DNA from: an uncultured Kordiimonas sp.
Lineage (GTDB): Bacteria; Pseudomonadota; Alphaproteobacteria; Sphingomonadales; Kordiimonadaceae
Direction of reading: 5' to 3'
NCBI GenBank assembly: GCA_947503625.1
Contig: CANNEK010000001.1
Span: 1,172,152 to 1,236,151, forward strand
Length of the DNA stretch: 64,000 nucleotides
The translations under genes and the position numbers were made by a program. Each line of letters begins with the position of its first letter. The stretch's first letter is position 1. Below the pieces are notes generated by a model, which saw nothing but the letters and a program-made list of their open reading frames with translations, did no database searches and was not told the origin of the DNA. Shown here piece after piece: positions 1 to 64,000 of the stretch.

Positions 1-92
1 TCAGATGGTTCAAGCCCGCCACGCATTTTGTCTGCCGCCTTGAATAGGTCGGCAGCAAAGTCGAGGTCAGCTTTGCGAGTGTCTGTTGCCAT
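1..92 (-). CDS. hsdM: Type I restriction-modification DNA methylase (HsdM), N-terminal fragment cut by window edge
   Basis: Reading the minus strand from the ATG at 92 gives about 30 residues before the window ends. They contain the stretch FAADLFKAADKMRGGLEPS, which matches the conserved N-terminus of HsdM subunits (usual pattern: LWKAADKLRG followed by an acidic/Ser residue and the YKHVVLGLIFLKY block, which would lie outside). HsdM methylates adenine within the HsdMS or HsdRMS complex in the cytoplasm. The gene is divergent from the unknown pair starting at 260 and lies in the tRNA-Ser island, a common place for defence genes. Only the start is visible, so the presence of hsdS and hsdR is inferred. 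Confidence 0.7.
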   Translation of the reverse strand, partial: MATDTRKADLDFAADLFKAADKMRGGLEPS

Positions 93-259
93 TCAATCTT
101 TACTTTCTAATGCTCTGTGTTGACCCAATCAGTAGCAGAATAATTGTTGCTATAACAATTGATAGTGCTGTCTAGCATTAGAGTCTATGAACACATACAA
201 CTTGCGCGGCACGCCCGTGAACCCCATATTTGATAAGTATTAACTTGTTGGGGCAAGAT
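93..259. promoter_or_regulatory. Divergent intergenic region between hsdM and the unknown island operon
   Basis: This 167-base gap must hold the promoters of the left-going hsdM and the right-going 260..2302 operon. It is AT-rich around 130-180, with the element TTGTTGCTATAACAATTG near 145-162 that forms a near-palindrome (CAATTG/TTGTT-type half-sites). No assigned regulator; the two HTH proteins at 2384 and 2610 are candidates. Confidence 0.3.
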
Positions 260-1480
260 ATGGCTTCATTCAGCGGTTTCATTCGAAAATCACCTGCTCA
301 ACGATTACGAGCATTCCTTGAAACTCGGGGAGTTGACGCGCCTGTGGATTTCAATTGGACAAGCGAGGGGCGCGGCACCGCTTTGGTGCTATCCATTGAG
401 GACATGTTAGGGGCATTGCCGGATCGCCAGCAGGATGCAGTGAAAGCGGAATTGGACTTGCTCGCCAGCCTCTCTGACAATCACGGGTTGATTGGGGCAG
501 AGCAGATTTGCGCTGGTCAAGGAATCGACATTGAGCGCCTAGTGGGTATCCAAGATATTCTTCTATTTCTCGCGACGAAGCACCCAAAGGCAATTGATCG
601 GATTTCCGTGCAGGCGTCCCTGGTTCGCCGAAATGGTGGCAGGAACTGGTCAACTTTTCAATTCGATAATGATGGCAGACCTTGGGCGCTTGATAGCCAG
701 GCAGCGCGCGATGCATTCTTGAGCGAGACTGTCGCAATTCTTGATCTGCCAACCCACCGTAAACGTGTTGCTGATTGGTATGAGGCCGTCCGCTCGCACC
801 CTATCACGGGAGAAGAAACAACACTGACACAAGCGACAATCTATGTGGAGGAAAGGGCCGAGAGCGAGTTGGGTTTTGGACAATCTAAAACCCTGGAGAG
901 GCATGTGGTGCCGAAGGTACTGGAAGTCGGGGTTGCCTGCGACGCCAAAGCCCGCATTGTCGAAGTATGCGCAAAGGGCGGCAAGAAGGTGCGTGATCAG
1001 TATGCAGAAGCGTTCTCTCGGCATTTCGCGCCACACTCTGAACCGCCTATCGAGGTGCCGCGCAGGGATGTCGTGCTGGATGTTCTACGAAAAGAACCAG
1101 ATTTCCTAGTCGAACCCGCTGACGGCATCGAACGAATTGAAGTTTCCTCGCTCGATTTTCACGTCGCAGGTGGCGGTATCGCAAGAGTGGAGAGACGCGG
1201 CGAGGACGAAACGATCTACCAATTCCTTAATCGGCGTTTTGGCAGCCACTCCCCTTTGCAGGCGGCAGGGTGGCAAATCTTGGCAGCAACCCTTCGGATA
1301 GTTCTAGCACCAAGAGATGGGCAGCGTCGTCGGACGCTAACCATAACCTTAAGAGCGCCGAACACCACTACCCTGCCGAACAAAACCGAAAAGGACCGCC
1401 AATTCGTATTATCTCTCCTCGAGAGATGGGGAATGGTCGCGTCGCCTCCGAATGATTCGGACGTAGTGGAGCCGTCCTAA
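260..1480 (+). CDS. Unknown island protein, 406 aa (first gene of a two-gene unit)
   Basis: I do not recognise this family. The open frame begins at a TTG (230), but the ATG at 260 preceded by GGGGCAAG is a more natural start, giving MASFSGFIRKSPAQRLRAFL. The protein is soluble, with no signal peptide or membrane segment, mixed charge, a helix-rich N-terminal half and a C-terminal third rich in Arg and Thr ending in an acidic tail. No nuclease, helicase, ATPase or methylase motif was seen. It is followed with no gap by the next gene (TAA then ATG), so the two are very likely translationally coupled and act together. Its position between a type I methylase and the integrase makes a defence, regulatory or element-maintenance role possible, but that is inference. 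Confidence 0.7.
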   Translation: MASFSGFIRKSPAQRLRAFLETRGVDAPVDFNWTSEGRGTALVLSIEDMLGALPDRQQDAVKAELDLLASLSDNHGLIGAEQICAGQGIDIERLVGIQDILLFLATKHPKAIDRISVQASLVRRNGGRNWSTFQFDNDGRPWALDSQAARDAFLSETVAILDLPTHRKRVADWYEAVRSHPITGEETTLTQATIYVEERAESELGFGQSKTLERHVVPKVLEVGVACDAKARIVEVCAKGGKKVRDQYAEAFSRHFAPHSEPPIEVPRRDVVLDVLRKEPDFLVEPADGIERIEVSSLDFHVAGGGIARVERRGEDETIYQFLNRRFGSHSPLQAAGWQILAATLRIVLAPRDGQRRRTLTITLRAPNTTTLPNKTEKDRQFVLSLLERWGMVASPPNDSDVVEPS

Positions 1481-2302
1481 ATGTCTGCTGTTGGCCTACT
1501 TTGCGAGATTATTGCGCAATCGGGGAAGGCATCAGCGTCGGCATATGCCGAGCACCCAGATTTTGAAACGCTATCGTGCAGCGGATTTATTCGCAACGCG
1601 GGGGTGATGCAATCCGTTACGTGCCTGGATTGCGATATCGTACATGATGCCGAAATCGTACATGAAAACGGGCGATACGGCTATTTCTGCCCGGAGATTG
1701 GTTTTGTTGCCATACCGCGCGCAATGATCGAAGCGATCAAGCCGGACTTTCCAACCATCGTTGCGGCCCTGGCGGATAGCTTCCATTGCAAGCGCCGCAA
1801 ACCCACCGAGCTGCGAGGCGCAACATGGCGCATCGGATTGGTGGTCTATGAGGCTAGTGATGTATCGCTCTATCTGCAGCCCACGCTGCAAAGTGAGCAG
1901 GACGTTGCGAAACTCATGGCTGCTCTGTCCCAAGAGGTCAGGAGTCAACACCGTTTGATCCTGACGGCGAGTGGCACGTTGACCATACCCGATGCTAAGA
2001 CAGCGTTGTTGTCCGATGTCGTCGAAATCCAAACGGTTCAGCCAGCCTTTGCGGTGCTCACAGACCCACGAGACATCGTAGAGGCCCCGAGAAAAAGGCC
2101 TGGCGGCGCACCAAATCGATACAAAGAAATGCTTGGCTCGCTCATAGCGGCCCGAAAGCAAGACGGCAGCGCCTTGCCGGGGCGCAACGAGGAAGCGAAA
2201 GCAATTTTGGGCATCCTCAGTGACCAGAAAAGCAGCAAGAAACTGCCCTCTCTGTCAACGATTCAGCGCTATCTGACTGAAATGCGAAATTCTGAATCAT
2301 AA
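1481..2302 (+). CDS. Unknown island protein with Cys cluster, 273 aa (second gene of the unit)
   Basis: I do not recognise this family. The ATG directly abuts the stop of the upstream gene, which indicates coupling. Around residues 48-70 there is a CxxC pair (CLDCD) and, about 20 residues later, another Cys in YFCPE, which may form a small metal-binding knuckle with nearby His residues. The C-terminal 70 residues are basic, beginning with RKRPGGAPNRY and ending in a helical segment (LSTIQRYLTEM), as expected for a DNA-binding tail. No enzyme motif was seen. Both this protein and its partner contain an SGFIR tetrad-plus segment near the N-terminus; this may be coincidence. It is followed by an 81-base gap and the small HTH gene. 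Confidence 0.7.
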   Translation: MSAVGLLCEIIAQSGKASASAYAEHPDFETLSCSGFIRNAGVMQSVTCLDCDIVHDAEIVHENGRYGYFCPEIGFVAIPRAMIEAIKPDFPTIVAALADSFHCKRRKPTELRGATWRIGLVVYEASDVSLYLQPTLQSEQDVAKLMAALSQEVRSQHRLILTASGTLTIPDAKTALLSDVVEIQTVQPAFAVLTDPRDIVEAPRKRPGGAPNRYKEMLGSLIAARKQDGSALPGRNEEAKAILGILSDQKSSKKLPSLSTIQRYLTEMRNSES

Positions 2303-2383
2303 CTGGATCACAATTAGCGTTCTTTTTTGATCCAGCCAGCGTCCAGCATAGTCCGCTCATGCTCTAACAACGGAGAATGAGCC

Positions 2384-2599
2384 ATGACGGACACGACCGA
2401 ACTTCTCACTCACACTGCACAAATCCTTGCGGTCTCGCCAAGCGAAGCCGCACGCCTCTGCGGTATTGGGCGCACCACGCTTTACACTGCGCTTTCCTCT
2501 GGTGAACTCAGGAGCGCCAAGATCGGGACACGTCGCTTAATCACTATCGACGCCCTGCGCGATTGGCTGGAAAGGAACGAGCAGCCAACAGAAGCGTAA
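2384..2599 (+). CDS. Small helix-turn-helix DNA-binding protein (excisionase-like), 71 aa
   Basis: A short protein of the HTH_17/excisionase type. The segment SPSEAARLCGIGRTTLYTAL is the helix-turn-helix, followed by the wing (GELRSAKIGTRRLI) and a final DWLERN helix, the standard layout of MerR-fold Xis proteins. The start is supported by GGAG eight bases upstream of the ATG. It lies upstream of a second HTH protein and the tyrosine recombinase, so a role as recombination directionality factor or repressor of the integration module is likely. That role is inferred from context. Confidence 0.75.
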   Translation: MTDTTELLTHTAQILAVSPSEAARLCGIGRTTLYTALSSGELRSAKIGTRRLITIDALRDWLERNEQPTEA

Positions 2600-2609
2600 A
2601 GGGCGCGAT

Positions 2610-3035
2610 ATGCCAAAGAAAGCGCGCCTGAGCCGGATCAAATCATTCCGCACCTACACAATCGATGAAGCGGCAGAAGTTACCGACGTCTCGCCGCGTA
2701 CCATTCGTAATTGGGCGGCGGATGGCTTGCGCATACTGGATAACGAACGCCCCGCCTTGGTTCGCGGTGACGATCTGCGCGATTTCATCAAGGAAAAAAG
2801 GCAGAACAGAAAGATCAAGACCGCCCCGGATGAATTTTACTGCGTTCGTTGCAGACGACCTCGACACGCCGCCGGGGGCATTGCAGATTGCATTTTCAAG
2901 GGCACGCGCGTCACGCTTACTGCGCTCTGCGAGGTCTGCGAAACAGTGATGACCAAGCCGATTGTGGAGGCTCGTATTCCCAAGATTGCGCGAACCCTCG
3001 ACCTCACAATTAAGCGGCATGAAACGACATTATAA
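2610..3035 (+). CDS. HTH protein with C-terminal zinc ribbon, 141 aa
   Basis: The N-terminal 60 residues form a MerR-like helix-turn-helix (TIDEAAEVTDVSPRTIRNWA, then a wing and the helix DDLRDFIKEK). The C-terminal half carries two CxxC pairs (YCVRC and CEVCE, about 34 residues apart), a classical zinc-ribbon spacing. Ten bases separate it from the preceding HTH gene, so both probably share a transcript with the integrase downstream. Proteins of this layout accompany tyrosine recombinases in alphaproteobacterial islands; regulation of int or binding at att sites is inferred. Confidence 0.65.
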   Translation: MPKKARLSRIKSFRTYTIDEAAEVTDVSPRTIRNWAADGLRILDNERPALVRGDDLRDFIKEKRQNRKIKTAPDEFYCVRCRRPRHAAGGIADCIFKGTRVTLTALCEVCETVMTKPIVEARIPKIARTLDLTIKRHETTL

Positions 3036-3128
3036 TGGTGGACACACGCCCCCTTGTTTTTCCGTTTCGAACCCATGCCGACTGGCGGGCTTCCTGCGCG
3101 GCTACTTTACCACTGAAAGGAGGCTTAT

Positions 3129-4157
3129 ATGAGCAAGCGTCCCATTGAGAAGAACGAGCGTACAAAACGCCAGTTTTTGCACTATCGGAAGTATGCACGC
3201 CAGCTGTCGGAGAAAACGCTCGACCGCGAAATAGCCGCACTGGAGAGGTTCGACGTTTGGAACGGACGCAAGGACTTCACGCGCTTTCATATCGAATGGG
3301 CGATGGGTTTTCGCACCCATCTGGAACAAGCCAAAGGCGCAACCGGCAAACCTCTTGGAAAGTCTACCACACGGGCCATTCTGACGGTGCTCCGAGAGTT
3401 CGTGCTCTGGCTTTCTCAGCAAGACGGCTTTCGCAGTCGGATCAAACCGTCGGATGCCGATTACTTTAATCTCTCGCACCGTGACGAAGCGGAAGCCCGC
3501 GCTGCTCCGCCACGTCCAGCACCAAGCGTTAACCAAGCCAAGCGCGCATTGTCTATGATGCCGGAAGGTGACGCCCGTACGCTGCGCGACAAGGCGATAT
3601 TTGCTCTGCTGTGTCTGACCGGCATTCGTGTGAACGCGCTGATCTCGCTGAGAGTAAAGCATGTAGACCTAGTCGAAAGGTCAGTGACGCAAAATCCGCG
3701 TGAAGTGGCCACGAAATCCGGCAAAAGCATCGACACATTCTTCGCAAAAGGTTTTGAAGATGCCGAGTCGGCACTGGCGTCATGGATCGAACACTTGGAC
3801 GAAGTCGCACTCTACGGCCCGGACGATCCACTCTTTCCGGCCACTGCCATCGCTGCCCGGGCGAATAATGGTTTCAAGGCGACCGGCTTCGCGCGCCGAC
3901 CCTGGAAGAGTACCGAACCCACTCGCAAGATCGTCAATGGTGCTTTCGCCAAGGCGGGGCTGCCCCAGTTCGGGCCTCATGCTTTCCGGCACATGCTGGC
4001 ACGCCATGCGGCAAACACCGCGACTTCTGTGGCCGAGTTGGTCGCCAATTCCCAAAATCTTGGTCACACCGATGTTCTGACCACTTTACGCAGCTACGGC
4101 CAGATCAGCCGGGAACGCCAGCGTGAACTGATCACGGGCCTGAAGCCCGATGCATGA
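3129..4157 (+). CDS. int: Tyrosine recombinase / tRNA-Ser island integrase, 342 aa
   Basis: Site-specific tyrosine recombinase. The N-terminal SAM-like core-binding domain spans roughly residues 15-125 and the catalytic domain 140-335. Catalytic residues are recognisable: Arg in LTGIRVNAL, Lys in TKSGKS, the HxxR box in PHAFRHML, a His in LGHTDVLTT and the nucleophilic Tyr in RSYGQIS. A strong ribosome site (AAGGAGG) lies just ahead of the ATG. The gene ends 125 bases from the 3' end of a tRNA-Ser gene, the usual arrangement for an integrase that uses the tRNA 3' end as attachment site. It therefore probably catalyses integration and excision of the island that continues left of the window. 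Confidence 0.9.
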   Translation: MSKRPIEKNERTKRQFLHYRKYARQLSEKTLDREIAALERFDVWNGRKDFTRFHIEWAMGFRTHLEQAKGATGKPLGKSTTRAILTVLREFVLWLSQQDGFRSRIKPSDADYFNLSHRDEAEARAAPPRPAPSVNQAKRALSMMPEGDARTLRDKAIFALLCLTGIRVNALISLRVKHVDLVERSVTQNPREVATKSGKSIDTFFAKGFEDAESALASWIEHLDEVALYGPDDPLFPATAIAARANNGFKATGFARRPWKSTEPTRKIVNGAFAKAGLPQFGPHAFRHMLARHAANTATSVAELVANSQNLGHTDVLTTLRSYGQISRERQRELITGLKPDA

Positions 4158-4207
4158 GTCGGGTAATACCTCAATAGATGGAAACAGACAGTCAATAACC
4201 ACACAGC

Positions 4208-4227
4208 GTGGGAACCAATGTGGGAAC
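4208..4227. repeat. Tandem direct repeat GTGGGAAC x2, 12-base period
   Basis: The octamer GTGGGAAC occurs at 4208-4215 and 4220-4227, between the integrase stop and the tRNA 3' end. Short direct repeats in this place are typical arm-type binding sites of tyrosine recombinases; that function is inferred. Confidence 0.5.
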
Positions 4228-4235
4228 GAGCGCGT

Positions 4236-4256
4236 TAGCGATACATAATATCGTTA
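4236..4256. repeat. Imperfect inverted repeat between integrase and tRNA
   Basis: TAGCGATA and TATCGTTA flank a five-base spacer (CATAA); seven of eight positions pair. It may be an integrase or excisionase binding site. Position and symmetry are seen; function is inferred. Confidence 0.4.
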
Positions 4257-4282
4257 TAGAACAATGGCGTAATGAAGGTGGA

Positions 4283-4310
4283 TGGCGGAGACGAAGGGAT
4301 TCGAACCCTC
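4283..4310. other. Predicted island attachment site (att core) in the tRNA-Ser 3' end
   Basis: Tyrosine recombinases of this kind usually use the T arm and acceptor stem of a tRNA as the crossover core. The integrase sits directly next to this tRNA's 3' end, so the core should lie here. The matching copy would be outside the window to the left, so this is inference from layout only. Confidence 0.45.
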
Positions 4311-4372
4311 GATACCGTTGCCAGTATACTCCCTTAGCAGGGGAGCGCTTTCGACCACTCAGCCACGTCTCC
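4283..4372 (-). tRNA. tRNA-Ser (anticodon GCU)
   Basis: The minus strand folds as a 90-nt type II tRNA. The acceptor stem pairs GGAGACG (4372-4366) with CGTCTCC (4293-4287), followed by discriminator G and an encoded CCA at 4285-4283. The D arm is GGCTGAGTGG-like, the anticodon GCT lies at 4338-4336 in the loop CTGCTAA, there is a long variable arm as required for tRNA-Ser, and the T arm contains GGTTCGAATCC. It reads AGC/AGU serine codons. The 3' end points toward the integrase, so this gene is the likely attachment site of the island. Confidence 0.97.
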
Positions 4373-4508
4373 GCCGCCGTGAATAGCGAAGCCCCCCCGC
4401 CGAGTCAACGAGACTTTCCATCTTGATCAAAAAAAAGTGGCTTGCAGCCACGTGCAACCTATTTCACGGTGCAGAAATCTTTGATGCTGCGCCTTGAAAG
4501 GAAGCCTG

Positions 4509-5414
4509 ATGGAAACCGTACGCACACCGGATGAGCAGTTTGAAAACCTGCCTGATTTTCCCTTTTCACCTCACTATGTTGAAGGTCTGGATGGGTACGA
4601 AAACATCCGCATCGCCTATATAGACGAAGGACCAAAGGATGCAGACCGGGTGTTCCTGTGCCTGCACGGGGAACCAAGCTGGAGTTATCTTTACCGGCAC
4701 ATGATCCCGCATTTCGTCAAATCCGGTGCCCGGGTAATTGCACCCGACCTTGTCGGCTTCGGGCGCTCGGACAAACCGGTGAAAGACAACGACTATACCT
4801 TCCATTTTCATCGCAACTATCTGCTGCGGTTCATCGAAAGGCTTGACCTGCAAAACATCACCCTTGTCTGCCAGGACTGGGGCGGCCTTCTGGGGTTAAC
4901 GCTGCCGATGGACATGAAAGACCGTTTCAAGCGGCTGCTGGTTATGAATACGGGCCTAGCTGTCGGCATGGGCGCAAGCGAAGGCTTCAACGCCTGGCGC
5001 GACTATGTTGCCAACACGCCAAACCTGCCAATTGGCGCCATCATGAAACGCGCAACACCGCACCTTTCCGATGCTGAAGTGGCGGCCTATGATGCACCTT
5101 TCCCTGACGATTTGTACAAAGCAGGTGCCCGGCGGTTTCCGGCGCTTGTAATGACAGAACCGGATATGGAAGGTGTTGAAACATCAAAGCGCGCGGCGGC
5201 ATTCTGGTCCACGGAATGGCAAGGCGAAAGCTTTATGGCAATCGGCATGCAAGACCCTGTCCTCGGGCCGCCTGCCATGCATATGCTGCGAAAACTGATA
5301 AAAAACTGCCCGGAACCATTGGAAATTGCAGATGGCGGGCATTTCGTGCAGGAATGGGGAGATCAGATAGCACCGGCAGCGCTAAAGCATTTCGGTGATA
5401 TCGACCAGCATTAA
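4509..5414 (+). CDS. Haloalkane dehalogenase, DhlA/DhmA type (HLD-I), 301 aa
   Basis: Alpha/beta-hydrolase that cleaves carbon-halogen bonds of haloalkanes to give an alcohol and halide, in the cytoplasm. Visible are the oxyanion segment LHGEPSWSYLYRHMIP (residues 53-67), the nucleophile elbow QDWGG with Asp123 followed by halide-binding Trp124, a cap Trp163 in NAWRDY, the acid Asp249 in MQDPVLGP and catalytic His278 in DGGHFVQEWG. The order D-D-H and overall similarity place it with Xanthobacter DhlA and DhmA rather than DhaA/LinB. The DhlA-specific duplicated cap stretch is absent, leaving a shorter cap. The ATG at 4509 has AAAGGA seven bases upstream; the upstream TTG at 4494 lies before that site. 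It stands alone just outside the tRNA-linked island. Confidence 0.9.
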   Translation: METVRTPDEQFENLPDFPFSPHYVEGLDGYENIRIAYIDEGPKDADRVFLCLHGEPSWSYLYRHMIPHFVKSGARVIAPDLVGFGRSDKPVKDNDYTFHFHRNYLLRFIERLDLQNITLVCQDWGGLLGLTLPMDMKDRFKRLLVMNTGLAVGMGASEGFNAWRDYVANTPNLPIGAIMKRATPHLSDAEVAAYDAPFPDDLYKAGARRFPALVMTEPDMEGVETSKRAAAFWSTEWQGESFMAIGMQDPVLGPPAMHMLRKLIKNCPEPLEIADGGHFVQEWGDQIAPAALKHFGDIDQH

Positions 5415-5440
5415 TCAAGGCAATCTCAGGGGGAGGTACT

Positions 5441-6772
5441 ATGTCATATTCAACAATTGGAAAGTCGCTTTTGGGCGGCGCACTCGCGCTGGCAATGACA
5501 GCGGCAACTGCAGCAGACGACCTGACGGACGCAATCGCTGCAGACTACAGTTATCTCGGTCCGCTGTTCACTCATTTCCACCAAAACCCGGAATTATCAT
5601 TCGTGGAAACCAAGACTGCGGGAAGACTTGCCGCTGAACTTGAAGCACTTGGGTTCACGGTGACAACCGGTGTTGGGGGCACAGGTGTCGTCGCAATGAT
5701 GGAAAATGGCGACGGTCCGCAGGTACTGGTACGCGCCGACATGGACGGATTGCCGGTCAAAGAAGACAGCGGCCTCGCCTATGCTTCGACTGCCACGCAG
5801 ATTAACATCAACGGCATTGAAATGCCTGTGATGCATGCGTGCGGCCATGACATGCACATGACATCACTTGTGGGCACGGCGCGGAGACTTGTGGCCATGC
5901 GCGATCAATGGAGTGGTACCCTGATGTTGATCGGCCAACCAGCCGAGGAACGCATTGGCGGTGCCAAAGCCATGGTCGAAGACAATCTTTATGAGCGCTT
6001 TGGACGCCCTGATTACGCGTTGGCGCTGCATGTAGCGGCCGGCGAACCTGCCGGACAAATCATCTATGGCTCTGGCCTGACATACTCAAGCTCTGACAGC
6101 GTAGACATCCGCGTATACGGCACAGGCACGCACGGTGCGTCTCCTCATCTGGGTAACGACCCGATTGTATTGGCGTCTCAAATTGTCGGGGCGCTGCAGA
6201 CACTTGTCTCCAGAGAGATATCGCCTCTTGAAGCGGGGGTTGTAACAGTTGGTTCCTTTCATGCCGGGACCAAACACAACATCATTTCTGACCACGCTGA
6301 CCTTCAACTGACCGTACGCTCCAACAGTGAGGCAGTGCGCGAAAAGCTATTGCAGGGAATCAAGCGGATTGCCGAAAACATGGGCCGTGTCGCGGGCCTG
6401 CCAGAGGACCGCCTGCCACGGGTTGATCTGTCTGTCGAAGCAACACCCACCACCTACAACGATGAAGCACTGGCCGCGCGGCTCGGCCCTGTTCTGGATC
6501 AAGCCTTTGGCCCAGAAGGGACTGCACCGGCTGTACAGAGAGGGATGGGCGCTGAGGACTTCCCGTATTTCACTAACGTGGAGCCGCCGGTTCCGGGCTT
6601 TTATTTTGCGGTAGGCGGCACGTCGCAAGCGGATCTGGATGCACAGAAAAATGGCGGGCCACGCGTCGCCGGTCATCACTCTCCATTTTTTAAAATCGAG
6701 CCGGAAAGCTCGATAAAAGCAGGCGTTCGTGCTATGACTGTTGCAGTATTGGAATTGATGCCCGCCAACTAG
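5441..6772 (+). CDS. Exported M20-family amidohydrolase (hippurate hydrolase/carboxypeptidase-like), 443 aa
   Basis: Metal-dependent amidohydrolase that removes acyl groups from N-acyl amino acids or peptides; the exact substrate cannot be read. A Sec signal peptide is seen at residues 1-25 (hydrophobic core [18 protein letters not shown]), so it is periplasmic. Family motifs include RADMDGLP, the metal-binding [14 protein letters not shown] block, [11 protein letters not shown] with the catalytic Glu pair, ALHV, and a C-terminal GAEDFPYF stretch followed by GHHSPFF. The small dimerisation domain lies near residues 210-320. GGGGGAG is a good ribosome site. It follows the haloalkane dehalogenase by 26 bases and may share its transcript, and the VOC gene follows 11 bases later. 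Confidence 0.88.
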
Positions 6773-6783
6773 AAAGCTCGCCT

Positions 6784-7209
6784 ATGGCTCTATCGGCCTT
6801 ACCGCCTTTTCACCTAGCAGTCCCTGTAGATGACTTACGGGCAGCACGCCAATTCTATGGAGAGCTTCTTGAGTGCCCCGAGGGGCGCTCATCTAACACA
6901 TGGATAGACTTCAACCTGTTCGGCCATCAGTTTGTTGTGCACCTGGCTCAACCTGTTGGCCAGCCGCAAGCGAACGACGTAGACGGCGACAACGTGCCCA
7001 GTTTTCACTTCGGATGTGTTCTGGATTGGGATGACTGGCATGTCCTTGCGGGCAAGCTGGTTGCATCGAATGTTGATTTTGTGATCAAACCGAAAATCCG
7101 GTTTGAGGGCGAAGTTGGCGAGCAGGCAACAATGTTCTTCCGCGACCCGGCAGGCAACGCGCTGGAATTCAAAGCCTTCAAAGACCCTTCACAGCTTTTC
7201 GCGAAATAG
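6784..7209 (+). CDS. VOC-family (glyoxalase-like) protein, 141 aa
   Basis: A two-module vicinal-oxygen-chelate protein. The N-terminal betaalphabeta unit is [20 protein letters not shown] and the C-terminal part has the typical [15 protein letters not shown] strand with the metal-ligand Glu position. The His of FHLAVPV and the Glu in LEFK are the expected metal ligands. No signal peptide. It begins 11 bases after the M20 gene, so it probably belongs to the same operon. Substrate is unknown: this superfamily includes lyases, dioxygenases and resistance proteins. Confidence 0.8.
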
Positions 7210-7224
7210 CAGGGGTACCCTACA

Positions 7225-7785
7225 CTATTCTTTTTCGCGAAACTGGAAGAACACTCCTTCCAGCAAAAAGAACAGTGGTATTAAAACGAGGAACAGTTGC
7301 AGGCTGGTCGTCAACCCAAGCGGCGCAAACACCAGAACCCCAACCGCAATCAACAGGGGAATGCGTTCTCGCTTTCGGCGCATACATGCCCGCTGCCTCT
7401 GTTCCAGAAGGCTGAAACCGGGATGAACAGGGTTTTGCCCTTTCACAAGGCTTTCACCAACCCTGGCCTTGATATGCCAAAAAACAAGCCCGCCAAAGAA
7501 CAAGGTGCTCAGATAAATCAGCAGCATGTATATTTGAGGGTAGTTTTTCAGGAAGGGGAAAACCTTCACCGCAAGCGGCAGGGCAAAGGTGAAAAACACA
7601 TAGCTCGCGCCCTCAACCACCGCCACCCCGGCGGCAACAGCCAGCAAAAACAGAACGACCCGCCAAATGCGATACTTGGTTTTGGTCGCCTCATCGACGC
7701 TATATCCAGCTGCACGCCAGCCGACTCTGATGAACCGACCACCGCCCCGTGTTATAGGCGTCCCTTTCATTTCAAGTTCCGACAT
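7225..7785 (-). CDS. Four-helix inner-membrane protein of unknown function, 186 aa
   Basis: Unrecognised membrane protein. Hydrophobic segments lie near residues 45-65, 68-85, 88-105 and 143-175 (the last long enough for two helices), with a basic cytoplasmic-type loop RQRACMRRKRERI between them. The ATG has a strong GGAGGGG site upstream. An overlapping plus-strand frame is antisense and rich in Asn/Gln/Lys, so this strand is chosen. It faces the VOC gene tail to tail and is divergent from the chorismate mutase gene. Confidence 0.6.
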   Translation of the reverse strand: MSELEMKGTPITRGGGRFIRVGWRAAGYSVDEATKTKYRIWRVVLFLLAVAAGVAVVEGASYVFFTFALPLAVKVFPFLKNYPQIYMLLIYLSTLFFGGLVFWHIKARVGESLVKGQNPVHPGFSLLEQRQRACMRRKRERIPLLIAVGVLVFAPLGLTTSLQLFLVLIPLFFLLEGVFFQFREKE

Positions 7786-7895
7786 GAATTCCCCTCCGAA
7801 GCACGGCAGTATATTGACTATGACATGGCAACCAATTCAATAGTTAATTGGAAAGATGCTTCTAGAAAAACACAATGAAAGGATACCCTGAATTT

Positions 7896-8492
7896 ATGAA
7901 GCATCCGCTAACATGTGCCCGGCTTTCGGTTTTCGTCCTGTTTTTGCTGTTTTTTGGCGCTTTTGAAGTCAGTCACGCAGAACAGCAACCCAGATATGCG
8001 ACAGAAGGCTTGGCCGCACTGGAAGAGACCCGCAGTATTCTCCTTAAACGACTATCGCTGATGCCCGGTGTCGCGCGCTACAAGTGGGAAAACGGGCTAC
8101 CAGTTGAAGACATTGAGCGGGAAGCTCTTATTCTGAAACGAACCGTCGGTACAGCAACACAAAAAGGTCTGTCCTCCGACTATGCAGAAAAAGCGGTTCT
8201 CGCCCAGATGACCGCGGCAAAGATGATCCAGTCCGGACTATTCAAAACCTGGGGCAAGGATGCTGAGTTGGTTGAAGCAACACCCCGGCGGGATCTGGTG
8301 ACTGAAATAAGGCCTGAAATTTCAACGTTAACCGACCAACTCGTTCGCCAACTCAACAAGCTCGAGACCATTGATCTGGAATGCGACACCGCAACTACAA
8401 TTCTTGTCCCACCAGAGGACAAAAGCGTTGCCGTAGATGTTTGGCAGATCGCTGCGAAGGGCATAATACCACCACGCCTCAATTGCCGGTAG
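7896..8492 (+). CDS. aroQ: Secreted (periplasmic) chorismate mutase, AroQ gamma class, 198 aa
   Basis: Converts chorismate to prephenate. The protein starts with a clear signal peptide ([20 protein letters not shown]), so it is exported to the periplasm. The mature part carries the AroQ helix-1 pattern [19 protein letters not shown] and the second-helix DIEREALIL, typical of *AroQ proteins of proteobacteria, with a C-terminal helical extension. Two ATGs are possible: 7875 and 7896. The later one gives a compact signal peptide, although the AAAGGA site lies about 12 bases away, so the start is uncertain. UbiD and a Tat-exported aminotransferase follow on the same strand. Confidence 0.8.
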
Positions 8493-8562
8493 TCGGAGCG
8501 CTCTGCATCCTGCGACATTATCTGTCTTGGCGACATCTGATGTGTGCCGTATAACGCCGTCT

Positions 8563-10071
8563 ATGGCATATGATTCCTTACGAGATTTTATCGAACGGCT
8601 CGAAGCCGAAGGCCGCTTGGTTCGCGTAACCGAGCCGGTTTCCACCGAACTCGAGATGACCGAAATCCAGACCAGGGTGATCGCAAAAGGCGGCCCCGCG
8701 ATCCTGTTTGAAAATGTGATCAACGAGCGCGGCGAAAAATCCGACATGCCGGTTCTCGTAAACCTGTTCGGTTCCGTCGAGCGCGTGGCATGGGGCATGA
8801 ACCGGGAGCCGGATCAATTGCGCGAAGTTGGCGAAACGCTGGCATTTCTGCGCCAGCCAGAACCGCCCCGCGGTATCAAGGATGCCATTGACCTGCTGCC
8901 GCTGGCCAAACAGGTGATGGCAATGCGGCCAAAGCGGGTTAAGAAGGCACCGGTTCAGGAAGTTGTGCTGACGGGCGACGATATCGATCTTTTCAAGCTA
9001 CCGATCCAGACCTGCTGGCCCGGAGAGCCCGCACCGCTTATTACATGGCCACTGATCGTGACCAAAGGTCCGTCAGACAAAGCCGAAGACAACTATAACC
9101 TCGGCATCTACCGGATGCAGCGACTGGAAAAAAACAAAACGCTGATGCGCTGGCTCAAGCATCGCGGTGGCGCGCAGCAATACCAGCGCTGGAAAGATGA
9201 GAAACGCGAGCCTGTGCCCGCTGCAGCTGTCATCGGTGCCGATCCCGGTACCATTCTGGCGGCAGTCACGCCAGTGCCGGACACCCTGTCCGAATACCAG
9301 TTTGCCGGCCTGCTACGCGGTAAAAAAGTGCCGCTGGTTGATTGCAAAACCATTCCACTGCAAGTACCAGCCACAGCCGAAATTGTACTTGAAGGTTATG
9401 TCAGCCTTGATGAATACGGCGACGAAGGGCCATACGGTGATCACACCGGCTACTATAACAGTGTTGAGAAGTTCCCGGTGTTCACTATCACCGCGATCAC
9501 TATGCGCAAACAACCGATCTATCTGTCCACCTACACAGGCAGACCGCCAGACGAACCAAGTGTCCTTGGTGAAGCCCTGAACGAAGTCTTCATTCCGCTG
9601 CTGCAACAACAGTTCCCGGAAGTGGTGGATTTCTGGTTACCGCCAGAAGGCTGCAGTTACCGTATTGCTGTTGTCAGTATCAAGAAGGCATACGCGGGCC
9701 ACGCCAAACGCATCATGACCGGCGTCTGGTCCTATTTGCGACAGTTCGTCTACACCAAATTTGTCATTGTGGTGGACGACGACATTGATTGCCGGGACTG
9801 GAAAGATGTCATGTGGGCGATATCAACCCGCATGGACCCCGTGCGCGATATCGTGACGGTCGAAAACACACCAATTGATTATCTTGATTTCGCAAGCCCC
9901 GAAAGCGGCCTTGGCGGCAAGTTAGGGCTGGATGCCACCAACAAGGTCGGTAACGAGACCCACCGCGAATGGGGCGAGCAGATCAACATGGATGATGATG
10001 TGATCAACAAAGTGGATGACATGTGGCAAGCTCTCGGCATCCCCGGTGACTACGAGAAAATCTGGAAGTAA
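8563..10071 (+). CDS. ubiD: UbiD, 3-polyprenyl-4-hydroxybenzoate decarboxylase, 502 aa
   Basis: prFMN-dependent decarboxylase of ubiquinone biosynthesis. The sequence follows E. coli UbiD closely across its length: [49 protein letters not shown] with the catalytic Glu pair, [36 protein letters not shown] and [14 protein letters not shown]. Length (497 in E. coli) agrees. The start at 8563 ([17 protein letters not shown]) is chosen because family members begin there; no clear ribosome site is seen. An in-frame TTG lies 36 bases upstream. Its cofactor-forming partner UbiX is encoded at 51568. Confidence 0.93.
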
Positions 10072-10121
10072 TTTCCCGGCTCTGTCATAGTTCGCAAAAC
10101 CGAAAACAGGGGCATACCGAC

Positions 10122-11285
10122 ATGGGACATCCACATCAAATCCTTTCTCGCAGAAAACTGCTGGGTGGCATTGCGGCGGGCACTGCATTGCTGGGAACAG
10201 GCGGGCTGTCCGCTCCGCTTTGGGCACGCGACAGTCATGTGCTGCCGTTTCGGCAAAATGCTGCCACCCTGAAACTGCATTTCAATGAAAACTCGCTGGG
10301 CATGTCACCGAAGGCAGTGATGGCGGCACAAAGTGCGGTCAAAAACAGCCCGAACCGCTACGCCGACAGCAGCATCGCGGCGCTGCGCGGTGCGCTCTCT
10401 GGTATCCTTGAGTTGCCAGCCTCACAGATCATGCTCGGCAATGGCTCAACCGACATCATCAAGGCGGTTGTCACGGCTGCTGCGCAAGTGCGCGCCACTG
10501 TGATAGAGCCAGACCCCACCTTCGGCGACGTGCGCCGATATGCGCGCGGATACGGCCTGAAGGTAATTCAAGTGCCGGTCGGGGCCGGCTTCAAAACCGA
10601 TATCGGCGCCTTGCGCGCCCGGGCCGAAGCAACAGCAGGCCCGCTGTTGATCAACATTTGCAACCCCAACAACCCCACCGGCACAATCATTGACCAAAGC
10701 GCACTGACGGAATGGATGGACGCCGCGCCCGCCGACCATATGTTCCTGATCGACGAAGCCTATTTTGATTACGCCAAAGAAAGCAATGGCTATTCAAGCT
10801 GCCTGGATGATATTCGCGGAGGCCGCGAAAACATCGTGGTGGCGCGCACATTCTCGAAGGTATACGGCATGGCGGGTATGCGGGTTGGGTTTGGCATGGC
10901 GGCCCCTGAAACTGCAAAAAGGGTTGGCACCTTTGCCCCCAATTATAACATGAGCATCGCCGGGCTCAAGGCCGCCAGCGCCTCACTCGAAGATACCGCC
11001 TTTTACAATACCAGCATGGCATCAAACGCGACGGCAAAAGCGATATTGCTGGAAACACTTGGTGAACTTGGCCTCGAGCATATCCCGAGCCACACAAACT
11101 TTGTACTGCACCGGATCGGCAGCGACCTTGATAGCTACAAGAAACGCATGGCAGACAATGGGGTTTTGGTCGGGCGGCGCATGACAGCCGAAGATGGCTG
11201 GAACCGCTTGTCAATCGGCACACCAGAAGAAATGATGGTATTTGCCAGAACGCTGCGCGCCTTCCGCGATAACGGCTGGGTTTAG
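10122..11285 (+). CDS. Tat-exported HisC-like PLP aminotransferase, 387 aa
   Basis: Fold-type I aminotransferase resembling histidinol-phosphate or aromatic aminotransferases. The mature region has LHFNENSLGMSP (substrate arm), NICNPNNPTG, FLIDEAYFDY and the PLP-lysine motif RTFSKVYGMAGMRVGFG, with a final Arg near LSIGTPEE. Unlike ordinary HisC it begins with a twin-arginine leader (SRRKLLGGIAAGTALLG, cleavage near LWARD), so it should fold with PLP in the cytoplasm and be exported. Substrate cannot be read. Its position after a periplasmic chorismate mutase raises the possibility of an extracytoplasmic aromatic amino-acid route. The next gene starts nine bases later. Confidence 0.85.
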   Translation: MGHPHQILSRRKLLGGIAAGTALLGTGGLSAPLWARDSHVLPFRQNAATLKLHFNENSLGMSPKAVMAAQSAVKNSPNRYADSSIAALRGALSGILELPASQIMLGNGSTDIIKAVVTAAAQVRATVIEPDPTFGDVRRYARGYGLKVIQVPVGAGFKTDIGALRARAEATAGPLLINICNPNNPTGTIIDQSALTEWMDAAPADHMFLIDEAYFDYAKESNGYSSCLDDIRGGRENIVVARTFSKVYGMAGMRVGFGMAAPETAKRVGTFAPNYNMSIAGLKAASASLEDTAFYNTSMASNATAKAILLETLGELGLEHIPSHTNFVLHRIGSDLDSYKKRMADNGVLVGRRMTAEDGWNRLSIGTPEEMMVFARTLRAFRDNGWV

Positions 11286-11293
11286 GACCAGGA

Positions 11294-12115
11294 ATGAAAT
11301 TTGCAAAACTATTGTCTGCCGCATTTATCGGCATTTCTACAAGCTCGGCATCTGCGGATGGCATTAAACTCTACACGTTGGATTGCGGCACCATTCAGGT
11401 GTCTGACATGGCAAGCTTTGATAACAAAGGCCGGCTCAACGGCCAATCCAGTATGCTTAAAGTGCCCTGTTATCTGATCAGGCACGCCAAGGGCGATATG
11501 TTGTGGGATGCTGGCTTCAATGAGACAATGGTCGATAATCCTCCTGCTAAGCCCAACGGGGCTTTTCTGGCCAGCATGACTGTTAAACTGACCGATCAGC
11601 TTGCGCAGCTTGGCCTCGCACCATCCGATATCGAGTATCTGGCTCTATCGCACTGGCACCCTGATCATTCAGGTAACGCCGGGTTGTTCGCGAACTCAGT
11701 ATGGGTCGTAAACCGGGCTGAACGCGACTTTATGTTCTCAGACGCAATGCGTGCCGCGAACAGCGATTATGCAGCGCTGGAAACAGCAACCACCATCCAG
11801 TTTGATGACACCTACGACGTGTTCGGTGACGGCACCGCAGTAATTACCAGCACACCCGGCCACACTTCCGGTCACTCCGTGCTGTTACTAACGCTTGAAA
11901 AGGCGGGGGCAATGTTGTTCTCCGGTGACCTTTATACTCATGCCCGTGGCCGCGAAATCAGAGCAATCCCCACTTTCAACGTGGATGCAGAACAGACCAT
12001 AAAGTCGATGGCCCTGTTCGAGCAAATCGCCATAGACAACAACGCGCGCGTGATCATTGAACATGAAAAAACCCATTTCGACGCCCTGCCCAAATTTCCA
12101 AATTATCTGAAATAA
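11294..12115 (+). CDS. Exported metallo-beta-lactamase-fold hydrolase, N-acyl-homoserine lactonase family, 273 aa
   Basis: Di-zinc hydrolase. A signal peptide (residues 1-21, ending ISTSSASA) precedes a domain with HWHPDHSGN (HxHxDH), TPGHTSGHSV and LFSGDLYTH, and a C-terminal HEKTHFDAL. This layout is typical of the AttM/AiiB-like AHL lactonase family, which opens the lactone ring of quorum-sensing signals; other lactones or esters are possible. It starts nine bases after the aminotransferase stop and its ribosome site (TAGGA) overlaps that stop, so the two are one operon. Confidence 0.8.
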   Translation: MKFAKLLSAAFIGISTSSASADGIKLYTLDCGTIQVSDMASFDNKGRLNGQSSMLKVPCYLIRHAKGDMLWDAGFNETMVDNPPAKPNGAFLASMTVKLTDQLAQLGLAPSDIEYLALSHWHPDHSGNAGLFANSVWVVNRAERDFMFSDAMRAANSDYAALETATTIQFDDTYDVFGDGTAVITSTPGHTSGHSVLLLTLEKAGAMLFSGDLYTHARGREIRAIPTFNVDAEQTIKSMALFEQIAIDNNARVIIEHEKTHFDALPKFPNYLK

Positions 12116-12205
12116 TCATCTGCTCACGCCAATGCGATTTGAATTGTACGCGCCTTCTGGCAAGGTGGCTCGGTACATTGAATGATAGGTCATAAGGGGC
12201 AGATG

Positions 12206-13234
12206 ATGGGCAAACGCAGTTACGAATTTTCACGGCGTGGCATGCTCGCGGGGCTTGCCGCCACCGGGGCAGCGGCAGGCACACTAGGTCTTTCCGCCAC
12301 GGCAAATGCGCGCAGTTTCCCGGTGTTCGGCAAAGTGGTTGATGAGCAACCGTTTGCCCGGCTTGAGGAGCTCGGCCCCGGCATCTGGGGTGTCGTATCC
12401 ACGCCGCTCAATCCTGATGGCAGCTTCAACCCGGCAGCGATCGCAACGCTATGCAATGGCGGCATCATCGCAGGTGATGAAAAAGTGGTCGCCATCGATG
12501 GCTCGTTCCAGCCCGCAGGCGCCGCGTGGCTGGCAGCACAGGCCTTAAAGCTGACCGGCAGGCCGGTCACTGACGTGATTGTCACTCACTTTCATGCCGA
12601 CCACACAGGAGGCCTTGCAGGCTACCAGCAGGGCGCGGAAGGCCCCGACATTATCGCAACAGCCAAGACCAACCAGTTGATTTTTGATCGATACGCCGGT
12701 CCTAAACAAACGCCCGAAGGCAGCTCCTTTGCCCGGTCTGCGATCCGGCCTGTGATGCCTACGCACATCATTACAGATGAAACCTCAATCATCTCGATGA
12801 ACCTTGGTGGCCGCACCATTCGGCTGCACCCCCTTAAGGGCCACACTCCAAGCGACCTTGCTGTACATGTGGAAGACGAGCCGGTGATCTTCGCGGGCGA
12901 TCTGGTGTGGGCGGGCCTGTTTCACAATTATGTTGATGCGATCCCGAGCCACCTGACAACATCAGCCCGGCAACTCCTTACGGACCCGAAACAAACTATT
13001 GTTACGGGCCACGGTGCCATCGCGAGTACTGGTGATCTGGGCAATTACCTTAACCTTCTTGATCTGGTAGAAGAAAAAGCGCGCGCCTCATATACCGCAG
13101 GCAAAACACCGGCGGAAGGCGCAGCAGGGTTTAAAGTTCCCGCGTCCCTTGGCACATGGCAGCTGTTTAACCCGCGCTACTATGAAACCGCGTTTGAAGC
13201 CTGGCGCCGCGAGCTGGCTGGCGAAACCAGCTAA
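12206..13234 (+). CDS. Tat-exported metallo-beta-lactamase-fold hydrolase, 342 aa
   Basis: Starts with a twin-arginine leader (FSRRGMLAGLAATGAAAGTLG, cleavage near TANARS). The domain carries HFHADHTGG (HxHxDH), LKGHTPSDLAVHV, FAGDLVW and a final TGHGAI, the full MBL metal set. The overall form resembles quinoprotein relay/SoxH-type MBL proteins, substrate unknown. The start at 12206 has AAGGGG six bases upstream; an earlier in-frame ATG at 12182 lies ahead of this site. It follows the AHL-lactonase-like gene by 90 bases, making three consecutive exported enzymes. Confidence 0.8.
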   Translation: MGKRSYEFSRRGMLAGLAATGAAAGTLGLSATANARSFPVFGKVVDEQPFARLEELGPGIWGVVSTPLNPDGSFNPAAIATLCNGGIIAGDEKVVAIDGSFQPAGAAWLAAQALKLTGRPVTDVIVTHFHADHTGGLAGYQQGAEGPDIIATAKTNQLIFDRYAGPKQTPEGSSFARSAIRPVMPTHIITDETSIISMNLGGRTIRLHPLKGHTPSDLAVHVEDEPVIFAGDLVWAGLFHNYVDAIPSHLTTSARQLLTDPKQTIVTGHGAIASTGDLGNYLNLLDLVEEKARASYTAGKTPAEGAAGFKVPASLGTWQLFNPRYYETAFEAWRRELAGETS

Positions 13235-13377
13235 AGCAAGATTGGCGCAACAGCATCAGGGGTGCGGCAGAATGCCCCTGCCAAAATGATATCGCCTTCT
13301 TCAAAAGCGGCGTAATGTTGCCAAAATTCTTTCTGTTCAAGGTGGACAGCAAGAATAGCTGGTGTATGTGTCTGCCC

Positions 13378-13761
13378 ATGAAACGCCCTTTGTTGAAATT
13401 GCTGCCTGCGCTGCTGCTGATCGCCTTTACGGCGAAAGCATTTGTGCCAATTGGCATGATGTTCAACGTGCGATCCTATATGATCGACGGTGTGCTGGTC
13501 ACTATCTGCTCGTCTGCGGGCGATCTGCCCTGGATGCCGGTTCATGCCAGCTATGATGGCATGGAAGACGGCGCCCCGAACGAGCGCTGCCCGATGGCAG
13601 GGCCGGATGCGCCGGTAGTGTTCGACATATCCCTGCCCCCGGCACCGATGCAGGTACGCGCGGGTCATGGGCTTAGCCTGACATCTGACCTGACAACAAT
13701 CCGAATTGAAAAACGCGCCGCCCGCGGCCCGCCTGAATCGGTCCAATACCTCTCAGTTTAG
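13378..13761 (+). CDS. DUF2946-like small exported protein, 127 aa
   Basis: A short protein with a signal segment (LLKLLPALLLIAFTAKAFVPIGMMF), a Cys in VTICSSAG, a second Cys in NERCPMAG and the ending RAARGPPE. This pattern (hydrophobic start with P-GFM-like motif, C-S/T-G, CPF-like, ARGPP) is typical of DUF2946 proteins, which often accompany metal-related outer membrane genes. The frame opens at 13315, but MKRPLLKLL at 13378 gives a normal signal peptide. A Met/His-rich outer membrane protein gene follows 27 bases later. Confidence 0.6.
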   Translation: MKRPLLKLLPALLLIAFTAKAFVPIGMMFNVRSYMIDGVLVTICSSAGDLPWMPVHASYDGMEDGAPNERCPMAGPDAPVVFDISLPPAPMQVRAGHGLSLTSDLTTIRIEKRAARGPPESVQYLSV

Positions 13762-13788
13762 CGTTCCTATTATTCAATTTGGATATCA

Positions 13789-14886
13789 ATGATGAAACAC
13801 ATCACGATGACGGCGGCAGCCCTCGGCTGCACGTTTGGCTATGCTACGGCAAATACCTTGCCGGCAGCAGCGCACGACATGCACTCAGCACCCCGCGCCT
13901 ATGACCACGCCCCTATTGGCGTTATGGGCGACCACCTACACAAGAAAGGCGAGTTTATGCTGTCTGCGCGCTATATGCGCATGGACATGGGCGGCAACAA
14001 AATCGGCACGAACGACGTGACGCCCGAGCAAATTGCAACAACAGTACCCAACCAGTTTTTCGGTAACCCAATGCAGCCTCCCACCCTGCGGGTGGTGCCA
14101 ACCGACATGACCATGGATATGTATATGCTGGGTGCAATGTATGCGCCAAGTGACGCTGTGACCCTGATGGTGATGGCCATGTACGGCGAAAGCGAAATGG
14201 ATCACATCACCTTTCAGGGCGGCATGGGAACCACCCGGCTTGGTGAATTCACCACCGGCACATCTGCCTTCGGTGACACAAGGGTTTCAGCGCTTGTCCG
14301 GTTGTTTGACAACACCGCACATAAAATACATCTGAATGCAGGCATATCGATCCCGACAGGCTCGATTTCCGAGGAAGACCGGATTTTGACGCCGATGGGC
14401 GGCACACCCACAGTACGCCTGCCCTACCCGATGCAAATCGGTTCCGGCACCTGGGATCTGACGCCCGGCATCACCTATGTTGGTCACGAAGGAAGCTGGA
14501 ACTGGGGTGCACAGGCAAACGCCACCATTCGCCTTGGTGACAACAGCGCGAATTACAGCCTGGGTGACAAATGGGAAGCCACCAGCTGGCTGGCATATGG
14601 CTTTTCAGATGCCTTTTCCCTGTCCGCCCGCCTGAAGGGCAGCACCCAGGGCCGCATTGACGGGCAGGATCCACGGATCGTTGCACCCGTTCAAACAGCC
14701 CAGACCGATTTCCATGGCGGTGAACGGCTGGACGCGCTGTTTGGTGCCAACTTTCTGGTCACAGACGGTGCTCTGAAAGGCAACAGGCTTGGTATCGAAT
14801 TTGGCGTGCCCGTCGCGCAGGACCTGAATGGCCCGCAGATGGAAACCGACTATACGCTGACAGTTGGATGGCAACTGGCCTTCTAG
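13789..14886 (+). CDS. Met/His-rich outer-membrane protein (phenol MetA-pathway/transporter-like), 365 aa
   Basis: Signal peptide (residues 1-23) followed by a beta-rich protein ending in Phe (VGWQLAF), as expected for an outer membrane barrel. The region just after the signal is rich in His and Met (HDMHSAPRAYDHAPIGVMG, then MRMDMGGNK and MTMDMYMLGAMY), which suggests metal, perhaps copper, binding. It resembles the PF13557-type proteins annotated as transporter or MetA-pathway of phenol degradation. Coupling with the DUF2946-like gene supports a metal-handling pair. Transport of metal is inferred. A GC-rich hairpin lies just downstream. Confidence 0.65.
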   Translation: MMKHITMTAAALGCTFGYATANTLPAAAHDMHSAPRAYDHAPIGVMGDHLHKKGEFMLSARYMRMDMGGNKIGTNDVTPEQIATTVPNQFFGNPMQPPTLRVVPTDMTMDMYMLGAMYAPSDAVTLMVMAMYGESEMDHITFQGGMGTTRLGEFTTGTSAFGDTRVSALVRLFDNTAHKIHLNAGISIPTGSISEEDRILTPMGGTPTVRLPYPMQIGSGTWDLTPGITYVGHEGSWNWGAQANATIRLGDNSANYSLGDKWEATSWLAYGFSDAFSLSARLKGSTQGRIDGQDPRIVAPVQTAQTDFHGGERLDALFGANFLVTDGALKGNRLGIEFGVPVAQDLNGPQMETDYTLTVGWQLAF

Positions 14887-14901
14887 GGCAAAACCCCGAA
14901 A

Positions 14902-14925
14902 GGGCAGGAATTTCCATTCCTGCCC
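14902..14925 (+). terminator. Strong hairpin after the outer-membrane protein gene
   Basis: GGGCAGGAAT and ATTCCTGCCC form a perfect ten-pair stem with a TTCC loop, 16 bases after the stop. No U-tract follows directly, so it may act as a transcript-stabilising or weak termination element. Confidence 0.55.
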
Positions 14926-15091
14926 TCAACCAAACTGTGTTTTGCCATCCGCCTGCCACAGAGCTTGCCCGATCATGCAAATTCGTATTTTTTCGATGAA
15001 CACATGAAATAACCGGCTATCCGGCATTGAACCCCGGGGGCAACTGTGGCTAAGTGACGTCAACTTTTATGGCTTATAAGGCACCGAGTAT

Positions 15092-16432
15092 ATGACGACG
15101 GATACCCTTTCCATTCTTGATGATCTGGTTCAGGCAGCGCGCAAACAGGGCGCGGATGCGGCGGATGCAGTGGCTGTTGATGCCCGCAGTCGCGGCGTTA
15201 GCTGGCGCGACGGCAAGCTTGAAGATGTGGAGGGCTCCGAAGGTGAGGATATCGGCCTGCGCGTGCTGATCGGCAAACATCAGGCAATGGTTTCCACATC
15301 AGACCGCCGTGCTGACAGCCTGAAAACTCTGGTTGAACGCACTGTCGCCATGGCAAAGGCTGTGCCAGAGGACGAATATTGCGGCCTTGCCCCCGAAGAC
15401 AGGCTGCACACCGGGGCACATGCCGATCTCGAACTTTTTGATCCAACTGAAGTTTCGGCTGACACCTTGAGGTCAATGGCCGCAGAAGCTGAAGATGCTG
15501 CACGGGGTGTTGAAGGCGTCACCAATTCGGACGGGGCCGGTGCGGGTGCATCAAGCTGGGCCATTTCACTGGTCACCACCCATGGCTTTAGTGGTCATTA
15601 TCGCGGCAGCAGCTTCTCCGCTTCCGTATCGGCAATTGCCGGCAGCGGTACAGGCATGGAACGCGATTATGAATTCACCAGCGCTCGTCACTTCAACGAC
15701 CTTACAAGCGCCGCTGACGTCGGACGGATTGCTGGCGAGCGCGCGGTAAGCCGTCTCGACCCTGCAAAAATCGAAAGCGGCCAGATGACGGTGGTATTCG
15801 ACCCGCGCGAAAGTAAAAGCCTGCTCGGGCACTTTTCTGGGGCAATCAACGGCGTAAGCGTGGCGCGGGGCACCAGCTTTCTTAAAGACATGTTGGGTCA
15901 ACCGGTGTTCAGCGGCAACGTGTCTATTATCGACGATCCTTTAAGGGTGCGCGGCCTGTCGTCAAAACTGTTTGATGGTGAAGGCGTTAAAGTTGAAAAG
16001 ATGGCCCTGGTTGACAGCGGCATATTGAAAAGCTGGACACTGAACAGCGCAGCGGCGCGCCAACTGGGAATGGATGTAACGGGCCACGCCTCGCGCGGCA
16101 CTTCATCTGCCCCCGGCATAACAACCAGCAATCTTTACATGGCACCGGGACACCTTTCGCCAGAAGAACTGTACGCCGATGTAAAGGACGGCTTCTATGT
16201 CACAGAATTGATCGGCATGGGAGTAAACGGCGTAACGGGCGACTATAGCCGGGGCGCTGCCGGGTTTAGAATTCGCGACGGCAAGCTCGCTGAAAGCGTA
16301 AGCGAAGTTACGATAGCGGGTAACCTTAAGGATATGTTCAGCTCTCTTGTGCCAGCATCGGATCTGGAATTTAAATATGGCAGCAACGCGCCGACAGTTC
16401 GCATTGACGGTATGATGATCGCTGGCGCCTGA
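15092..16432 (+). CDS. pmbA: Metalloprotease-related protein TldE/PmbA, 446 aa
   Basis: Member of the TldD/PmbA family, which forms a TldD-TldE heterodimer that degrades unfolded peptides and matures microcin B17-like peptides in enterobacteria. Visible features are the N-terminal domain (SWRDGKLEDVEGSEGEDIGLRV), the central RGSSFSASVSAIAGSG region and the C-terminal barrel with GASSWAIS, VTGDYSRGAAGF and EVTIAGNLKDMF. The TldE partner lacks the HExxxH metal site of TldD, and none is seen here. TldD is not in the window. The CysQ-like gene follows on the same strand, about 30-50 bases on. Confidence 0.9.
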   Translation: MTTDTLSILDDLVQAARKQGADAADAVAVDARSRGVSWRDGKLEDVEGSEGEDIGLRVLIGKHQAMVSTSDRRADSLKTLVERTVAMAKAVPEDEYCGLAPEDRLHTGAHADLELFDPTEVSADTLRSMAAEAEDAARGVEGVTNSDGAGAGASSWAISLVTTHGFSGHYRGSSFSASVSAIAGSGTGMERDYEFTSARHFNDLTSAADVGRIAGERAVSRLDPAKIESGQMTVVFDPRESKSLLGHFSGAINGVSVARGTSFLKDMLGQPVFSGNVSIIDDPLRVRGLSSKLFDGEGVKVEKMALVDSGILKSWTLNSAAARQLGMDVTGHASRGTSSAPGITTSNLYMAPGHLSPEELYADVKDGFYVTELIGMGVNGVTGDYSRGAAGFRIRDGKLAESVSEVTIAGNLKDMFSSLVPASDLEFKYGSNAPTVRIDGMMIAGA

Positions 16433-16485
16433 CGAGATTATGCAGCGCCTGATAACGAGGACAATTGAGGATAACACCAGCCGAA

Positions 16486-17352
16486 ATGATAGCCGCCGAA
16501 AATAACGCGCTATTCAACGAGCAAACCTGTCCCTGGAGCAGGGCAGATGACGCCCGGCTTGTGAAACAGGTTACCAAAGAGGCAGGACGTATTGCTCTTT
16601 CGTACTTCTCGCGCGACATTCAGATGTGGGAAAAATCTCCTGACAATCCGGTATCTGAAGCAGACATTGCCGTCGACACATTCCTGCGGACAACATTGCT
16701 GCAAAACAGAACCGGTTATGGCTGGCTTTCGGAAGAAACGGAAGACCAGCCGGAACGCTTGCGTTGCGGACGCCTCTGGATCGTGGACCCGATTGATGGC
16801 ACCCGGGCTTTTCTTGCAGGTGGCGATGACTGGGGGATTTCGGTGGCGCTGGTACAAGACGGCAAACCAATTGTCGCCGCGCTTTATGCCCCGGTGAAAG
16901 ACGCGTTTTATTTTGCAGAAAGCGGTGCTGGCGCTACGAAAAACAATGAACCTATCCGTGTGTCAGACTGTAGCGACCTCAGACGCGCAAAAATGATGGG
17001 CGACCCCAGCGCTTTTAAAAGCAGCAAATACTGGCCCGTCGACTGGCCAGAGACGATGATTTCGGAACAGGTCAATTCAATTGCATTGCGGATATGCCAG
17101 ATCGCAGACAGCCAGTTCGATTGCTGCGTAACCTTGCGCCCCAAAAACGATTGGGATGTAGCAGCTGCGGACCTGATCCTGTCTGAGGCCGGCGGCGAGC
17201 TGACAACCGGCGATGGGGTCAGCTTGGTTTTCAACCGGGAAAAACCCCTGCACAAACACATTGTAGCAGGAACAAAACCAATCATTCCCGCCTTGATGGA
17301 ACGCGTGACACCCGCCCTTGAGGCGTGGAGAGCCCGGCAAAGAAACGGCTGA
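16486..17352 (+). CDS. cysQ: Inositol monophosphatase-family 3'(2'),5'-bisphosphate nucleotidase (CysQ-like), 288 aa
   Basis: Mg-dependent, Li-sensitive phosphatase fold. Metal motifs are present: SEETEDQ (motif with Glu), WIVDPIDGTRAFLAG (the DPxDGT signature) and DWDVAAADLILSEAGG. These place it with CysQ/ImpA proteins that hydrolyse pAp or inositol phosphate; which one cannot be decided. Start is uncertain: the frame opens at TTG 16465 with a nearby CGAGG, while ATG 16486 lacks a well-spaced site. It follows pmbA closely, an arrangement common in alphaproteobacteria. Confidence 0.85.
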   Translation: MIAAENNALFNEQTCPWSRADDARLVKQVTKEAGRIALSYFSRDIQMWEKSPDNPVSEADIAVDTFLRTTLLQNRTGYGWLSEETEDQPERLRCGRLWIVDPIDGTRAFLAGGDDWGISVALVQDGKPIVAALYAPVKDAFYFAESGAGATKNNEPIRVSDCSDLRRAKMMGDPSAFKSSKYWPVDWPETMISEQVNSIALRICQIADSQFDCCVTLRPKNDWDVAAADLILSEAGGELTTGDGVSLVFNREKPLHKHIVAGTKPIIPALMERVTPALEAWRARQRNG

Positions 17353-17369
17353 ACTTCCTGAGGGAAAAG

Positions 17370-18056
17370 TCAGAAATACCAACGCGCACCAAAGACAACA
17401 CGCCCCCTGCCTTCCCGGGCATCTAGCGACGAATTTTCATAAACAACACTCAACTCGGTATTGCCAATGAATGCTGAAAGACCTGCAGACCAGTCCCAAA
17501 GGTCACTGATCCCGCCACGAAAGTCATGGCCAACATGGCTGATGATCGTCAATGACGGCAAAGTCGGGACAGGAATTTCCAGGTCGGCAAAGGTGTAAAA
17601 GCTGTCGTTCTGAGGGTTGATCCAGCGCCCGTTCGGCGCGAAAGACGCACCGGACCGGACAAAAGCCAATCCGAAATCACGCGAAATCGAGGCTTTGAAT
17701 TCCGGATAAAACTGGCTGCTGTCACCATGAAAACTGTCGAGTTCGAACGAAAAATCATAGATGTAATCGCCCGCATCCAGTGAATAGCCTGTAAACATTT
17801 CCACGCGCCCATCGGCGCCGTTGAAGGTGTCTGCCATTCCGGCATCAAGACCAAAGTAAAAGCCGCTATCGTGGAACACACCGACGGACCCGAAGGCCGC
17901 GAAACCCCTATCCGATAAGGACAAACCGCGGTCCCGGTAATCGCTGGTACCGCCAACGTAACCATCAATTGAAAAACCATCGGCGTTCTGCGCACTGGCT
18001 GGCAATCCTGCTGCCAGTACACACACACAAGAAGCCAAAGTGATACGCACCGTCAC
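17370..18056 (-). CDS. TorF-family putative porin, 228 aa
   Basis: Signal peptide (residues 1-22, ending LPASA) followed by a beta-rich protein. The opening mature segment GYVGGTSDYRDRGLSLSD is the hallmark of the TorF/TIGR02001 porin family, and it ends in Phe (VVFGARWYF) like outer-membrane barrels. Alternating aromatic strands continue through the chain. It probably forms a small outer membrane channel; solute unknown. The start is four bases beyond the stop of the M23 peptidase gene, so the minus-strand order is xseA, M23, porin, likely one operon. Confidence 0.85.
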   Translation of the reverse strand: MTVRITLASCVCVLAAGLPASAQNADGFSIDGYVGGTSDYRDRGLSLSDRGFAAFGSVGVFHDSGFYFGLDAGMADTFNGADGRVEMFTGYSLDAGDYIYDFSFELDSFHGDSSQFYPEFKASISRDFGLAFVRSGASFAPNGRWINPQNDSFYTFADLEIPVPTLPSLTIISHVGHDFRGGISDLWDWSAGLSAFIGNTELSVVYENSSLDAREGRGRVVFGARWYF

Positions 18057-18059
18057 AAG

Positions 18060-18866
18060 CTATTCCTTTTCTAACAAAAGCATGGGGTCCAGTCGCACAT
18101 TACGCCAGTTCACCCGCCAGTCCACATGCGGCCCATTGGCCCGACCAGTGGCACCAATCGTTCCTATCTGATCACCTTGGTCCACACGTTGCCCCTCTGA
18201 AACGGTTACCGAATTCATATGAAACAGCGTTGATGTCACGCCGAGACCGTGATCAATAATCACAATCCCGCCTTCAAGCAGAAAATCAGGTGCTGCCAGT
18301 CGAACAACACCCCCGGCAGGCGCCCAGATAGGGGTTCCCGTATCTGCCGCAATATCAAGACCATAATGCGGGCTGCGGGGTTCACCGTTCAGAATGCGTT
18401 GGCTACCATAGAATCCGGAAAAACGGCCTTCCGCCGGTTTCACAAAACCGTCAAGCCACATGGTTTCCGGCATCATGACACCACGCGCAGACCTCACACG
18501 TCCAGTTTCAATTTTGCGCCTGTCACGCCACTCGGGTGGTGGCGTCACGGTTTTTGGCGGCAAACCATCGACACGTTCGATATCGAATTCCCGGTCTTCA
18601 ATAGTGAGTGCCTGCACTTCTGTGCGACCATCCGGATACGTATAAACAAGCTGTGCGTCAGATTGAGCATCACGACTGAAACCAACAACGAACACCCCCG
18701 AAGAATGCACAGGCACCGGTTCCTTGTTAAGCGTTATGGTCGACCCAGGTACCACCCGGCCCCAAAGCATGCCGCCCTGAACAGCCTGTCCTTCAAGGGC
18801 CGGTGCTGCTGTGGCAGGCAAAGACCAGCTTGCCCATAAACCAAAAAGAAATACTAAAATTCGCAT
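18060..18866 (-). CDS. Exported M23 (LytM-type) metallopeptidase, 268 aa
   Basis: Murein endopeptidase-like protein. Signal peptide (MRILVFLFGLWASWSLPATA), a beta domain with QGGMLWGRVVPGS, then the peptidase domain: SPHYGLDIAADTGTPIWAPAGG (first His and Asp zinc ligands), IIDHGLGVTSTLFHMN and GRANGPHVDWRVNW. In textbook M23 enzymes the last block is HxH; here it is HxD, a substitution common in this alphaproteobacterial subfamily. The start at 18866 gives the proper signal peptide; an upstream in-frame ATG at 18896 does not. It lies between xseA and the porin on the same strand. Likely cleaves peptidoglycan crosslinks or regulates such enzymes. Confidence 0.85.
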   Translation of the reverse strand: MRILVFLFGLWASWSLPATAAPALEGQAVQGGMLWGRVVPGSTITLNKEPVPVHSSGVFVVGFSRDAQSDAQLVYTYPDGRTEVQALTIEDREFDIERVDGLPPKTVTPPPEWRDRRKIETGRVRSARGVMMPETMWLDGFVKPAEGRFSGFYGSQRILNGEPRSPHYGLDIAADTGTPIWAPAGGVVRLAAPDFLLEGGIVIIDHGLGVTSTLFHMNSVTVSEGQRVDQGDQIGTIGATGRANGPHVDWRVNWRNVRLDPMLLLEKE

Positions 18867-18917
18867 ACAACCATCATTCCCGTTAAAAAGAGGCAAAAGA
18901 GCGGCACGAACGGGGCA

Positions 18918-20366
18918 TCAGAACAGCTTCCCCTGCCGGACGTCCTGCCTGGATTTCCCGTCCTTTGTCGGCTTTTTCCCCCGTGTTGGCGCAGGTGATG
19001 CCAAAGATGCCTTTTCGTCATCAATATGTGCCCTGCGCACACCGTCTGCGAAACGAATGGCTACCCTGTCACCGGCTCCCAGTCCTGCCGCTTTCGAAAT
19101 CGGCGCACCCGCATCGTTCTCCACCAACGCAAATCCGCGATCAAGAACCCGCTCGTAAGAGAGACTTTCAAGCATCCGTGACGTCGCTGACAATTTCTCG
19201 GACCGCACGCCAATGGTTCTTTGGTATGCGGGGGCCAGTCTGTTGCCCAAAACAAGACTTTCACGCTGCTGGTAGCTCAACGTCTGCGACAGCCGACCCG
19301 GGGTCAAGGCACCGCCAATACGGTTCAGATCACTCTTTTTCCGTTGAGTGATAAAGGCCAGAGCCCTTGGTAGCCGTTCACAGACATCATCGAAACGCTG
19401 CTGCAAAAGCCCCAGAATGTCTGCGGGTTTGGGCAGAGCCCTGTCGAGAGCTGTTAGCTTCTCCTGCCGCGCCTGAATAAGGCTCTGACGTTGCCCCGCA
19501 AGCCTGCGACCAAGGTCGGAAATCGTCAATGACAGCTCTTCACGCACCGGCACCGCCATCTCGGCAGCGCCTGTCGGCGTGGGCGCCCTGAGATCAGAAG
19601 CATGGTCAATCAGTGTGGTGTCCGTCTCGTGGCCAACGGCGGATATAACAGGTATGTCACTTTCTGCCGTTGCCCTGACAACGTTTTCCTCGTTGAAGGA
19701 CCACAAATCTTCTATAGACCCGCCTCCACGCGCAACCACCAGCAAATCGGGCCGCGGCACAGGGCCATCGGGCTTCAGGTTATTGAAACCCCTGATTGCC
19801 TCGGTCACCTGATCTGCCGCGCCCTGCCCCTGCACAAGCACCGGCCAAACAATGACACGCCTTGGAAACCGGTCGTTCAAACGGTGCAAAATATCCCGGA
19901 TAACGGCCCCTGTCGGCGAGGTAACAACACCAATAACACATGGCAAAAACGGTATCGGTTTTTTATTAGCCTCATCAAACAACCCTTCTGCTGCAAGCTT
20001 CTTGCGGCGCTCATCCAGAAGAGCCATCAGAGCCCCCGCACCAGCGGGCTCCATAGTGTCGACAACCATCTGATATTTTGAACGCGCTGCATAGGTGGTC
20101 AGCTTGCCGCTGCAGATCACCTCAAGGCCGTCCTCTGGACGAAACGACAATTTCTGGGCCTGACCCCGCCAGCACACCCCGTCCAACACAGACTTTTCGT
20201 CTTTGAGAGCAAAATACAGATGCCCTGACGCCGCATGTTTGACACCAGAGAGTTCCGCCCGGACACGCACATACCCGAACTGGTCCTCGACAGACCGCTT
20301 CAAAGCGCCCGAAAGCTCTGAAACACTATATTCCTGAACATTGGATACAGGCCAGTCTTCTGTCAT
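18918..20366 (-). CDS. xseA: Exodeoxyribonuclease VII large subunit, 482 aa
   Basis: Catalytic subunit of ExoVII, which degrades single-stranded DNA from both ends in the cytoplasm. The N-terminal OB-fold begins VQEYSVSELSGALKRSVED; the catalytic core contains VVTSPTGAVIRDILHRLNDRFP, VARGGGSIEDLWSFNEE and SAVGHETDTTLIDHASDLRAPTPTGAAEMA. The long coiled-coil region follows, and a C-terminal DRGFALVEND block. Length is normal (456 in E. coli). The gene is divergent from purD across 174 bases, a conserved alphaproteobacterial arrangement. The small subunit XseB is not in the window. Confidence 0.96.
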   Translation of the reverse strand: MTEDWPVSNVQEYSVSELSGALKRSVEDQFGYVRVRAELSGVKHAASGHLYFALKDEKSVLDGVCWRGQAQKLSFRPEDGLEVICSGKLTTYAARSKYQMVVDTMEPAGAGALMALLDERRKKLAAEGLFDEANKKPIPFLPCVIGVVTSPTGAVIRDILHRLNDRFPRRVIVWPVLVQGQGAADQVTEAIRGFNNLKPDGPVPRPDLLVVARGGGSIEDLWSFNEENVVRATAESDIPVISAVGHETDTTLIDHASDLRAPTPTGAAEMAVPVREELSLTISDLGRRLAGQRQSLIQARQEKLTALDRALPKPADILGLLQQRFDDVCERLPRALAFITQRKKSDLNRIGGALTPGRLSQTLSYQQRESLVLGNRLAPAYQRTIGVRSEKLSATSRMLESLSYERVLDRGFALVENDAGAPISKAAGLGAGDRVAIRFADGVRRAHIDDEKASLASPAPTRGKKPTKDGKSRQDVRQGKLF

Positions 20367-20540
20367 GGCGATACCCTGTTTGACGCTGACCCGTTACGTA
20401 AAAACGGTTGATCTGAAGTCATGAAAAATTCACGCGGATAATCCTGATTAAAAGCAATAAACACTTCGGCCTTGAGTGGGCACAAACCTATGATACAAGA
20501 AGCGTGCTTTCAAGATGACAACGGGGGCAAGGGATTAAAA

Positions 20541-21827
20541 ATGAATATAGTTTTGATTGGATCCGGCGGACGCGAGCATGCGCTGGCATGGAAGATTGCA
20601 CAAAGCCCCCTGGTTGGCACCCTTTACTGTGCCACAGGCAACGGCGGCATTGCCGACTGTAGCACGTGTGTGGATCTGGATGTAACCGATCATCCCGCTG
20701 TTATCAGGTTTTGCCGCGACCATGATGTCAACCTGGTCGTCGTCGGCCCCGAAGCGCCACTTGTTGCCGGCATTGCCGATGACCTTGAAGCTGCGGGCAT
20801 AAAAGTGTTTGGCCCCGGAAAACTGGCCGCTCAACTGGAGGGGTCAAAAGGTTTCACCAAGGATATCTGCGCAAAATACAATATTCCCACCGCTGCTTAC
20901 GGTCGGTTTTCTGACGTCGCCTCGGCCAAAACATATGTCAGGGAGCAGGGAGCGCCGATCGTCGTTAAGGCTGATGGCCTGGCAGCGGGCAAAGGCGTGA
21001 TCATCGCTGAAACAATCAAAGAGGCCCACGATGCCATAGACATGATGTTTGACGGCGCTTTTGGCGACGCAGGCGTTGAGGTGGTTATTGAGGAATTTAT
21101 GGAAGGTGAAGAAGCGAGCTTTTTTGCTCTGGCAGATGGCCACACCACCCTTCCCCTGGCAACAGCGCAGGACCATAAAGCTGTTGGCGAGGGTGATACC
21201 GGGCCAAACACCGGCGGCATGGGAGCCTATTCCCCCGCGCCTGTAATGACGGACGCGCTTGTCAAAAGAGTAATGGCTGAAATCATCCAGCCAACAGCGC
21301 AGGCCATGGTCGATATTGGGTGCCCGTATAAAGGTGTGTTTTTCGCTGGGTTGATGATCACAAAGGATGGACCCAAATTGATAGAATACAACTGTCGCTT
21401 TGGAGACCCCGAGTGTCAGGTGCTGATGATGCGTATGGAAAGTGATATTGTTCCATTGCTGATGGCTGTTGCGACGGGATCTCTCGGCGACCACTCTATA
21501 AGCTGGTCTGATGATGCTGCCTTGACCGTTGTTATGGCAGCGAACGGCTATCCGGGTTCATACGAGAAGGGAAGCACGATCAGAGGTCTGGATACCGCAA
21601 GCCAACACCAGAACGTCCAAGTCTTTCACGCTGGCACAAAGCAACATTCTGATACAATCGCGGCAATTGGCGGTCGTGTTTTGAACGTTACAGCTTTGGG
21701 GGAAAATGTTACAGACGCGCAAGAACGAGCCTATTCCGCAATTGACAATATTGACTGGCCAGACGGGTTTTTCCGCCGTGATATAGGCTGGCGTGCTGTT
21801 GCCCGCGAGAAGAATTCGAAAGACTAG
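20541..21827 (+). CDS. purD: Phosphoribosylamine-glycine ligase (GAR synthetase), 428 aa
   Basis: Second step of de novo purine synthesis, joining glycine to phosphoribosylamine with ATP. The N-terminal domain begins [22 protein letters not shown]-grasp features include [65 protein letters not shown] and [16 protein letters not shown]. The start at 20541 is fixed by the family N-terminus and an upstream GGGCAAGGG; the frame itself is open from 20472. Length matches the family. It converges with the histidine kinase gene, nine bases apart. Confidence 0.97.
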
Positions 21828-21836
21828 TTTCGGACG

Positions 21837-23450
21837 CTAGCCTGTAGCTGCAAAATCAGCAACTGCGTCACGCAGATGAACAGACTGTGCAGGGAAAAAT
21901 ACCCTGACAAGCGTTCCCTGGCCGGGCTCGCTTTCAATAGTCATTTTTGCATTTAGTTTTTCCGCGAATGCTGCAACAAGAGGCAGGCCCAACCCGGAAC
22001 CCTGCTGGGATCTGCTGATGCTGGAATCAACCTGACCAAACGGTCTCTTGGCGACGGCGATCTCCTCCACGGTCATGCCGATGCCGGTATCACAAACTGC
22101 CAGGCACGCACCGCCGTCAGACGTGGCTTTAAAGCTCACGTCAATGGTGCCGCCCCGTTGGGTGAATTTAACCGAGTTGGATAGTAGATTGATCGCGATC
22201 TGTTTAAGAAGCCGTTCATCGGCCTCAAGTAGCATCTTGCGGTCAAACTGGCGACTGATGACAACGTCGCCCTCTGCTGCACGCTGATGTACAAGGCGCA
22301 AACACATCTCGAAACAGGGAACAGGGTCAAGCAACTCGATATGCGCTTCAAGTCTGCCCGCTTCCACTTTCGACAAGTCCAGAATATCGTTGATAATTGA
22401 CAAAAGATGGGTGCCGCTTTTGTGAATATCATTTGCATATTCACCATGCTTTTCAGCAAGGCTTTTGCCACCAACGCCGTCCCTGATCAGCTCTGAAAAA
22501 CCGAGGATAGCATTGAGCGGCGTCCTTAGCTCGTGACTCATATTAGCCAAAAACTCTGACTTGGTCCTGTTCGACAATTCAGCTGCATCTCGCGTGCGCT
22601 GCAACTCCTGCGCATGTGAAATTTCCTCTGTCACATCCCGCCCGGTCATGAGCAAGAGTGGTGCGGCAACGCCATCAATCCGGCGCGCAAACAGCCGAAA
22701 ATGCCTTATGATGCCGCCGCGTGTGGTGAGCGCGGCAGGAATATCCGTCACAGAGGCCGTTGTTCGGAGCTCTTCGATAAACCGGTCAAAGAAAGTTGGC
22801 TCCGACCACATACTCAAACCACCAACCGGCTTCCCGATAACACCATCTTTTCTGTGCCCGAATATGTTCAAAAAAGTCGGGTTCACATCCAGCACGTGTG
22901 CATCTGTCAGGTCAAACAACAGCATGAATTCGGGCGTAACATTAAAAATATTCCTGAAAAGGTCAGAGCTCAACTGAGCCTTGTTTCGCTTTTCAATATC
23001 TTCAGAAATATCGTTCAGGTATGCGACAACAGACGTCTTGCCACCCCATTCCAGCACGGCAGCACGGCATGAAACCCATACCTCACCCCCGTCAGCACGC
23101 AGCAAACGAAACTCATATTTTTCCGAAACATCCTCGCCGGAAATTCTGGCTCGAAAAGTCTGGTCCACCTTATGGCGATCCGCCGGATGAACCCATTCTT
23201 CAATAGGGCGCGACAGTCCATCAAATGCCTCGAAATCAGCATCCACGATGTCGAACATGGCTTTGTTGGCAAAGACAACTTCACTGCCAGTACGCACCAA
23301 AACACCTTCGGTTATCGCGTCCAGCAAATGCGCCTGCGCTGCCATATCGCTGTTCTCGTGTTTGTTGTAAGGGTTTCCTGACGTTGGCACCGTGAGACTG
23401 CTTTCCTGCATATCCTTTTCTAGTGCAGACAATAGTGTCCAATTGTTCAC
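21837..23450 (-). CDS. Orphan PAS-PAS sensor histidine kinase, 537 aa
   Basis: Two tandem PAS domains (about residues 40-160 and 165-285), then a HisKA dimerisation domain with the phosphoacceptor His in SHELRTPLNAILGFSEL, and a HATPase domain with NLLSNSVKFT (N box), VCDTGIGM (G1) and QGSGLGLPL (G2). No membrane segment or receiver domain is visible, so it is a soluble sensor for a cytoplasmic cue. No response regulator gene is adjacent. The frame opens at a GTG without a clear ribosome site; starts at ATG 23411 or 23345 are possible. It is divergent from the RND efflux pair, which makes it a candidate regulator only by position. Confidence 0.88.
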   Translation of the reverse strand: MNNWTLLSALEKDMQESSLTVPTSGNPYNKHENSDMAAQAHLLDAITEGVLVRTGSEVVFANKAMFDIVDADFEAFDGLSRPIEEWVHPADRHKVDQTFRARISGEDVSEKYEFRLLRADGGEVWVSCRAAVLEWGGKTSVVAYLNDISEDIEKRNKAQLSSDLFRNIFNVTPEFMLLFDLTDAHVLDVNPTFLNIFGHRKDGVIGKPVGGLSMWSEPTFFDRFIEELRTTASVTDIPAALTTRGGIIRHFRLFARRIDGVAAPLLLMTGRDVTEEISHAQELQRTRDAAELSNRTKSEFLANMSHELRTPLNAILGFSELIRDGVGGKSLAEKHGEYANDIHKSGTHLLSIINDILDLSKVEAGRLEAHIELLDPVPCFEMCLRLVHQRAAEGDVVISRQFDRKMLLEADERLLKQIAINLLSNSVKFTQRGGTIDVSFKATSDGGACLAVCDTGIGMTVEEIAVAKRPFGQVDSSISRSQQGSGLGLPLVAAFAEKLNAKMTIESEPGQGTLVRVFFPAQSVHLRDAVADFAATG

Positions 23451-23662
23451 AAATGATGAATTTCATTGATGGAAAAATTGCTTTTTTGCCGCCGCAAGCC
23501 CAAAAATTTGGCGAAAACTATTAGATTTAGAACAATTTTTGCTAATCTTAGTGTTTAATTTTTGTCAGTGACTTCCATATACAATTAAGATATATCTGTA
23601 AGAATAAACAAAAGTGGCAAAAAAGCCGCTGGATAATAACGACAAAACATTGCGAGGATAAA
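23451..23662. promoter_or_regulatory. AT-rich divergent region between histidine kinase and RND operon
   Basis: A 212-base, strongly AT-rich gap containing the ten-base palindrome AGATATATCT at 23588-23597. It must hold promoters for both directions. No confident -35/-10 pair was assigned. Confidence 0.3.
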
Positions 23663-24850
23663 GTGAGGAAAATACTCAAGTACGCTACACCTGCATTGGT
23701 GATAGCTGCTGGGGTCGGTTCTGTAATAGTACTGGCCGAAGCAAAAGAAGCTCCTGAAAAAAAAGTTGAAGAAGCACGCCTTGTTTCCCTTTATGTGGAT
23801 GAAGTGCGTTCTGAACGTGTAACCGTCACTGTGCGCACCCAGGGTGAAGTTCGCGCCAAAACCAATATTGGACTGGTCCCTCAGGTTACTGGCCGCGTTG
23901 TTTCTGTTGCGGAAGCATTTAACGAAGGCGGACATTTCGAACCCGGGCAAACACTTCTTCAAATTGATGATTCGGACTATAAGCTGGCAGTTACCAGTGC
24001 CGAAGCACGCGTCGCGGAAGCTGCCGTTCGCGTCCAGCAGGAACTTGCCGACGCCAGCATCAAAGCCAAACAATGGGAAGAATGGGTTGTAGACGGCGAG
24101 CCAACACCGCTTGCTCTCAATAAACCCCAGGTCGCCGAAGCTCAGGCAAAACTGCGCGCAGCGGAAGCCGACCTTGAAACAGCACGCCTCAATCTGGAGC
24201 GTACACAGATCAAATTGCCATTCCGCGGGCGGGTGACCGAACGGGCTATAGGTCTTGGTGAATTCGTCTCCGTTGGCACCAACCTGGGCCGGGTTTTTGC
24301 GACAGACACAGTCGAAGTCCGCCTGCCTCTGACCGACGCACAACTGGCCGAACTGGCACTGCCAATCGGCTTCTCACCGGATGCAACAAATGCACCTTCT
24401 GTGTCGCTGTCAGCAATCGTTGGCGGCAAACGTCATTCCTGGCAGGGGCATATCAAGCGAGTGAACGCCTCCGTGGATAACCAGACCCGGCTGGTTTATG
24501 TCGTGGCTGAAGTGGATGACCCATACGGGTCTGCCGCAGACGATGGTATGCCACTCGCGGTCGGACTGTTTGTCTCTGCTGAAATTGAAGGCGTTGTCCC
24601 GCATGATGCGATGGTCATGCCGCGCACGGCCCTCCGCAAGCAGGACAAAGTCTATGTCATCACCGACGAAAACAAGCTGGAGATACGGACTGTCAATGTA
24701 CTGTCCACATCCCAAGACCGGGTGATTGTTCTGGGCGGCGTCCAAGACGGCGACAAGGTGGTAACAGCACCGGTTCGCAGTGCCTATAATGGAATGCCGG
24801 CGCAGCCAATCACACGAAGCGCCAGCCAGCAGACCTCTGTGTCACGCTGA
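23663..24850 (+). CDS. RND efflux membrane fusion protein, 395 aa
   Basis: Periplasmic adaptor of an RND pump. It starts with GTG (GCGAGGATAA upstream is a good ribosome site), has an N-terminal hydrophobic anchor (YATPALVIAAGVGSVIVLA), then the lipoyl half-motif VPQVTGRVVSVAEAF and GQTLLQIDDSDY, a helical hairpin (residues about 100-165) and the second lipoyl half LPFRGRVTERAIGLGEFVSVG. The beta-barrel and membrane-proximal domains follow. It is 12 bases upstream of the permease gene, forming the usual pair. No outer-membrane TolC-like partner lies beside it. Confidence 0.92.
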   Translation: MRKILKYATPALVIAAGVGSVIVLAEAKEAPEKKVEEARLVSLYVDEVRSERVTVTVRTQGEVRAKTNIGLVPQVTGRVVSVAEAFNEGGHFEPGQTLLQIDDSDYKLAVTSAEARVAEAAVRVQQELADASIKAKQWEEWVVDGEPTPLALNKPQVAEAQAKLRAAEADLETARLNLERTQIKLPFRGRVTERAIGLGEFVSVGTNLGRVFATDTVEVRLPLTDAQLAELALPIGFSPDATNAPSVSLSAIVGGKRHSWQGHIKRVNASVDNQTRLVYVVAEVDDPYGSAADDGMPLAVGLFVSAEIEGVVPHDAMVMPRTALRKQDKVYVITDENKLEIRTVNVLSTSQDRVIVLGGVQDGDKVVTAPVRSAYNGMPAQPITRSASQQTSVSR

Positions 24851-24862
24851 TAGGGGGACATC

Positions 24863-27800
24863 ATGAATAAATTGATTGAATGGTGGGCGCGCAACACGGT
24901 TGCTGCCAACCTGTTAATGATCGGTATCATCCTTGGGGGTGTTCTCGGTTTCTTCAAAATGGAACGGGAAATCGACCCGACTGTGCGCTTTAGTGGCCTG
25001 CAGGTAACTGTCTCCTGGCCGGGTGCCGGACCAAAAGAGATAGAAGAACAGATCATTTCCAGAATTGAAGAGAGTTTCTCTGATCTGGATAATATTGATT
25101 TCATCCGCTCCATATCTCGCGAAGGTAGCGGCAATGTCTGGATGAGAGCGCTGGATACAGTGGACTTTACCCAGTTCATGAATGATGCCAACGAACGCAT
25201 CGACAGCATCAACTCGTTCCCGCGTGACATGGAGCCACCCACTGTCCAGCAATGGATAAACCGCGACGAATTCATGCGTATTGCGGTGCACGGCGATGTA
25301 ACCGAACGCGAGCTCAAGCGGCTGGCAGAAACCATGCGTCGTGAAGTCGCCAATCTGCCAAACATTTCGCTGGTAGAACTTTTTGGTACGCGCCGTGAAG
25401 AAGTCTCCATCGAGGTTTCTGAAGAATCGCTGCGGCGCTACAACATCAGCTTTGCTGACGTCGCAACAGCAATCCGCAACAGCAGCCTGAATCTCTCGTC
25501 CGGTTCAGTGCGAACAGATGCCGGAGACCTGCAGCTTTCAGTCCGCAACCGCGCCGACACGCAAGCAGAATTCGGCGACATCATCGTGCGCCAGACAGGT
25601 GACGGCGGAACGATCCGTGTCCGGGATGTCGCAAACGTCAATGACGGCTTCGAAGACAACGAAATCCTCGCAACACTGAACGGTGAACCCGCAGTTCTTA
25701 TCCAGGTTATGTCTGGTGAGACAATGCACATTGTTGAAGCATCAAACGCGGTCAGCGAGTGGATTGAAGAACGCCGGGAAACACTTCCCACAGGGGTGTC
25801 TCTAACGCTGTGGACCGATCAGGCTGAAGATTTCAAGAGTCGCATGAGCACCATTATGGGCGCCGCCGGACAAGGCTTGATTCTGGTCATGATTGTTCTA
25901 ATGCTGACTCTTCGTCCGATTGTGGCCTTCTGGGTTTCCGTCGGCATCGCGACAGCCTATGCAGGGGCATTTGTATTGCTGCCATCTGTCGATGTTTCGC
26001 TCAACATGATCTCGACCTTTGCGTTTTTGCTGGTGCTCGGGATTGTCGTTGATGACGCGATTGTTGTCGGAGAAAGCATCCACACCGAAAGCCAGAAAAC
26101 CGGCGGCGGCATTACAGCATCGGTTTTTGGGGCACAGCTGGTAGCCAAACCTGTCGTTTTCGGTGTCCTGACCACTGTTATCGCGTTCCTGCCATGGCTG
26201 TTTATTTCAGGCGGAACCAGCGAGTTCACACGCCACATTACCTGGGTTGTGATCCTCGCGCTGGCTTTCTCCCTGATTGAAGCACTGCTCATTCTGCCAG
26301 CTCACCTGTCCAAGCTGAGGCCGCGCGAACACTTTGGCACGTTTGGCACCAAGCAGAAAAAAATCGCGGAAAGCATCACCACTTTTGCCGAGAAATATTA
26401 TCGCCCTGCAAGCCAGTGGGCCGTTAGCCATGCATGGCTCGTTACAGCGATTTTTGTTGCCGTTTATATGGTGTTTGTTTCGGGTCTTCTTGGAAACGGC
26501 TACGTAAAAACAGCCTTCCAGCCAGAGTTTGAGTCAGAAGAGATTAACATTGACGTCACTCTGCCAGACGGCACTCCATACAGCCGTGCCGAAGAAGTTC
26601 TGGCACAGATGCAGGCTGCCCAGGAAGCCCTGGTGGCTGAAGTAAGCGCCGAAACAGACGGTGAGAACAATCTGATTGAAAACTGGTACACCCGGTCTCG
26701 CCGCGACAGTGTCATTGCGATCGTCAAGCTTGCGCCACCTGAAGTGCGCTCAATGCCGGCTAAAGATGCTGCACTGCGCCTCAGGGAACTCATGGGCGAC
26801 ATTCCTGATGCCGAGGAAGTAACGGTTCGCTACACGCTCAACCAGAACGACCCCGGCATGCAGTTCTCGATCAGTCACCCTGATCTCGATATGCTGCAGG
26901 AAGCGTCCGATGACTTCATGGAACACCTTCGCAGCTATGATGCTCTTTATGACATCCGCGACAACATCTCTGGTGCCACCGAAGAAATTCAGATGTCTCT
27001 TAAGCCCGGAGCAGAGAAACTCGATCTGACGATTGCTGAGGTTTCGCGCCAGGTTCGCCAGGCTTACTTTGGTGAAGAAGTGCAGCGCCTGCCAAGAGAC
27101 GGCCAGGATGTGAAAGTCATGGTCAAATATCCGATTGATGCACGTCGCAACATCGAAAGCCTGAAACACTTCCGGGTCCGTACAAGCGATGGCCGCGAAG
27201 TGCCGCTGGAGTCAGTAGCGAACCTGACTTATGCACCTGGCATCAGCCAGATACTGCATTGGGATCGTCGCCGTGCAACCATCGTAAGTGCTGACCTCAA
27301 GGACGATGTCCGCGATGACATCATGGAAGACCTGAACGAGAACTTCTTCCCTGAATGGGAAAAGCGCTTCCCAGGTGTTGCACGCGGTGCCATTGGTCAG
27401 GCAGAAGGTGAACGCCGCTTCTTCGCAGAAGTGTTCAGCCTGTACGCTACGGCCTTCTTTGCCATGTACATGCTGCTGGCAATTGCCTTCCGCAGTTACT
27501 TCCAGCCAGTGCTCATCATGGTGGCAATTCCGTTTGCCTTTGTTGGCGCGGTGTTGGGCCACTATGTTACTGACCTCACGCTGGCGATCTTCAGTTACTT
27601 CGGAGTAGCGGCTGCGGCAGGCGTTGTGGTGAACGACAATCTGGTTCTGGTGGATTATACCAACAGGCTAAGAGAGCGTGGCGTCGAGCATATTCAGGCT
27701 GTTGTGGATGCGGGTGTCGCTCGCTTCCGCCCGATCTTCCTGACAACGCTCACCACCTTCATCGGCCTTGTGCCCATGATGCTGGAGAGGTCCACTCAGG

Positions 27801-27994
27801 CGGCTTTCCTGAAGCCGATTGTGGTATCACTGGCTTATGGCGTTCTCACAGCCTTCTTCGTAACGCTTTTCCTCGTACCGGCGCTCTATTCGGTTGGATA
27901 CGATATCGAAAAGGCATTTGGTGGCCTGAAGCGGCGTATTAAAGGTGCTGTGAGCGGCGGGCGGGCATCGCCCAAACCGACACAGGCAGAGTAA
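24863..27994 (+). CDS. RND efflux permease (AcrB/MexB superfamily), 1043 aa
   Basis: Inner-membrane proton-driven transporter. It has the 12-helix RND layout, with the first helix near residues 12-30, two large periplasmic loops and helix clusters at about 335-490 and 860-1025. The proton-relay pair is in helix 4 (LGIVVDDAIVVGE), and GVVVNDNLVLVDYTNRLRE is the repeat counterpart in the second half. Length fits the family. The loop MEREIDPTVRFSGLQVTV resembles the subgroup with lipid or hydrophobic substrates rather than the classical drug pumps, but the substrate cannot be read. It ends before a strong terminator. Confidence 0.94.
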   Translation: MNKLIEWWARNTVAANLLMIGIILGGVLGFFKMEREIDPTVRFSGLQVTVSWPGAGPKEIEEQIISRIEESFSDLDNIDFIRSISREGSGNVWMRALDTVDFTQFMNDANERIDSINSFPRDMEPPTVQQWINRDEFMRIAVHGDVTERELKRLAETMRREVANLPNISLVELFGTRREEVSIEVSEESLRRYNISFADVATAIRNSSLNLSSGSVRTDAGDLQLSVRNRADTQAEFGDIIVRQTGDGGTIRVRDVANVNDGFEDNEILATLNGEPAVLIQVMSGETMHIVEASNAVSEWIEERRETLPTGVSLTLWTDQAEDFKSRMSTIMGAAGQGLILVMIVLMLTLRPIVAFWVSVGIATAYAGAFVLLPSVDVSLNMISTFAFLLVLGIVVDDAIVVGESIHTESQKTGGGITASVFGAQLVAKPVVFGVLTTVIAFLPWLFISGGTSEFTRHITWVVILALAFSLIEALLILPAHLSKLRPREHFGTFGTKQKKIAESITTFAEKYYRPASQWAVSHAWLVTAIFVAVYMVFVSGLLGNGYVKTAFQPEFESEEINIDVTLPDGTPYSRAEEVLAQMQAAQEALVAEVSAETDGENNLIENWYTRSRRDSVIAIVKLAPPEVRSMPAKDAALRLRELMGDIPDAEEVTVRYTLNQNDPGMQFSISHPDLDMLQEASDDFMEHLRSYDALYDIRDNISGATEEIQMSLKPGAEKLDLTIAEVSRQVRQAYFGEEVQRLPRDGQDVKVMVKYPIDARRNIESLKHFRVRTSDGREVPLESVANLTYAPGISQILHWDRRRATIVSADLKDDVRDDIMEDLNENFFPEWEKRFPGVARGAIGQAEGERRFFAEVFSLYATAFFAMYMLLAIAFRSYFQPVLIMVAIPFAFVGAVLGHYVTDLTLAIFSYFGVAAAAGVVVNDNLVLVDYTNRLRERGVEHIQAVVDAGVARFRPIFLTTLTTFIGLVPMMLERSTQAAFLKPIVVSLAYGVLTAFFVTLFLVPALYSVGYDIEKAFGGLKRRIKGAVSGGRASPKPTQAE

Positions 27995-28015
27995 ATATAC
28001 CGGACTCAAAACAAC

Positions 28016-28046
28016 AAAGGCCGCTGCAATGCAGCGGCCTTTTTTT
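28016..28046 (+). terminator. Rho-independent terminator after RND operon
   Basis: AAAGGCCGCTGC and GCAGCGGCCTTT form a perfect 12-pair stem with an AAT loop, followed by a T run. The A run on the other side means it could also stop the minus-strand ggt transcript. Confidence 0.95.
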
Positions 28047-28081
28047 ATTCTGGTCGGGCAGGCCCGTCCAGATAGTCTCGC

Positions 28082-29830
28082 TTAGTATGCTGCTGCATGT
28101 GCTCCGGGACGACGTGGATCCGCAGAACCAGAGAGTAAACCATCAGGGCGGCGAATAATCGTCATGGTCGCACCTAGAACCCGCACTCGGCCACCTATCG
28201 CTGCGGTTTCCAGTGTATGCCCCATTTCAGCAAGTTTCTTGCGTGTGTCGACAGAATGACCCGGTTCCATCATCAGAAAATCAGGGAACCATTGATGGTG
28301 GATGCGTGGCCGCGCCGTAGCTGTGGCGGCGTTCATATCAAACTCCATCACGTTCAGTACAGTTTGCAAAACAGCTGTGATGATTGTGGAACCACCGGGG
28401 CTGCCAGTGGCCATCAGGGGCTGTCCGTCCTTGAACAGAAGTGTGGGGGTCATGGAACTTAAGGGTCGCTTTCCCGGTTCAATGGCATTGGCAATACCAC
28501 CCAGAAGACCAAACGCATTGGGTGTTCCGGGCTTGGCTGAGAAATCATCCATTTCGTTATTGAGCAGAAAACCCGCACCGGCGACAGTTCGACCGTTTCC
28601 ATAGGTGAAGTTCAGCGTGTAGGTGTTGGCAACCATGTTGCCCGCTGCATCCATCGTTGAAAAATGCGTGGTATCTTTGCTTTCGTCAGGCAATGACGGT
28701 GCCGGAGCAATTTCTGTAGATGGCGTCGCGCGCGCGATATCAATCTTGTCACGGATGGTCCCCGCATATCCCTTGTTGGTCAGGGCAGTCACCGGCACAT
28801 CGAAATAGTCAGGGTCACCAAGGTATTTGGATCGATCGGCATACGCATACTTCATGCTTTCTGTCAGCCGGTGGATGTAGTCCGCGCTGTTATGCCCGAG
28901 GCCTTTCAAATCCCAGCCTTCCAGAACATTCAACATCTGCACAATATGCACGCCGCCCGACGACGGAGGCGGCATCGTCACAACTTCATAGTCGCGGAAT
29001 GAACCGGTTAACGGCTCGCGCTCCTTTGCAACATAATTCAACAAGTCTTCGTGGCGGATCAGGCCGTCGCTCGCCTTAATGGTATCCACAATGCGATCGG
29101 CAACCCAGCCCTCGTAAAACCCGGGCGCGCCCCTGCTTGCAATCTCTTTCAGGGTTTTGGCCAGATCAGGCTGGCGGAATACTTCTCCCTGTGAGTAGGT
29201 GCTGCCGTCTTCCTTGAAGAACTGAGCGCGTGTGATCGGATCATCGCTTAATCGCTGCTGAAACCGTGACAATGAAACCGACAAAGCCCATGTCATCTGA
29301 AACCCTTCTTCAGCGAGACGAATAGCTGGTGCCATCACGGTCGATAGTGGCAGCGCACCATATTTTGCCTGCGCCTCGGTCAGGCCCATTACGGTGCCGG
29401 GCACCCCGGACGACTGCGAACTAAAGCGGGCCTTGGTATTGTCAACATCGCCGTTGGCATCAAGGAACATGTCGCGTGTCGCGGCAGCAGGGGCCATTTC
29501 ACGGTAATCGATCGCAACGACACGGTCCTCAGATTTCAGGTAGATCAGCATAAAACCACCACCACCCAGATTGCCTGCCTGAGGATGGGTTACCGCCAGG
29601 GCGAAGCCGGTCGCAACGGCTGCGTCGATGGCGTTACCCCCAAGCTTCAAGACTTCAAGCCCTGCTTCACTTGCGTGCATATCCTGGCTGACAACCATGC
29701 CCTTGCGCGCCAGAACCGGGTGGAACTGCGTATTATAGGTAATGATGGGCGTGGAAGTCTGGGCCTGAATGCTGCCAACGGCAGTAAAAACAGCAAGCCA
29801 CATAACGATAAATCTGGAAAGGGTACGCAT
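28082..29830 (-). CDS. ggt: Gamma-glutamyltransferase, exported, 582 aa
   Basis: Hydrolyses glutathione and other gamma-glutamyl compounds in the periplasm. A signal peptide (LSRFIVMWLAVFTAVGSIQA) is followed by the large subunit (GMVVSQDMHASEAGLEVLKLGGNAIDAA) and the autocleavage site at DTTHFS, where the first Thr becomes the catalytic residue of the small subunit. The small subunit contains NNEMDDFSAKPGTPN and RPLSSMTPTLLF with the GSPGGSTI loop. The start at 29830 has GGAG six bases upstream; the frame's earlier ATG at 29872 is upstream of this site. It is divergent from the nitrilase at 29980. A second family member lies at 46178. Confidence 0.95.
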   Translation of the reverse strand: MRTLSRFIVMWLAVFTAVGSIQAQTSTPIITYNTQFHPVLARKGMVVSQDMHASEAGLEVLKLGGNAIDAAVATGFALAVTHPQAGNLGGGGFMLIYLKSEDRVVAIDYREMAPAAATRDMFLDANGDVDNTKARFSSQSSGVPGTVMGLTEAQAKYGALPLSTVMAPAIRLAEEGFQMTWALSVSLSRFQQRLSDDPITRAQFFKEDGSTYSQGEVFRQPDLAKTLKEIASRGAPGFYEGWVADRIVDTIKASDGLIRHEDLLNYVAKEREPLTGSFRDYEVVTMPPPSSGGVHIVQMLNVLEGWDLKGLGHNSADYIHRLTESMKYAYADRSKYLGDPDYFDVPVTALTNKGYAGTIRDKIDIARATPSTEIAPAPSLPDESKDTTHFSTMDAAGNMVANTYTLNFTYGNGRTVAGAGFLLNNEMDDFSAKPGTPNAFGLLGGIANAIEPGKRPLSSMTPTLLFKDGQPLMATGSPGGSTIITAVLQTVLNVMEFDMNAATATARPRIHHQWFPDFLMMEPGHSVDTRKKLAEMGHTLETAAIGGRVRVLGATMTIIRRPDGLLSGSADPRRPGAHAAAY

Positions 29831-29979
29831 AAGGAACTCCAAAGAGAACTGGTCAACCGATGATTGGTGCATCAGTTTAATGTGTTCACACTCTATTGTG
29901 TTCTAATTTTTTTTCTACACCGTTATACAAAATCTTATCTATAGCTGAACTTTACCGATCAAGCTGGGGAGACAATCAT
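29831..29979. promoter_or_regulatory. Divergent region between ggt and nitrilase
   Basis: 149 AT-rich bases with a T8 run at about 29907-29914. It should contain promoters for both genes. No operator with clear symmetry was assigned. Confidence 0.3.
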
Positions 29980-30960
29980 ATGAACAGCAGTCCAAAAGTC
30001 GCGATTGTTCAGGAACCGCCTGTGTTCCTCAACCTTGATGCCAGCGCGGAAAAAGCCCTTGGTCATATAAAAGAGGCGGCGGCAAGCGACGCAAATATTG
30101 TAGCCTTTGCGGAATGCTGGCTTCCCGGCTATCCGGTCTGGCTGGATTTTGCACCCGGTGCTGCGCTGTGGGACGAAGCAGGCGCCAAGGCCTTGTTCCG
30201 GCTATTGGCAAACAACAGCGTTGTCGCCGGTGATAAATACCTCGAGAAGTTTCAGGCGCTATCCGCCGAACTCAATGTTTTCATTGTTCTCGGCACACAT
30301 GAACGCGACGGCGCAACACTTTACAACACCACCTTCACCTTTTCCCCCGATGGTGAAAAACCGGTGCCGCACCGCAAACTTGTGCCAACCTATACAGAGC
30401 GCCTGGTCTGGGGGCGCGGAGACGGCTCCACACTTGAAACCGTGGAAACACCATGGGGCAATCTCGGCAGCCTCATTTGCTGGGAACACTGGATGCCCCT
30501 TGCCCGCGCCGCCATGCATGCAAAAAGTGAATTTCTGCATGTTGCTCAATGGCCAATTGTGAAAGACATGCATCAGGTGGCGAGCCGTCACTATGCTTTC
30601 GAAGGCCGGTGTGCGGTTGCTGCAGCGGGGTCGATCATGACCAAAGGTGACGTGTTGGCAGGCTTCAACTCACTGGGTCTGAATGAACCGGAAGCAGCCA
30701 AAATGCTGGCGTCCATGCCGGGCACGGACAGCGATTTCATCCACAATGGCGGTAGCGCTGTTATTGCTGCAGATGGCAGCTATCTGGCCGATCCCGTCTT
30801 CGACAGAGCCGGCATTATCAGCGCGGAGATCGACCTCAATGTTCAGCAGGAAGCAGCACAAACACTGGATACTGCCGGCCACTACAGCCGCCCGGACGTG
30901 TTCGAACTGACGGTCAACACCGCGCCGCAGCCCGGTGTCAAGTTTTCCAGGGACCCTTAA
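29980..30960 (+). CDS. Nitrilase / carbon-nitrogen hydrolase, 326 aa
   Basis: Nitrilase-superfamily enzyme that hydrolyses a nitrile (or amide) to the acid. The catalytic triad is visible: Glu in AFAECWLPGYPVW, Lys in PHRKLVPTYTER, Cys in SLICWEHWMPLAR. These blocks match aliphatic and aromatic nitrilases (branch 1) more than amidases. The ATG at 29980 has GGGGAGA upstream; the frame is open 84 bases earlier. It converges with the VOC gene, nine bases apart. A second nitrilase of the same branch is at 60405. Confidence 0.9.
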   Translation: MNSSPKVAIVQEPPVFLNLDASAEKALGHIKEAAASDANIVAFAECWLPGYPVWLDFAPGAALWDEAGAKALFRLLANNSVVAGDKYLEKFQALSAELNVFIVLGTHERDGATLYNTTFTFSPDGEKPVPHRKLVPTYTERLVWGRGDGSTLETVETPWGNLGSLICWEHWMPLARAAMHAKSEFLHVAQWPIVKDMHQVASRHYAFEGRCAVAAAGSIMTKGDVLAGFNSLGLNEPEAAKMLASMPGTDSDFIHNGGSAVIAADGSYLADPVFDRAGIISAEIDLNVQQEAAQTLDTAGHYSRPDVFELTVNTAPQPGVKFSRDP

Positions 30961-30969
30961 ACCGCTGGA

Positions 30970-31518
30970 CTACTTCGAGGTTTTTTGTTGTGAGGCTTCC
31001 ATCTCGGCGCGCACACGGCTGCCGGGCACGACAAACTCCAGTCTGTTCCCGGATGGCTCGCGGATCATCATATGTGTGGTCGGCCCCTGCCCCATGAATT
31101 CGGGCGCAAATTCAATTCGCAGGCCCTCCACATCCTGAAACCTTGCATGCAGGTCATGCAGCGCTTTCAGGCTTTTCACCGTAAAGGCCAGATGATGCAA
31201 ACCCACATTGTTCTTGCGGTTGAAGGCAACAGCAGATGCCGGATCTGTGACGCGCCACAGTGTAACGAAAGAGTTGCCATCGGTAACGAAAATCGCTGGA
31301 TAGGCAGGGTCTCCGCCAGCCTGCCGCCAACCGAGTGTCTCGGTGAAAAATGCGGCTGTCGCGTCAAGGTCACTAACAGCAAGGCCTATGTGATTGACAC
31401 CCTCGGTGACAACCTCAGAGGCCGTGTCTGTGTTATCCTGTGCAGTCGTCGGGCCTCCGGCGGCGACCAAGAGAATTGCCGCCGCAATCATCAAACAAGT
31501 ATTTTTGGAACCAGTCAT
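30970..31518 (-). CDS. Exported VOC-family protein, 182 aa
   Basis: Signal peptide (LMIAAAILLVAAGGPTTAQ) followed by a glyoxalase/bleomycin-resistance-type fold: GVNHIGLAVSDLDATAAFFTE, GLHHLAFTVKSLKAL and MIREPSGNRLEFVVPG. The expected metal ligands (His of NHIGLAV, His of HHLAF, Glu of LEFV) are present. An exported VOC protein is uncommon because most are cytoplasmic. CAAGGAGGG is an excellent ribosome site, directly next to the terminator of the upstream YHS gene. Function unknown. Confidence 0.8.
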   Translation of the reverse strand: MTGSKNTCLMIAAAILLVAAGGPTTAQDNTDTASEVVTEGVNHIGLAVSDLDATAAFFTETLGWRQAGGDPAYPAIFVTDGNSFVTLWRVTDPASAVAFNRKNNVGLHHLAFTVKSLKALHDLHARFQDVEGLRIEFAPEFMGQGPTTHMMIREPSGNRLEFVVPGSRVRAEMEASQQKTSK

Positions 31519-31530
31519 GTTCCCTCCTTG

Positions 31531-31558
31531 AAAAAAGGCCCCGACACTGCGGAGCCTT
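31531..31558 (-). terminator. Rho-independent terminator after the YHS gene, abutting the VOC ribosome site
   Basis: On the minus strand AGGCTCCG and CGGGGCCT pair (one G-T wobble) around a CAGTGT loop, followed by six T. It ends 12 bases before the start codon of the exported VOC gene, so the VOC ribosome site follows it directly. Confidence 0.8.
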
Positions 31559-31574
31559 CATTAACTATTTGTTT

Positions 31575-32045
31575 TTATTCGGTTTCGTTTAGCCCAACCA
31601 CTTCAGGATAGTTCACATCCGCTTTGGCGATAAAGCCCGGGATATCCACTTCCCAGTCTGCTTTGACCTCGGCATTATAGTTCAGGTAAAGCTTGCCATC
31701 GACGATTTTCCATTGCTTGGGATCGCCGCTGGCTTTGTATCCCCCGGCCATCGCCCAGGCACAATAACCACCGTATTGCGGCGCGTATTTTGCCGGGTCC
31801 GCGAGGAAAGCATCCAGGTTCGCCTGGCTTGAGAAACGCCATTCGGCATCCATATAATCGGTCCGGAATTTTTTATCACCCTTCACGGGCTCGCCTTCAG
31901 TGAAGTATGCAACGGTGTCATACCCGCTGACGGCTCGGCTGTTGAAGATACCGGTATAAATAGGTTCGTCTGCTGCAGATGACGCAACGCTTGCGCCCAC
32001 AAGAAGCAAGGCGCTTGCAAGAATTTTGGAGAGGAAATTTTTCAC
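31575..32045 (-). CDS. Exported YHS-domain protein, 156 aa
   Basis: Small exported protein of the YHS family. GTG start at 32045 with AAGGG eight bases upstream; the frame opens at 32123 but the GTG gives a proper signal peptide (LSKILASALLLVGASVASSA). The mature part reads IFNSRAVSGYDTVAYFTEG, then GYCAWAMAGG, the YHS signature with its single Cys. YHS proteins are thought to bind metals, often near copper or cytochrome systems; function here is unknown. It is upstream of the VOC gene and downstream of the glutarate operon. Confidence 0.82.
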   Translation of the reverse strand: MKNFLSKILASALLLVGASVASSAADEPIYTGIFNSRAVSGYDTVAYFTEGEPVKGDKKFRTDYMDAEWRFSSQANLDAFLADPAKYAPQYGGYCAWAMAGGYKASGDPKQWKIVDGKLYLNYNAEVKADWEVDIPGFIAKADVNYPEVVGLNETE

Positions 32046-32158
32046 GACACTAGCCCTTATCGTTTTGATTGATGACCCGTTGGTTGATGACAGGGATATA
32101 AAGTGACGCAAACCCGGATGCACCTCAAACCCGGTAAAATAACCGTGTGATGGTCGTG

Positions 32159-32227
32159 AAAAAACAAACGCAAACCAGGCAAAAAAGGAACAGAACTCGC
32201 CAAAAAAGGAGTCAAACCGTCAAAAAA
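32159..32227. repeat. Four A6 tracts phased at 20-22 bases (predicted curved DNA)
   Basis: AAAAAA runs begin at 32159, 32181, 32202 and 32222, with spacings of 22, 21 and 20 bases, about two helical turns. A-tracts in helical phase bend DNA. They lie between caiB and the YHS gene, upstream of the YHS start on the minus strand. Bending is inferred. Confidence 0.6.
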
Positions 32228-32229
32228 TG

Positions 32230-33456
32230 CTATCCCGCGCCGAGAGCCGCTTTCAATTTGGCGATTTCCGTTTCGTCCATTCCAAGAATTTCGTTAAGGA
32301 TTTCCTGTGTGTGTTCGCCGAGCCGTGGTGGCGAGCGATCATACTCGACTTCGGTTTTTGAATAGCGGATCGGGCAAGCGATTGTCGGTGCGGTTTCACC
32401 GTTACCGCGATCCAGATCAAGGCGCACATTTCGCGCGATCACCTGCTCGTTTTCAAACACCCGCTGCATGCCGTTAATCGGTGCGCCCGGTACTGTGTTT
32501 GCCTCCAGCAAATTCACCCAGTCATCAGTGGTGCGGGTTTTCATAATCTCTTCGACAACGGGAATGAGACTATCCCGGTTTCTGACCCGCGCCGGGTTTG
32601 TACGGTAGCGATCATCAGCACACAGGTCTTCCCGGCCAACCGCTTTACAGAAGCGCGCGAACTGGCCGTCGTTGCCCACTGCCAGAATGATATGCCCATC
32701 GGCGCTTTCAAATGCCTGATAGGGAACGATGCTGGTATGAGCGTTACCCATGCGCTTTGGCTCGACACCCGAGACCAGATAACCCATCGCCTGATTGCCC
32801 ATGATCGCAACCTGCGTATCCAGCAGCGACATATCGATATGCTGGCCCTCGCGGGTCTTTTCCCGGTGATGCAGCGCTGCCAGTATGCCGATCACGCCGT
32901 AAAGGCCGGTGAAAACATCAGCGGTGGCAAGCCCGGTTTTCTGCGGGCCGCCACCTGGCAGGTCGTCACGTTCGCCCGTAACGCTCATCATGCCGCCAAG
33001 GCCCTGCACCAGAAAGTCATAACCGGGCCTGTCTTTATAAGGGCCCGTCTGGCCAAAACCGGTGATCGAGCAATAAATGATGCCGGGGTTCACCGCCGAC
33101 AGGCCGGTGTAATCCAGCCCGTATTTCTTCAGGCCACCAACCTTGTAGTTCTCAACCACAATGTCGCTTTCAGCCGCCAGCCGTTTCACCAGTGCCTGAC
33201 CATCAACATTGGTGATATCAATGGTGATTGAGCGCTTGTTCCTGTTGGCCGACATATAATAGCCAGCCATGGTCTCGGTCTCGTCAACAGTGCTCTGGAA
33301 ATAGGGCGGGCCCCAACTGCGGGTATCGTCGCCGCAGCCGGGTTTTTCCACCTTGATGACGTCAGCGCCCAAATCGCCAAGACACTGCCCGGCCCACGGG
33401 CCTGCCAGCACCCGGCTCAGGTCAAGTACACGAATACCTCTCAAAGGACCTGCCAT
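32230..33456 (-). CDS. Family III CoA-transferase (CaiB type), likely succinate/glutarate-CoA transferase, 408 aa
   Basis: Transfers CoA between acyl groups. The N-terminus GIRVLDLSRVLAGPWAGQ is the family signature; the catalytic Asp is expected in MSLLDTQVA, and GFGQTGPYKDRPGYDFLVQGLGG and PNG-type loops are also present. It starts 18 bases after glutaryl-CoA dehydrogenase, so the two form an operon. In mammals the homologous SUGCT enzyme makes glutaryl-CoA from glutarate, feeding GCDH, so glutarate activation is the best guess here. Other acyl-CoA transfers are possible. Confidence 0.88.
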   Translation of the reverse strand: MAGPLRGIRVLDLSRVLAGPWAGQCLGDLGADVIKVEKPGCGDDTRSWGPPYFQSTVDETETMAGYYMSANRNKRSITIDITNVDGQALVKRLAAESDIVVENYKVGGLKKYGLDYTGLSAVNPGIIYCSITGFGQTGPYKDRPGYDFLVQGLGGMMSVTGERDDLPGGGPQKTGLATADVFTGLYGVIGILAALHHREKTREGQHIDMSLLDTQVAIMGNQAMGYLVSGVEPKRMGNAHTSIVPYQAFESADGHIILAVGNDGQFARFCKAVGREDLCADDRYRTNPARVRNRDSLIPVVEEIMKTRTTDDWVNLLEANTVPGAPINGMQRVFENEQVIARNVRLDLDRGNGETAPTIACPIRYSKTEVEYDRSPPRLGEHTQEILNEILGMDETEIAKLKAALGAG

Positions 33457-33474
33457 GTTTCAACAGCCCCCCGA

Positions 33475-34653
33475 TCAGAAAAATGCGTGCAGGCCGGTTT
33501 GCGCCCGCCCGATGATCAGCGTGTGAATATCGTAGGTGCCTTCATAGGTGTTCACTGTTTCCAAGTTGACCATATGGCGCATCACATGAAATTCGTCAGA
33601 GATGCCATTCCCACCGTGCATATCACGGGACATCCGGGCAATATCAAGCGCCTTGCCGCAGCTATTGCGCTTGATGATCGAGATGTTTTCAGGCGCTGCC
33701 GTGCCTTCGTCCAGCATGCGGCCAACGCGCAGGCAGGCCTGCAGCCCAAGGGTGATCTCGGTCAGCATGTCGGTCAGTTTTTTCTGCACCAGCTGGGTTT
33801 GCGCGAGCGGCTTGCCGAACTGCTGCCGATCAAGAGTGTATTGCCGCCCTGCATGCCAGCAAAATTCCGCTGCCCCCAAAGCCCCCCACGCAATGCCATA
33901 GCGTGCCTTGTTCAGGCACCCAAACGGCCCGCCAAGGCCGGAGGCATTCGGCAGCAGGTTTTCTTCGGGCACAAATACGTTATCCAGCACAATCTCGCCG
34001 GTGATAGAGGCACGAAGCGACAGCTTGCCTTCAATCTTCGGCGTGCTGAAGCCTTCCATGCCACGCTCGACAATAAAGCCGCGGATAATGCCGTCCAGCT
34101 TGCCCCAAACGATGGCGATATCCGCGATAGGGCTGTTGGTGATCCACATCTTGTTGCCGGTCAGGCGGAAGCCGCCGTCTACGGACTCGGCGCGGGTGAG
34201 CATGCCGCCCGGGTCAGAGCCGTGGTTTGGCTCCGTCAGGCCAAAACAGCCAATCATCTCGCCGCTGGCCAGCCCCGGCAGATATTTGCGTTTCTGTTCT
34301 TCACTGCCATATGCGTTGATCGGGTGCATCACCAGCGACGACTGAACACTCATCGCTGAACGATAACCGCTGTCCACCCGTTCCACCTCGCGGGCAATCA
34401 GGCCGTAAGACACATGGTTCACGCCCGCGCCGCCATATTCTTCCGGTATCGTCGCGCCCAGCAAACCCACCTCGCCCAGTTCGGTCATGATATCGCGGTC
34501 GAACACTTCATGGCGGTTGGCTTCAAGGATGCGCGGCATCAGGTTTGACTGGCAGAAGTCTTCTGCACTGGATTGGATCAGGCGTTCTTCTTCCGTCAAT
34601 TGCTCGTTTAGCAAAAACGGATCTTCCCATTTGAAACTTGCATAGCCAGCCAT
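33475..34653 (-). CDS. gcdH: Glutaryl-CoA dehydrogenase, 392 aa
   Basis: FAD enzyme that oxidises and decarboxylates glutaryl-CoA to crotonyl-CoA in lysine, tryptophan and glutarate breakdown. Features match [24 protein letters not shown] at the start, [33 protein letters not shown], and the substrate-base Glu in [20 protein letters not shown]. The start at 34653 matches the family; the open frame runs to 34695. CAGGGG lies nine bases upstream. It is followed by the CoA-transferase in one operon. Confidence 0.95.
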
Positions 34654-34735
34654 GATGATATGCCCCTGTAACTGTGAACCGATTGTTGCCCGCATGTATA
34701 TCGCATCCGGAGGCCAATGCCATCAAAAACCCCAC

Positions 34736-34770
34736 AAAAAAGGCCGGAAATCATTGCTGAAATCCGGCCT
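34736..34770 (-). terminator. Rho-independent terminator after the M13 peptidase gene
   Basis: On the minus strand AGGCCGGA and a matching TTCCGGCCT-type segment form an eight-pair stem around a 14-base loop, followed by T6. It separates the M13 peptidase gene from gcdH. Confidence 0.85.
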
Positions 34771-34797
34771 GTTGGTCTGGCAGCTTTGTCTGGGCTG

Positions 34798-36888
34798 TTA
34801 CCAGATGGAAATGCGCTCTTCCGGTGGCAGATACATTGCATCACCTTCCTGAACATTGAACGCCTTGTACCATTCGTCCATGTTGCGCACCACGCCGTTC
34901 ACCCGGTACTCACCCGGTGAATGCGGGTCGGATTTCAAAAGGGATACCAGCGTTGCATCGCGGGTTTTCCGCTTCCACACCTGCGCCCATGACAGGAAGA
35001 AGCGCTGGTCACCGGTAAAGCCATCAATAATCGGTGCTTCCTTGCCACCAAGCGACAGCTTGTAGGCATGATAGGCCATCGAAAGGCCGCCAAGGTCGCC
35101 GATGTTTTCACCCAGTGTAAAGCGACCATCAACAAAGTTGCCGGGCACCGGCTCGAACTGGTCGTACTGGGCGGCAAGCGCATCGGTTTTCACGTCAAAG
35201 TTGGCGCGGTCCTCGTCTGTCCACCAGTTGCGTTGAATGCCTTTGTCGTCAGATTTGGAGCCCTGATCGTCAAAGCCGTGGCCCATCTCGTGGCCGATCA
35301 CTGCACCGATACCACCGTAGTTAACAGCCGGATCAGCGTTCGGGTCAAAGAAAGGCGGCTGCAGGATCGCTGCCGGGAAAACAATCTCGTTGAACTGCGC
35401 ATTATAGTAGGCGTTCACTGTTTGTGGCGTCATGCCCCAGCGCTCGCGGTCGCTTGGCCGCTTCAGCCGCGCGGCGGCATCTGCCTGATTGAAGGCCGAA
35501 ATGTTGCGGGCGCTGCCAAACAGATCACCCGAGGCAATCTGGATACCAGACCGGTCGCGCCACACATCAGGGTAGGCGATCTTGGGTCGGAAAGCCGCGA
35601 GCTTGGCTTTCGCCTCCACTTTTGTTTCCGCGCCCATCCAGTCCAGGCCATCAATGCGCACGTCCATTGCCGCACGCAGGTTTTCAACCAGCTCCACCAT
35701 CTGGGTTTTGGCTTCCGGCGGGAAGTAGCGATCTACATAAATTTGGCCGATGGCATCGCCGAGAGCGTTCCGCGCGCCCACACGCTGCACACCGCGTTCC
35801 CAGCGCGCGCGCTGTTCCTGCTGGCCGCGCAGTGTTTTACCATAAAAATCGAAATTGGCATTGTCGATATCTTCGGAAAGCAATGGCGCGTTGTTGGAAA
35901 TCAGGTGATAACTCAGATAGGCTTTCCAGTCATCAAGCGACGCCGAGTTCACAATTTCAATGGCAGCAGCAACCGGGCCGGGGTGTGTGACATTAACATC
36001 CTCAAGCCCTTCAATGCCGTTTCCAGCGAGGAAACTGTCCCAATCAAAGCCGTTATATTCAGCCTTGAAATCGGCATAGCTCATCGGGTTATAGATCTTG
36101 TCGCGGTCGCGCCGGTCAGACCGAGGCCACTGCTGTTCGGCAATGCGCGTTTCAAGCGCCAGAATGGCGGCAGCTTTTTCGTCTGCGCCTTCAATACCCG
36201 CAAACCCGAGCATCTGGGCGATATGCGCGACATAGGCTTCACGGATGCCGATAAAACGCTCGCTGTCCTGCAGATAATAATCGCGGTCCGGCAGGCCAAG
36301 ACCACCAAGACCAACATTCAGAACCGTTCTATCCGGGTTGCCGCGGTTCAGCCCTACACTCAGGGTGATCGGCGCTTCGCTGCCTTCAAGACCTTCGCGG
36401 CCAAACGCGCGCACTAGGTCAACCACGGAACTGATCGCTGCAACCTGCTCCAGCGACGGCATCAGTGGTGTAATGCCACGAGCGTTGATCGCCTCAACAT
36501 CCATGTAGGTATTGTAATAATCGCTGATTTTCTGCTCAAGCGAACCATCGGGAAAGGACCCGGCGGCCATTTCGTCAATGATGGCTTTCACCCGGTCGCG
36601 TGAGCGATCGGCAAGCACGTTGAAGGCACCGTAGCCAGTGCGCGAAGCCGGAATTTCAAAGGTATCGAGCCATGTGCCGTTTGCGGCAACAAAGAAATTG
36701 TCGCCCGGTTTCACAGACGCCTTGGCGGCTGTCATATCAACGCCCCAGGTGCCCAGCTCTGGTGCCTGGCTGCTATCGGCAACCTGCGATGTGTCGGTTT
36801 CAGCTTTGTCAGCCTGCTGATTGTTATCGGAGCACGCAGCAACCATAAGGGCTGCAACCGCGACCGATGCTTTTAATATGTGTTTCAT
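34798..36888 (-). CDS. M13-family zinc metallopeptidase lipoprotein (neprilysin/PepO-like), 696 aa
   Basis: Peptidase of the neprilysin family that cuts short peptides. It begins with a lipoprotein signal (LKASVAVAALMVAACSD, lipobox VAAC), so it is anchored in the envelope. The zinc motif is in AVIGHEMGHGFDDQGSK (HExxH) with the third ligand Glu in LGENIGDLGGLSMAYHAY. The substrate-binding NEIVFPAAILQPPFFD precedes it, and the C-terminal DAMYLPPEERISIW with the usual W is intact. Start 36888 has GGAGGGG upstream. A long antisense frame was rejected. It stands alone and ends in a terminator. Confidence 0.96.
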   Translation of the reverse strand: MKHILKASVAVAALMVAACSDNNQQADKAETDTSQVADSSQAPELGTWGVDMTAAKASVKPGDNFFVAANGTWLDTFEIPASRTGYGAFNVLADRSRDRVKAIIDEMAAGSFPDGSLEQKISDYYNTYMDVEAINARGITPLMPSLEQVAAISSVVDLVRAFGREGLEGSEAPITLSVGLNRGNPDRTVLNVGLGGLGLPDRDYYLQDSERFIGIREAYVAHIAQMLGFAGIEGADEKAAAILALETRIAEQQWPRSDRRDRDKIYNPMSYADFKAEYNGFDWDSFLAGNGIEGLEDVNVTHPGPVAAAIEIVNSASLDDWKAYLSYHLISNNAPLLSEDIDNANFDFYGKTLRGQQEQRARWERGVQRVGARNALGDAIGQIYVDRYFPPEAKTQMVELVENLRAAMDVRIDGLDWMGAETKVEAKAKLAAFRPKIAYPDVWRDRSGIQIASGDLFGSARNISAFNQADAAARLKRPSDRERWGMTPQTVNAYYNAQFNEIVFPAAILQPPFFDPNADPAVNYGGIGAVIGHEMGHGFDDQGSKSDDKGIQRNWWTDEDRANFDVKTDALAAQYDQFEPVPGNFVDGRFTLGENIGDLGGLSMAYHAYKLSLGGKEAPIIDGFTGDQRFFLSWAQVWKRKTRDATLVSLLKSDPHSPGEYRVNGVVRNMDEWYKAFNVQEGDAMYLPPEERISIW

Positions 36889-37076
36889 GATCCCCTCCAG
36901 GATGATTTTCTTAACAGTCGTTTTTCTTGTGTTAGAGACGCCTGTGCCAGCCTGCTCAGACCATCCGCAAGGAACGGTAAAAGAAGCGGCCCGCAAGTCA
37001 ACCTGCGGGCCGGAAATTTCGTTTATATTTTCACTTAAGTTTACGACTTTGCGCCGAACCGTGCCGCAGATGCGAT

Positions 37077-37904
37077 TTAGTCGGCAACCGTATAGATTGT
37101 GCGGCAGGGATACGGGATGCTGATGCCTTTGTTGTCGAACGATTCTTTGACAGTTTTCAACAGGTCCCAGCTAAGCGCCCAATAGTCGCCAGATGCACAC
37201 CAGACACGCACCATCACGTTCACCGAACTGTCGCCCAGTTCGTTCACGGCGATCACAGGCTCTGGGGTTTTCATGCAGCGCTCGTCTGCTGCCAGAATAT
37301 CAGCGATGGTTTTCATGGCATCATCGATTTTGTCGTCATAACCAATGCCAAAAACGAGCTGGATGCGGCGGGTATCATGGAAGCTGTAGTTGCTGATTGA
37401 ACTGCCCCAAACAGAGCTGTTGGGGATCATGATGCGTACGTTATCGCCGGTATCAAGCATAGTGGTGAAAAGCGAAATCGCATTTACCGACCCGGACTCG
37501 CCGCCGATTTCAACAAAATCACCGATTTTGAACGGCCGGAAGATCAACAGCATAACCCCGGCTGCCAGATTGGAAAGTGTACCCTGAAGCGCAAGACCGA
37601 TAGCCAGGCCCGCGGCACCCAGCAGGGCAACCAGGCTGGTTGTCTCGACCCCAAACTGATCCAACAGCGCAATGCCGGTGAAGATAATAACAACATACTT
37701 TCCCATACTCGCCAGAAACGCCGAGACGGTTTTGTCTATCTTTTCGCTTTTCGAGAATAGTTTGGTCAGCCGGCGTTCAACAAACCCGGCAAGCCACAGT
37801 CCAACGGCCAGAACCACAAAAGCGCCAAGAATAAGAAGGCCAAGGTCAATACCCTGCGTCATCAACTCGTCCCAATTGATCGAGTCGTCGTTTAAAAAAT
37901 CCAT
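37077..37904 (-). CDS. mscS: Small-conductance mechanosensitive channel (MscS), 275 aa
   Basis: Releases solutes on hypo-osmotic shock. Short MscS form: TM1 near residues 18-40, TM2 near 62-85, and TM3 with the pore motif LVALLGAAGLAIGLALQGTLSNLAAGVMLLIF-type Gly/Ala pattern (residues about 90-125). The beta domain has RPFKIGDFVEIGGESGSV and IPNSSVWGSSISNYS. Length fits E. coli MscS (286). The start at 37904 follows AGGGAG; upstream ATG 37970 is unlikely. Confidence 0.94.
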   Translation of the reverse strand: MDFLNDDSINWDELMTQGIDLGLLILGAFVVLAVGLWLAGFVERRLTKLFSKSEKIDKTVSAFLASMGKYVVIIFTGIALLDQFGVETTSLVALLGAAGLAIGLALQGTLSNLAAGVMLLIFRPFKIGDFVEIGGESGSVNAISLFTTMLDTGDNVRIMIPNSSVWGSSISNYSFHDTRRIQLVFGIGYDDKIDDAMKTIADILAADERCMKTPEPVIAVNELGDSSVNVMVRVWCASGDYWALSWDLLKTVKESFDNKGISIPYPCRTIYTVAD

Positions 37905-38066
37905 AGAAATACTCCCTAGTATCGCCCCCGCTAAAGCACTATGCCAATATTTGGACGCCTCGCCAAGCAAACGATAAAACTGTCGGATTTTTTCTTTGCA
38001 GGGTTGCCTTTTGATTTTGCGCGCGCGGGCTCTACATCTAGGGCAACAGTTTTTTAGGAGGATGAC

Positions 38067-39149
38067 ATGGCAACCGCAGAACTTCTGGTCAACAAGGCCG
38101 ATATCAGCAAAACCCGTTTCAACAATACGTGCGACGCATCAAGCCGCTCGCTGGAGGCGGGCGAAATTCGATTTGAAATCGAGCGGTTTGCCTTCACAGC
38201 CAACAACATCACCTATGCCGCCTTCGGCGAAGCGATGAAATACTGGAATTTCTTTCCTGGTCGGGATGACCACGGTTTTGTGCCGGTTTGGGGCTTCGCC
38301 ACTGTCACCGAGAGCACCCTTGATGACGTAAAAACCGGCGATAAATACTATGGCTATTTTCCGATGGCCAGTCATCTGATCATATCGCCTGTGAAACAAT
38401 CTCCGGCTGGTTTCTTCGACGGAAAAGCACACCGTGCTGAACTGAGCCCTGTCTATAATTATTACACCGCGTGCGCGACAGACCCGGGATACAGGCAAGA
38501 CCTTGAAGAAATCCAGATGCTGTTCAAGCCCCTGTTCATGACATCTTTCCTGATTGATGATTTCCTTGAAGACAATGGCTTTTTCGGTGCCACGCAGGTT
38601 GTGCTTTCAAGTGCATCGTCAAAAACCGCATATGGTCTCGCGTTTCAGCTCGCCAAACGTGAGGGGATCAAGGTTGTGGGCCTGACATCCCCCGGCAATG
38701 TGGACTTTGTCGATGGTATGGGCCTTTACGACCAGACAGTTGCTTACGGTGATATCCCAACCCTTGATAACAATGTGCCGACCGTTTTTGTTGATATGGC
38801 CGGCAACGGCGAGGTGCGTGCCAGCCTGCATTCTCACTTTGACCAGATGCTGAAATACAGCTGTTCTGTTGGAGCCACCAACTGGGATCAGATGGGCAGC
38901 AATGAAGAACTGAAAGGGCCACGGCCACAACTATTCTTCGCGCCCGCACAAGTGCAAAAGCGCACCGCTGACTGGGGTCAGTCCGGCTTTCAGGAACGCT
39001 CGTCGGCTGCATGGGTCAGCTTTGTCAGCCAGGCCAATGACTGGGTAGAGGTTGTTGGAGAGAGCGGTGAAGAGGCTATTACACGTGTGTATGGCAGTGT
39101 ACTTGATGGCAGTGCCAGCCCGAAAAAAGGCTACATCCTGTCGTTCTGA
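38067..39149 (+). CDS. DUF2855 family protein, 360 aa
   Basis: Unknown function. The chain opens with a domain (residues 1-115) that includes NITYAAFGEAMKYWNFFP and a GFVPVWGFATV loop, then an Ala/Gly-rich Rossmann-like region with VVLSSASSKTAYGLAFQL, VVGLTSPGNVDFVDGMG and VFVDMAGNGEVRASLHSHF. This resembles a quinone-reductase or MDR-like NAD(P) fold, as proposed for DUF2855. No signal peptide. AGGAGG directly precedes the ATG. It stands alone with an MscS gene divergent upstream. Confidence 0.8.
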   Translation: MATAELLVNKADISKTRFNNTCDASSRSLEAGEIRFEIERFAFTANNITYAAFGEAMKYWNFFPGRDDHGFVPVWGFATVTESTLDDVKTGDKYYGYFPMASHLIISPVKQSPAGFFDGKAHRAELSPVYNYYTACATDPGYRQDLEEIQMLFKPLFMTSFLIDDFLEDNGFFGATQVVLSSASSKTAYGLAFQLAKREGIKVVGLTSPGNVDFVDGMGLYDQTVAYGDIPTLDNNVPTVFVDMAGNGEVRASLHSHFDQMLKYSCSVGATNWDQMGSNEELKGPRPQLFFAPAQVQKRTADWGQSGFQERSSAAWVSFVSQANDWVEVVGESGEEAITRVYGSVLDGSASPKKGYILSF

Positions 39150-39175
39150 CCGACGTTCAGAGGATAGACCCGGAC

Positions 39176-39781
39176 CTATTTCGCGGTTGGCAGGGACCAG
39201 CCGCGCGTGATACCGCCTGCGCGGGCAAGGAATGCGCCTGCCATCGAAACCCAAACCGCCACAGGACCTGTGACACCGACATAGTTAAGCGCGCAGAAAG
39301 TACCCGCACCGATAAAAGCCGCGGTGGCATATATCTCGCCGCGGCGCATCACAATAGGTATCTCGTTGCAGATCACATCGCGGATAATCCCGCCCGCCAC
39401 ACCGGTCACCACGCCCATGATAACCGCGACCACCATGCTGCCTGATGCAGCAAGTGCTTTTTCAGCCCCGATCACGCAAAACAACGCAAGGCCAACCGCA
39501 TCCGCCCAGGTCAGGAAGCGAAGCCTGCTTTCGATAAAGCGGGCAAAAAAGAAAGACGCAGCCGCAGCCGCAAGGGCGATCCAGATCGGCAGCGTATTAT
39601 CAATCCAGAATACCGGTTGATCCAGTGTCAGGTCACGTATGGTGCCGCCACCAATCGCAGGCATCAGCGCCAGGACAGCAACACCAAACATATCCATGCT
39701 TTTCCGGACAGCCGCAAGCGCACCACTGACGGCAAACACGAACACACCTGCCAGATCAAGAAAAACAATCAGGTCATTCAT
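39176..39781 (-). CDS. TRIC-type trimeric cation channel (UPF0126/YadS family), 201 aa
   Basis: Six- to seven-helix membrane protein. Two repeats carry the family motifs: GVAVLALMPAIGGGTIRDL and VVTGVAGGIIRDVICNEIP, each with the Gly-Gly-Ile/Thr-Ile-Arg-Asp core. TRIC proteins form potassium-permeable channels. The start at 39781 lies two bases from the stop of the ABC ATPase gene, so it is expressed with it. Function in metal uptake context is unclear. Confidence 0.85.
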   Translation of the reverse strand: MNDLIVFLDLAGVFVFAVSGALAAVRKSMDMFGVAVLALMPAIGGGTIRDLTLDQPVFWIDNTLPIWIALAAAAASFFFARFIESRLRFLTWADAVGLALFCVIGAEKALAASGSMVVAVIMGVVTGVAGGIIRDVICNEIPIVMRRGEIYATAAFIGAGTFCALNYVGVTGPVAVWVSMAGAFLARAGGITRGWSLPTAK

Positions 39782-39782
39782 T

Positions 39783-40580
39783 TCACAGCCCTCCCGACAA
39801 CCGGGGCATGGCTTTCGGCACCAGAAAGCTGTCGCCTGCATCGTCCCAGCGCGCAGCACTGATGGCGAACACATCCCTTAAAAGCACGTCAGAGAGCACA
39901 TCTTCCGGCACGCCGTCCGCAATCAGTTTTCCCTGGTTTATCACCAGAAGCCTGTCGCAGAAATGCTGGGCAAGATTGAGGTCATGCAATACCACCACAC
40001 CGCCGTGGGTCTCATCAATATGACCACGCAGCAAAGCCATCATCTCAAGCTGATAATGCGGATCAAGCGACGCGGCCGGTTCGTCCGCCAGAAGATAAGG
40101 CGCATCGGCCGCCAGAGCACGAGCAAGCAACACCCGCGCACGCTCTCCTCCCGACAGATGTGTGACAAGCCTGTCCCTTAAGTCCTGCACGCCTGTTGCC
40201 GCCATTGCAGACTCAATATGGCCGGCATCGACGTCCGTCAATTTTTGCCAAGGTGTTTTATGCGGCACGCGGCCCAGCGCCACCAGACTTTCAACGGTGA
40301 GGGGCCAGTGCACCGGGCCACCTTGTGCCAAATAAGCAAATAGCTTTGCGCGGTCCCTAACCGCCATGTCCGAAAGGGTCACATCACCGACATGCACAGA
40401 GCCCGTCGCCTCGGCAAGCCCCAGGAGAGCGCGAAGCAAAGTGGTTTTGCCGGCACCGTTTGGCCCCACAAGGCCCACAAGTTCACCGGGCTGCAGGTCA
40501 AGGTTCACATCATCAACAACCGTTTTGGTTCCGTAACGAACATGAAGTCCGGCCATGCGTATGCGCAGCGGATTGGTCAT
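39783..40580 (-). CDS. ABC importer ATPase of FecE/HmuV/BtuD type, 265 aa
   Basis: ATP-binding subunit of a metal-chelate (iron siderophore, heme or cobalamin) importer. Walker A is GPNGAGKTTLL, the Q loop is YLAQ, the signature is LSGGERARVLLARAL, Walker B is LLADEPAASLD, and the switch His is VVLHDLNLAQHF, matching the FecE subfamily. It overlaps the permease gene by four bases. No substrate-binding protein or TonB receptor is adjacent, so the cargo cannot be assigned. Confidence 0.92.
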   Translation of the reverse strand: MTNPLRIRMAGLHVRYGTKTVVDDVNLDLQPGELVGLVGPNGAGKTTLLRALLGLAEATGSVHVGDVTLSDMAVRDRAKLFAYLAQGGPVHWPLTVESLVALGRVPHKTPWQKLTDVDAGHIESAMAATGVQDLRDRLVTHLSGGERARVLLARALAADAPYLLADEPAASLDPHYQLEMMALLRGHIDETHGGVVVLHDLNLAQHFCDRLLVINQGKLIADGVPEDVLSDVLLRDVFAISAARWDDAGDSFLVPKAMPRLSGGL

Positions 40581-41584
40581 CGCATCGTCTCTCGGGTTTT
40601 GAAGATGATATAGAGGAACACAGGTGCACCGATCACACCCATCACGACACCAAGCCTCAGCTGACCGTACCCAATGGGCATCCGGGTAACCATGTCGGCA
40701 AGCAAAAGCAGAATCGCGCCCATCAGCGCACTGGGCACAAGCAGTTTTTTGGGTTCGAACCCGATAAGCGCGCGTGCGAAATGCGGTACCACAAGCCCGA
40801 TAAAGCCAACCGCGCCAGCAACTGCGACTGTGGCCCCGACCGCCAGCGCTGTGCCCGCAATGATACGCAGCCGCAGCAGTTTAAGGTCTATACCAAGCGT
40901 GCGGGCTGTGTCTTCTCCGAGGCTGAGCGCATTGAGGCCCTGCCCTGCACCTATAACACACAGCGCTCCGGCCGCCATGAACGGCACTGCCAGCATAACG
41001 TCACTATAGGAACGGTTTTCCAGTGAGCCCATCATCCACAGGATCATCTCCTGTAATGTCATCGGGTGCGGGGCAAAGTTCATCACCAGCGAAATACCGG
41101 CCGCCGCCAGGCTGGAAATGCCCACACCTGCCAGGATAAGCGTTAGGACACTCGCATCACGCATGGAGACAAGCACCAGAAGACCCGTCGCAACCAGAGC
41201 CCCTGCTATTGCTCCCATAGGGATCGCCATCGAACCGGCTGTTGCCGCGCCGAGATAAATGACGATGACCGCCCCGAGACTGGCGGATGCAGAAACACCA
41301 ATAACGCCCGGGTCGGCAAGCGGATTGCGGAGCAATCCTTGCAAAAGCGCGCCTGCGTAGCCGAGCGTGGCCCCACAAAGGGCGCCAAGCAGAATACGCG
41401 GTAGCCGAAGTTCCTGCACGATGATATTGGTCGCGGTGTCCGCCTGCCCCAATAGCCCATTAAAAAACTGGCCGAGGCTCAACGAGGTTGCGCCAAAAAA
41501 CCCTGCACCAGACGCCACGACAACAAGCACAACGCCAAGAAAGGCGTTCAGGCTCACAGGAGAAACTATGGCTGTCGTGTTCAT
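40577..41584 (-). CDS. FecCD/BtuC-type ABC permease, 335 aa
   Basis: Ten-helix permease of the iron-siderophore/cobalamin importer family. Conserved elements are RLPRILLGALCGATLGYAGALLQGLLRNPLADPGVIG, here with the RNPLADPGVIG core, and VGFIGLVVPHFARALIG near the end. The helices repeat every 30-35 residues. Start is at 41584; the ATPase gene starts four bases before its stop. No Fur box or cobalamin riboswitch was recognised in the 111-base leader. Confidence 0.93.
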   Translation of the reverse strand: MNTTAIVSPVSLNAFLGVVLVVVASGAGFFGATSLSLGQFFNGLLGQADTATNIIVQELRLPRILLGALCGATLGYAGALLQGLLRNPLADPGVIGVSASASLGAVIVIYLGAATAGSMAIPMGAIAGALVATGLLVLVSMRDASVLTLILAGVGISSLAAAGISLVMNFAPHPMTLQEMILWMMGSLENRSYSDVMLAVPFMAAGALCVIGAGQGLNALSLGEDTARTLGIDLKLLRLRIIAGTALAVGATVAVAGAVGFIGLVVPHFARALIGFEPKKLLVPSALMGAILLLLADMVTRMPIGYGQLRLGVVMGVIGAPVFLYIIFKTRETMR

Positions 41585-41695
41585 CGTCTTTGATGTGTCC
41601 AGAGCGGATTCAGGTCATCACCCGCTATAGGGTATGAACCCCTTGCGGAGCAACGTCAAAATACACACATGCCCGGATAGCCCCGGACCAAACCT

Positions 41696-42169
41696 TTATG
41701 CCACATGGTGGTAAACAGGAATGCTGGTGGTATTTTTGACCGCCGTAAGCGCAATAGACGAACTGATTTCGCGCACACCGTCGATATGGGACAAACGGTT
41801 CCAGAAAAAATCCTCGTAGGCCTGTACGTCTTTCACCTGCACTTTCAGAATAAAATCAATGTCCCCCATCAGGGTATGACATTCCATCACCTCGGGGAAA
41901 CTGCTGACCTTTTCGATAAAGTTCGGAAGACTGTCCCTGTTTTGGGCCTGCATCTTGACTTGGGCAAAAACCATAACGCCCAAACCTACCTTGGGCGCAT
42001 CCAGAAGAATGGTGTGCTGTTTGATAATGCCGTCTGCTTCCATCTTCTGTACACGACGCCAAACTGCGGAACGGCTCGATGATACCTGCTCGGCGACATC
42101 GGAAAGCGACATCCTTGCGTCTTTCTGCAAACAATCGAGAATACGTGCGTCTGTTTCATCAATGAACAT
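41696..42169 (-). CDS. Lrp/AsnC-family transcriptional regulator, 157 aa
   Basis: N-terminal HTH (ILDCLQKDARMSLSDVAEQV followed by SSRSAVWRRVQKMEADGII) and a C-terminal RAM/ACT ligand-binding domain (VMVFAQVKM, FPEVMECHTLMGDIDFILKV). Standard length. Such regulators sense amino acids and form octamers. The gene is divergent from an 89-aa ACT protein over 130 bases that contain a symmetric AT-rich site, so autoregulation and control of the neighbour are likely. Confidence 0.95.
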   Translation of the reverse strand: MFIDETDARILDCLQKDARMSLSDVAEQVSSSRSAVWRRVQKMEADGIIKQHTILLDAPKVGLGVMVFAQVKMQAQNRDSLPNFIEKVSSFPEVMECHTLMGDIDFILKVQVKDVQAYEDFFWNRLSHIDGVREISSSIALTAVKNTTSIPVYHHVA

Positions 42170-42182
42170 TATTCTTTCCCGT

Positions 42183-42239
42183 ACAATAGCTATATTTTGA
42201 AATATTTTCTCATTTTTCCAGATAAAAAGTCAACAATAG
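42183..42239. promoter_or_regulatory. Candidate Lrp/AsnC operator region
   Basis: Contains the perfect inverted repeat ATATTT-TG-AAATAT at 42192-42205 and two direct ACAATAG copies (42183-42189 and 42233-42239) between the divergent regulator and ACT genes. Symmetry is seen; binding is inferred. Confidence 0.4.
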
Positions 42240-42299
42240 GGAACCAATTCCGGTGACGGGAAGCTAAATTCTTCCAGTCAGCGACGAGAGGAGTTTCAA

Positions 42300-42569
42300 A
42301 TGGTACTGACAGGTAATAGCCGCACGCGTTTCTCGGTGCAGGCCGAGTTTGAGCCCAGCACACTGTCTCGTGTGCTTGAATTGTTTGCCGTTCGCGGCCT
42401 TGCCTATGACACGATGTCAGCGCGCAAGACCAACGATGGCCTTCAGTGGATTGAGCTGGATTGCCGTGATGTTGAAGACCATCATGCCAGCGTGCTGCTG
42501 AACAAAATTCGCCAGATTATTACCGTGCGCAGTGCCCGCATTGAAACGACGCTTCTTGCTGCCTCCTGA
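42300..42569 (+). CDS. Small ACT-domain-like protein, 89 aa
   Basis: A single small domain. The segment FSVQAEFEPSTLSRVLELFAVRGLAYDTMSA has the beta-strand, helix and strand layout of ACT domains, like the small regulatory subunits of acetolactate synthase (IlvM/IlvN) where a strand precedes LxRVxxLFxxRGL. It lacks a catalytic partner. AGGAG lies seven bases upstream. Divergent from an Lrp/AsnC-family gene. It may be an amino-acid sensor or a free-standing regulatory subunit; the ALS large subunit is not in the window. Confidence 0.65.
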   Translation: MVLTGNSRTRFSVQAEFEPSTLSRVLELFAVRGLAYDTMSARKTNDGLQWIELDCRDVEDHHASVLLNKIRQIITVRSARIETTLLAAS

Positions 42570-42588
42570 TGTCAAGGAAACCAATGCA

Positions 42589-42614
42589 TTGAGACCTGCG
42601 GCAGCAGGCCTCAA
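42589..42614 (+). terminator. Weak hairpin after the ACT gene
   Basis: TTGAG-A-CCTGC pairs with GCAGG-C-CTCAA around a GGCA loop with one A/C mismatch. No T tract follows, so function is uncertain. Confidence 0.35.
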
Positions 42615-42676
42615 TAGCAGCTCGAATAATAGCAGCCTATATGATCCCGAACCGAGACGACGCGGCTATCCGGGTA

Positions 42677-43399
42677 TCAGCTTCCAGGCTTTATAGGTGT
42701 CAGGTACATCTGGTTCACATGCGTGACGCCTGCATGGTCCATCTGCAGATTTTTTGCCAAAAATAAATCGAATGCGGCTTGTGTATCCCATTCCGCAATA
42801 ACGGTATAGTCGGGGTTATATTCATATCCGAACGGGGAACGCCCCTCTGTAAACTCAGCCTTCAACTCGCCGCCTGTGGCCAGTATTTCTTCAACAAAGC
42901 TTGTCTTGAAAGCTTTGAACAATGACGGGTCTTTTTGCCAGTAAGCAGTGAGAACCTGAACTTTTTCATAGTCGACATCGAACCTGATTTCCTGACTGAT
43001 CTGATAATTTGTCATGTCAAAGCGAGACCAGATATCCAGTCGCCGGTCGTTCAGGTCAGGCACCACTTCCTTAAGTCGATCAAGGGCATTTGCGCGGTCT
43101 TCGAAATCGCCCGGCCAGCCACCAAAAATAAGTAGCTCCGGATAATAATTGCCTTGAGTTGGTTTGCGCGTAATGGCGAAACCGGACAGGCCTTTATAGT
43201 CGAGGGCGCGCGCTTCCGAAATAGCATCCTGCGCATAGGATCTGTAGGCCTCGTCCGAATTCGGGCGCCGGGTAAGAAACAGGAAATCGATCACCTGCCC
43301 GGCTTCAAAGACATAGGTTTTTTCTTCCGCATGGACTTGCCCTGCCAGAGGTGCAGTAGCCAGCGCAAGCGCGATAAAGGTGCTCTGCCAAAATTTCAT
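42677..43399 (-). CDS. Exported protein of unknown function, 240 aa
   Basis: Signal peptide (WQSTFIALALATAPLAGQVHA) followed by an alternating strand/helix chain with two similar halves of about 100 residues, each ending in a Tyr/Asp-rich strand (for example DMTNYQISQE and VTHVNQMYLTP). The pattern resembles dimeric alpha-beta barrel (DUF1330-like) domains. No catalytic motif was seen. The gene is divergent from a LysR-type regulator and probably under its control. Confidence 0.6.
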   Translation of the reverse strand: MKFWQSTFIALALATAPLAGQVHAEEKTYVFEAGQVIDFLFLTRRPNSDEAYRSYAQDAISEARALDYKGLSGFAITRKPTQGNYYPELLIFGGWPGDFEDRANALDRLKEVVPDLNDRRLDIWSRFDMTNYQISQEIRFDVDYEKVQVLTAYWQKDPSLFKAFKTSFVEEILATGGELKAEFTEGRSPFGYEYNPDYTVIAEWDTQAAFDLFLAKNLQMDHAGVTHVNQMYLTPIKPGS

Positions 43400-43501
43400 T
43401 GGTCTTTTCCTTTGCTGTCATTTGGTTTGGGCCGACAGGGCATACACCCCGATAGCCAGCACCTGACTAAAACGGACCTGAAAGCAAAGGAACAGCTGAC
43501 A

Positions 43502-43530
43502 TTGCACATTTGATGTGCAAATATGCACAT
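43502..43530. promoter_or_regulatory. Perfect 8-3-8 palindrome plus third half-site at LysR start
   Basis: TTGCACAT-TTG-ATGTGCAA at 43502-43520 is a perfect inverted repeat; a further ATGCACAT follows at 43523-43530, just ahead of the ATG at 43532. This looks like an autoregulatory operator of the LysR-type regulator. Confidence 0.55.
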
Positions 43531-43531
43531 C

Positions 43532-44434
43532 ATGAATTGGGATGATCTTCGCATCTTGGAAATATGCGCCAGAAATGGTTCTTTCCTAAAGGCTTCCGAG
43601 GAATTGGGAGTTAGCCACAGCTCCATTTCTCGCCGAATGACCCGCCTGGAAAACCGTCTGAAAGTCACATTATTACACCGTTCTGCAGGTGGTGTGACGC
43701 TTACGGACGCCGGGCTGACCATTGTTGCACAGGCAGAGAAAATGGCGCAGGCGGCCCTGAATGTGAAGAACACAACAGAGCATGCCGCGTCTCTCGCGGG
43801 CAGCATCCGGTTCGAAACAATCGACTCAACTGCCTTTAACCTGATGGACTATTTGGCAGAATTCACGTCACTGCATCCGGATATTGAAATAGACCTGCGC
43901 CTGAACCAGCAAATGGTTGACCTCAGCCGCGGTGATGCTGATGTGGTTTTGCGTGCCACCAACGATCCTACCGAAGACTATATCGGGCATCATATCGCAA
44001 ATCATGCCTTTGGCATATTCGGCTCCGTGGATCTGATCAACAGATACCCGGCCGGAACACCCCTTAATGAAATGCCCTGGGTGCTGTGGAGCAACCACTG
44101 GACCGACCAATGGATGGAAGAGCTTGGCCTCCAACCGCGTGTTGCCATGCGGGCAAGCACAGCATTTGGTGTATTGCAGGCAATGCAGGCAGGCATCGGT
44201 ATCGGGCACATGGCGTGCTATGCCATGGCAAAACGGGATCAGTTTTTGTGCCTTCATGCGCCCAAGCCGCAATGGGACCTGCAGATTTGGCTGCTAGCGC
44301 ATCACAGCATGCGCCGTAACCAGCGAGTGATGACATTCAACAGGTTTTTACGCCGGAAACTTATCGCCGACAAACCCCTGATTGAGGGCAAGGTCGGCAG
44401 CGCCGCAAGGCCCCTTGGACTGGCACTGCGTTAA
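43532..44434 (+). CDS. LysR-family transcriptional regulator, 300 aa
   Basis: N-terminal winged HTH (WDDLRILEICARNGSFLKAS, then LGVSHSSISRRMTRLENRL) followed by a two-lobed substrate-binding domain (IRFETIDSTAF, DVVLRATNDPTEDYIG). Length is standard. Frame opens at 43523, but 43532 begins the usual MNWDDLRIL sequence. No good ribosome site is visible, so translation may be weak or leaderless. It is divergent from the exported protein gene at 43399, with a perfect palindrome between them; inducer unknown. Confidence 0.92.
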   Translation: MNWDDLRILEICARNGSFLKASEELGVSHSSISRRMTRLENRLKVTLLHRSAGGVTLTDAGLTIVAQAEKMAQAALNVKNTTEHAASLAGSIRFETIDSTAFNLMDYLAEFTSLHPDIEIDLRLNQQMVDLSRGDADVVLRATNDPTEDYIGHHIANHAFGIFGSVDLINRYPAGTPLNEMPWVLWSNHWTDQWMEELGLQPRVAMRASTAFGVLQAMQAGIGIGHMACYAMAKRDQFLCLHAPKPQWDLQIWLLAHHSMRRNQRVMTFNRFLRRKLIADKPLIEGKVGSAARPLGLALR

Positions 44435-44473
44435 TCGCAGCAGAAAACACGCCGACCTGACGTCAGACATCCT

Positions 44474-45958
44474 CTATAGGTCAAGGTTGGCACCAAATGT
44501 AACCGAGTCTCTCTGACCGTCCTCGTGAAATGCAAGCGCATTGGACAATTGGGCCACTTCATCAAGCACACCCCATCGGGCGATCGGAATTCTCGTGGAA
44601 GTCAGGATCTTGCCTGCCTGGCTTTTCAGCGCTTTTTTGGCCGCTTTTTCAAGCAGATATTCCGCAATGGCACTCAGCGGCCACCGAGCGTTGGTCATAA
44701 AGTTGAAGTCCTTCGCCACCGCTTTCTCGATACGGGAATACAACACAACCTCACGCCGTGGGAAATCAAAGCCGATCCTGAACAGAATCTGAAGAGGCGA
44801 AACCCGACCCCGAAACGCAACGCCTGCCACCCGATAATATACCGAGCCAATTTTCACACCGGCGTCTCCGTACCCAAGACCGCCCAAATCGATATCAATC
44901 TTGAATTCCAGCGCCCGGCCAGTGAGCGACAGGGCAAAAGACTCGAGCATCAGGCTGAGCGAATAGCCCCATCGGAAAATACCTTTTCGGCCACCATCAC
45001 TAAACCCGACGGACGGTTGCGCAATACCCTCGAAATTAACCTCGAACAGTTTTTTGGGGGCAAAAAGGAACACCTGACCAATAGAAGTGGCTTCATTGTT
45101 AAACTCGTCCCCCATCGAATCGCGCGGAAATGTTCGGGACGGTGAACTGGCCGGCACAAAAACCCGTGACGTAGCCGGATCGGTTTCAGTGGTGACTGTG
45201 CCTTCCGTGGGGGATATGGGGCAACTGTTGAAGTTAAGCCGGGTATCAGCGGAAAAAAGCAGGAAGTCTTTTTCGGCACCAATGCGACCGGCACCTTCAA
45301 ATACTATCCCAGGAAACAAGGCAAAAACGTCAGGAAACTCAATCGAATCGACATAAGCCTTAGCAATTTCCGCTGGTATGAGAAGCCGGACAGCGTTCAA
45401 GAACTCCGTCAGTCTGGTGAAGTCATCCTCAACAAAGCTGTAAGTATTTTCGAGCTTTTCTTTCAAAACAGGGTCGGTGCGCCATAAGGCATCAACGCTG
45501 CCGCTTTGGGATGTGCCGAGCAACGACAACTGAATATCCAGTTCATCAAGCAACAGGGCAGTTGTGATCTCCTTGAATTTGATCGTTATCTTGCCAACGC
45601 TGTCTTTCTGAGAACCATCTTCCAATGCGACAGAAACATCCAGTTCCACCGATATTTTTTTCGATCGCAGTACCGGCATAACCGAACCTGAGACCGGATC
45701 CGGTATCTCATCGAAAGAAATGAGCGCATTTGTAGAATCCAGGGCGGCGTCAAACGCGATCGGGTACCTGTCCGCTCCAACCTGAAATGTCTCGTTTGAG
45801 ACCAGTCCGACAGCCTGTGTTGAAATGGACCGGAAACTATTTTCGATCAGACGTCTGATCAGCTCGACAGAGATCGCTATGCCAGCATTTTCTTTACCGG
45901 TATCCGGGTCGATCGAGAATGATTTCAGAATATTGTGTGCGTCGCTTGCTAAAGCCAT
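44474..45958 (-). CDS. Large unknown protein, 494 aa
   Basis: I do not recognise this protein. It has no signal peptide, no clear membrane helix, and no catalytic or nucleotide-binding motif. Many stretches alternate polar and hydrophobic residues in beta-strand fashion (for example KKISVELDVSVALEDGS, DKITIKF-like and ALEFKIDIDLGGLGYG), with a Gly-rich part. The fold may be a lipid-binding TULIP-type tube, but no sequence signature proves it. The start at 45958 is chosen because GGGAAC lies upstream; 46003 is an alternative. It is convergent with the LysR gene and stands alone. Confidence 0.65.
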   Translation of the reverse strand: MALASDAHNILKSFSIDPDTGKENAGIAISVELIRRLIENSFRSISTQAVGLVSNETFQVGADRYPIAFDAALDSTNALISFDEIPDPVSGSVMPVLRSKKISVELDVSVALEDGSQKDSVGKITIKFKEITTALLLDELDIQLSLLGTSQSGSVDALWRTDPVLKEKLENTYSFVEDDFTRLTEFLNAVRLLIPAEIAKAYVDSIEFPDVFALFPGIVFEGAGRIGAEKDFLLFSADTRLNFNSCPISPTEGTVTTETDPATSRVFVPASSPSRTFPRDSMGDEFNNEATSIGQVFLFAPKKLFEVNFEGIAQPSVGFSDGGRKGIFRWGYSLSLMLESFALSLTGRALEFKIDIDLGGLGYGDAGVKIGSVYYRVAGVAFRGRVSPLQILFRIGFDFPRREVVLYSRIEKAVAKDFNFMTNARWPLSAIAEYLLEKAAKKALKSQAGKILTSTRIPIARWGVLDEVAQLSNALAFHEDGQRDSVTFGANLDL

Positions 45959-46177
45959 GTTCTGTTCCCACTTGCAAATGTTCAATTTGGCTGGGATGTT
46001 CATGGCGCAACGCGGCGCTCGTTTCTGTGACGGCGATCACGGGCCGCGATATCAGGCGAAAAAATCAGACTGGTTTTTGTCAAAAATTGATTGGTTCGAA
46101 GCCCCCTAAAAAAAGGACGCTCCTAGAACCGTTAGCGGCAAGCCCTCCTCACCAAGGGTGCTTGAACCTTCGTATGG

Positions 46178-48091
46178 TTACCAGGCGATGCCGTAGTCTT
46201 CTCCGCTGTCGCTTGCGCCGCCCCACATGGTACGGGTTTCATGATCAAAATAGATGGCGGTGACCGGGCTGTATGTGCGCCCGACAAGTTCGACATTGTA
46301 GCCGCGCTTCGCCAGCTCCTTGCGCACCCATTCAGACACCTGCGTGGTCACCTGAATACGCCCTGGTTCAGACTTGTGTGCCCCGAACGAGCTTTGCATT
46401 TGATAACTGGTGATATTGTGCGCCTCAACCGCCTCCTGCACATTCATGTCAAACTCAACCATATTGAGAAAGAACTGCAGCAGGTTCTGGTCCTGGCTGT
46501 CGCCGCCCTGCACGGAAAAGGCCATCAATGGTTTGCCGTCTTTCAGGGCAATACTGGGCGTCAGTGTAGCGCGCGGACGCTTGCCGGGTGCAACCACATT
46601 GAAGGGGTTCAGGCGTTCATCAAGAACAAAGCTTTGCATGCGTTGGCTAAGGCCAATACCGGTTTCGCCGGCAATGAAAGCCGGTATCCAGCCACCGCTA
46701 GGTGTTATGGACACAACCCAGCCTTCAGCGTCTGAAGCCTGAATAGATGTGGTGCCTGCAAGGAAAGCTTCATCGTCTGTCATGGTGTTCTGCGCGACCT
46801 GAAAACCTTCCGCGCCTTCAGCATCTGCCACGGGCGGGATCGGGGTCCATTTTTCCAGCAGATCCGTGAACGGATTGGTACCACCCTGAAACGGATACGG
46901 GTCACCCGGTTTAACCGTTTCATCATTCATGCCCCAATTGATCTGGGCGCGGCGATGGTCCGCATACTCTTTGGATAGCAAGCCTTCGATCGGCTCCTTT
47001 GGTGGCATATAAGGGTCACCATAATAAAAGTCGCGATCGGCGAACGACAGATTCATTGCCTGATACAGCGCATGAATATAGGGCAAGGAATTGTGCCCCA
47101 TGCTCTTGAGGTCCACCTTTTCAAGAATATTGAGTGCCTGCAAAAGCACAGGCCCCTGCACCCAGTGCGTCAACTTGTAAACATCGATGCCTTTATAATT
47201 GGTGCTTACCGGCTCCTCGATGTGAACCTGCCATTTGTCCAGGTCTTCCATGGTCATCAGCCCGCCATATTCCTTGGAGCCACGCACCATTTCCTCGGCG
47301 ATATCACCGCGATAAAAACGGTCATAAGCCGCGTAGATAGCCTCTTTCCGGGTTTTACCGGCTTTCAGGGCTTCGGCTTCCGTATCAACCAGTTTTTGCA
47401 GGGTCTTCAGCAAATCCGGTTGTTTGAAGTCTTCGCCTGCATAAGGGGCGGCGCGCTCCTGACTGTCATCTTCGTTCAAATGCGGAAGGAATACCTCGCG
47501 TGAATGCTCCCATTGTTTAAGGATATCCTTGCGGCGCTCCATATTGTCCGCCTGACTTTCCTCAACCGGATACCCCTCAGCCATCTGCATGGCCGGCGCC
47601 AGCACTTCAGCAAGGCTTAACTTGCCATACTCCGCCAACATCACCATCAAGCCACCCGGTGTGCCGGGCGTTACCGCGGCCAGCGGACCATTTTCGGGCG
47701 GGTAGGCCATGCCCTTACTTTTGAAAAACTCGGCTGTCGCGCCAGTGGGTGCCACACCCAGAGCATTGATCCCAATGACTTTGCCGGTTTTGGGGTTGTA
47801 GATCAGCGCCTGTGTCTCGCCGCCCCAACCCAGTGTATCCCACATGGTGCTGGTAGCAGCTAACATGGCGCAGGCCGCATCCACCGCGTTCCCGCCGCGG
47901 GTGAAGGTCATGCTACCGGCTGTCGCCGCGAGCGGCTTGCCCGTAACCGCGACCCAGTGTTTGCCGTGCAAAACCGGTTTTAGTGTTTGCTGCGCGGCGA
48001 CGGGCGATGCCAACATCAGCGCGAACGCACAAGATGTCAGAACCGGCTTAAAAGCGGTTTTGAATGAAAGCTGGTGCAAAACTCGGTGCAT
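46178..48091 (-). CDS. Gamma-glutamyltransferase-family protein, exported, 637 aa
   Basis: Ntn-hydrolase of the GGT family. A signal peptide (residues 10-33, ending ASPVAA) precedes the large subunit (GGNAVDAACAMLAATSTMWDTLGWGGETQA) and the autocleavage threonine in LAGTTSIQASDAEG. The small subunit includes PSGGWIPAFIAGETGIGLSQ and GKRPRATLTPSIAL with GGDSQDQNL. It is longer than and diverged from the ggt at 28082, and several canonical GGT motifs are changed (GGDSQDQ in place of GSPGG), a pattern also seen in cephalosporin-acylase-like GGTs. Start has AGGAG seven bases upstream. Substrate is unproved. Confidence 0.87.
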   Translation of the reverse strand: MHRVLHQLSFKTAFKPVLTSCAFALMLASPVAAQQTLKPVLHGKHWVAVTGKPLAATAGSMTFTRGGNAVDAACAMLAATSTMWDTLGWGGETQALIYNPKTGKVIGINALGVAPTGATAEFFKSKGMAYPPENGPLAAVTPGTPGGLMVMLAEYGKLSLAEVLAPAMQMAEGYPVEESQADNMERRKDILKQWEHSREVFLPHLNEDDSQERAAPYAGEDFKQPDLLKTLQKLVDTEAEALKAGKTRKEAIYAAYDRFYRGDIAEEMVRGSKEYGGLMTMEDLDKWQVHIEEPVSTNYKGIDVYKLTHWVQGPVLLQALNILEKVDLKSMGHNSLPYIHALYQAMNLSFADRDFYYGDPYMPPKEPIEGLLSKEYADHRRAQINWGMNDETVKPGDPYPFQGGTNPFTDLLEKWTPIPPVADAEGAEGFQVAQNTMTDDEAFLAGTTSIQASDAEGWVVSITPSGGWIPAFIAGETGIGLSQRMQSFVLDERLNPFNVVAPGKRPRATLTPSIALKDGKPLMAFSVQGGDSQDQNLLQFFLNMVEFDMNVQEAVEAHNITSYQMQSSFGAHKSEPGRIQVTTQVSEWVRKELAKRGYNVELVGRTYSPVTAIYFDHETRTMWGGASDSGEDYGIAW

Positions 48092-48335
48092 GTGCGGGCT
48101 CCTGTTCCAAAGCGGCGAAGAATGTTTCAATTGAAACGACCCTACCACCGTTACATCAAAAGTAAATGCAGCCGGGGACGCCAATGCTTGCACTGTTTGC
48201 CACAAACCGCGCACATTTTTGTGACATTGAGTGTTTGTGGGTTTTTGTTCATTCTTGATTAAGCTTGATTACTGATAAACGAATGATAGTGGGGTCCAGC
48301 CTCGTAGCTGAAGTCGCAGACGGTCGGGAGTATGT
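48092..48335. promoter_or_regulatory. Divergent region between GGT-family gene and RTX protein
   Basis: 244 bases, with AT-rich parts near 48225-48290 (TTCTTGATTAAGCTTGATT repeats the motif CTTGATTA). It should contain both promoters. Nothing else was recognised. Confidence 0.3.
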
Positions 48336-50621
48336 ATGGACGACGAACCAACCGGAAATATCAATACCGGCTTTTCCGTCACTGTTGGCGGTAGCGCAAC
48401 GGGTGTTATTGAAGAAGAAGGCGATATTGACTTTTTCTCCGTACAGCTGGAAGCGGGAGTAACCTACCAGATTGATCTCGAGGGCAGCCGCACGGCATCA
48501 GGCGACCTTCTGGACCCGTTCCTCACCGGCATCTTCAATGCAAACGGAATACAGGTAGCCACGCAAGACGACGATGACGGTGTTTCAACAAACAGCCGGA
48601 TTCTGTTTACCCCTAGTGTGAGCGGCACCTATTTTGTTGGCGCAAGTTCCTTCAACAACACATCGCTGACAGATACAGGAAGCTACACGCTGTTTGTCGA
48701 AGAGGAAGCCCTGACCGACCGGCCGGATCCTCTTGTCCTGAACTCTGTTGCCAACACAGGCAATATCATCATTGATACCCTGGTGTTTGGCCGCGGTTAT
48801 GGCAACGGTGTGGACACACCGACTGTAACTTTCAGCATCCCCGGCGAAGACCCGACATTTTTGGGTGGCTTCCTGCTGGATGAGACCGACATAACGCCTT
48901 TTGCCGTTCCTATTTCTGCCGCCGCCGAGGCGGTGTTCCGGGATGGTCTCAATCAAGTGGCGGAAGATGTCAATATTCGCTTCCTGGAGATCGTTGACGA
49001 AGGAACAACGTTTGGCACATTGCGTATTTTCGGCAACACAGCGGAATCCGGCCGCACCATCGGGCTTGCAGGCCTGCCAAGCGAAGCGCCCAGTGGAGGT
49101 GATATCGCCATATTCGAGGACGAAATATTCAGCGAAGGCCTGTCGCGCTTTGTCGTGCTTCACGAGTTGGGCCACGCACTTGGCCTCGAGCATATTGACC
49201 TTGAAGAAACTCCCGATTTTCCGGCGCAGTTTGCCGGTGCGGAATTCAGCCTGCTGACGCCAAGCTTCACCTCGGCCTTTTTCCCGAATGCGGCGCGCGT
49301 CAGCTTTTATCCAACCAGTTTTGGCTACGCCGATATTCTGGCCTTGCGGCAGATATATGGTCCTTCGCAAGCCGATGAAGAAGACAATGTGTACAGCTTC
49401 AATGTCGGGCTTGAATACTGGGAAACCATCTTCGATACCGGCGGCAATGACACCATTGCAATCACAGGCGGCAACGAAAGTGTTAAAATCGATCTATCGC
49501 CAGATGACGATTTCTTCGGTGGTACTTTCATTGATGTTGGCACGACCGTACGATACTTCGCTGGCTCGGGTGCCCAGATTGGCAGTCGGGATGACACTGT
49601 TTTTATCAGCCCTGAAACGGTGATCGAAAACATCCTTTTGTCAGGTGGTAACGACACGGTTGTTGGTAATGCTGCGGATAACCGCATTGAAGGTGCCGGG
49701 GGTAATGATGAAATTGCGGGCGCTGGCGGCTCTGATACCCTTATAGGGAATGCTGGTCGCGACAAAATATCGGGCGGCGCCGGAGACGATGTTTCATTTG
49801 CGGGCGTCGGCGACCAAAGCAACGACACCGTTGAAGGTAATTCGGGAGATGATATCCTGGGCGCTGGAGCAGGCAACGATACCGTGGTCGGAGGAGACAT
49901 TACTTCCGGCCTCACATCAGGTGCCGCCTCTGCGGCAGGCAGCGACACCATATTTGGCGGTGCCGGGGATGATCTGATTGTCGGTGGGTCCTTTAACAGC
50001 CAAAGTGACACAGTGGTGGAAACAGGCGGCGGGCAGAACCTGCTTTGGGCAGGTACCGGCAATGACACGGTATTCGGCGATACAGGTTCCGATGTGCTTG
50101 GCGGTGGCCAGGGCAACGATGAAATTTCTGGCGGTGGCGGTAACGATACCATTTATGGCGGGACTGGGTCGGTTTCAGACAATGCCGATACAATAAACGG
50201 CGGATCAGGCAGCGACCTTATCTTTGCGTCATCGGACGAAGATGTGGTCAGTGGCGGAACCGACAACGACACAATTTTTGGCGGCGGGGCCAATGATACA
50301 ATTGACGCCGACAGCGGCGCTGATGTGATATGGGGTGGTTCAGGCAACGATAACCTGACCGGCGGCAATGGCAATGATACCTTCGCTTTCACATCAGGTC
50401 ATGGTGACGATACCATCACTGACTTCAACCTGAACTCGGACCAGCTTGCCTTTGAAGATATCACAGGGTTCACTGATGAAGCAGGCGTAAGGGCAGCAAC
50501 CAGCGAGACAATTATTGGCGGTGTATCCGGCCTTCTGATCAATACAGGGGACGGCAACACAATTTTCCTGGTTGGTCTTGCAGATGAAGATATCGGTTCA
50601 CTCTCGCTTGTGTTTTTGTAG
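48336..50621 (+). CDS. Secreted RTX protein with PPC and serralysin-like metalloprotease domain, 761 aa
   Basis: Three parts are visible. Residues about 10-120 form a PPC (pre-peptidase C-terminal) beta domain (DFFSVQLEAGVTYQIDLEG). Residues about 130-345 form a metzincin-like domain with the zinc motif HELGHALGLEH at 276-286 and the serralysin-style YADILALRQIYGP at about 328-340. Residues about 430-700 contain many GGxGxDxxxG nonapeptide calcium-binding repeats, ending in a C-terminal SLSLVFL region typical of type I secretion signals. No Sec signal peptide. The usual Met-turn Met is not seen between the zinc motif and YADILALRQ. No type I secretion genes are adjacent. GGGAG precedes the ATG. 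Confidence 0.9.
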   Translation: MDDEPTGNINTGFSVTVGGSATGVIEEEGDIDFFSVQLEAGVTYQIDLEGSRTASGDLLDPFLTGIFNANGIQVATQDDDDGVSTNSRILFTPSVSGTYFVGASSFNNTSLTDTGSYTLFVEEEALTDRPDPLVLNSVANTGNIIIDTLVFGRGYGNGVDTPTVTFSIPGEDPTFLGGFLLDETDITPFAVPISAAAEAVFRDGLNQVAEDVNIRFLEIVDEGTTFGTLRIFGNTAESGRTIGLAGLPSEAPSGGDIAIFEDEIFSEGLSRFVVLHELGHALGLEHIDLEETPDFPAQFAGAEFSLLTPSFTSAFFPNAARVSFYPTSFGYADILALRQIYGPSQADEEDNVYSFNVGLEYWETIFDTGGNDTIAITGGNESVKIDLSPDDDFFGGTFIDVGTTVRYFAGSGAQIGSRDDTVFISPETVIENILLSGGNDTVVGNAADNRIEGAGGNDEIAGAGGSDTLIGNAGRDKISGGAGDDVSFAGVGDQSNDTVEGNSGDDILGAGAGNDTVVGGDITSGLTSGAASAAGSDTIFGGAGDDLIVGGSFNSQSDTVVETGGGQNLLWAGTGNDTVFGDTGSDVLGGGQGNDEISGGGGNDTIYGGTGSVSDNADTINGGSGSDLIFASSDEDVVSGGTDNDTIFGGGANDTIDADSGADVIWGGSGNDNLTGGNGNDTFAFTSGHGDDTITDFNLNSDQLAFEDITGFTDEAGVRAATSETIIGGVSGLLINTGDGNTIFLVGLADEDIGSLSLVFL

Positions 50622-50634
50622 GCGGCAATAAATA

Positions 50635-50659
50635 CTGCTGGCCGAACACCAACCAGCAG
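50635..50659 (+). other. Hairpin in the leader of the halohydrin dehalogenase gene
   Basis: CTGCTGG and CCAGCAG form a perfect seven-pair stem with an 11-base loop, ending 12 bases before the ATG at 50672. It may end the RTX transcript weakly or affect translation of the next gene. Function unknown. Confidence 0.45.
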
Positions 50660-50671
50660 GACCCAGCCTCA

Positions 50672-51385
50672 ATGAGCCCCTCACTCAAACACCACCAGCC
50701 AGCCGGAAGCGGCAGACTGAATAACAAGAAAGCGCTGGTAACCCAGGCCGAAGATTTCATGGGGCCTGCAACCATTGACCATTTCACGCAGGAAGGCGCA
50801 GAAGTCTTCGCCAGCGACGGCATTCTCACCGACCCCTTAACCCCTGACGCCCTTCTTGATGAAGCGGGGCCGATAGACATTCTTGTGGTCAATCTCGCCA
50901 CTGATAATCTGTATGGCAAAATGGCTGACGAACTGACCGACACTGATTTTGAAACCGCTTTTGAAGTGATGGTTTACCCCTTGCACAGACTTGTGCGCGC
51001 CGTTACGCCGCAGATGAAAGAGAGACAGGCGGGCAAGATCATCGTTTATGGCAGCGCCGTGCCCCTGCGCCCCATGGCCCGCCTGGCTGCTTACTCAGCC
51101 GCTCGCGGCGCGCAGATTTCCTATGTGAAATCGGTGGGTACAGAATTGGCGCGCGATAATATTCAGATGAATTTAATCGCCCAGAATTGGGTCATGAACC
51201 CCGCTTATTACCCCCCTGAACTGCAGGCACACCCCAAGTTTCAAGCCAACCTGAAACGGGAAGTGCCCTTAGGGCGCCTGGCCCGCCCCGAAGAAGACAC
51301 AGCACTGGCGGTTTTTCTGGCATCAAACGAAAGTGACTTCTTTGTCGGACAGGCAATCCCTTTCAGCGGCGGCTGGGCAAGTTGA
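50672..51385 (+). CDS. Halohydrin dehalogenase (SDR-derived, HHDH), 237 aa
   Basis: Enzyme that converts vicinal halohydrins to epoxides and can reopen them with nucleophiles. It has the SDR fold but not the NAD(P)-binding Gly-rich loop: in its place is TQAEDFMG, which fits the family fingerprint T-X4-F-X-G (T24, F29, G31). The catalytic triad follows the second fingerprint S-X12-Y-X3-R: S128, Y141, R145 in GSAVPLRPMARLAAYSAARG. The halide-pocket stretch NWVMNPAYYPP and PLGRLARPEED, FLASNESDFFVGQ also match HHDHs. Length suits the family, with an N-terminal extension of about 20 residues. It may be of the HheD or HheE class, judged from memory. A weak ribosome site. UbiX follows after 182 bases. 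Confidence 0.88.
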   Translation: MSPSLKHHQPAGSGRLNNKKALVTQAEDFMGPATIDHFTQEGAEVFASDGILTDPLTPDALLDEAGPIDILVVNLATDNLYGKMADELTDTDFETAFEVMVYPLHRLVRAVTPQMKERQAGKIIVYGSAVPLRPMARLAAYSAARGAQISYVKSVGTELARDNIQMNLIAQNWVMNPAYYPPELQAHPKFQANLKREVPLGRLARPEEDTALAVFLASNESDFFVGQAIPFSGGWAS

Positions 51386-51567
51386 TCATTTTCCGGCAGC
51401 TCGGCGGCTCTGGCATAAAACAATCGAAACATCCCCGGTTTTTGATCTGACAAAGGGAAAAGTTCGTTTCATATGTCATGAAGCAGTTTGCAAATACTGC
51501 AGCAATTTCAGCAGATGCTATTGCCAGCACCATCAAGCGCTATATGCTGTAGCCAAAGGAGTTTCGA

Positions 51568-52158
51568 GTGAGCGAGACGAAAAAACTGATTGTCGGTATC
51601 GGCGGCGCCAGCGGCGTGATTTATGGCATTCGCCTGCTTGAAGTGCTGCAGGGTGTGGCCGAGATAGAAACCCATCTGGTCATGTCAAAAACGGCGCGCA
51701 TGAATATAGCCATCGAAACTGACATGACGGCATCCGACGTTGAAGGGTTGGCGGACACGGTTCACAACGTTGCGCAGGTTGGTGCCACTATCGCTAGTGG
51801 CAGCTTCAAAACGCACGGCATGATCGTTGCCGCCTGCTCGATGAAAAACCTGTCAGCTATCGTTCATTCGCACGCAGACGATCTGCTAACCCGCGCGGCA
51901 GACGTTGCTCTGAAAGAACGGCGTAAACTTGTGCTGATGCCGCGCGAGACACCTCTCCACACGGGACACTGCAAGCTGATGATGGAAGCAAGCCAGCTTG
52001 GGGCCGTTGTAGCGCCGCCCATGCCAGCAATGTACACGCGGCCTCAGACGATTGATGACATTATCAACCACTCTGTCGGGCGCGTTCTGGATCTGTTTGA
52101 ACTGAAAACCGGGCTTGTTGAACGGTGGCAGGGACCAACGGGAAAAAACCTAAACTGA
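51568..52158 (+). CDS. ubiX: Flavin prenyltransferase UbiX, 196 aa
   Basis: Makes prenylated FMN for UbiD decarboxylases. GTG start with AAGGAG six bases upstream. Motifs are GIGGASGVIYGIRLLEVLQ (FMN phosphate binding), VMSKTARMNI, IASGSFKTHGMIVAACSMKNLSAI and LMPRETPLHTGHCKLMMEAS, the PRETPLH block being diagnostic of the UbiX/Pad1 family. Length is typical. UbiD at 8563 is the likely consumer of the cofactor. The next gene begins at the base after its stop codon. Confidence 0.95.
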   Translation: MSETKKLIVGIGGASGVIYGIRLLEVLQGVAEIETHLVMSKTARMNIAIETDMTASDVEGLADTVHNVAQVGATIASGSFKTHGMIVAACSMKNLSAIVHSHADDLLTRAADVALKERRKLVLMPRETPLHTGHCKLMMEASQLGAVVAPPMPAMYTRPQTIDDIINHSVGRVLDLFELKTGLVERWQGPTGKNLN

Positions 52159-53130
52159 ATGCGCCACACAACTCATATTGAAACCTGGCCTTTAAAAGTG
52201 CCTTTTGTGATTTCGCGCCGGACTTGTGAAGCGGCGGACGTTCTGACCGTAACACTGGAGCGGAACGGACACATTGGCCGCAGTGAAGCAGCAGGCATCA
52301 ACTATAAGGGCGAAACACCGCAATCGATGGCGCATGAAATCAATGCCTTTATGGCCAGCGCACACCGCCCCGTTACCCGCCAGATGATGCTGAACACAAT
52401 GCCTGCTGGTGGCGCGCGCAATGCGCTTGATTGCGCACTTTGGGACCTGGAAGCAAAAGAGACCGGATCAAGCGTCTTTGAATTGTCCGGGGCTCTATCC
52501 GGTGCGGTGCAAACCGCTTTTACCCTGAGTGTTGGCACACCGAAAGCGATGGCAGAAGCAGCTGCATCGAACTCCCTGCCTGTTCTGAAGCTAAAGCTTG
52601 CGGGCATAAACGCGGTGGAATGCGTTGCTGCGGTTCGAAATGCTCGGCCGGATGCCAGCATCATTGTGGACGCCAATGAAGCGCTGAGTTTCGAAGACCT
52701 GAAGGTTATTGCACCGCAACTTGCAGACTTGCGCGTTTCGCTGATTGAACAACCTCTGCACCGCGATAGTGACGAAGTGCTAGCGGGCTATACGAGCCCT
52801 GTACCGTTATGTGCGGATGAAAGCTGCATGACCGCTACCGACCTGCCAAGGCTTAAGCGCCTGTACAAGTGCATAAACATCAAGCTTGATAAAACCGGCG
52901 GGCTGACAGCAGCCATTAAACTCGCTGATGAAGCAGAGAGAATGGGTATCAACCTGATGGTCGGCTGCATGCTTGGCACGTCGCTGGCAATGGCCCCTGC
53001 CATGATTGTTGCGCCAAGATGCCAGTTTGTCGACCTTGACGGACCGCTTTTGCTGGCAAAAGATCGCAAAGCAGGCCTGGATGTTGAGCATGGCACTATC
53101 CGGCCACCAACGGCTGCATTGTGGGGTTAA
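52159..53130 (+). CDS. Dipeptide epimerase (L-Ala-D/L-Glu type), enolase superfamily, 323 aa
   Basis: Enolase-superfamily racemase/epimerase of the muconate-lactonizing subgroup. The acid/base Lys pair is LKLKLAG (first) and KLDKTGG (second), with metal ligands Asp in IIVDANEA, Glu in IEQPL and Asp in CADES. This residue set fits L-Ala-D/L-Glu epimerase, used in recycling peptidoglycan-derived dipeptides; the exact dipeptide is not provable from sequence. The ATG directly follows the UbiX stop codon, so the two are translationally coupled. AACGGG is a poor ribosome site. Confidence 0.88.
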
Positions 53131-53239
53131 CAGCCTTCACTCGCACTTAGTTACATGTGAAACCGAATTGCCTTGCACAGGCTCTCACCTTCAGGCAATA
53201 AAACCACTCACTTCCTTGCACGCAACATGGGTCACTGTC

Positions 53240-54268
53240 ATGAAAGCACTTGTCAAACAGCAAGCAGAGGTCGGTCTCTGGCTTGAGGACGTTCCGGAAC
53301 CTGAAGTTGGCATCAATGATGTTCTGATCAAGGTCAAGCGCACCGCAATTTGCGGCACTGATATGCACATCTATAACTGGGATGAATGGGCGCAAAAAAC
53401 CATTCCGGTTCCCATGGTTGTTGGTCACGAATTCGTTGGTGAAATTGTCGAGGTTGGCTCGAATGTGATCGACTTTCACAAGGGGCAAATTGTTTCAGGC
53501 GAAGGGCATGTTGTTTGCGGACGCTGCCGCAACTGTATGGCAGGGCGTCGTCATCTGTGCGCGCACACCAGCGGTATCGGTGTGAACCGCCCCGGTTCTT
53601 TTGCAGAATATGTCGCACTGCCGATGTCAAATGTGTGGGAACACGGAGAAGGCATTGACCTTGACGTAGCGTCCCTTTTCGATCCGTTGGGCAATGCGGT
53701 TCACACAGCGCTTCAATGGGATTTGCTGGGTGAAGATGTGCTGATCACCGGCGCGGGCCCAATTGGCGCAATGGCTGCCGCCGTCTGCAAGCATGCTGGC
53801 GCACGACATGTGGTGATCACCGACGTTCTCCCGGACCGCCTTGCGCTCGCAGCAAAACTGGGCGCGACACGTACTGTCGATGTGCGCTACGAAAAGCTCG
53901 CGGATGTGCAGAAAGAACTGGGCATGAGCGAAGGGTTCGACGTGGGCCTTGAGATGTCAGGCAACAGCATGGCTTTCAATGACCTGATCGAAAGCATGTG
54001 CCACGGCGGCAAGGTCTCGATCCTGGGCATCCCTGCGAAAGGAGCAGAGATTAACTGGGAAACGGTGATCTTCAACATGCTGACCCTCAAAGGCATCTAT
54101 GGTCGGGAGATGTACGAAACCTGGTACAAGATGTCGGTAATGATCGAAAGCGGCCTGGATATCGCGCCTGTGATAACCCACCGCCTGCCCTATGCTGATT
54201 TTCAGCGGGGTTTTGATCTGATGAATGCGGGCGACGCCAGCAAAGTTGTTCTGAACTGGGAAGCATAA
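53240..54268 (+). CDS. tdh: L-threonine 3-dehydrogenase, 342 aa
   Basis: Zinc-dependent MDR enzyme oxidising threonine to 2-amino-3-ketobutyrate with NAD. Catalytic zinc ligands are seen in [18 protein letters not shown] and [12 protein letters not shown]; the structural zinc Cys set is [15 protein letters not shown]. The Rossmann motif is [12 protein letters not shown]. Length (342) equals E. coli Tdh (341), supporting the start at 53240 despite the longer open frame. Kbl follows nine bases after. Together they convert threonine to glycine and acetyl-CoA. Confidence 0.97.
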
Positions 54269-54277
54269 GGGCACGTT

Positions 54278-55468
54278 ATGTACGGAAATTTCAAAAACCA
54301 TCTGTCTGCACAGCTTGATGAAATCAGGGACGCGGGCCTCTATAAAAACGAACGCGAGATCACTACCCCGCAAGGAGCCTCGGTTGGCATTACAGGCGGT
54401 CAGGAAGTGATCAACCTGTGCGCCAACAATTATCTGGGCCTGGCGCAACATCCCGAAGTGAACGCTGCAGCAATGCAGGGGCTGAAGGACTGGGGCTACG
54501 GCATGGCGTCTGTGCGGTTCATATGCGGCACACAAACCCTGCACAAAGAGCTTGAGGAAAAGATCAGCGAGTTTCTGGAGATGGAAGACACCATTCTCTA
54601 TCCCAGTTGTTTTGATGCCAATGGTGGCCTTTTTGAAACCATTCTGGGGGCCGAAGATGCCGTTATTTCAGATGAACTGAACCACGCCAGCATTATCGAT
54701 GGCGTGCGGTTATGCAAAGCACAGCGCTACCGCTACAAAAACAACGATATGGCTGACCTTGAAGCTCAGCTAAAAGCCGCAGATGCAGCCGGCGCGCGCT
54801 ATAAGCTGATCACCACAGACGGTGTGTTCTCGATGGATGGCTACATCGCCCAGCTCGATAAAATTTGTGACCTGGCCGACAAATACGGCGCACTGGTGCA
54901 TTTTGACGATTGCCACGCTACCGGCTTCATCGGTGCAGGCGGCAAGGGCACGCACGAACATTGTGACTGCATTGACCGCGTCGACATTGTAACCGGCACC
55001 CTCGGCAAAGCCCTTGGCGGCGCAAGCGGTGGTTACACCAGCGGCAAACGCGAGATTATCGAACTGCTGCGCCAGCGCTCAAGGCCTTACCTGTTTTCAA
55101 ATACCGTGGCTCCGCCGGTTGTCGCCGGCGCGATCAAGGCAATTGAGCTTGTCACACAATCAAACGACTTGCGGCAAAAACTCGCTGAAAACACCACCTA
55201 CTTCCGGGAAAAGATGGAAGCTCTGGGCTTTGATCTGTTGCCGGGCGAACACGCGATTGTGCCCGTCATGCTGTATGATGCCGCAACAGCCGCCAGGTTT
55301 GCCGATGAAATGCTGAAGTGCGGTATCTATGTGGTGGCTTTCTCATTCCCGGTTGTACCCAAAGGCAAAGCCCGCATCCGCACGCAGATGTCTGCGGCCC
55401 TGACCCGGGAAGAGCTGGACAAGGCGATCAACGCCTTTGCCGAGGTTAAAGAGCTTCTGGAAGACTGA
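54278..55468 (+). CDS. kbl: 2-amino-3-ketobutyrate CoA ligase, 396 aa
   Basis: PLP-dependent alpha-oxoamine synthase that splits 2-amino-3-ketobutyrate with CoA to glycine and acetyl-CoA. Motifs: [66 protein letters not shown], and the PLP lysine in [18 protein letters not shown]. Length equals the family. It is coupled to tdh. Converges with the peptidase gene at 55515. Confidence 0.97.
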
Positions 55469-55514
55469 TCAGCAACACGGCCGATAGTATATCGCCGGTC
55501 AATAGAATCGGCGG

Positions 55515-56243
55515 TCAGGAGCGGTATTTTTGCTGCACAAAAGTGCACCAGCCAGCCTCGAACGCGCTTTGCTCGGTTCCGAGCGCGGCCAGCGTGTCTC
55601 CGTTTGCCTTTATCAACTCCGGTAACGCGGCGGCACCCCATTTCGAGGTAATGAATTCACCAAGCAGGTAACCGGACCGGTATATTGACCCTCCACGGTC
55701 GAACGGGGAACTAAGTGTTTCAAGGGACGGGCATTCGCCAGCATCAAACTGCTTGCTTGAAGCAGGGTCGACAAATTCCCCTGCCAGAAAAATCGCCGCA
55801 GCCTCCCAGAGCCATCGGGGGTTGTTACCAAAATCCGGGTTAAGGTTCAGCGTGGCAGCATGGACAAATTCGTGTACAGCCTCTTTTTGTGCTGAAAGGT
55901 TGTTATGAAAAAGCAGCCTGATTTCACTCTCGCCCGTAACGTATCCTCGCGACCCCGGTGCCCGCATGCCAAGCGTTGCTTCCATCGCATCCTGGTAATC
56001 TTGTTCATCCCGCCAAATCTGGACTGTGATAGGGGGCAGACTGGCCAATCCGAGACTCGTCATAACGCGGTCCCGGTTTTCGGCCAATGCCACTTCAATA
56101 TGAGCGACCTGTTGTGCGGTCAGGTCGCCATACAATACATATGTGAAGCCATCGTCTTTCGCACGCACACCAGCACCGAGCATCAAAAACAGCAGGCAGG
56201 ATACCCACAAGAAAACCGGCAATTTTCCAAAGCGTTCAGTCAT
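55515..56243 (-). CDS. Exported peptidase-MA-like (gluzincin) protein, 242 aa
   Basis: Signal peptide (LPVFLWVSCLLFLMLGAGVRA) followed by a zinc-peptidase-like domain. The motif VHEFVHAATLNL contains HExxH and the third ligand is the Glu of NPRWLWEAAAIFLAGEF, the arrangement of the MA clan gluzincins. Substrate is unknown. The start at 56243 gives the signal peptide; the frame opens at 56273. Small lone gene, tail to tail with kbl. Confidence 0.75.
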   Translation of the reverse strand: MTERFGKLPVFLWVSCLLFLMLGAGVRAKDDGFTYVLYGDLTAQQVAHIEVALAENRDRVMTSLGLASLPPITVQIWRDEQDYQDAMEATLGMRAPGSRGYVTGESEIRLLFHNNLSAQKEAVHEFVHAATLNLNPDFGNNPRWLWEAAAIFLAGEFVDPASSKQFDAGECPSLETLSSPFDRGGSIYRSGYLLGEFITSKWGAAALPELIKANGDTLAALGTEQSAFEAGWCTFVQQKYRS

Positions 56244-56366
56244 GCTGTTTGGGGCTCCCCATATCAAAAGCAAGTGCTCGAAGGCTACCTGCCAGCATAG
56301 GCCAGTTGAATGAAGGCGGATAGACTGATTGCCAGATTTATTTTCAAAGCCGTCGGGTCCGGTGGC

Positions 56367-56999
56367 TTAGTAACGCCGTTCGGGATAGTTAACCGCCACT
56401 GCACCAGTCACAACGAGAATTATCAAGGCCAGCAATCCCAACACGAGCAAACCGTTCGGCAGATGCACAGCCTGTACAACCATGCGTTCATTCTGTTTGA
56501 TTGCTGCCCACTTGTGCTCGGATGCTCCGGCAAATTCATCGCTTGCGAACAGGTCCGCTATGTCCCGGCGACTGCGATAGCGAACAATGACCACACGATC
56601 CCAGCTTGATGCAAACGCATCCGACCAGCTGCTGCCAAATATGGGATGCGAGGCCCGCGCCGCAAGCAGCCTGACCATAACAGCACTGAAACGGTTATAG
56701 GCTTCTGCGCCTGTACCACTATGGGCAGAACCGTCACCGTACACCGCCTGACCATGAAAACGGTACAGGTTGACCGTATAAAACGGCAAGCCGTCGTCAT
56801 CCTGAAGGAATTGCCTGAGGGCCTGCAGGTCGTGCCGCACAATCCCGGCATCCGTCTGCGCCTGAAATTTTGCCATGTAGGTGTCGACCTCGGCTTGATC
56901 CAGCGCTCTGCCGGCAAACTGGTACCAATAAGCCGCTACTGCGACGGCCAGGGCGGCAACAAGGATCGCATAAACTCTGCCATTCAGGGCCCGGTTCAT
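56367..56999 (-). CDS. Membrane-anchored DUF1330-like protein, 210 aa
   Basis: One N-terminal helix (about residues 9-27, VYAILVAALAVAVAAYW), a soluble part of about 150 residues, and a C-terminal helix (GLLVLGLLALIILVVTGAVAV). The soluble part has the dimeric alpha/beta-barrel pattern (FYTVNLYRF then SDAFASSWDRVVIVRYRSRRDIADLF). Similar domains are annotated as DUF1330. Function unknown. It is divergent from an HxlR-type regulator and has a repeated palindrome upstream, so it is very probably the regulator's target. Confidence 0.6.
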   Translation of the reverse strand: MNRALNGRVYAILVAALAVAVAAYWYQFAGRALDQAEVDTYMAKFQAQTDAGIVRHDLQALRQFLQDDDGLPFYTVNLYRFHGQAVYGDGSAHSGTGAEAYNRFSAVMVRLLAARASHPIFGSSWSDAFASSWDRVVIVRYRSRRDIADLFASDEFAGASEHKWAAIKQNERMVVQAVHLPNGLLVLGLLALIILVVTGAVAVNYPERRY

Positions 57000-57011
57000 C
57001 TTTAGCTCCAA

Positions 57012-57034
57012 TTCACTTTCATTTTGCAAGTGAA
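57012..57034. promoter_or_regulatory. HxlR operator candidate 1 (perfect 7-9-7 inverted repeat)
   Basis: TTCACTT and AAGTGAA flank the nine-base TCATTTTGC. It shares the core CATTTTGCAAGTG with the second site 30-40 bases away. Lies between the divergent membrane protein and regulator genes. Confidence 0.65.
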
Positions 57035-57051
57035 CTTAACCTGCATTCAAA

Positions 57052-57068
57052 ACTTGCATTTTGCAAGT
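57052..57068. promoter_or_regulatory. HxlR operator candidate 2 (perfect 6-5-6 inverted repeat)
   Basis: ACTTGC-ATTTT-GCAAGT, 22 bases before the regulator start at 57090. The two sites repeat the core CATTTTGCAAGTG in the same orientation. Autoregulation and control of the divergent gene are inferred. Confidence 0.7.
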
Positions 57069-57089
57069 GGTATTTCTACAAGAGAATAT

Positions 57090-57500
57090 ATGGTTAACAA
57101 TTCCGAACATTGCCGATCACACTGCCCGATCAACTTTCTGCTTGAAGCGCTGGGCGACAAATGGACCCTGCTGATTGTCCGGGACCTGATGTTCAAGGGT
57201 AAAAAACGCTTTGGTGAATTTCTTCAGTCCGACGAAAAGATCGCCACCAATATTTTGGCGGCACGGCTGAAAAAGCTGGAAGAAAACCACATAATCATCA
57301 AATCATCCGATCCGGAAAGCGGTTCAATGCGCCTCTACCAGCTTACTGACAAGGGCAAAGACCTGTTGCCGATCATGCTTGAAATCACCGACTGGAGCGC
57401 AAAGCACGATGCCCTGACCAATACACCGCCCGATTTCGCGGAGCGGCTGAAAACAGACAAAGCAGCAATCGCTGCCGATATTCTGGCTGCGCTTGAGTAA
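57090..57500 (+). CDS. HxlR-family winged-helix regulator, 136 aa
   Basis: HxlR signature: a conserved N-terminal Cys in CRSHCPINFLLEALGDKWTLLIVRDLM, followed by the winged helix FGEFLQSDEKIATNILAARLKKLEENHII and the wing SMRLYQLTDKGKDLLPIM. Dimer-forming regulators with redox or ligand sensing through the Cys. The ATG at 57090 gives a normal length; the frame is open 66 bases earlier. Divergent from the DUF1330-like gene and upstream of nitronate monooxygenase, so one or both may be its targets. Confidence 0.92.
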   Translation: MVNNSEHCRSHCPINFLLEALGDKWTLLIVRDLMFKGKKRFGEFLQSDEKIATNILAARLKKLEENHIIIKSSDPESGSMRLYQLTDKGKDLLPIMLEITDWSAKHDALTNTPPDFAERLKTDKAAIAADILAALE

Positions 57501-57598
57501 AGCATCAAATTTATTTTCTGGACTGTCGGGGCCGCTGGCCTAACTTCGTTGAGCAAGACACATCACCCGACGGGTGAAAGCAGGGAGATATATTTGCC

Positions 57599-58555
57599 AT
57601 GGCGATGCCAGAACAGCTTCAGAATTTGCGTATTCCGGTGATTGGATCACCGCTTTTCATCATTTCGAATCCGGATATTGTGATTGAGCAATGCAAGGCC
57701 GGTATTGTGGGCTCCTTCCCGGCACTCAACGCCCGGCCCGGGCCTGTTCTGGAAGAATGGCTGAAGCGCATCACCGGAGAGCTTGCCGCCTATAACGAGG
57801 CAAACCCTGACAAGCCGGCAGCGCCGTTTGCCGTCAACCAGATTGTGCACCGATCCAATGATCGTCTCGAGCATGACGTGGAAATGTGTGTGAAGTATAA
57901 AGTGCCAATCGTCATCACATCGCTTGGCGCACGCGTTGAGGTCAACGACGCTATCCACTCATATGGCGGTATTGTCTTGCATGACATCATCAACGACAAA
58001 TTTGCCCGCAAGGCAGTCGAAAAAGGCGCCGACGGACTTATTGCGGTAGCAGCCGGCGCTGGCGGCCATGCCGGCACCACGTCGCCATTTGCTCTCATTC
58101 AGGAAATTCGCCAGTGGTTTGACGGCCCTATCGCGCTCTCGGGCTCGATCGCCAACGGTGATGCCGTACTTGCCGCACAAGCCATGGGCGCAGACTTCGG
58201 CTATATCGGCTCAGCGTTCATTGCGACCAAAGAGGCCAATGCCGACGAGCGCTACAAGCAGGCAATCGTGGATTACCGCGCAGACGATATTGTTTACACC
58301 AACCTGTTCACAGGCGTGCACGGCAACTACCTCAAGCCGTCAATTGTCGATGCCGGCATGGACCCGGACAATCTGCCGGAAAGTGACCCGTCGAAGATGA
58401 GTTTCGGTTCGGGCGGAAGCGAAAAGTCCAAAGCCTGGAAAGACATCTGGGGCTGTGGTCAGGGCATTGGCGCTGTGGACGCCGTACGCACCACGGCAGA
58501 ATATGTCGATATCCTGGAAACACAATATAACGCTGCCAAAAAGCGCATTTGCTAG
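57599..58555 (+). CDS. Nitronate monooxygenase (2-nitropropane dioxygenase family), 318 aa
   Basis: FMN-dependent TIM-barrel enzyme that oxidises nitronates (or related nitroalkane anions) to carbonyl and nitrite. Motifs: RIPVIGSPLFIISNPD at the N-terminus, NQIVHRSNDRLEHDV, VAAGAGGHAGTTSPFALI (the GAGGHAG motif with the catalytic His) and PIALSGSIANGDAVLAAQAMGADFGYIGSAF (FMN phosphate loop). Ends before a terminator. It is 98 bases after the HxlR gene on the same strand, so co-regulation is likely. Confidence 0.92.
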   Translation: MAMPEQLQNLRIPVIGSPLFIISNPDIVIEQCKAGIVGSFPALNARPGPVLEEWLKRITGELAAYNEANPDKPAAPFAVNQIVHRSNDRLEHDVEMCVKYKVPIVITSLGARVEVNDAIHSYGGIVLHDIINDKFARKAVEKGADGLIAVAAGAGGHAGTTSPFALIQEIRQWFDGPIALSGSIANGDAVLAAQAMGADFGYIGSAFIATKEANADERYKQAIVDYRADDIVYTNLFTGVHGNYLKPSIVDAGMDPDNLPESDPSKMSFGSGGSEKSKAWKDIWGCGQGIGAVDAVRTTAEYVDILETQYNAAKKRIC

Positions 58556-58589
58556 GCTTTACCCGCCAAATCGGGTAGCAGGAAACGAT

Positions 58590-58634
58590 AAAAAACCTCT
58601 GGCGTGGCAACAGCCCACACCAGAGGTTTTTTGT
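58590..58634 (+). terminator. Rho-independent terminator after nitronate monooxygenase
   Basis: AAAAAACCTCTGG and CCAGAGGTTTTTT form a 13-base stem around a 17-base loop; the T run gives the poly-U tail. Confidence 0.93.
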
Positions 58635-58689
58635 TACAGCATCAACACATGTTTCATTATGCCTCTTGAATTGTCATGGTTAATCATTA

Positions 58690-58712
58690 ACTTTGTATTT
58701 CAAAGTACTTTG
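58690..58712. promoter_or_regulatory. Overlapping ACTTTG/CAAAGT repeats upstream of ABC-2 exporter
   Basis: ACTTTG-TATTT-CAAAGT (58690-58706, 6-5-6 inverted repeat) overlaps the perfect palindrome CAAAGTACTTTG (58701-58712). Three half-sites in a row, 16 bases before the ATG, look like an operator. Same geometry (6-5-6) as the HxlR site at 57052. Function inferred. Confidence 0.5.
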
Positions 58713-58727
58713 CATGATGAGAAAAAA

Positions 58728-59630
58728 ATGACCAGACAAGCTACCATCTCCGTTCAGGGCCTGCACAAGCGATACGGCGAAGTTCATGCCGTCAGGGGTG
58801 TGGATTTCAGCATCAACGCGGGCGAGTTCGTTGCCCTTATCGGTGCAAACGGCGCGGGTAAAACCAGCCTGTTATCGGTTCTTGCGGGCTTGTTGCCAGC
58901 CAGCGAAGGACAGGTCACCATCATGGGGGCCAAACCCGGTGCACTGAAGGTGCGGCAGGCCTGTGGTGCCATGCTTCAATCAACAGCACTCCCTGACGCC
59001 CTCAAAGTGCACGAGCTTCTGGAATTGTTTCGCAGCTATTACCCGGCACCGCAGCCCATGGCAGAGCTTCTGAAGACAACCGGCCTTTCCGACCTTCAAA
59101 ACAGGCGGTACAGCGCCCTGTCCGGCGGGCAGCAGCGCAGGGTTCAATTTGCGCTCGCGCTTGCAGGCAACCCCGGAATCCTCTTTCTCGACGAACCAAC
59201 CGTCGGGCTGGACATGGATATCCGCCGGGAGTTCTGGGCGACACTGCAGAACCTCAAGGTGTTGGGGGTAACAATTGTGCTCACCTCCCATTATCTCGAT
59301 GAGATCGAGGCGCTGGCGGACCGTCTGCTGATCATGAAAGAGGGTAAACTCATTGCTGATGACCCAACAGCAAAAATCAAACGGCGAGTGGAACACAAGA
59401 CCATCATCTGTGAAACGTCCCTGGATATACCGTTCCTGCAGTCGATGGACGGCGTGATCTCGGTTGATCAGGCAGGCAGATTGAAAACCATCGCCACCAA
59501 TAATGAAAACGGCGTTTTACTGACCATGCTCTCGAAGGACCCGAACCTCAAGGATCTACTGGTTGAGAGCAGCAGTCTGGAAAACGCTATCAGCGCGATG
59601 ATCGGCAATACAAATGGAGATTCAGCATGA
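58728..59630 (+). CDS. ABC exporter ATPase (ABC-2 / drug-type), 300 aa
   Basis: Walker A GANGAGKTSLLSVLAG, Q-loop MLQS, signature ALSGGQQRRVQFALAL, Walker B GILFLDEPTVGLDMD and H-loop VLTSHYLDEIE, the CcmA/NatA-like exporter pattern. The ATG at 58728 begins the normal N-terminus; the frame opens far upstream. A C-terminal domain of about 80 residues follows. It overlaps the permease gene by four bases (ATGA). The cargo is unknown: drugs, lipids and peptides are possible. Confidence 0.92.
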   Translation: MTRQATISVQGLHKRYGEVHAVRGVDFSINAGEFVALIGANGAGKTSLLSVLAGLLPASEGQVTIMGAKPGALKVRQACGAMLQSTALPDALKVHELLELFRSYYPAPQPMAELLKTTGLSDLQNRRYSALSGGQQRRVQFALALAGNPGILFLDEPTVGLDMDIRREFWATLQNLKVLGVTIVLTSHYLDEIEALADRLLIMKEGKLIADDPTAKIKRRVEHKTIICETSLDIPFLQSMDGVISVDQAGRLKTIATNNENGVLLTMLSKDPNLKDLLVESSSLENAISAMIGNTNGDSA

Positions 59631-60394
59631 CTGCCTCGACCACCTCACCCGCCGCAAAACCCCTGCTCTATTGGCTTGAGTGCAAATCTGAAATCCTAAA
59701 AGCAATCAGAACACCGCAGTTTGCCGTACCCACCATCGCGTTTCCCGTCGTCTTTTACCTGATTTTCGGGGTCATTCTGGCAGGTGACAACGGTGCCGGC
59801 CGGGCACGTTACCTGCTGGCCACCTTCGGCGCGTTCGGTGTTCTGGGGCCGGCTCTTTTTGGTTTCGGCGTTAATGTTGCGAACGAACGCAACAATGGCT
59901 GGCTGGACCTGAAGAAAATTTCGCCCATGCCTATATCGGCCTACATTTTGGCGAAATTATTTATGGCCATTGCCTTCGGTTTCATCGTTATCCTTATGCT
60001 GACCACAATTTCCCTGACAATGGGTGGTCTGCAGATGTCCCTCGCTGACTGGTCGATCATGACGGCAACACAACTCCTGTCTGCAATTCCCTTTGCCCTG
60101 ATGGGTATGGCGATCGGATTTCGGGTTTCGACCGAAGCGGCACCCGCCATCGTCAATGTGCTGTTTTTACTGATGTCGGTTTTTGGCGGCCTTTGGGTAC
60201 CCATCAACCTGTTTCCGGAGATCTTGCAGAAAGTCGCATGGGCTTTGCCGACATTCCATAGCGGCCAGCTGGCGCTGGCAAGTGCGGGGTTAACTTCAGG
60301 CGTCAATGTCGCATTTCATATTGCCGGGCTGGCTGTGTTCTCGGCTCTGATGGCTGTTCTGGCAGCCAGAAACTATGGGAAAATGAGTGCTTAG
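59627..60394 (+). CDS. ABC-2-type exporter permease, 255 aa
   Basis: Six hydrophobic segments of the ABC-2 family: FAVPTIAFPVVFYLIFGVIL, LLATFGAFGVLGPALFGFGV, ILAKLFMAIAFGFIVILMLT, LLSAIPFALMGMAIGFRV, IVNVLFLLMSVFGGLWVP and the final one ending LAARNYGKMSA. The EK-type motif LDLKKISPMPISAYILAK is present. Together with the upstream ATPase it forms a complete exporter. Its stop lies 11 bases from the end of the convergent nitrilase gene. Confidence 0.92.
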   Translation: MTASTTSPAAKPLLYWLECKSEILKAIRTPQFAVPTIAFPVVFYLIFGVILAGDNGAGRARYLLATFGAFGVLGPALFGFGVNVANERNNGWLDLKKISPMPISAYILAKLFMAIAFGFIVILMLTTISLTMGGLQMSLADWSIMTATQLLSAIPFALMGMAIGFRVSTEAAPAIVNVLFLLMSVFGGLWVPINLFPEILQKVAWALPTFHSGQLALASAGLTSGVNVAFHIAGLAVFSALMAVLAARNYGKMSA

Positions 60395-60404
60395 GCCCGA
60401 AGCC

Positions 60405-61331
60405 TCACTCGGGTCTCACCAGCTTCTGCGGCTCCTCGTTCACTGACAGGGTGAAAACGTCAGGGCGGGCATAATGACCCACCACGTCCATATCGTATTT
60501 GCCGCGCACAATTTCGGACTTGTCCAGCTCGGCGGCGAGAATGGTTTCCTGCCCGAACACTGGCCCGGCCAGCACCTCGCCAAGCGGCGATACAATGCAG
60601 CTGCCGCCACGGATGAGAACCGTATCGGGTGTGTCTCCCTGGATAGGGTCAAAATCCTCTGGTCCATCACCGCGGGTCAGAAACTGGCAGGCAGACAAAA
60701 CAAAACAACGGCCTTCAAGCGCGATGGTCTGCATCGTTGGCAACCAAACGTCCCGGTCATCGACTGTGGGTGCGCAATAAAACTCCACTCCCTTTTGATA
60801 CATGGCAAGCCGAAGCTGCGGCATGTAATTCTCCCAGCAGATGGCACCACCGAGCGTGCCAATATCTGTTTTGGGAGCAGCAAGCGTAGAACCATCACCA
60901 AAACCCCAGACAACACGTTCCAGTGCGGTCGGCATCAACTTGCGATGTTTGTCAATCAACCTGCCATCCGGCGCAAAATAAAGCGCCGTGCAATATAGCG
61001 TACCACCATCCCGTTCGATCACACCCACCACAAGATACACATGGTTTTTGGCAGCAATCTCGCCAATCATCTGCGTCTCGGTGCCGGGCACATCAATGGC
61101 ACTGTCATAATAACGCCTGAACGTGTCCCGCCCTTCTGGCGAACGGGAACCAAGCCGAACGCCAAAATCTATACCTTTGGGATAACCACCCACGAATGCC
61201 TCCGGGAAGACAACAAGTTGCGGGTTCTCTGTTTTTGCCTGCGATGTCAGTTCAGCAAGCTTTTCGAGGGTAGCGGGCGTATCATAAAGAACAGAACCCG
61301 CCTGCACCACGGCACCAATGATGGATGTCAC
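60405..61331 (-). CDS. Second nitrilase (carbon-nitrogen hydrolase), 308 aa
   Basis: GTG start at 61331, with AGGAG seven bases upstream; the open frame runs 45 bases further. Catalytic Glu is in VVFPEAFVGGYPKG, Lys in DKHRKLMPTALERVVWG and Cys in GGAICWENYMPQLR. Also contains the nitrilase-type CAPTVDDRDVW and GRCFVLSACQF. These blocks resemble the nitrilases of plants and bacteria (aromatic/aliphatic branch). It faces the ABC permease gene tail to tail. Second nitrilase in the window, related in layout to the one at 29980 but distinct in sequence. Confidence 0.92.
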   Translation of the reverse strand: MTSIIGAVVQAGSVLYDTPATLEKLAELTSQAKTENPQLVVFPEAFVGGYPKGIDFGVRLGSRSPEGRDTFRRYYDSAIDVPGTETQMIGEIAAKNHVYLVVGVIERDGGTLYCTALYFAPDGRLIDKHRKLMPTALERVVWGFGDGSTLAAPKTDIGTLGGAICWENYMPQLRLAMYQKGVEFYCAPTVDDRDVWLPTMQTIALEGRCFVLSACQFLTRGDGPEDFDPIQGDTPDTVLIRGGSCIVSPLGEVLAGPVFGQETILAAELDKSEIVRGKYDMDVVGHYARPDVFTLSVNEEPQKLVRPE

Positions 61332-61446
61332 GCGCTTCTCCTTTGTTTTGTTCGTCTTAGGACAGAACGCCCGCATCTACAAAAGCAATTCGTTTCACTC
61401 ACTCTAATGTGAGCATCCGGCATGTGCCGATACCATGGGAAACCGG

Positions 61447-61474
61447 TTGACACCCTCATCGAAATCCGTATATT
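61447..61474 (+). promoter_or_regulatory. Likely sigma-70 promoter of rplU-rpmA
   Basis: TTGACA (61447-61452) and TATATT (61469-61474) with a 16-base spacer, 146 bases ahead of the rplU start. It is the best promoter-like element in the 288-base gap between nitrilase and rplU. Transcription start would fall near 61481. Confidence 0.65.
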
Positions 61475-61516
61475 CCGCGCGACTGGCGGGCAAACAATGA
61501 TTTCCCTGCCTTGAAT

Positions 61517-61586
61517 ACTATTGAAAAATAGTCAGCGGAAACCGCCCAAAGTGTGGGGATTTTCAAAGGGTTAGCCCCACCCGGTT
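61517..61586 (+). promoter_or_regulatory. Structured leader of rplU (two hairpins)
   Basis: ACTATT-GAAA-AATAGT (61517-61532) is a perfect six-pair hairpin with a GAAA tetraloop. A second element pairs AACCG with CGGTT and GTGGGG with CCCCAC (61540-61586). Such leaders often carry ribosomal-protein feedback sites; this is inference. Confidence 0.45.
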
Positions 61587-61619
61587 TGCTGCGGCGTCAA
61601 GAATGAGAAAGGAACTGTG

Positions 61620-61994
61620 ATGTTCGCAGTTGTTAAAACTGGCGGTAAACAATACCGCGTCGCGGAAGGCGATGTCATCAAAGTTGAGAAACTTGAGGGC
61701 GAAGCTGGCAAAAAAATCAAGCTTGAAGAAGTCCTGATGATCGGTGACGGAAAAGGCGTTAAAGTGGGCGAGCCGCTCATCAAGGGCGCAAACGTTACTG
61801 CAGAAGTTCTGGAGCAGAAAAAAGACAAGAAAATCACGGTCTTCAAAAAGAAGCGCCGTCACAACTATCGCCGTAAGAAAGGCCATCGCCAGGAAATTAC
61901 GGTTCTTCGCGTGACGAAGATCGCTGCAACGGCTGCTAAGAAAGCGCCTGCAAAGAAGGCTGAACCTAAAACGAAAAAGGCTGCTGCCGAATAA
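61620..61994 (+). CDS. rplU: Ribosomal protein L21, 124 aa
   Basis: Binds 23S rRNA in the large subunit. It begins [20 protein letters not shown] and has the L21 signature [17 protein letters not shown], which contacts rRNA. The C-terminus has a Lys/Ala-rich tail ([18 protein letters not shown]), a common alphaproteobacterial extension. The ATG at 61620 follows AAAGGA; a GTG directly before it could also be read. Co-transcribed with rpmA. Confidence 0.98.
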
Positions 61995-62023
61995 TCGGCG
62001 CGCCGCAATAAGGAGATACTCTC

Positions 62024-62275
62024 ATGGCTCACAAAAAAGCTGGCGGTAGTTCCCGCAACGGCCGCGACAGTATTGGTCGCCGTCTGGGTGTAAAGAAGTT
62101 CGGTGGTGAAAACGTTCTTGCCGGCAACATCATTGTTCGCCAACGTGGTACAAAATGGTATCCTGGTGAGAATGTTGGCATGGGCAAAGACCACACCTTG
62201 TTCGCGCTTATCGAGGGACAGGTGAAGTTTTCAAAAGGTCGCGACGATCGTGCCTTTGTATCCGTTGTAAACTAA
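62024..62275 (+). CDS. rpmA: Ribosomal protein L27, 83 aa
   Basis: Small subunit of the 50S particle near the peptidyl-transferase centre. [22 protein letters not shown] is the standard N-terminus without a cleaved leader, followed by [28 protein letters not shown] lies upstream, 29 bases after rplU. It ends before a terminator, closing the operon. Confidence 0.98.
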
Positions 62276-62296
62276 CCGATACTACAATTTGTTTCC

Positions 62297-62328
62297 AAAA
62301 AGGCGGGCCTGATGGCCCGCCTTTTTTA
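62297..62328 (+). terminator. Rho-independent terminator after rpmA
   Basis: AAAAAGGCGGGCC and GGCCCGCCTTTTTT pair perfectly around a TGAT loop, with a T run. Confidence 0.95.
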
Positions 62329-62330
62329 TT

Positions 62331-62510
62331 TATATTTCAAAAATTTACGAGAAATTTGGACGTTCCGCCTGAACGAGTTCAAGCCTAATCACTTAGTTTC
62401 CTGTTAACACTTTGTATACCGTTTTACGTGTATTAATACACCTATGGACTCATTCAGCTTGGGGGCAGAGCGGGACCAACTGCCTTGCTTTTGCAGGCCA
62501 GGAGTGACTA
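62331..62510. promoter_or_regulatory. Leader region of the chemoreceptor gene
   Basis: 180 bases between the rpmA terminator and the chemoreceptor. AT-rich around 62400-62440. A strong AGGAG ribosome site lies at 62501-62505. No confident promoter pair was assigned. Confidence 0.3.
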
Positions 62511-64000
62511 ATGGAGAAGACGCTTAACCGTCTTGGTATCGGCACACGTATTCTATCACAGATTATAGTGCCGCTTTTGTTTATTATCGGGCTAACAACT
62601 GCTTTGAGCCTGCAGGCATTCAATGCATCGAAAGAAGCAACGGCTATCAGCAGAGTGGTGCAATTCGCACCCAGTATCAGCAGCCTGGTTCATGAACTAC
62701 AGAAAGAACGTGGCCGGTCTACATCCTATATAGGGACCGATGGTGCCGCAGCAGAACAGGAAGCTCTTTCCGGTCAGCGCACACAGGTCGATACAGTTCT
62801 GTCAGCCTATTTCAAGGAATATAGCGCGTTCCCTTTTGAAAATTATGACGCTCAACTTGAAAACAGGTTGGCTCAGGCGAACGAAATGCTCCGCAACATC
62901 AACACCATCCGGTCAGGTGTAAGCGACCTTAGCATCACTGTAGCCGATACGATGGCCTATTACACAAGCACGATAGAAACACTGTTTTTCGCCATGAAAG
63001 GTATTGCTCTGGCAACAACAGATGCTTCCATCACTCGCGAGTTCTCTGCTTTTATAAGCCTGCAAGTTGCGAAAAACTATGCCGGCCAACAGCGGTCAAT
63101 CGGTAATCTGGGCTACAATAGCGGCGAATTCACACCTGAAAATCTGAAGGCCTTTTACACCCTGAATGCTGCTGAAGATTCGCACTTGAGCAACTTCAAC
63201 GATTTCGCATCCGAGCCAGAGCAGCGTTTTTTCCGGGAAAAAGTGAAAGGCGCATCAGTACGTTCTATCGAACAGATGCGCGACTTTGTTCTGAAAACCA
63301 ATGGACAGGTAGGGACCGACACTTATACGGGGCAGCGATGGTTTGATGAAGCAACCAGTCGCATCAACCTGATAAACGAGGTCGTAAATTTCGCCAACGA
63401 TCGCATTCTCACCACAGCAACACAGATGGAACAAGCTTCGGCTCAGTATCTTTATACGGTATTGGTAATTGTGTTTCTTGCATTCATTGTCGTGGTCACC
63501 TTCTCCTTCGTGGTTTACCGCAGCATTGCCCGCCCCATGAGTGTGCTGGAAGAAAAGATGACGGACATTGGAGAGGGCAATCTGGAAGTAGATGTACCCT
63601 TCGTTGATTATGGCAGTTCAATCGGCACTCTTGCCAATTCGATCGCGCAACTCAAAAGCAACAGCCTTGAGCGCCTGAAACTTGAGAAAGAGGCCAGAGA
63701 AGTAGAAGAGAAACGTTTGCAGGATGAACGAGCCCGGCAGGAGGAAGAAGCCGAGCGACAGAAACTTGAACACGAAAAAGAACGCGCTGCCATAGAGACG
63801 CAAAAACGAAAAATGGAGCGATCGGCAAAGATAACCGCCGAGTTTGAGGAAGAAGTGACTTTCCTTATCAAAGCACTGACGCTGGCCGCACAGGAGTTGG
63901 ACGACACGTCACGGTCGATGGCAGAACAAGCTGAACAAAACAAAAAAGAAAGCAGTCAGGCCGTCGACGCCTCCGGGCGAACCGATGCAAACGTTCAAAC
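62511..64000 (+). CDS. Methyl-accepting chemotaxis protein with NIT sensor domain, 5' part (truncated by window end)
   Basis: The frame stays open from ATG 62511 to the window end (496 codons seen). AGGAG lies seven bases upstream. After a short cytoplasmic stretch comes TM1 (ILSQIIVPLLFIIGLTTALSL), then a helical sensor with the ELQKERGRSTSYIG motif near the start, typical of the nitrate/nitrite-sensing NIT domain, then TM2 (YLYTVLVIVFLAFIVVVTFSFVVY, residues about 315-340). A HAMP linker follows (RPMSVLEEKMTDIGEGNLEV) and a long Glu/Lys/Arg-rich coiled-coil. The signalling hairpin would follow beyond the window. Ligand is probably nitrate or nitrite, inferred from domain type. Confidence 0.88.
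   Translation, partial: MEKTLNRLGIGTRILSQIIVPLLFIIGLTTALSLQAFNASKEATAISRVVQFAPSISSLVHELQKERGRSTSYIGTDGAAAEQEALSGQRTQVDTVLSAYFKEYSAFPFENYDAQLENRLAQANEMLRNINTIRSGVSDLSITVADTMAYYTSTIETLFFAMKGIALATTDASITREFSAFISLQVAKNYAGQQRSIGNLGYNSGEFTPENLKAFYTLNAAEDSHLSNFNDFASEPEQRFFREKVKGASVRSIEQMRDFVLKTNGQVGTDTYTGQRWFDEATSRINLINEVVNFANDRILTTATQMEQASAQYLYTVLVIVFLAFIVVVTFSFVVYRSIARPMSVLEEKMTDIGEGNLEVDVPFVDYGSSIGTLANSIAQLKSNSLERLKLEKEAREVEEKRLQDERARQEEEAERQKLEHEKERAAIETQKRKMERSAKITAEFEEEVTFLIKALTLAAQELDDTSRSMAEQAEQNKKESSQAVDASGRTDANVQ

Follow-up and report, generated by a model that had tools for sequence, protein, structure and literature searches.

famA-famB, a conserved gene pair heading the integration core of tRNA-targeting elements and the early operon of temperate phages in Alphaproteobacteria

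RexA of phage lambda, RdgC and Iml3/Chl4 have one fold in common, and both RexA and RdgC are dimers that bind DNA non-specifically (PMC11077077). Lambda RexA is also able to bias the lysogeny switch (PMC11077077), and prophage pairs of the RexAB type defend Pseudomonas putida against phage, the partner protein there being a membrane effector (PMC12894663). The gene pair described here, famA-famB, is likewise a two-gene unit near a temperate-phage immunity region, as are lambda RexA/RexB and the RexAB of P. putida prophage P1, and the predicted structure of FamA resembles the DNA-binding fold of the RdgC/Iml3 type. There are also differences from the Rex pairs. Lambda rexA and rexB lie on the cI strand, whereas famA-famB belongs to an early or excision operon divergent from the repressor. 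RexB is a four-helix membrane protein, whereas the model of FamB is that of a soluble protein built of DNA-binding-type domains. FamA, unlike RexA, has a predicted helical N-terminal domain of about 125 residues.

The pair lies in a window of 64,000 nucleotides from an uncultured Kordiimonas sp. (contig CANNEK010000001.1, positions 1,172,152 to 1,236,151), the relevant features of which are given in Table 1. The original prediction, made from the sequence of this stretch, had described two open reading frames with a stop codon directly followed by a start codon, and this was exact in lengths and positions: the famA TAA at 1478-1480 abuts the famB ATG at 1481. The surroundings it had described, a divergent type I methylase on one side and an integrase module on the other, were also as found, with hsdM running on the minus strand from about position 92 and two HTH_17 genes and a tyrosine recombinase adjoining the pair. 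Its statement that neither protein has a known domain was correct for Pfam and NCBIfam, in which famA and famB have no match, and for PADLOC, in which no model matches at E ≤ 1. In PHROGs, FamA has a full-length match to a phage family that has no name (phrog_37634, E 3.5e-23). A literature search of open-licence papers found no published description of the pair or of the element family. The pair is previously unnamed, and none of the profile libraries that we searched has a name for it.

Table 1 Features of the famA-famB region (window coordinates)
Feature	Position	Strand	Description
hsdM, 5' end	1..92	-	cargo side, divergent to famA
Promoter of the five-gene core	202..230	+	TTGCGC - 17 bp - CATATT; 58-59 bp upstream of the famA start codon
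famA	260..1480	+	406 aa; helical N-terminal domain (1-124) and alpha/beta part (127-398); candidate DNA clamp
famB	1481..2302	+	273 aa; winged helix, zinc-type cluster, middle domain, basic C-terminal HTH
HTH_17 excisionase-type protein, core gene 3	2384..2599	+	71 aa; Pfam HTH_17 1.1e-12, TIGR01764 excise
HTH_17 + Cys ribbon (HTH_17/Zn) protein, core gene 4	2610..3035	+	141 aa; Pfam HTH_17 3.9e-7
Tyrosine recombinase, core gene 5	3129..4157	+	342 aa; Pfam Phage_integrase 8.7e-15
att repeat, right end	4282..4296	.	ATGGCGGAGACGAAG, the tRNA-Ser(GCT) 3' end; 15 bp
tRNA-Ser(GCT), integration site	4283..4372	-	ARAGORN

We examined the association of the two genes in 160 loci, 80 from a scan of IMG/VR and 80 from a scan of GTDB genomes. 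By a local profile search, famB is immediately 3' of famA and on the same strand in 158/160 loci (80/80 among the viral ones), and the start-to-stop distance, mostly -8 to -26 bases, shows that the genes usually overlap. The two loci without famB are L135, which stops close to where its contig ends, and L144, where the frame beginning at the expected famB start is only 128 aa long. Similarly, among 289 genomes sampled from the class, all those with a strong famA match have famB adjacent or fused. The fused form, a single protein of 742 or 767 aa with the famA portion ahead of that of famB, is found in genomes G236 and G280, and these natural fusions argue for physical association of FamA and FamB. 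The pairwise distances of the two genes are correlated (r 0.80, 151 gene pairs), with 0/500 permutations reaching this value. Purifying selection acts on both genes: compared with close relatives, pN/pS is 0.24-0.28 for famA and 0.43-0.52 for famB, and dN/dS in the less diverged pairs is about 0.08 and about 0.15-0.17, respectively. The start MASFSGF or MGSFSGF, conserved in 11/11, also counts toward the pair being more than a chance arrangement. famA-famB is a real partnership that is conserved, co-diverging, sometimes fused and placed at the head of an operon. The finding of one protein without the other in most genomes, which the original prediction had named as evidence against a unit, is clearly not what the pairing and the fusions indicate.

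The Kordiimonas genome has a single copy of famA, and the gene is absent from 28/28 other genomes of the family; it is therefore sporadic, as expected of a mobile gene. In the phylum, 25/299 sampled genomes have a famA match, some of them several copies. A weak match in genome G097 (L008/L013) was set aside as it lies in a housekeeping region.

We compared the AlphaFold2 model of FamA (pLDDT 82) with known structures. The best match was CENP-N (Foldseek E 2.3e-4, VIA-align Z 8.4), followed in VIA-align by CENP-L (Z 7.8), Iml3 (Z 7.5) and RdgC (Z 6.9). RexA itself is not in this list, the top of which is CENP-N/L, Iml3 and RdgC, and as the range of Z 6.9-8.4 comes from one model with pLDDT 82, the fold match is a moderate one. 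Nor does FamA match the RexA family phrog_12654 in PHROGs, to which lambda RexA matches at 6e-163. The match to RdgC aligns FamA 127-404 with RdgC 2-306 over 207 residues and concerns the monomer fold only; in a search of viral models with FamA, a phage RdgC-type protein was at rank 3. FamA and RdgC (PF04381, phrog_724) are further alike in accompanying phage or recombination genes. However, FamA has an extra N-terminal domain and a nearly constant partner in FamB, and the two have no significant sequence or profile similarity. FamA has no Pfam match to PF04381, no RdgC match was found among 41 members, and profile-profile comparisons of famA with RdgC were not significant (hhalign P 0.19 and 0.53), both runs selecting one common beta-alpha unit. 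Since no profile link exists, we claim a resemblance in fold and not membership of the RdgC family. Searches of PDB sequences with the famA and famB profiles gave matches at chance level, and 18 diverse famA proteins, when aligned, proved too diverged for a pattern scan. With pI values of 5.9 for FamA and 6.2 for FamB, the two proteins are on the whole slightly acidic, which we counted against the reading of FamA as a DNA clamp directed by FamB.

CENP-N and CENP-L (Chl4/Iml3), the best structural matches of FamA, are eukaryotic chromatin proteins of the inner kinetochore without sequence similarity to it, and the common fold does not show common function or descent. It is conceivable that FamA is a phage and mobile-element counterpart of CENP-N/CENP-L, a clamp in which a helical domain precedes the shared fold and which works with a dedicated DNA-binding partner that can be fused to it, but we regard this as distinctly improbable. 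Were it true, the pair would represent a new class of two-protein DNA-loading complex, one that either drives excision and early replication or excludes phage in a Rex-like manner with no membrane effector.

The AlphaFold2 model of FamB (pLDDT 93) is that of a soluble alpha/beta protein with an N-terminal winged helix, a Cys3His cluster, a middle domain and a basic C-terminal HTH in this order. The cysteine cluster and basic C-terminus that had been noted in one of the two proteins are confirmed by the residues C48, C51, H55 and C70, identical in 10/10 close relatives, and by the C-terminal HTH. The middle domain has weak matches, mostly to restriction-endonuclease-like folds (VC1899, Can2, NucS, Bax1 and RPB5; Z 3.8-5.9). 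The D...(D/E)xK triad of PD-(D/E)XK nucleases is conserved neither in 10 close nor in 60 wider FamB members, and because this catalytic motif is missing, we rejected the possibility that FamB is an active nuclease. Judging from the model, FamB looks like a winged helix followed by a zinc site, a degenerate nuclease fold and an HTH. No membrane segment was found, the top hydropathy over 19 residues being 1.25.

These models bear on the possibility that famA-famB is an exclusion pair of the Rex kind, in which FamA would sense phage DNA intermediates as RexA does and FamB, as an effector replacing RexB, would block superinfecting phage through its DNA-binding, nuclease-like body. The FamA model resembles the fold reported for RexA, prophage RexAB-type systems are proven phage defence (PMC12894663), and the element bears restriction-modification, SIR2_2 and DUF4268 genes. 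On the other hand, FamB has neither a membrane segment nor a conserved nuclease motif, the pair runs with early or excision genes and not with a repressor gene as lambda rexA/rexB does, PADLOC gave no match, and the pair does not vary along with the cargo of the element. We consider it unlikely that the pair functions in this way.

The Kordiimonas pair belongs to an element of 13.6 kb (C1:1162809-1176447, or L002:7658 to window position 4296) bounded by a 15-bp repeat, an exact second copy of ATGGCGGAGACGAAG being present 13.6 kb leftward at genome position C1:1162809 (L002:7658). Its cargo to the left of the window consists of the rest of hsdM, hsdS, SIR2_2, DUF4268, hsdR and a second integrase with an Arm-DNA-binding domain (P4-type). 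In two congeners the site is empty, the left flank being contiguous with the tRNA; only about 30 bp of the left flank aligns. With an integrase at one end, a tRNA 3'-end repeat at the other and an empty site in relatives, this is a tRNA-targeting integrative element.

The two integrases of the element are of different kinds, the P4-type enzyme being encoded immediately within the left att repeat and the one at the right being XerC-like, and the left-end integrase is present in the same layout in L125, L128, L130 and L132. Within the cargo, SIR2_2 and DUF4268 are inserted between hsdS and hsdR (L002:12167-14202), a position occupied by SIR2_2 in L125 and by an FRG-domain protein in L132.

Ten close relatives with 57-70% identity were found in Rhodobacteraceae, Pseudovibrio, Rhizobiaceae and similar bacteria. 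Those on contigs of sufficient length have the common core famA-famB-HTH_17-HTH_17/Zn-tyrosine recombinase, and an HTH gene is next after the pair in those with enough sequence. Wherever a tRNA was found beyond the integrase, in 8/10 relatives as well as in the Kordiimonas genome, it is a tRNA-Ser (gct, cga or tga), and 14-bp repeats equivalent to the Kordiimonas att repeat were present in L125, L128 and L132. Type I restriction-modification cargo is carried by the Kordiimonas element (with SIR2_2 and DUF4268), L125 (with SIR2_2), L132 (with FRG), L129 and L130; L128 and L131 have type III-like cargo, L124 has a methylase remnant, and no restriction-modification cargo is visible in L126, L127 and L133. 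The defence cargo thus changes from element to element, whereas the pair, the excisionase-like genes and the integrase stay constant. The original prediction had seen in the pair the best candidate for an undescribed system, at a kind of site where new defence systems often turn up. An undescribed and tightly coupled pair in a restriction-modification island is indeed what we found; its assignment to the defence cargo is unsupported.

Related tyrosine recombinases, mostly with an HTH/Zn gene and without famA-famB, were also seen in other Alphaproteobacteria (L260, L263, L264, L266, L268 and L272). Their neighbours are restriction loci of the type I or methylase kind and, in L272, a gene read by eye as QatC-like. 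Their position beside restriction-modification or defence loci is as in the Kordiimonas element, and the integrase with its HTH/Zn gene may be a module that defence islands in general use for integration. Elements of the Kordiimonas type have, in addition to such a module, the pair with its promoter, an integration target in tRNA-Ser and another integrase at the opposite end. Since the module exists without the pair, the pair is not required for integration as such.

A promoter of the form TTGNNN-17-CATATT, with small variations, is present at equal distance from famA in 11/11 elements of this type, compared with a chance expectation of 1.4% per 130-nt window. Bases beside its -10 box are conserved as well, and the DNA upstream of it, on the cargo side, differs among the 11 elements. 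A common operator upstream of famA was sought among the relatives and nothing beyond the promoter was found; a perfect inverted repeat, AATTGTTGCTATAACAATT, at 142-160 between hsdM and famA was not found in the relatives. The conserved promoter and the bases by its -10 box, the first position of famA and famB in the operon, the two DNA-binding-type domains in the FamB model and the ability of lambda RexA to bias the lysogeny switch (PMC11077077) are all consistent with a transcription switch, with FamB acting on the excision or early operon as an activator or antirepressor, FamA as its DNA-bound cofactor and regulation of integrase and excisionase as the main role. Against this, no common operator was found upstream of famA apart from the promoter, and a separate XRE repressor and HTH_17 proteins are already present; we find it doubtful.

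More distant relatives point to temperate phages. An ImmA/IrrE peptidase is near the pair in 58/80 viral loci (divergent in 46 of the 58), an XRE regulator in 40/80 (divergent in 40/40) and a large serine recombinase in 32/80, and a DEAD/ResIII helicase is downstream on the same strand in 48/80; these counts are lower bounds because the contigs are short. AAA_24 and AAA_25 ATPases and an HTH_17 gene are likewise downstream on the same strand, as are SSB-like, exonuclease-like and RuvC-like proteins that were read by eye and have no Pfam match. In the fetched parts of seven contigs, PHROGs identified the terminase large subunit in 6, head protease in 6, portal in 5 and tape measure in 4, indicating that these are temperate phages; models of the HK97-type capsid and the PF04860 portal matched in only 2/20 viral contigs. 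The distant pairs therefore head an early replication and recombination operon of alphaproteobacterial temperate phages, divergent from the XRE repressor and ImmA. A mobilizable plasmid carries one relative, and there too the downstream gene overlaps directly. Relatives thus adjoin integration or replication genes, whether they belong to temperate phages, to integrative elements or to a plasmid. A constant link of this kind to phage or plasmid functions had been named at the outset as an argument against the original proposal, and it is largely what we observe.

As the first early genes in phages, and carried by several kinds of mobile element including a mobilizable plasmid, the pair could also be an early anti-defence module (antirestriction or anti-RecBCD-like) that shields element DNA on entering a new host. 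This seems very unlikely, as the Kordiimonas element brings its own restriction-modification system and the pair has no similarity to a known antirestriction family.

The constancy of the pair with excisionase-like genes and integrase, its own promoter, its early-operon position and its phage distribution suggest that it belongs to the machinery of the element, and this is more likely than a new defence system. As to mechanism, we tentatively favor, at a little below an even chance, the explanation that FamA acts as a DNA clamp under the guidance of FamB and assists excision and early DNA metabolism. By its fold, FamA would be a dimeric and largely sequence-independent clamp of the RdgC/RexA/CENP-N-L type, which FamB may bind and direct or load onto element DNA. 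The complex would be made on induction of the element or its new entry into a cell, where it may protect or organise element DNA, and it may tune host recombination as RdgC does or the lysogeny switch as RexA does, favoring excision and early DNA metabolism. If this fold-based reading holds, FamA represents a new branch of the RexA/RdgC/CENP-N-L group of DNA clamps, and the pair, widespread yet nameless in the profile libraries searched, offers a tractable way to study how temperate phages of Alphaproteobacteria, and islands that carry restriction genes, exit the chromosome. It is also a warning that genes adjoining defence systems in islands can be element machinery and not new defence genes.

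In tblastn searches, FamA and FamB had no match among 50,697 records of phages and 72,556 of plasmids, and a central famA relative gave no phage and one plasmid. The fused famA-famB forms are at an equivalent site, with a serine recombinase next to them and the early operon downstream. A small conserved protein of about 80 aa (MAKG..GTHHVVPN..GGWDVRRGG) is encoded ahead of famA in at least 16 loci of the phage type, examples being those at L011:11552-11794, L012:10269-10505 and L045:3433-3687.
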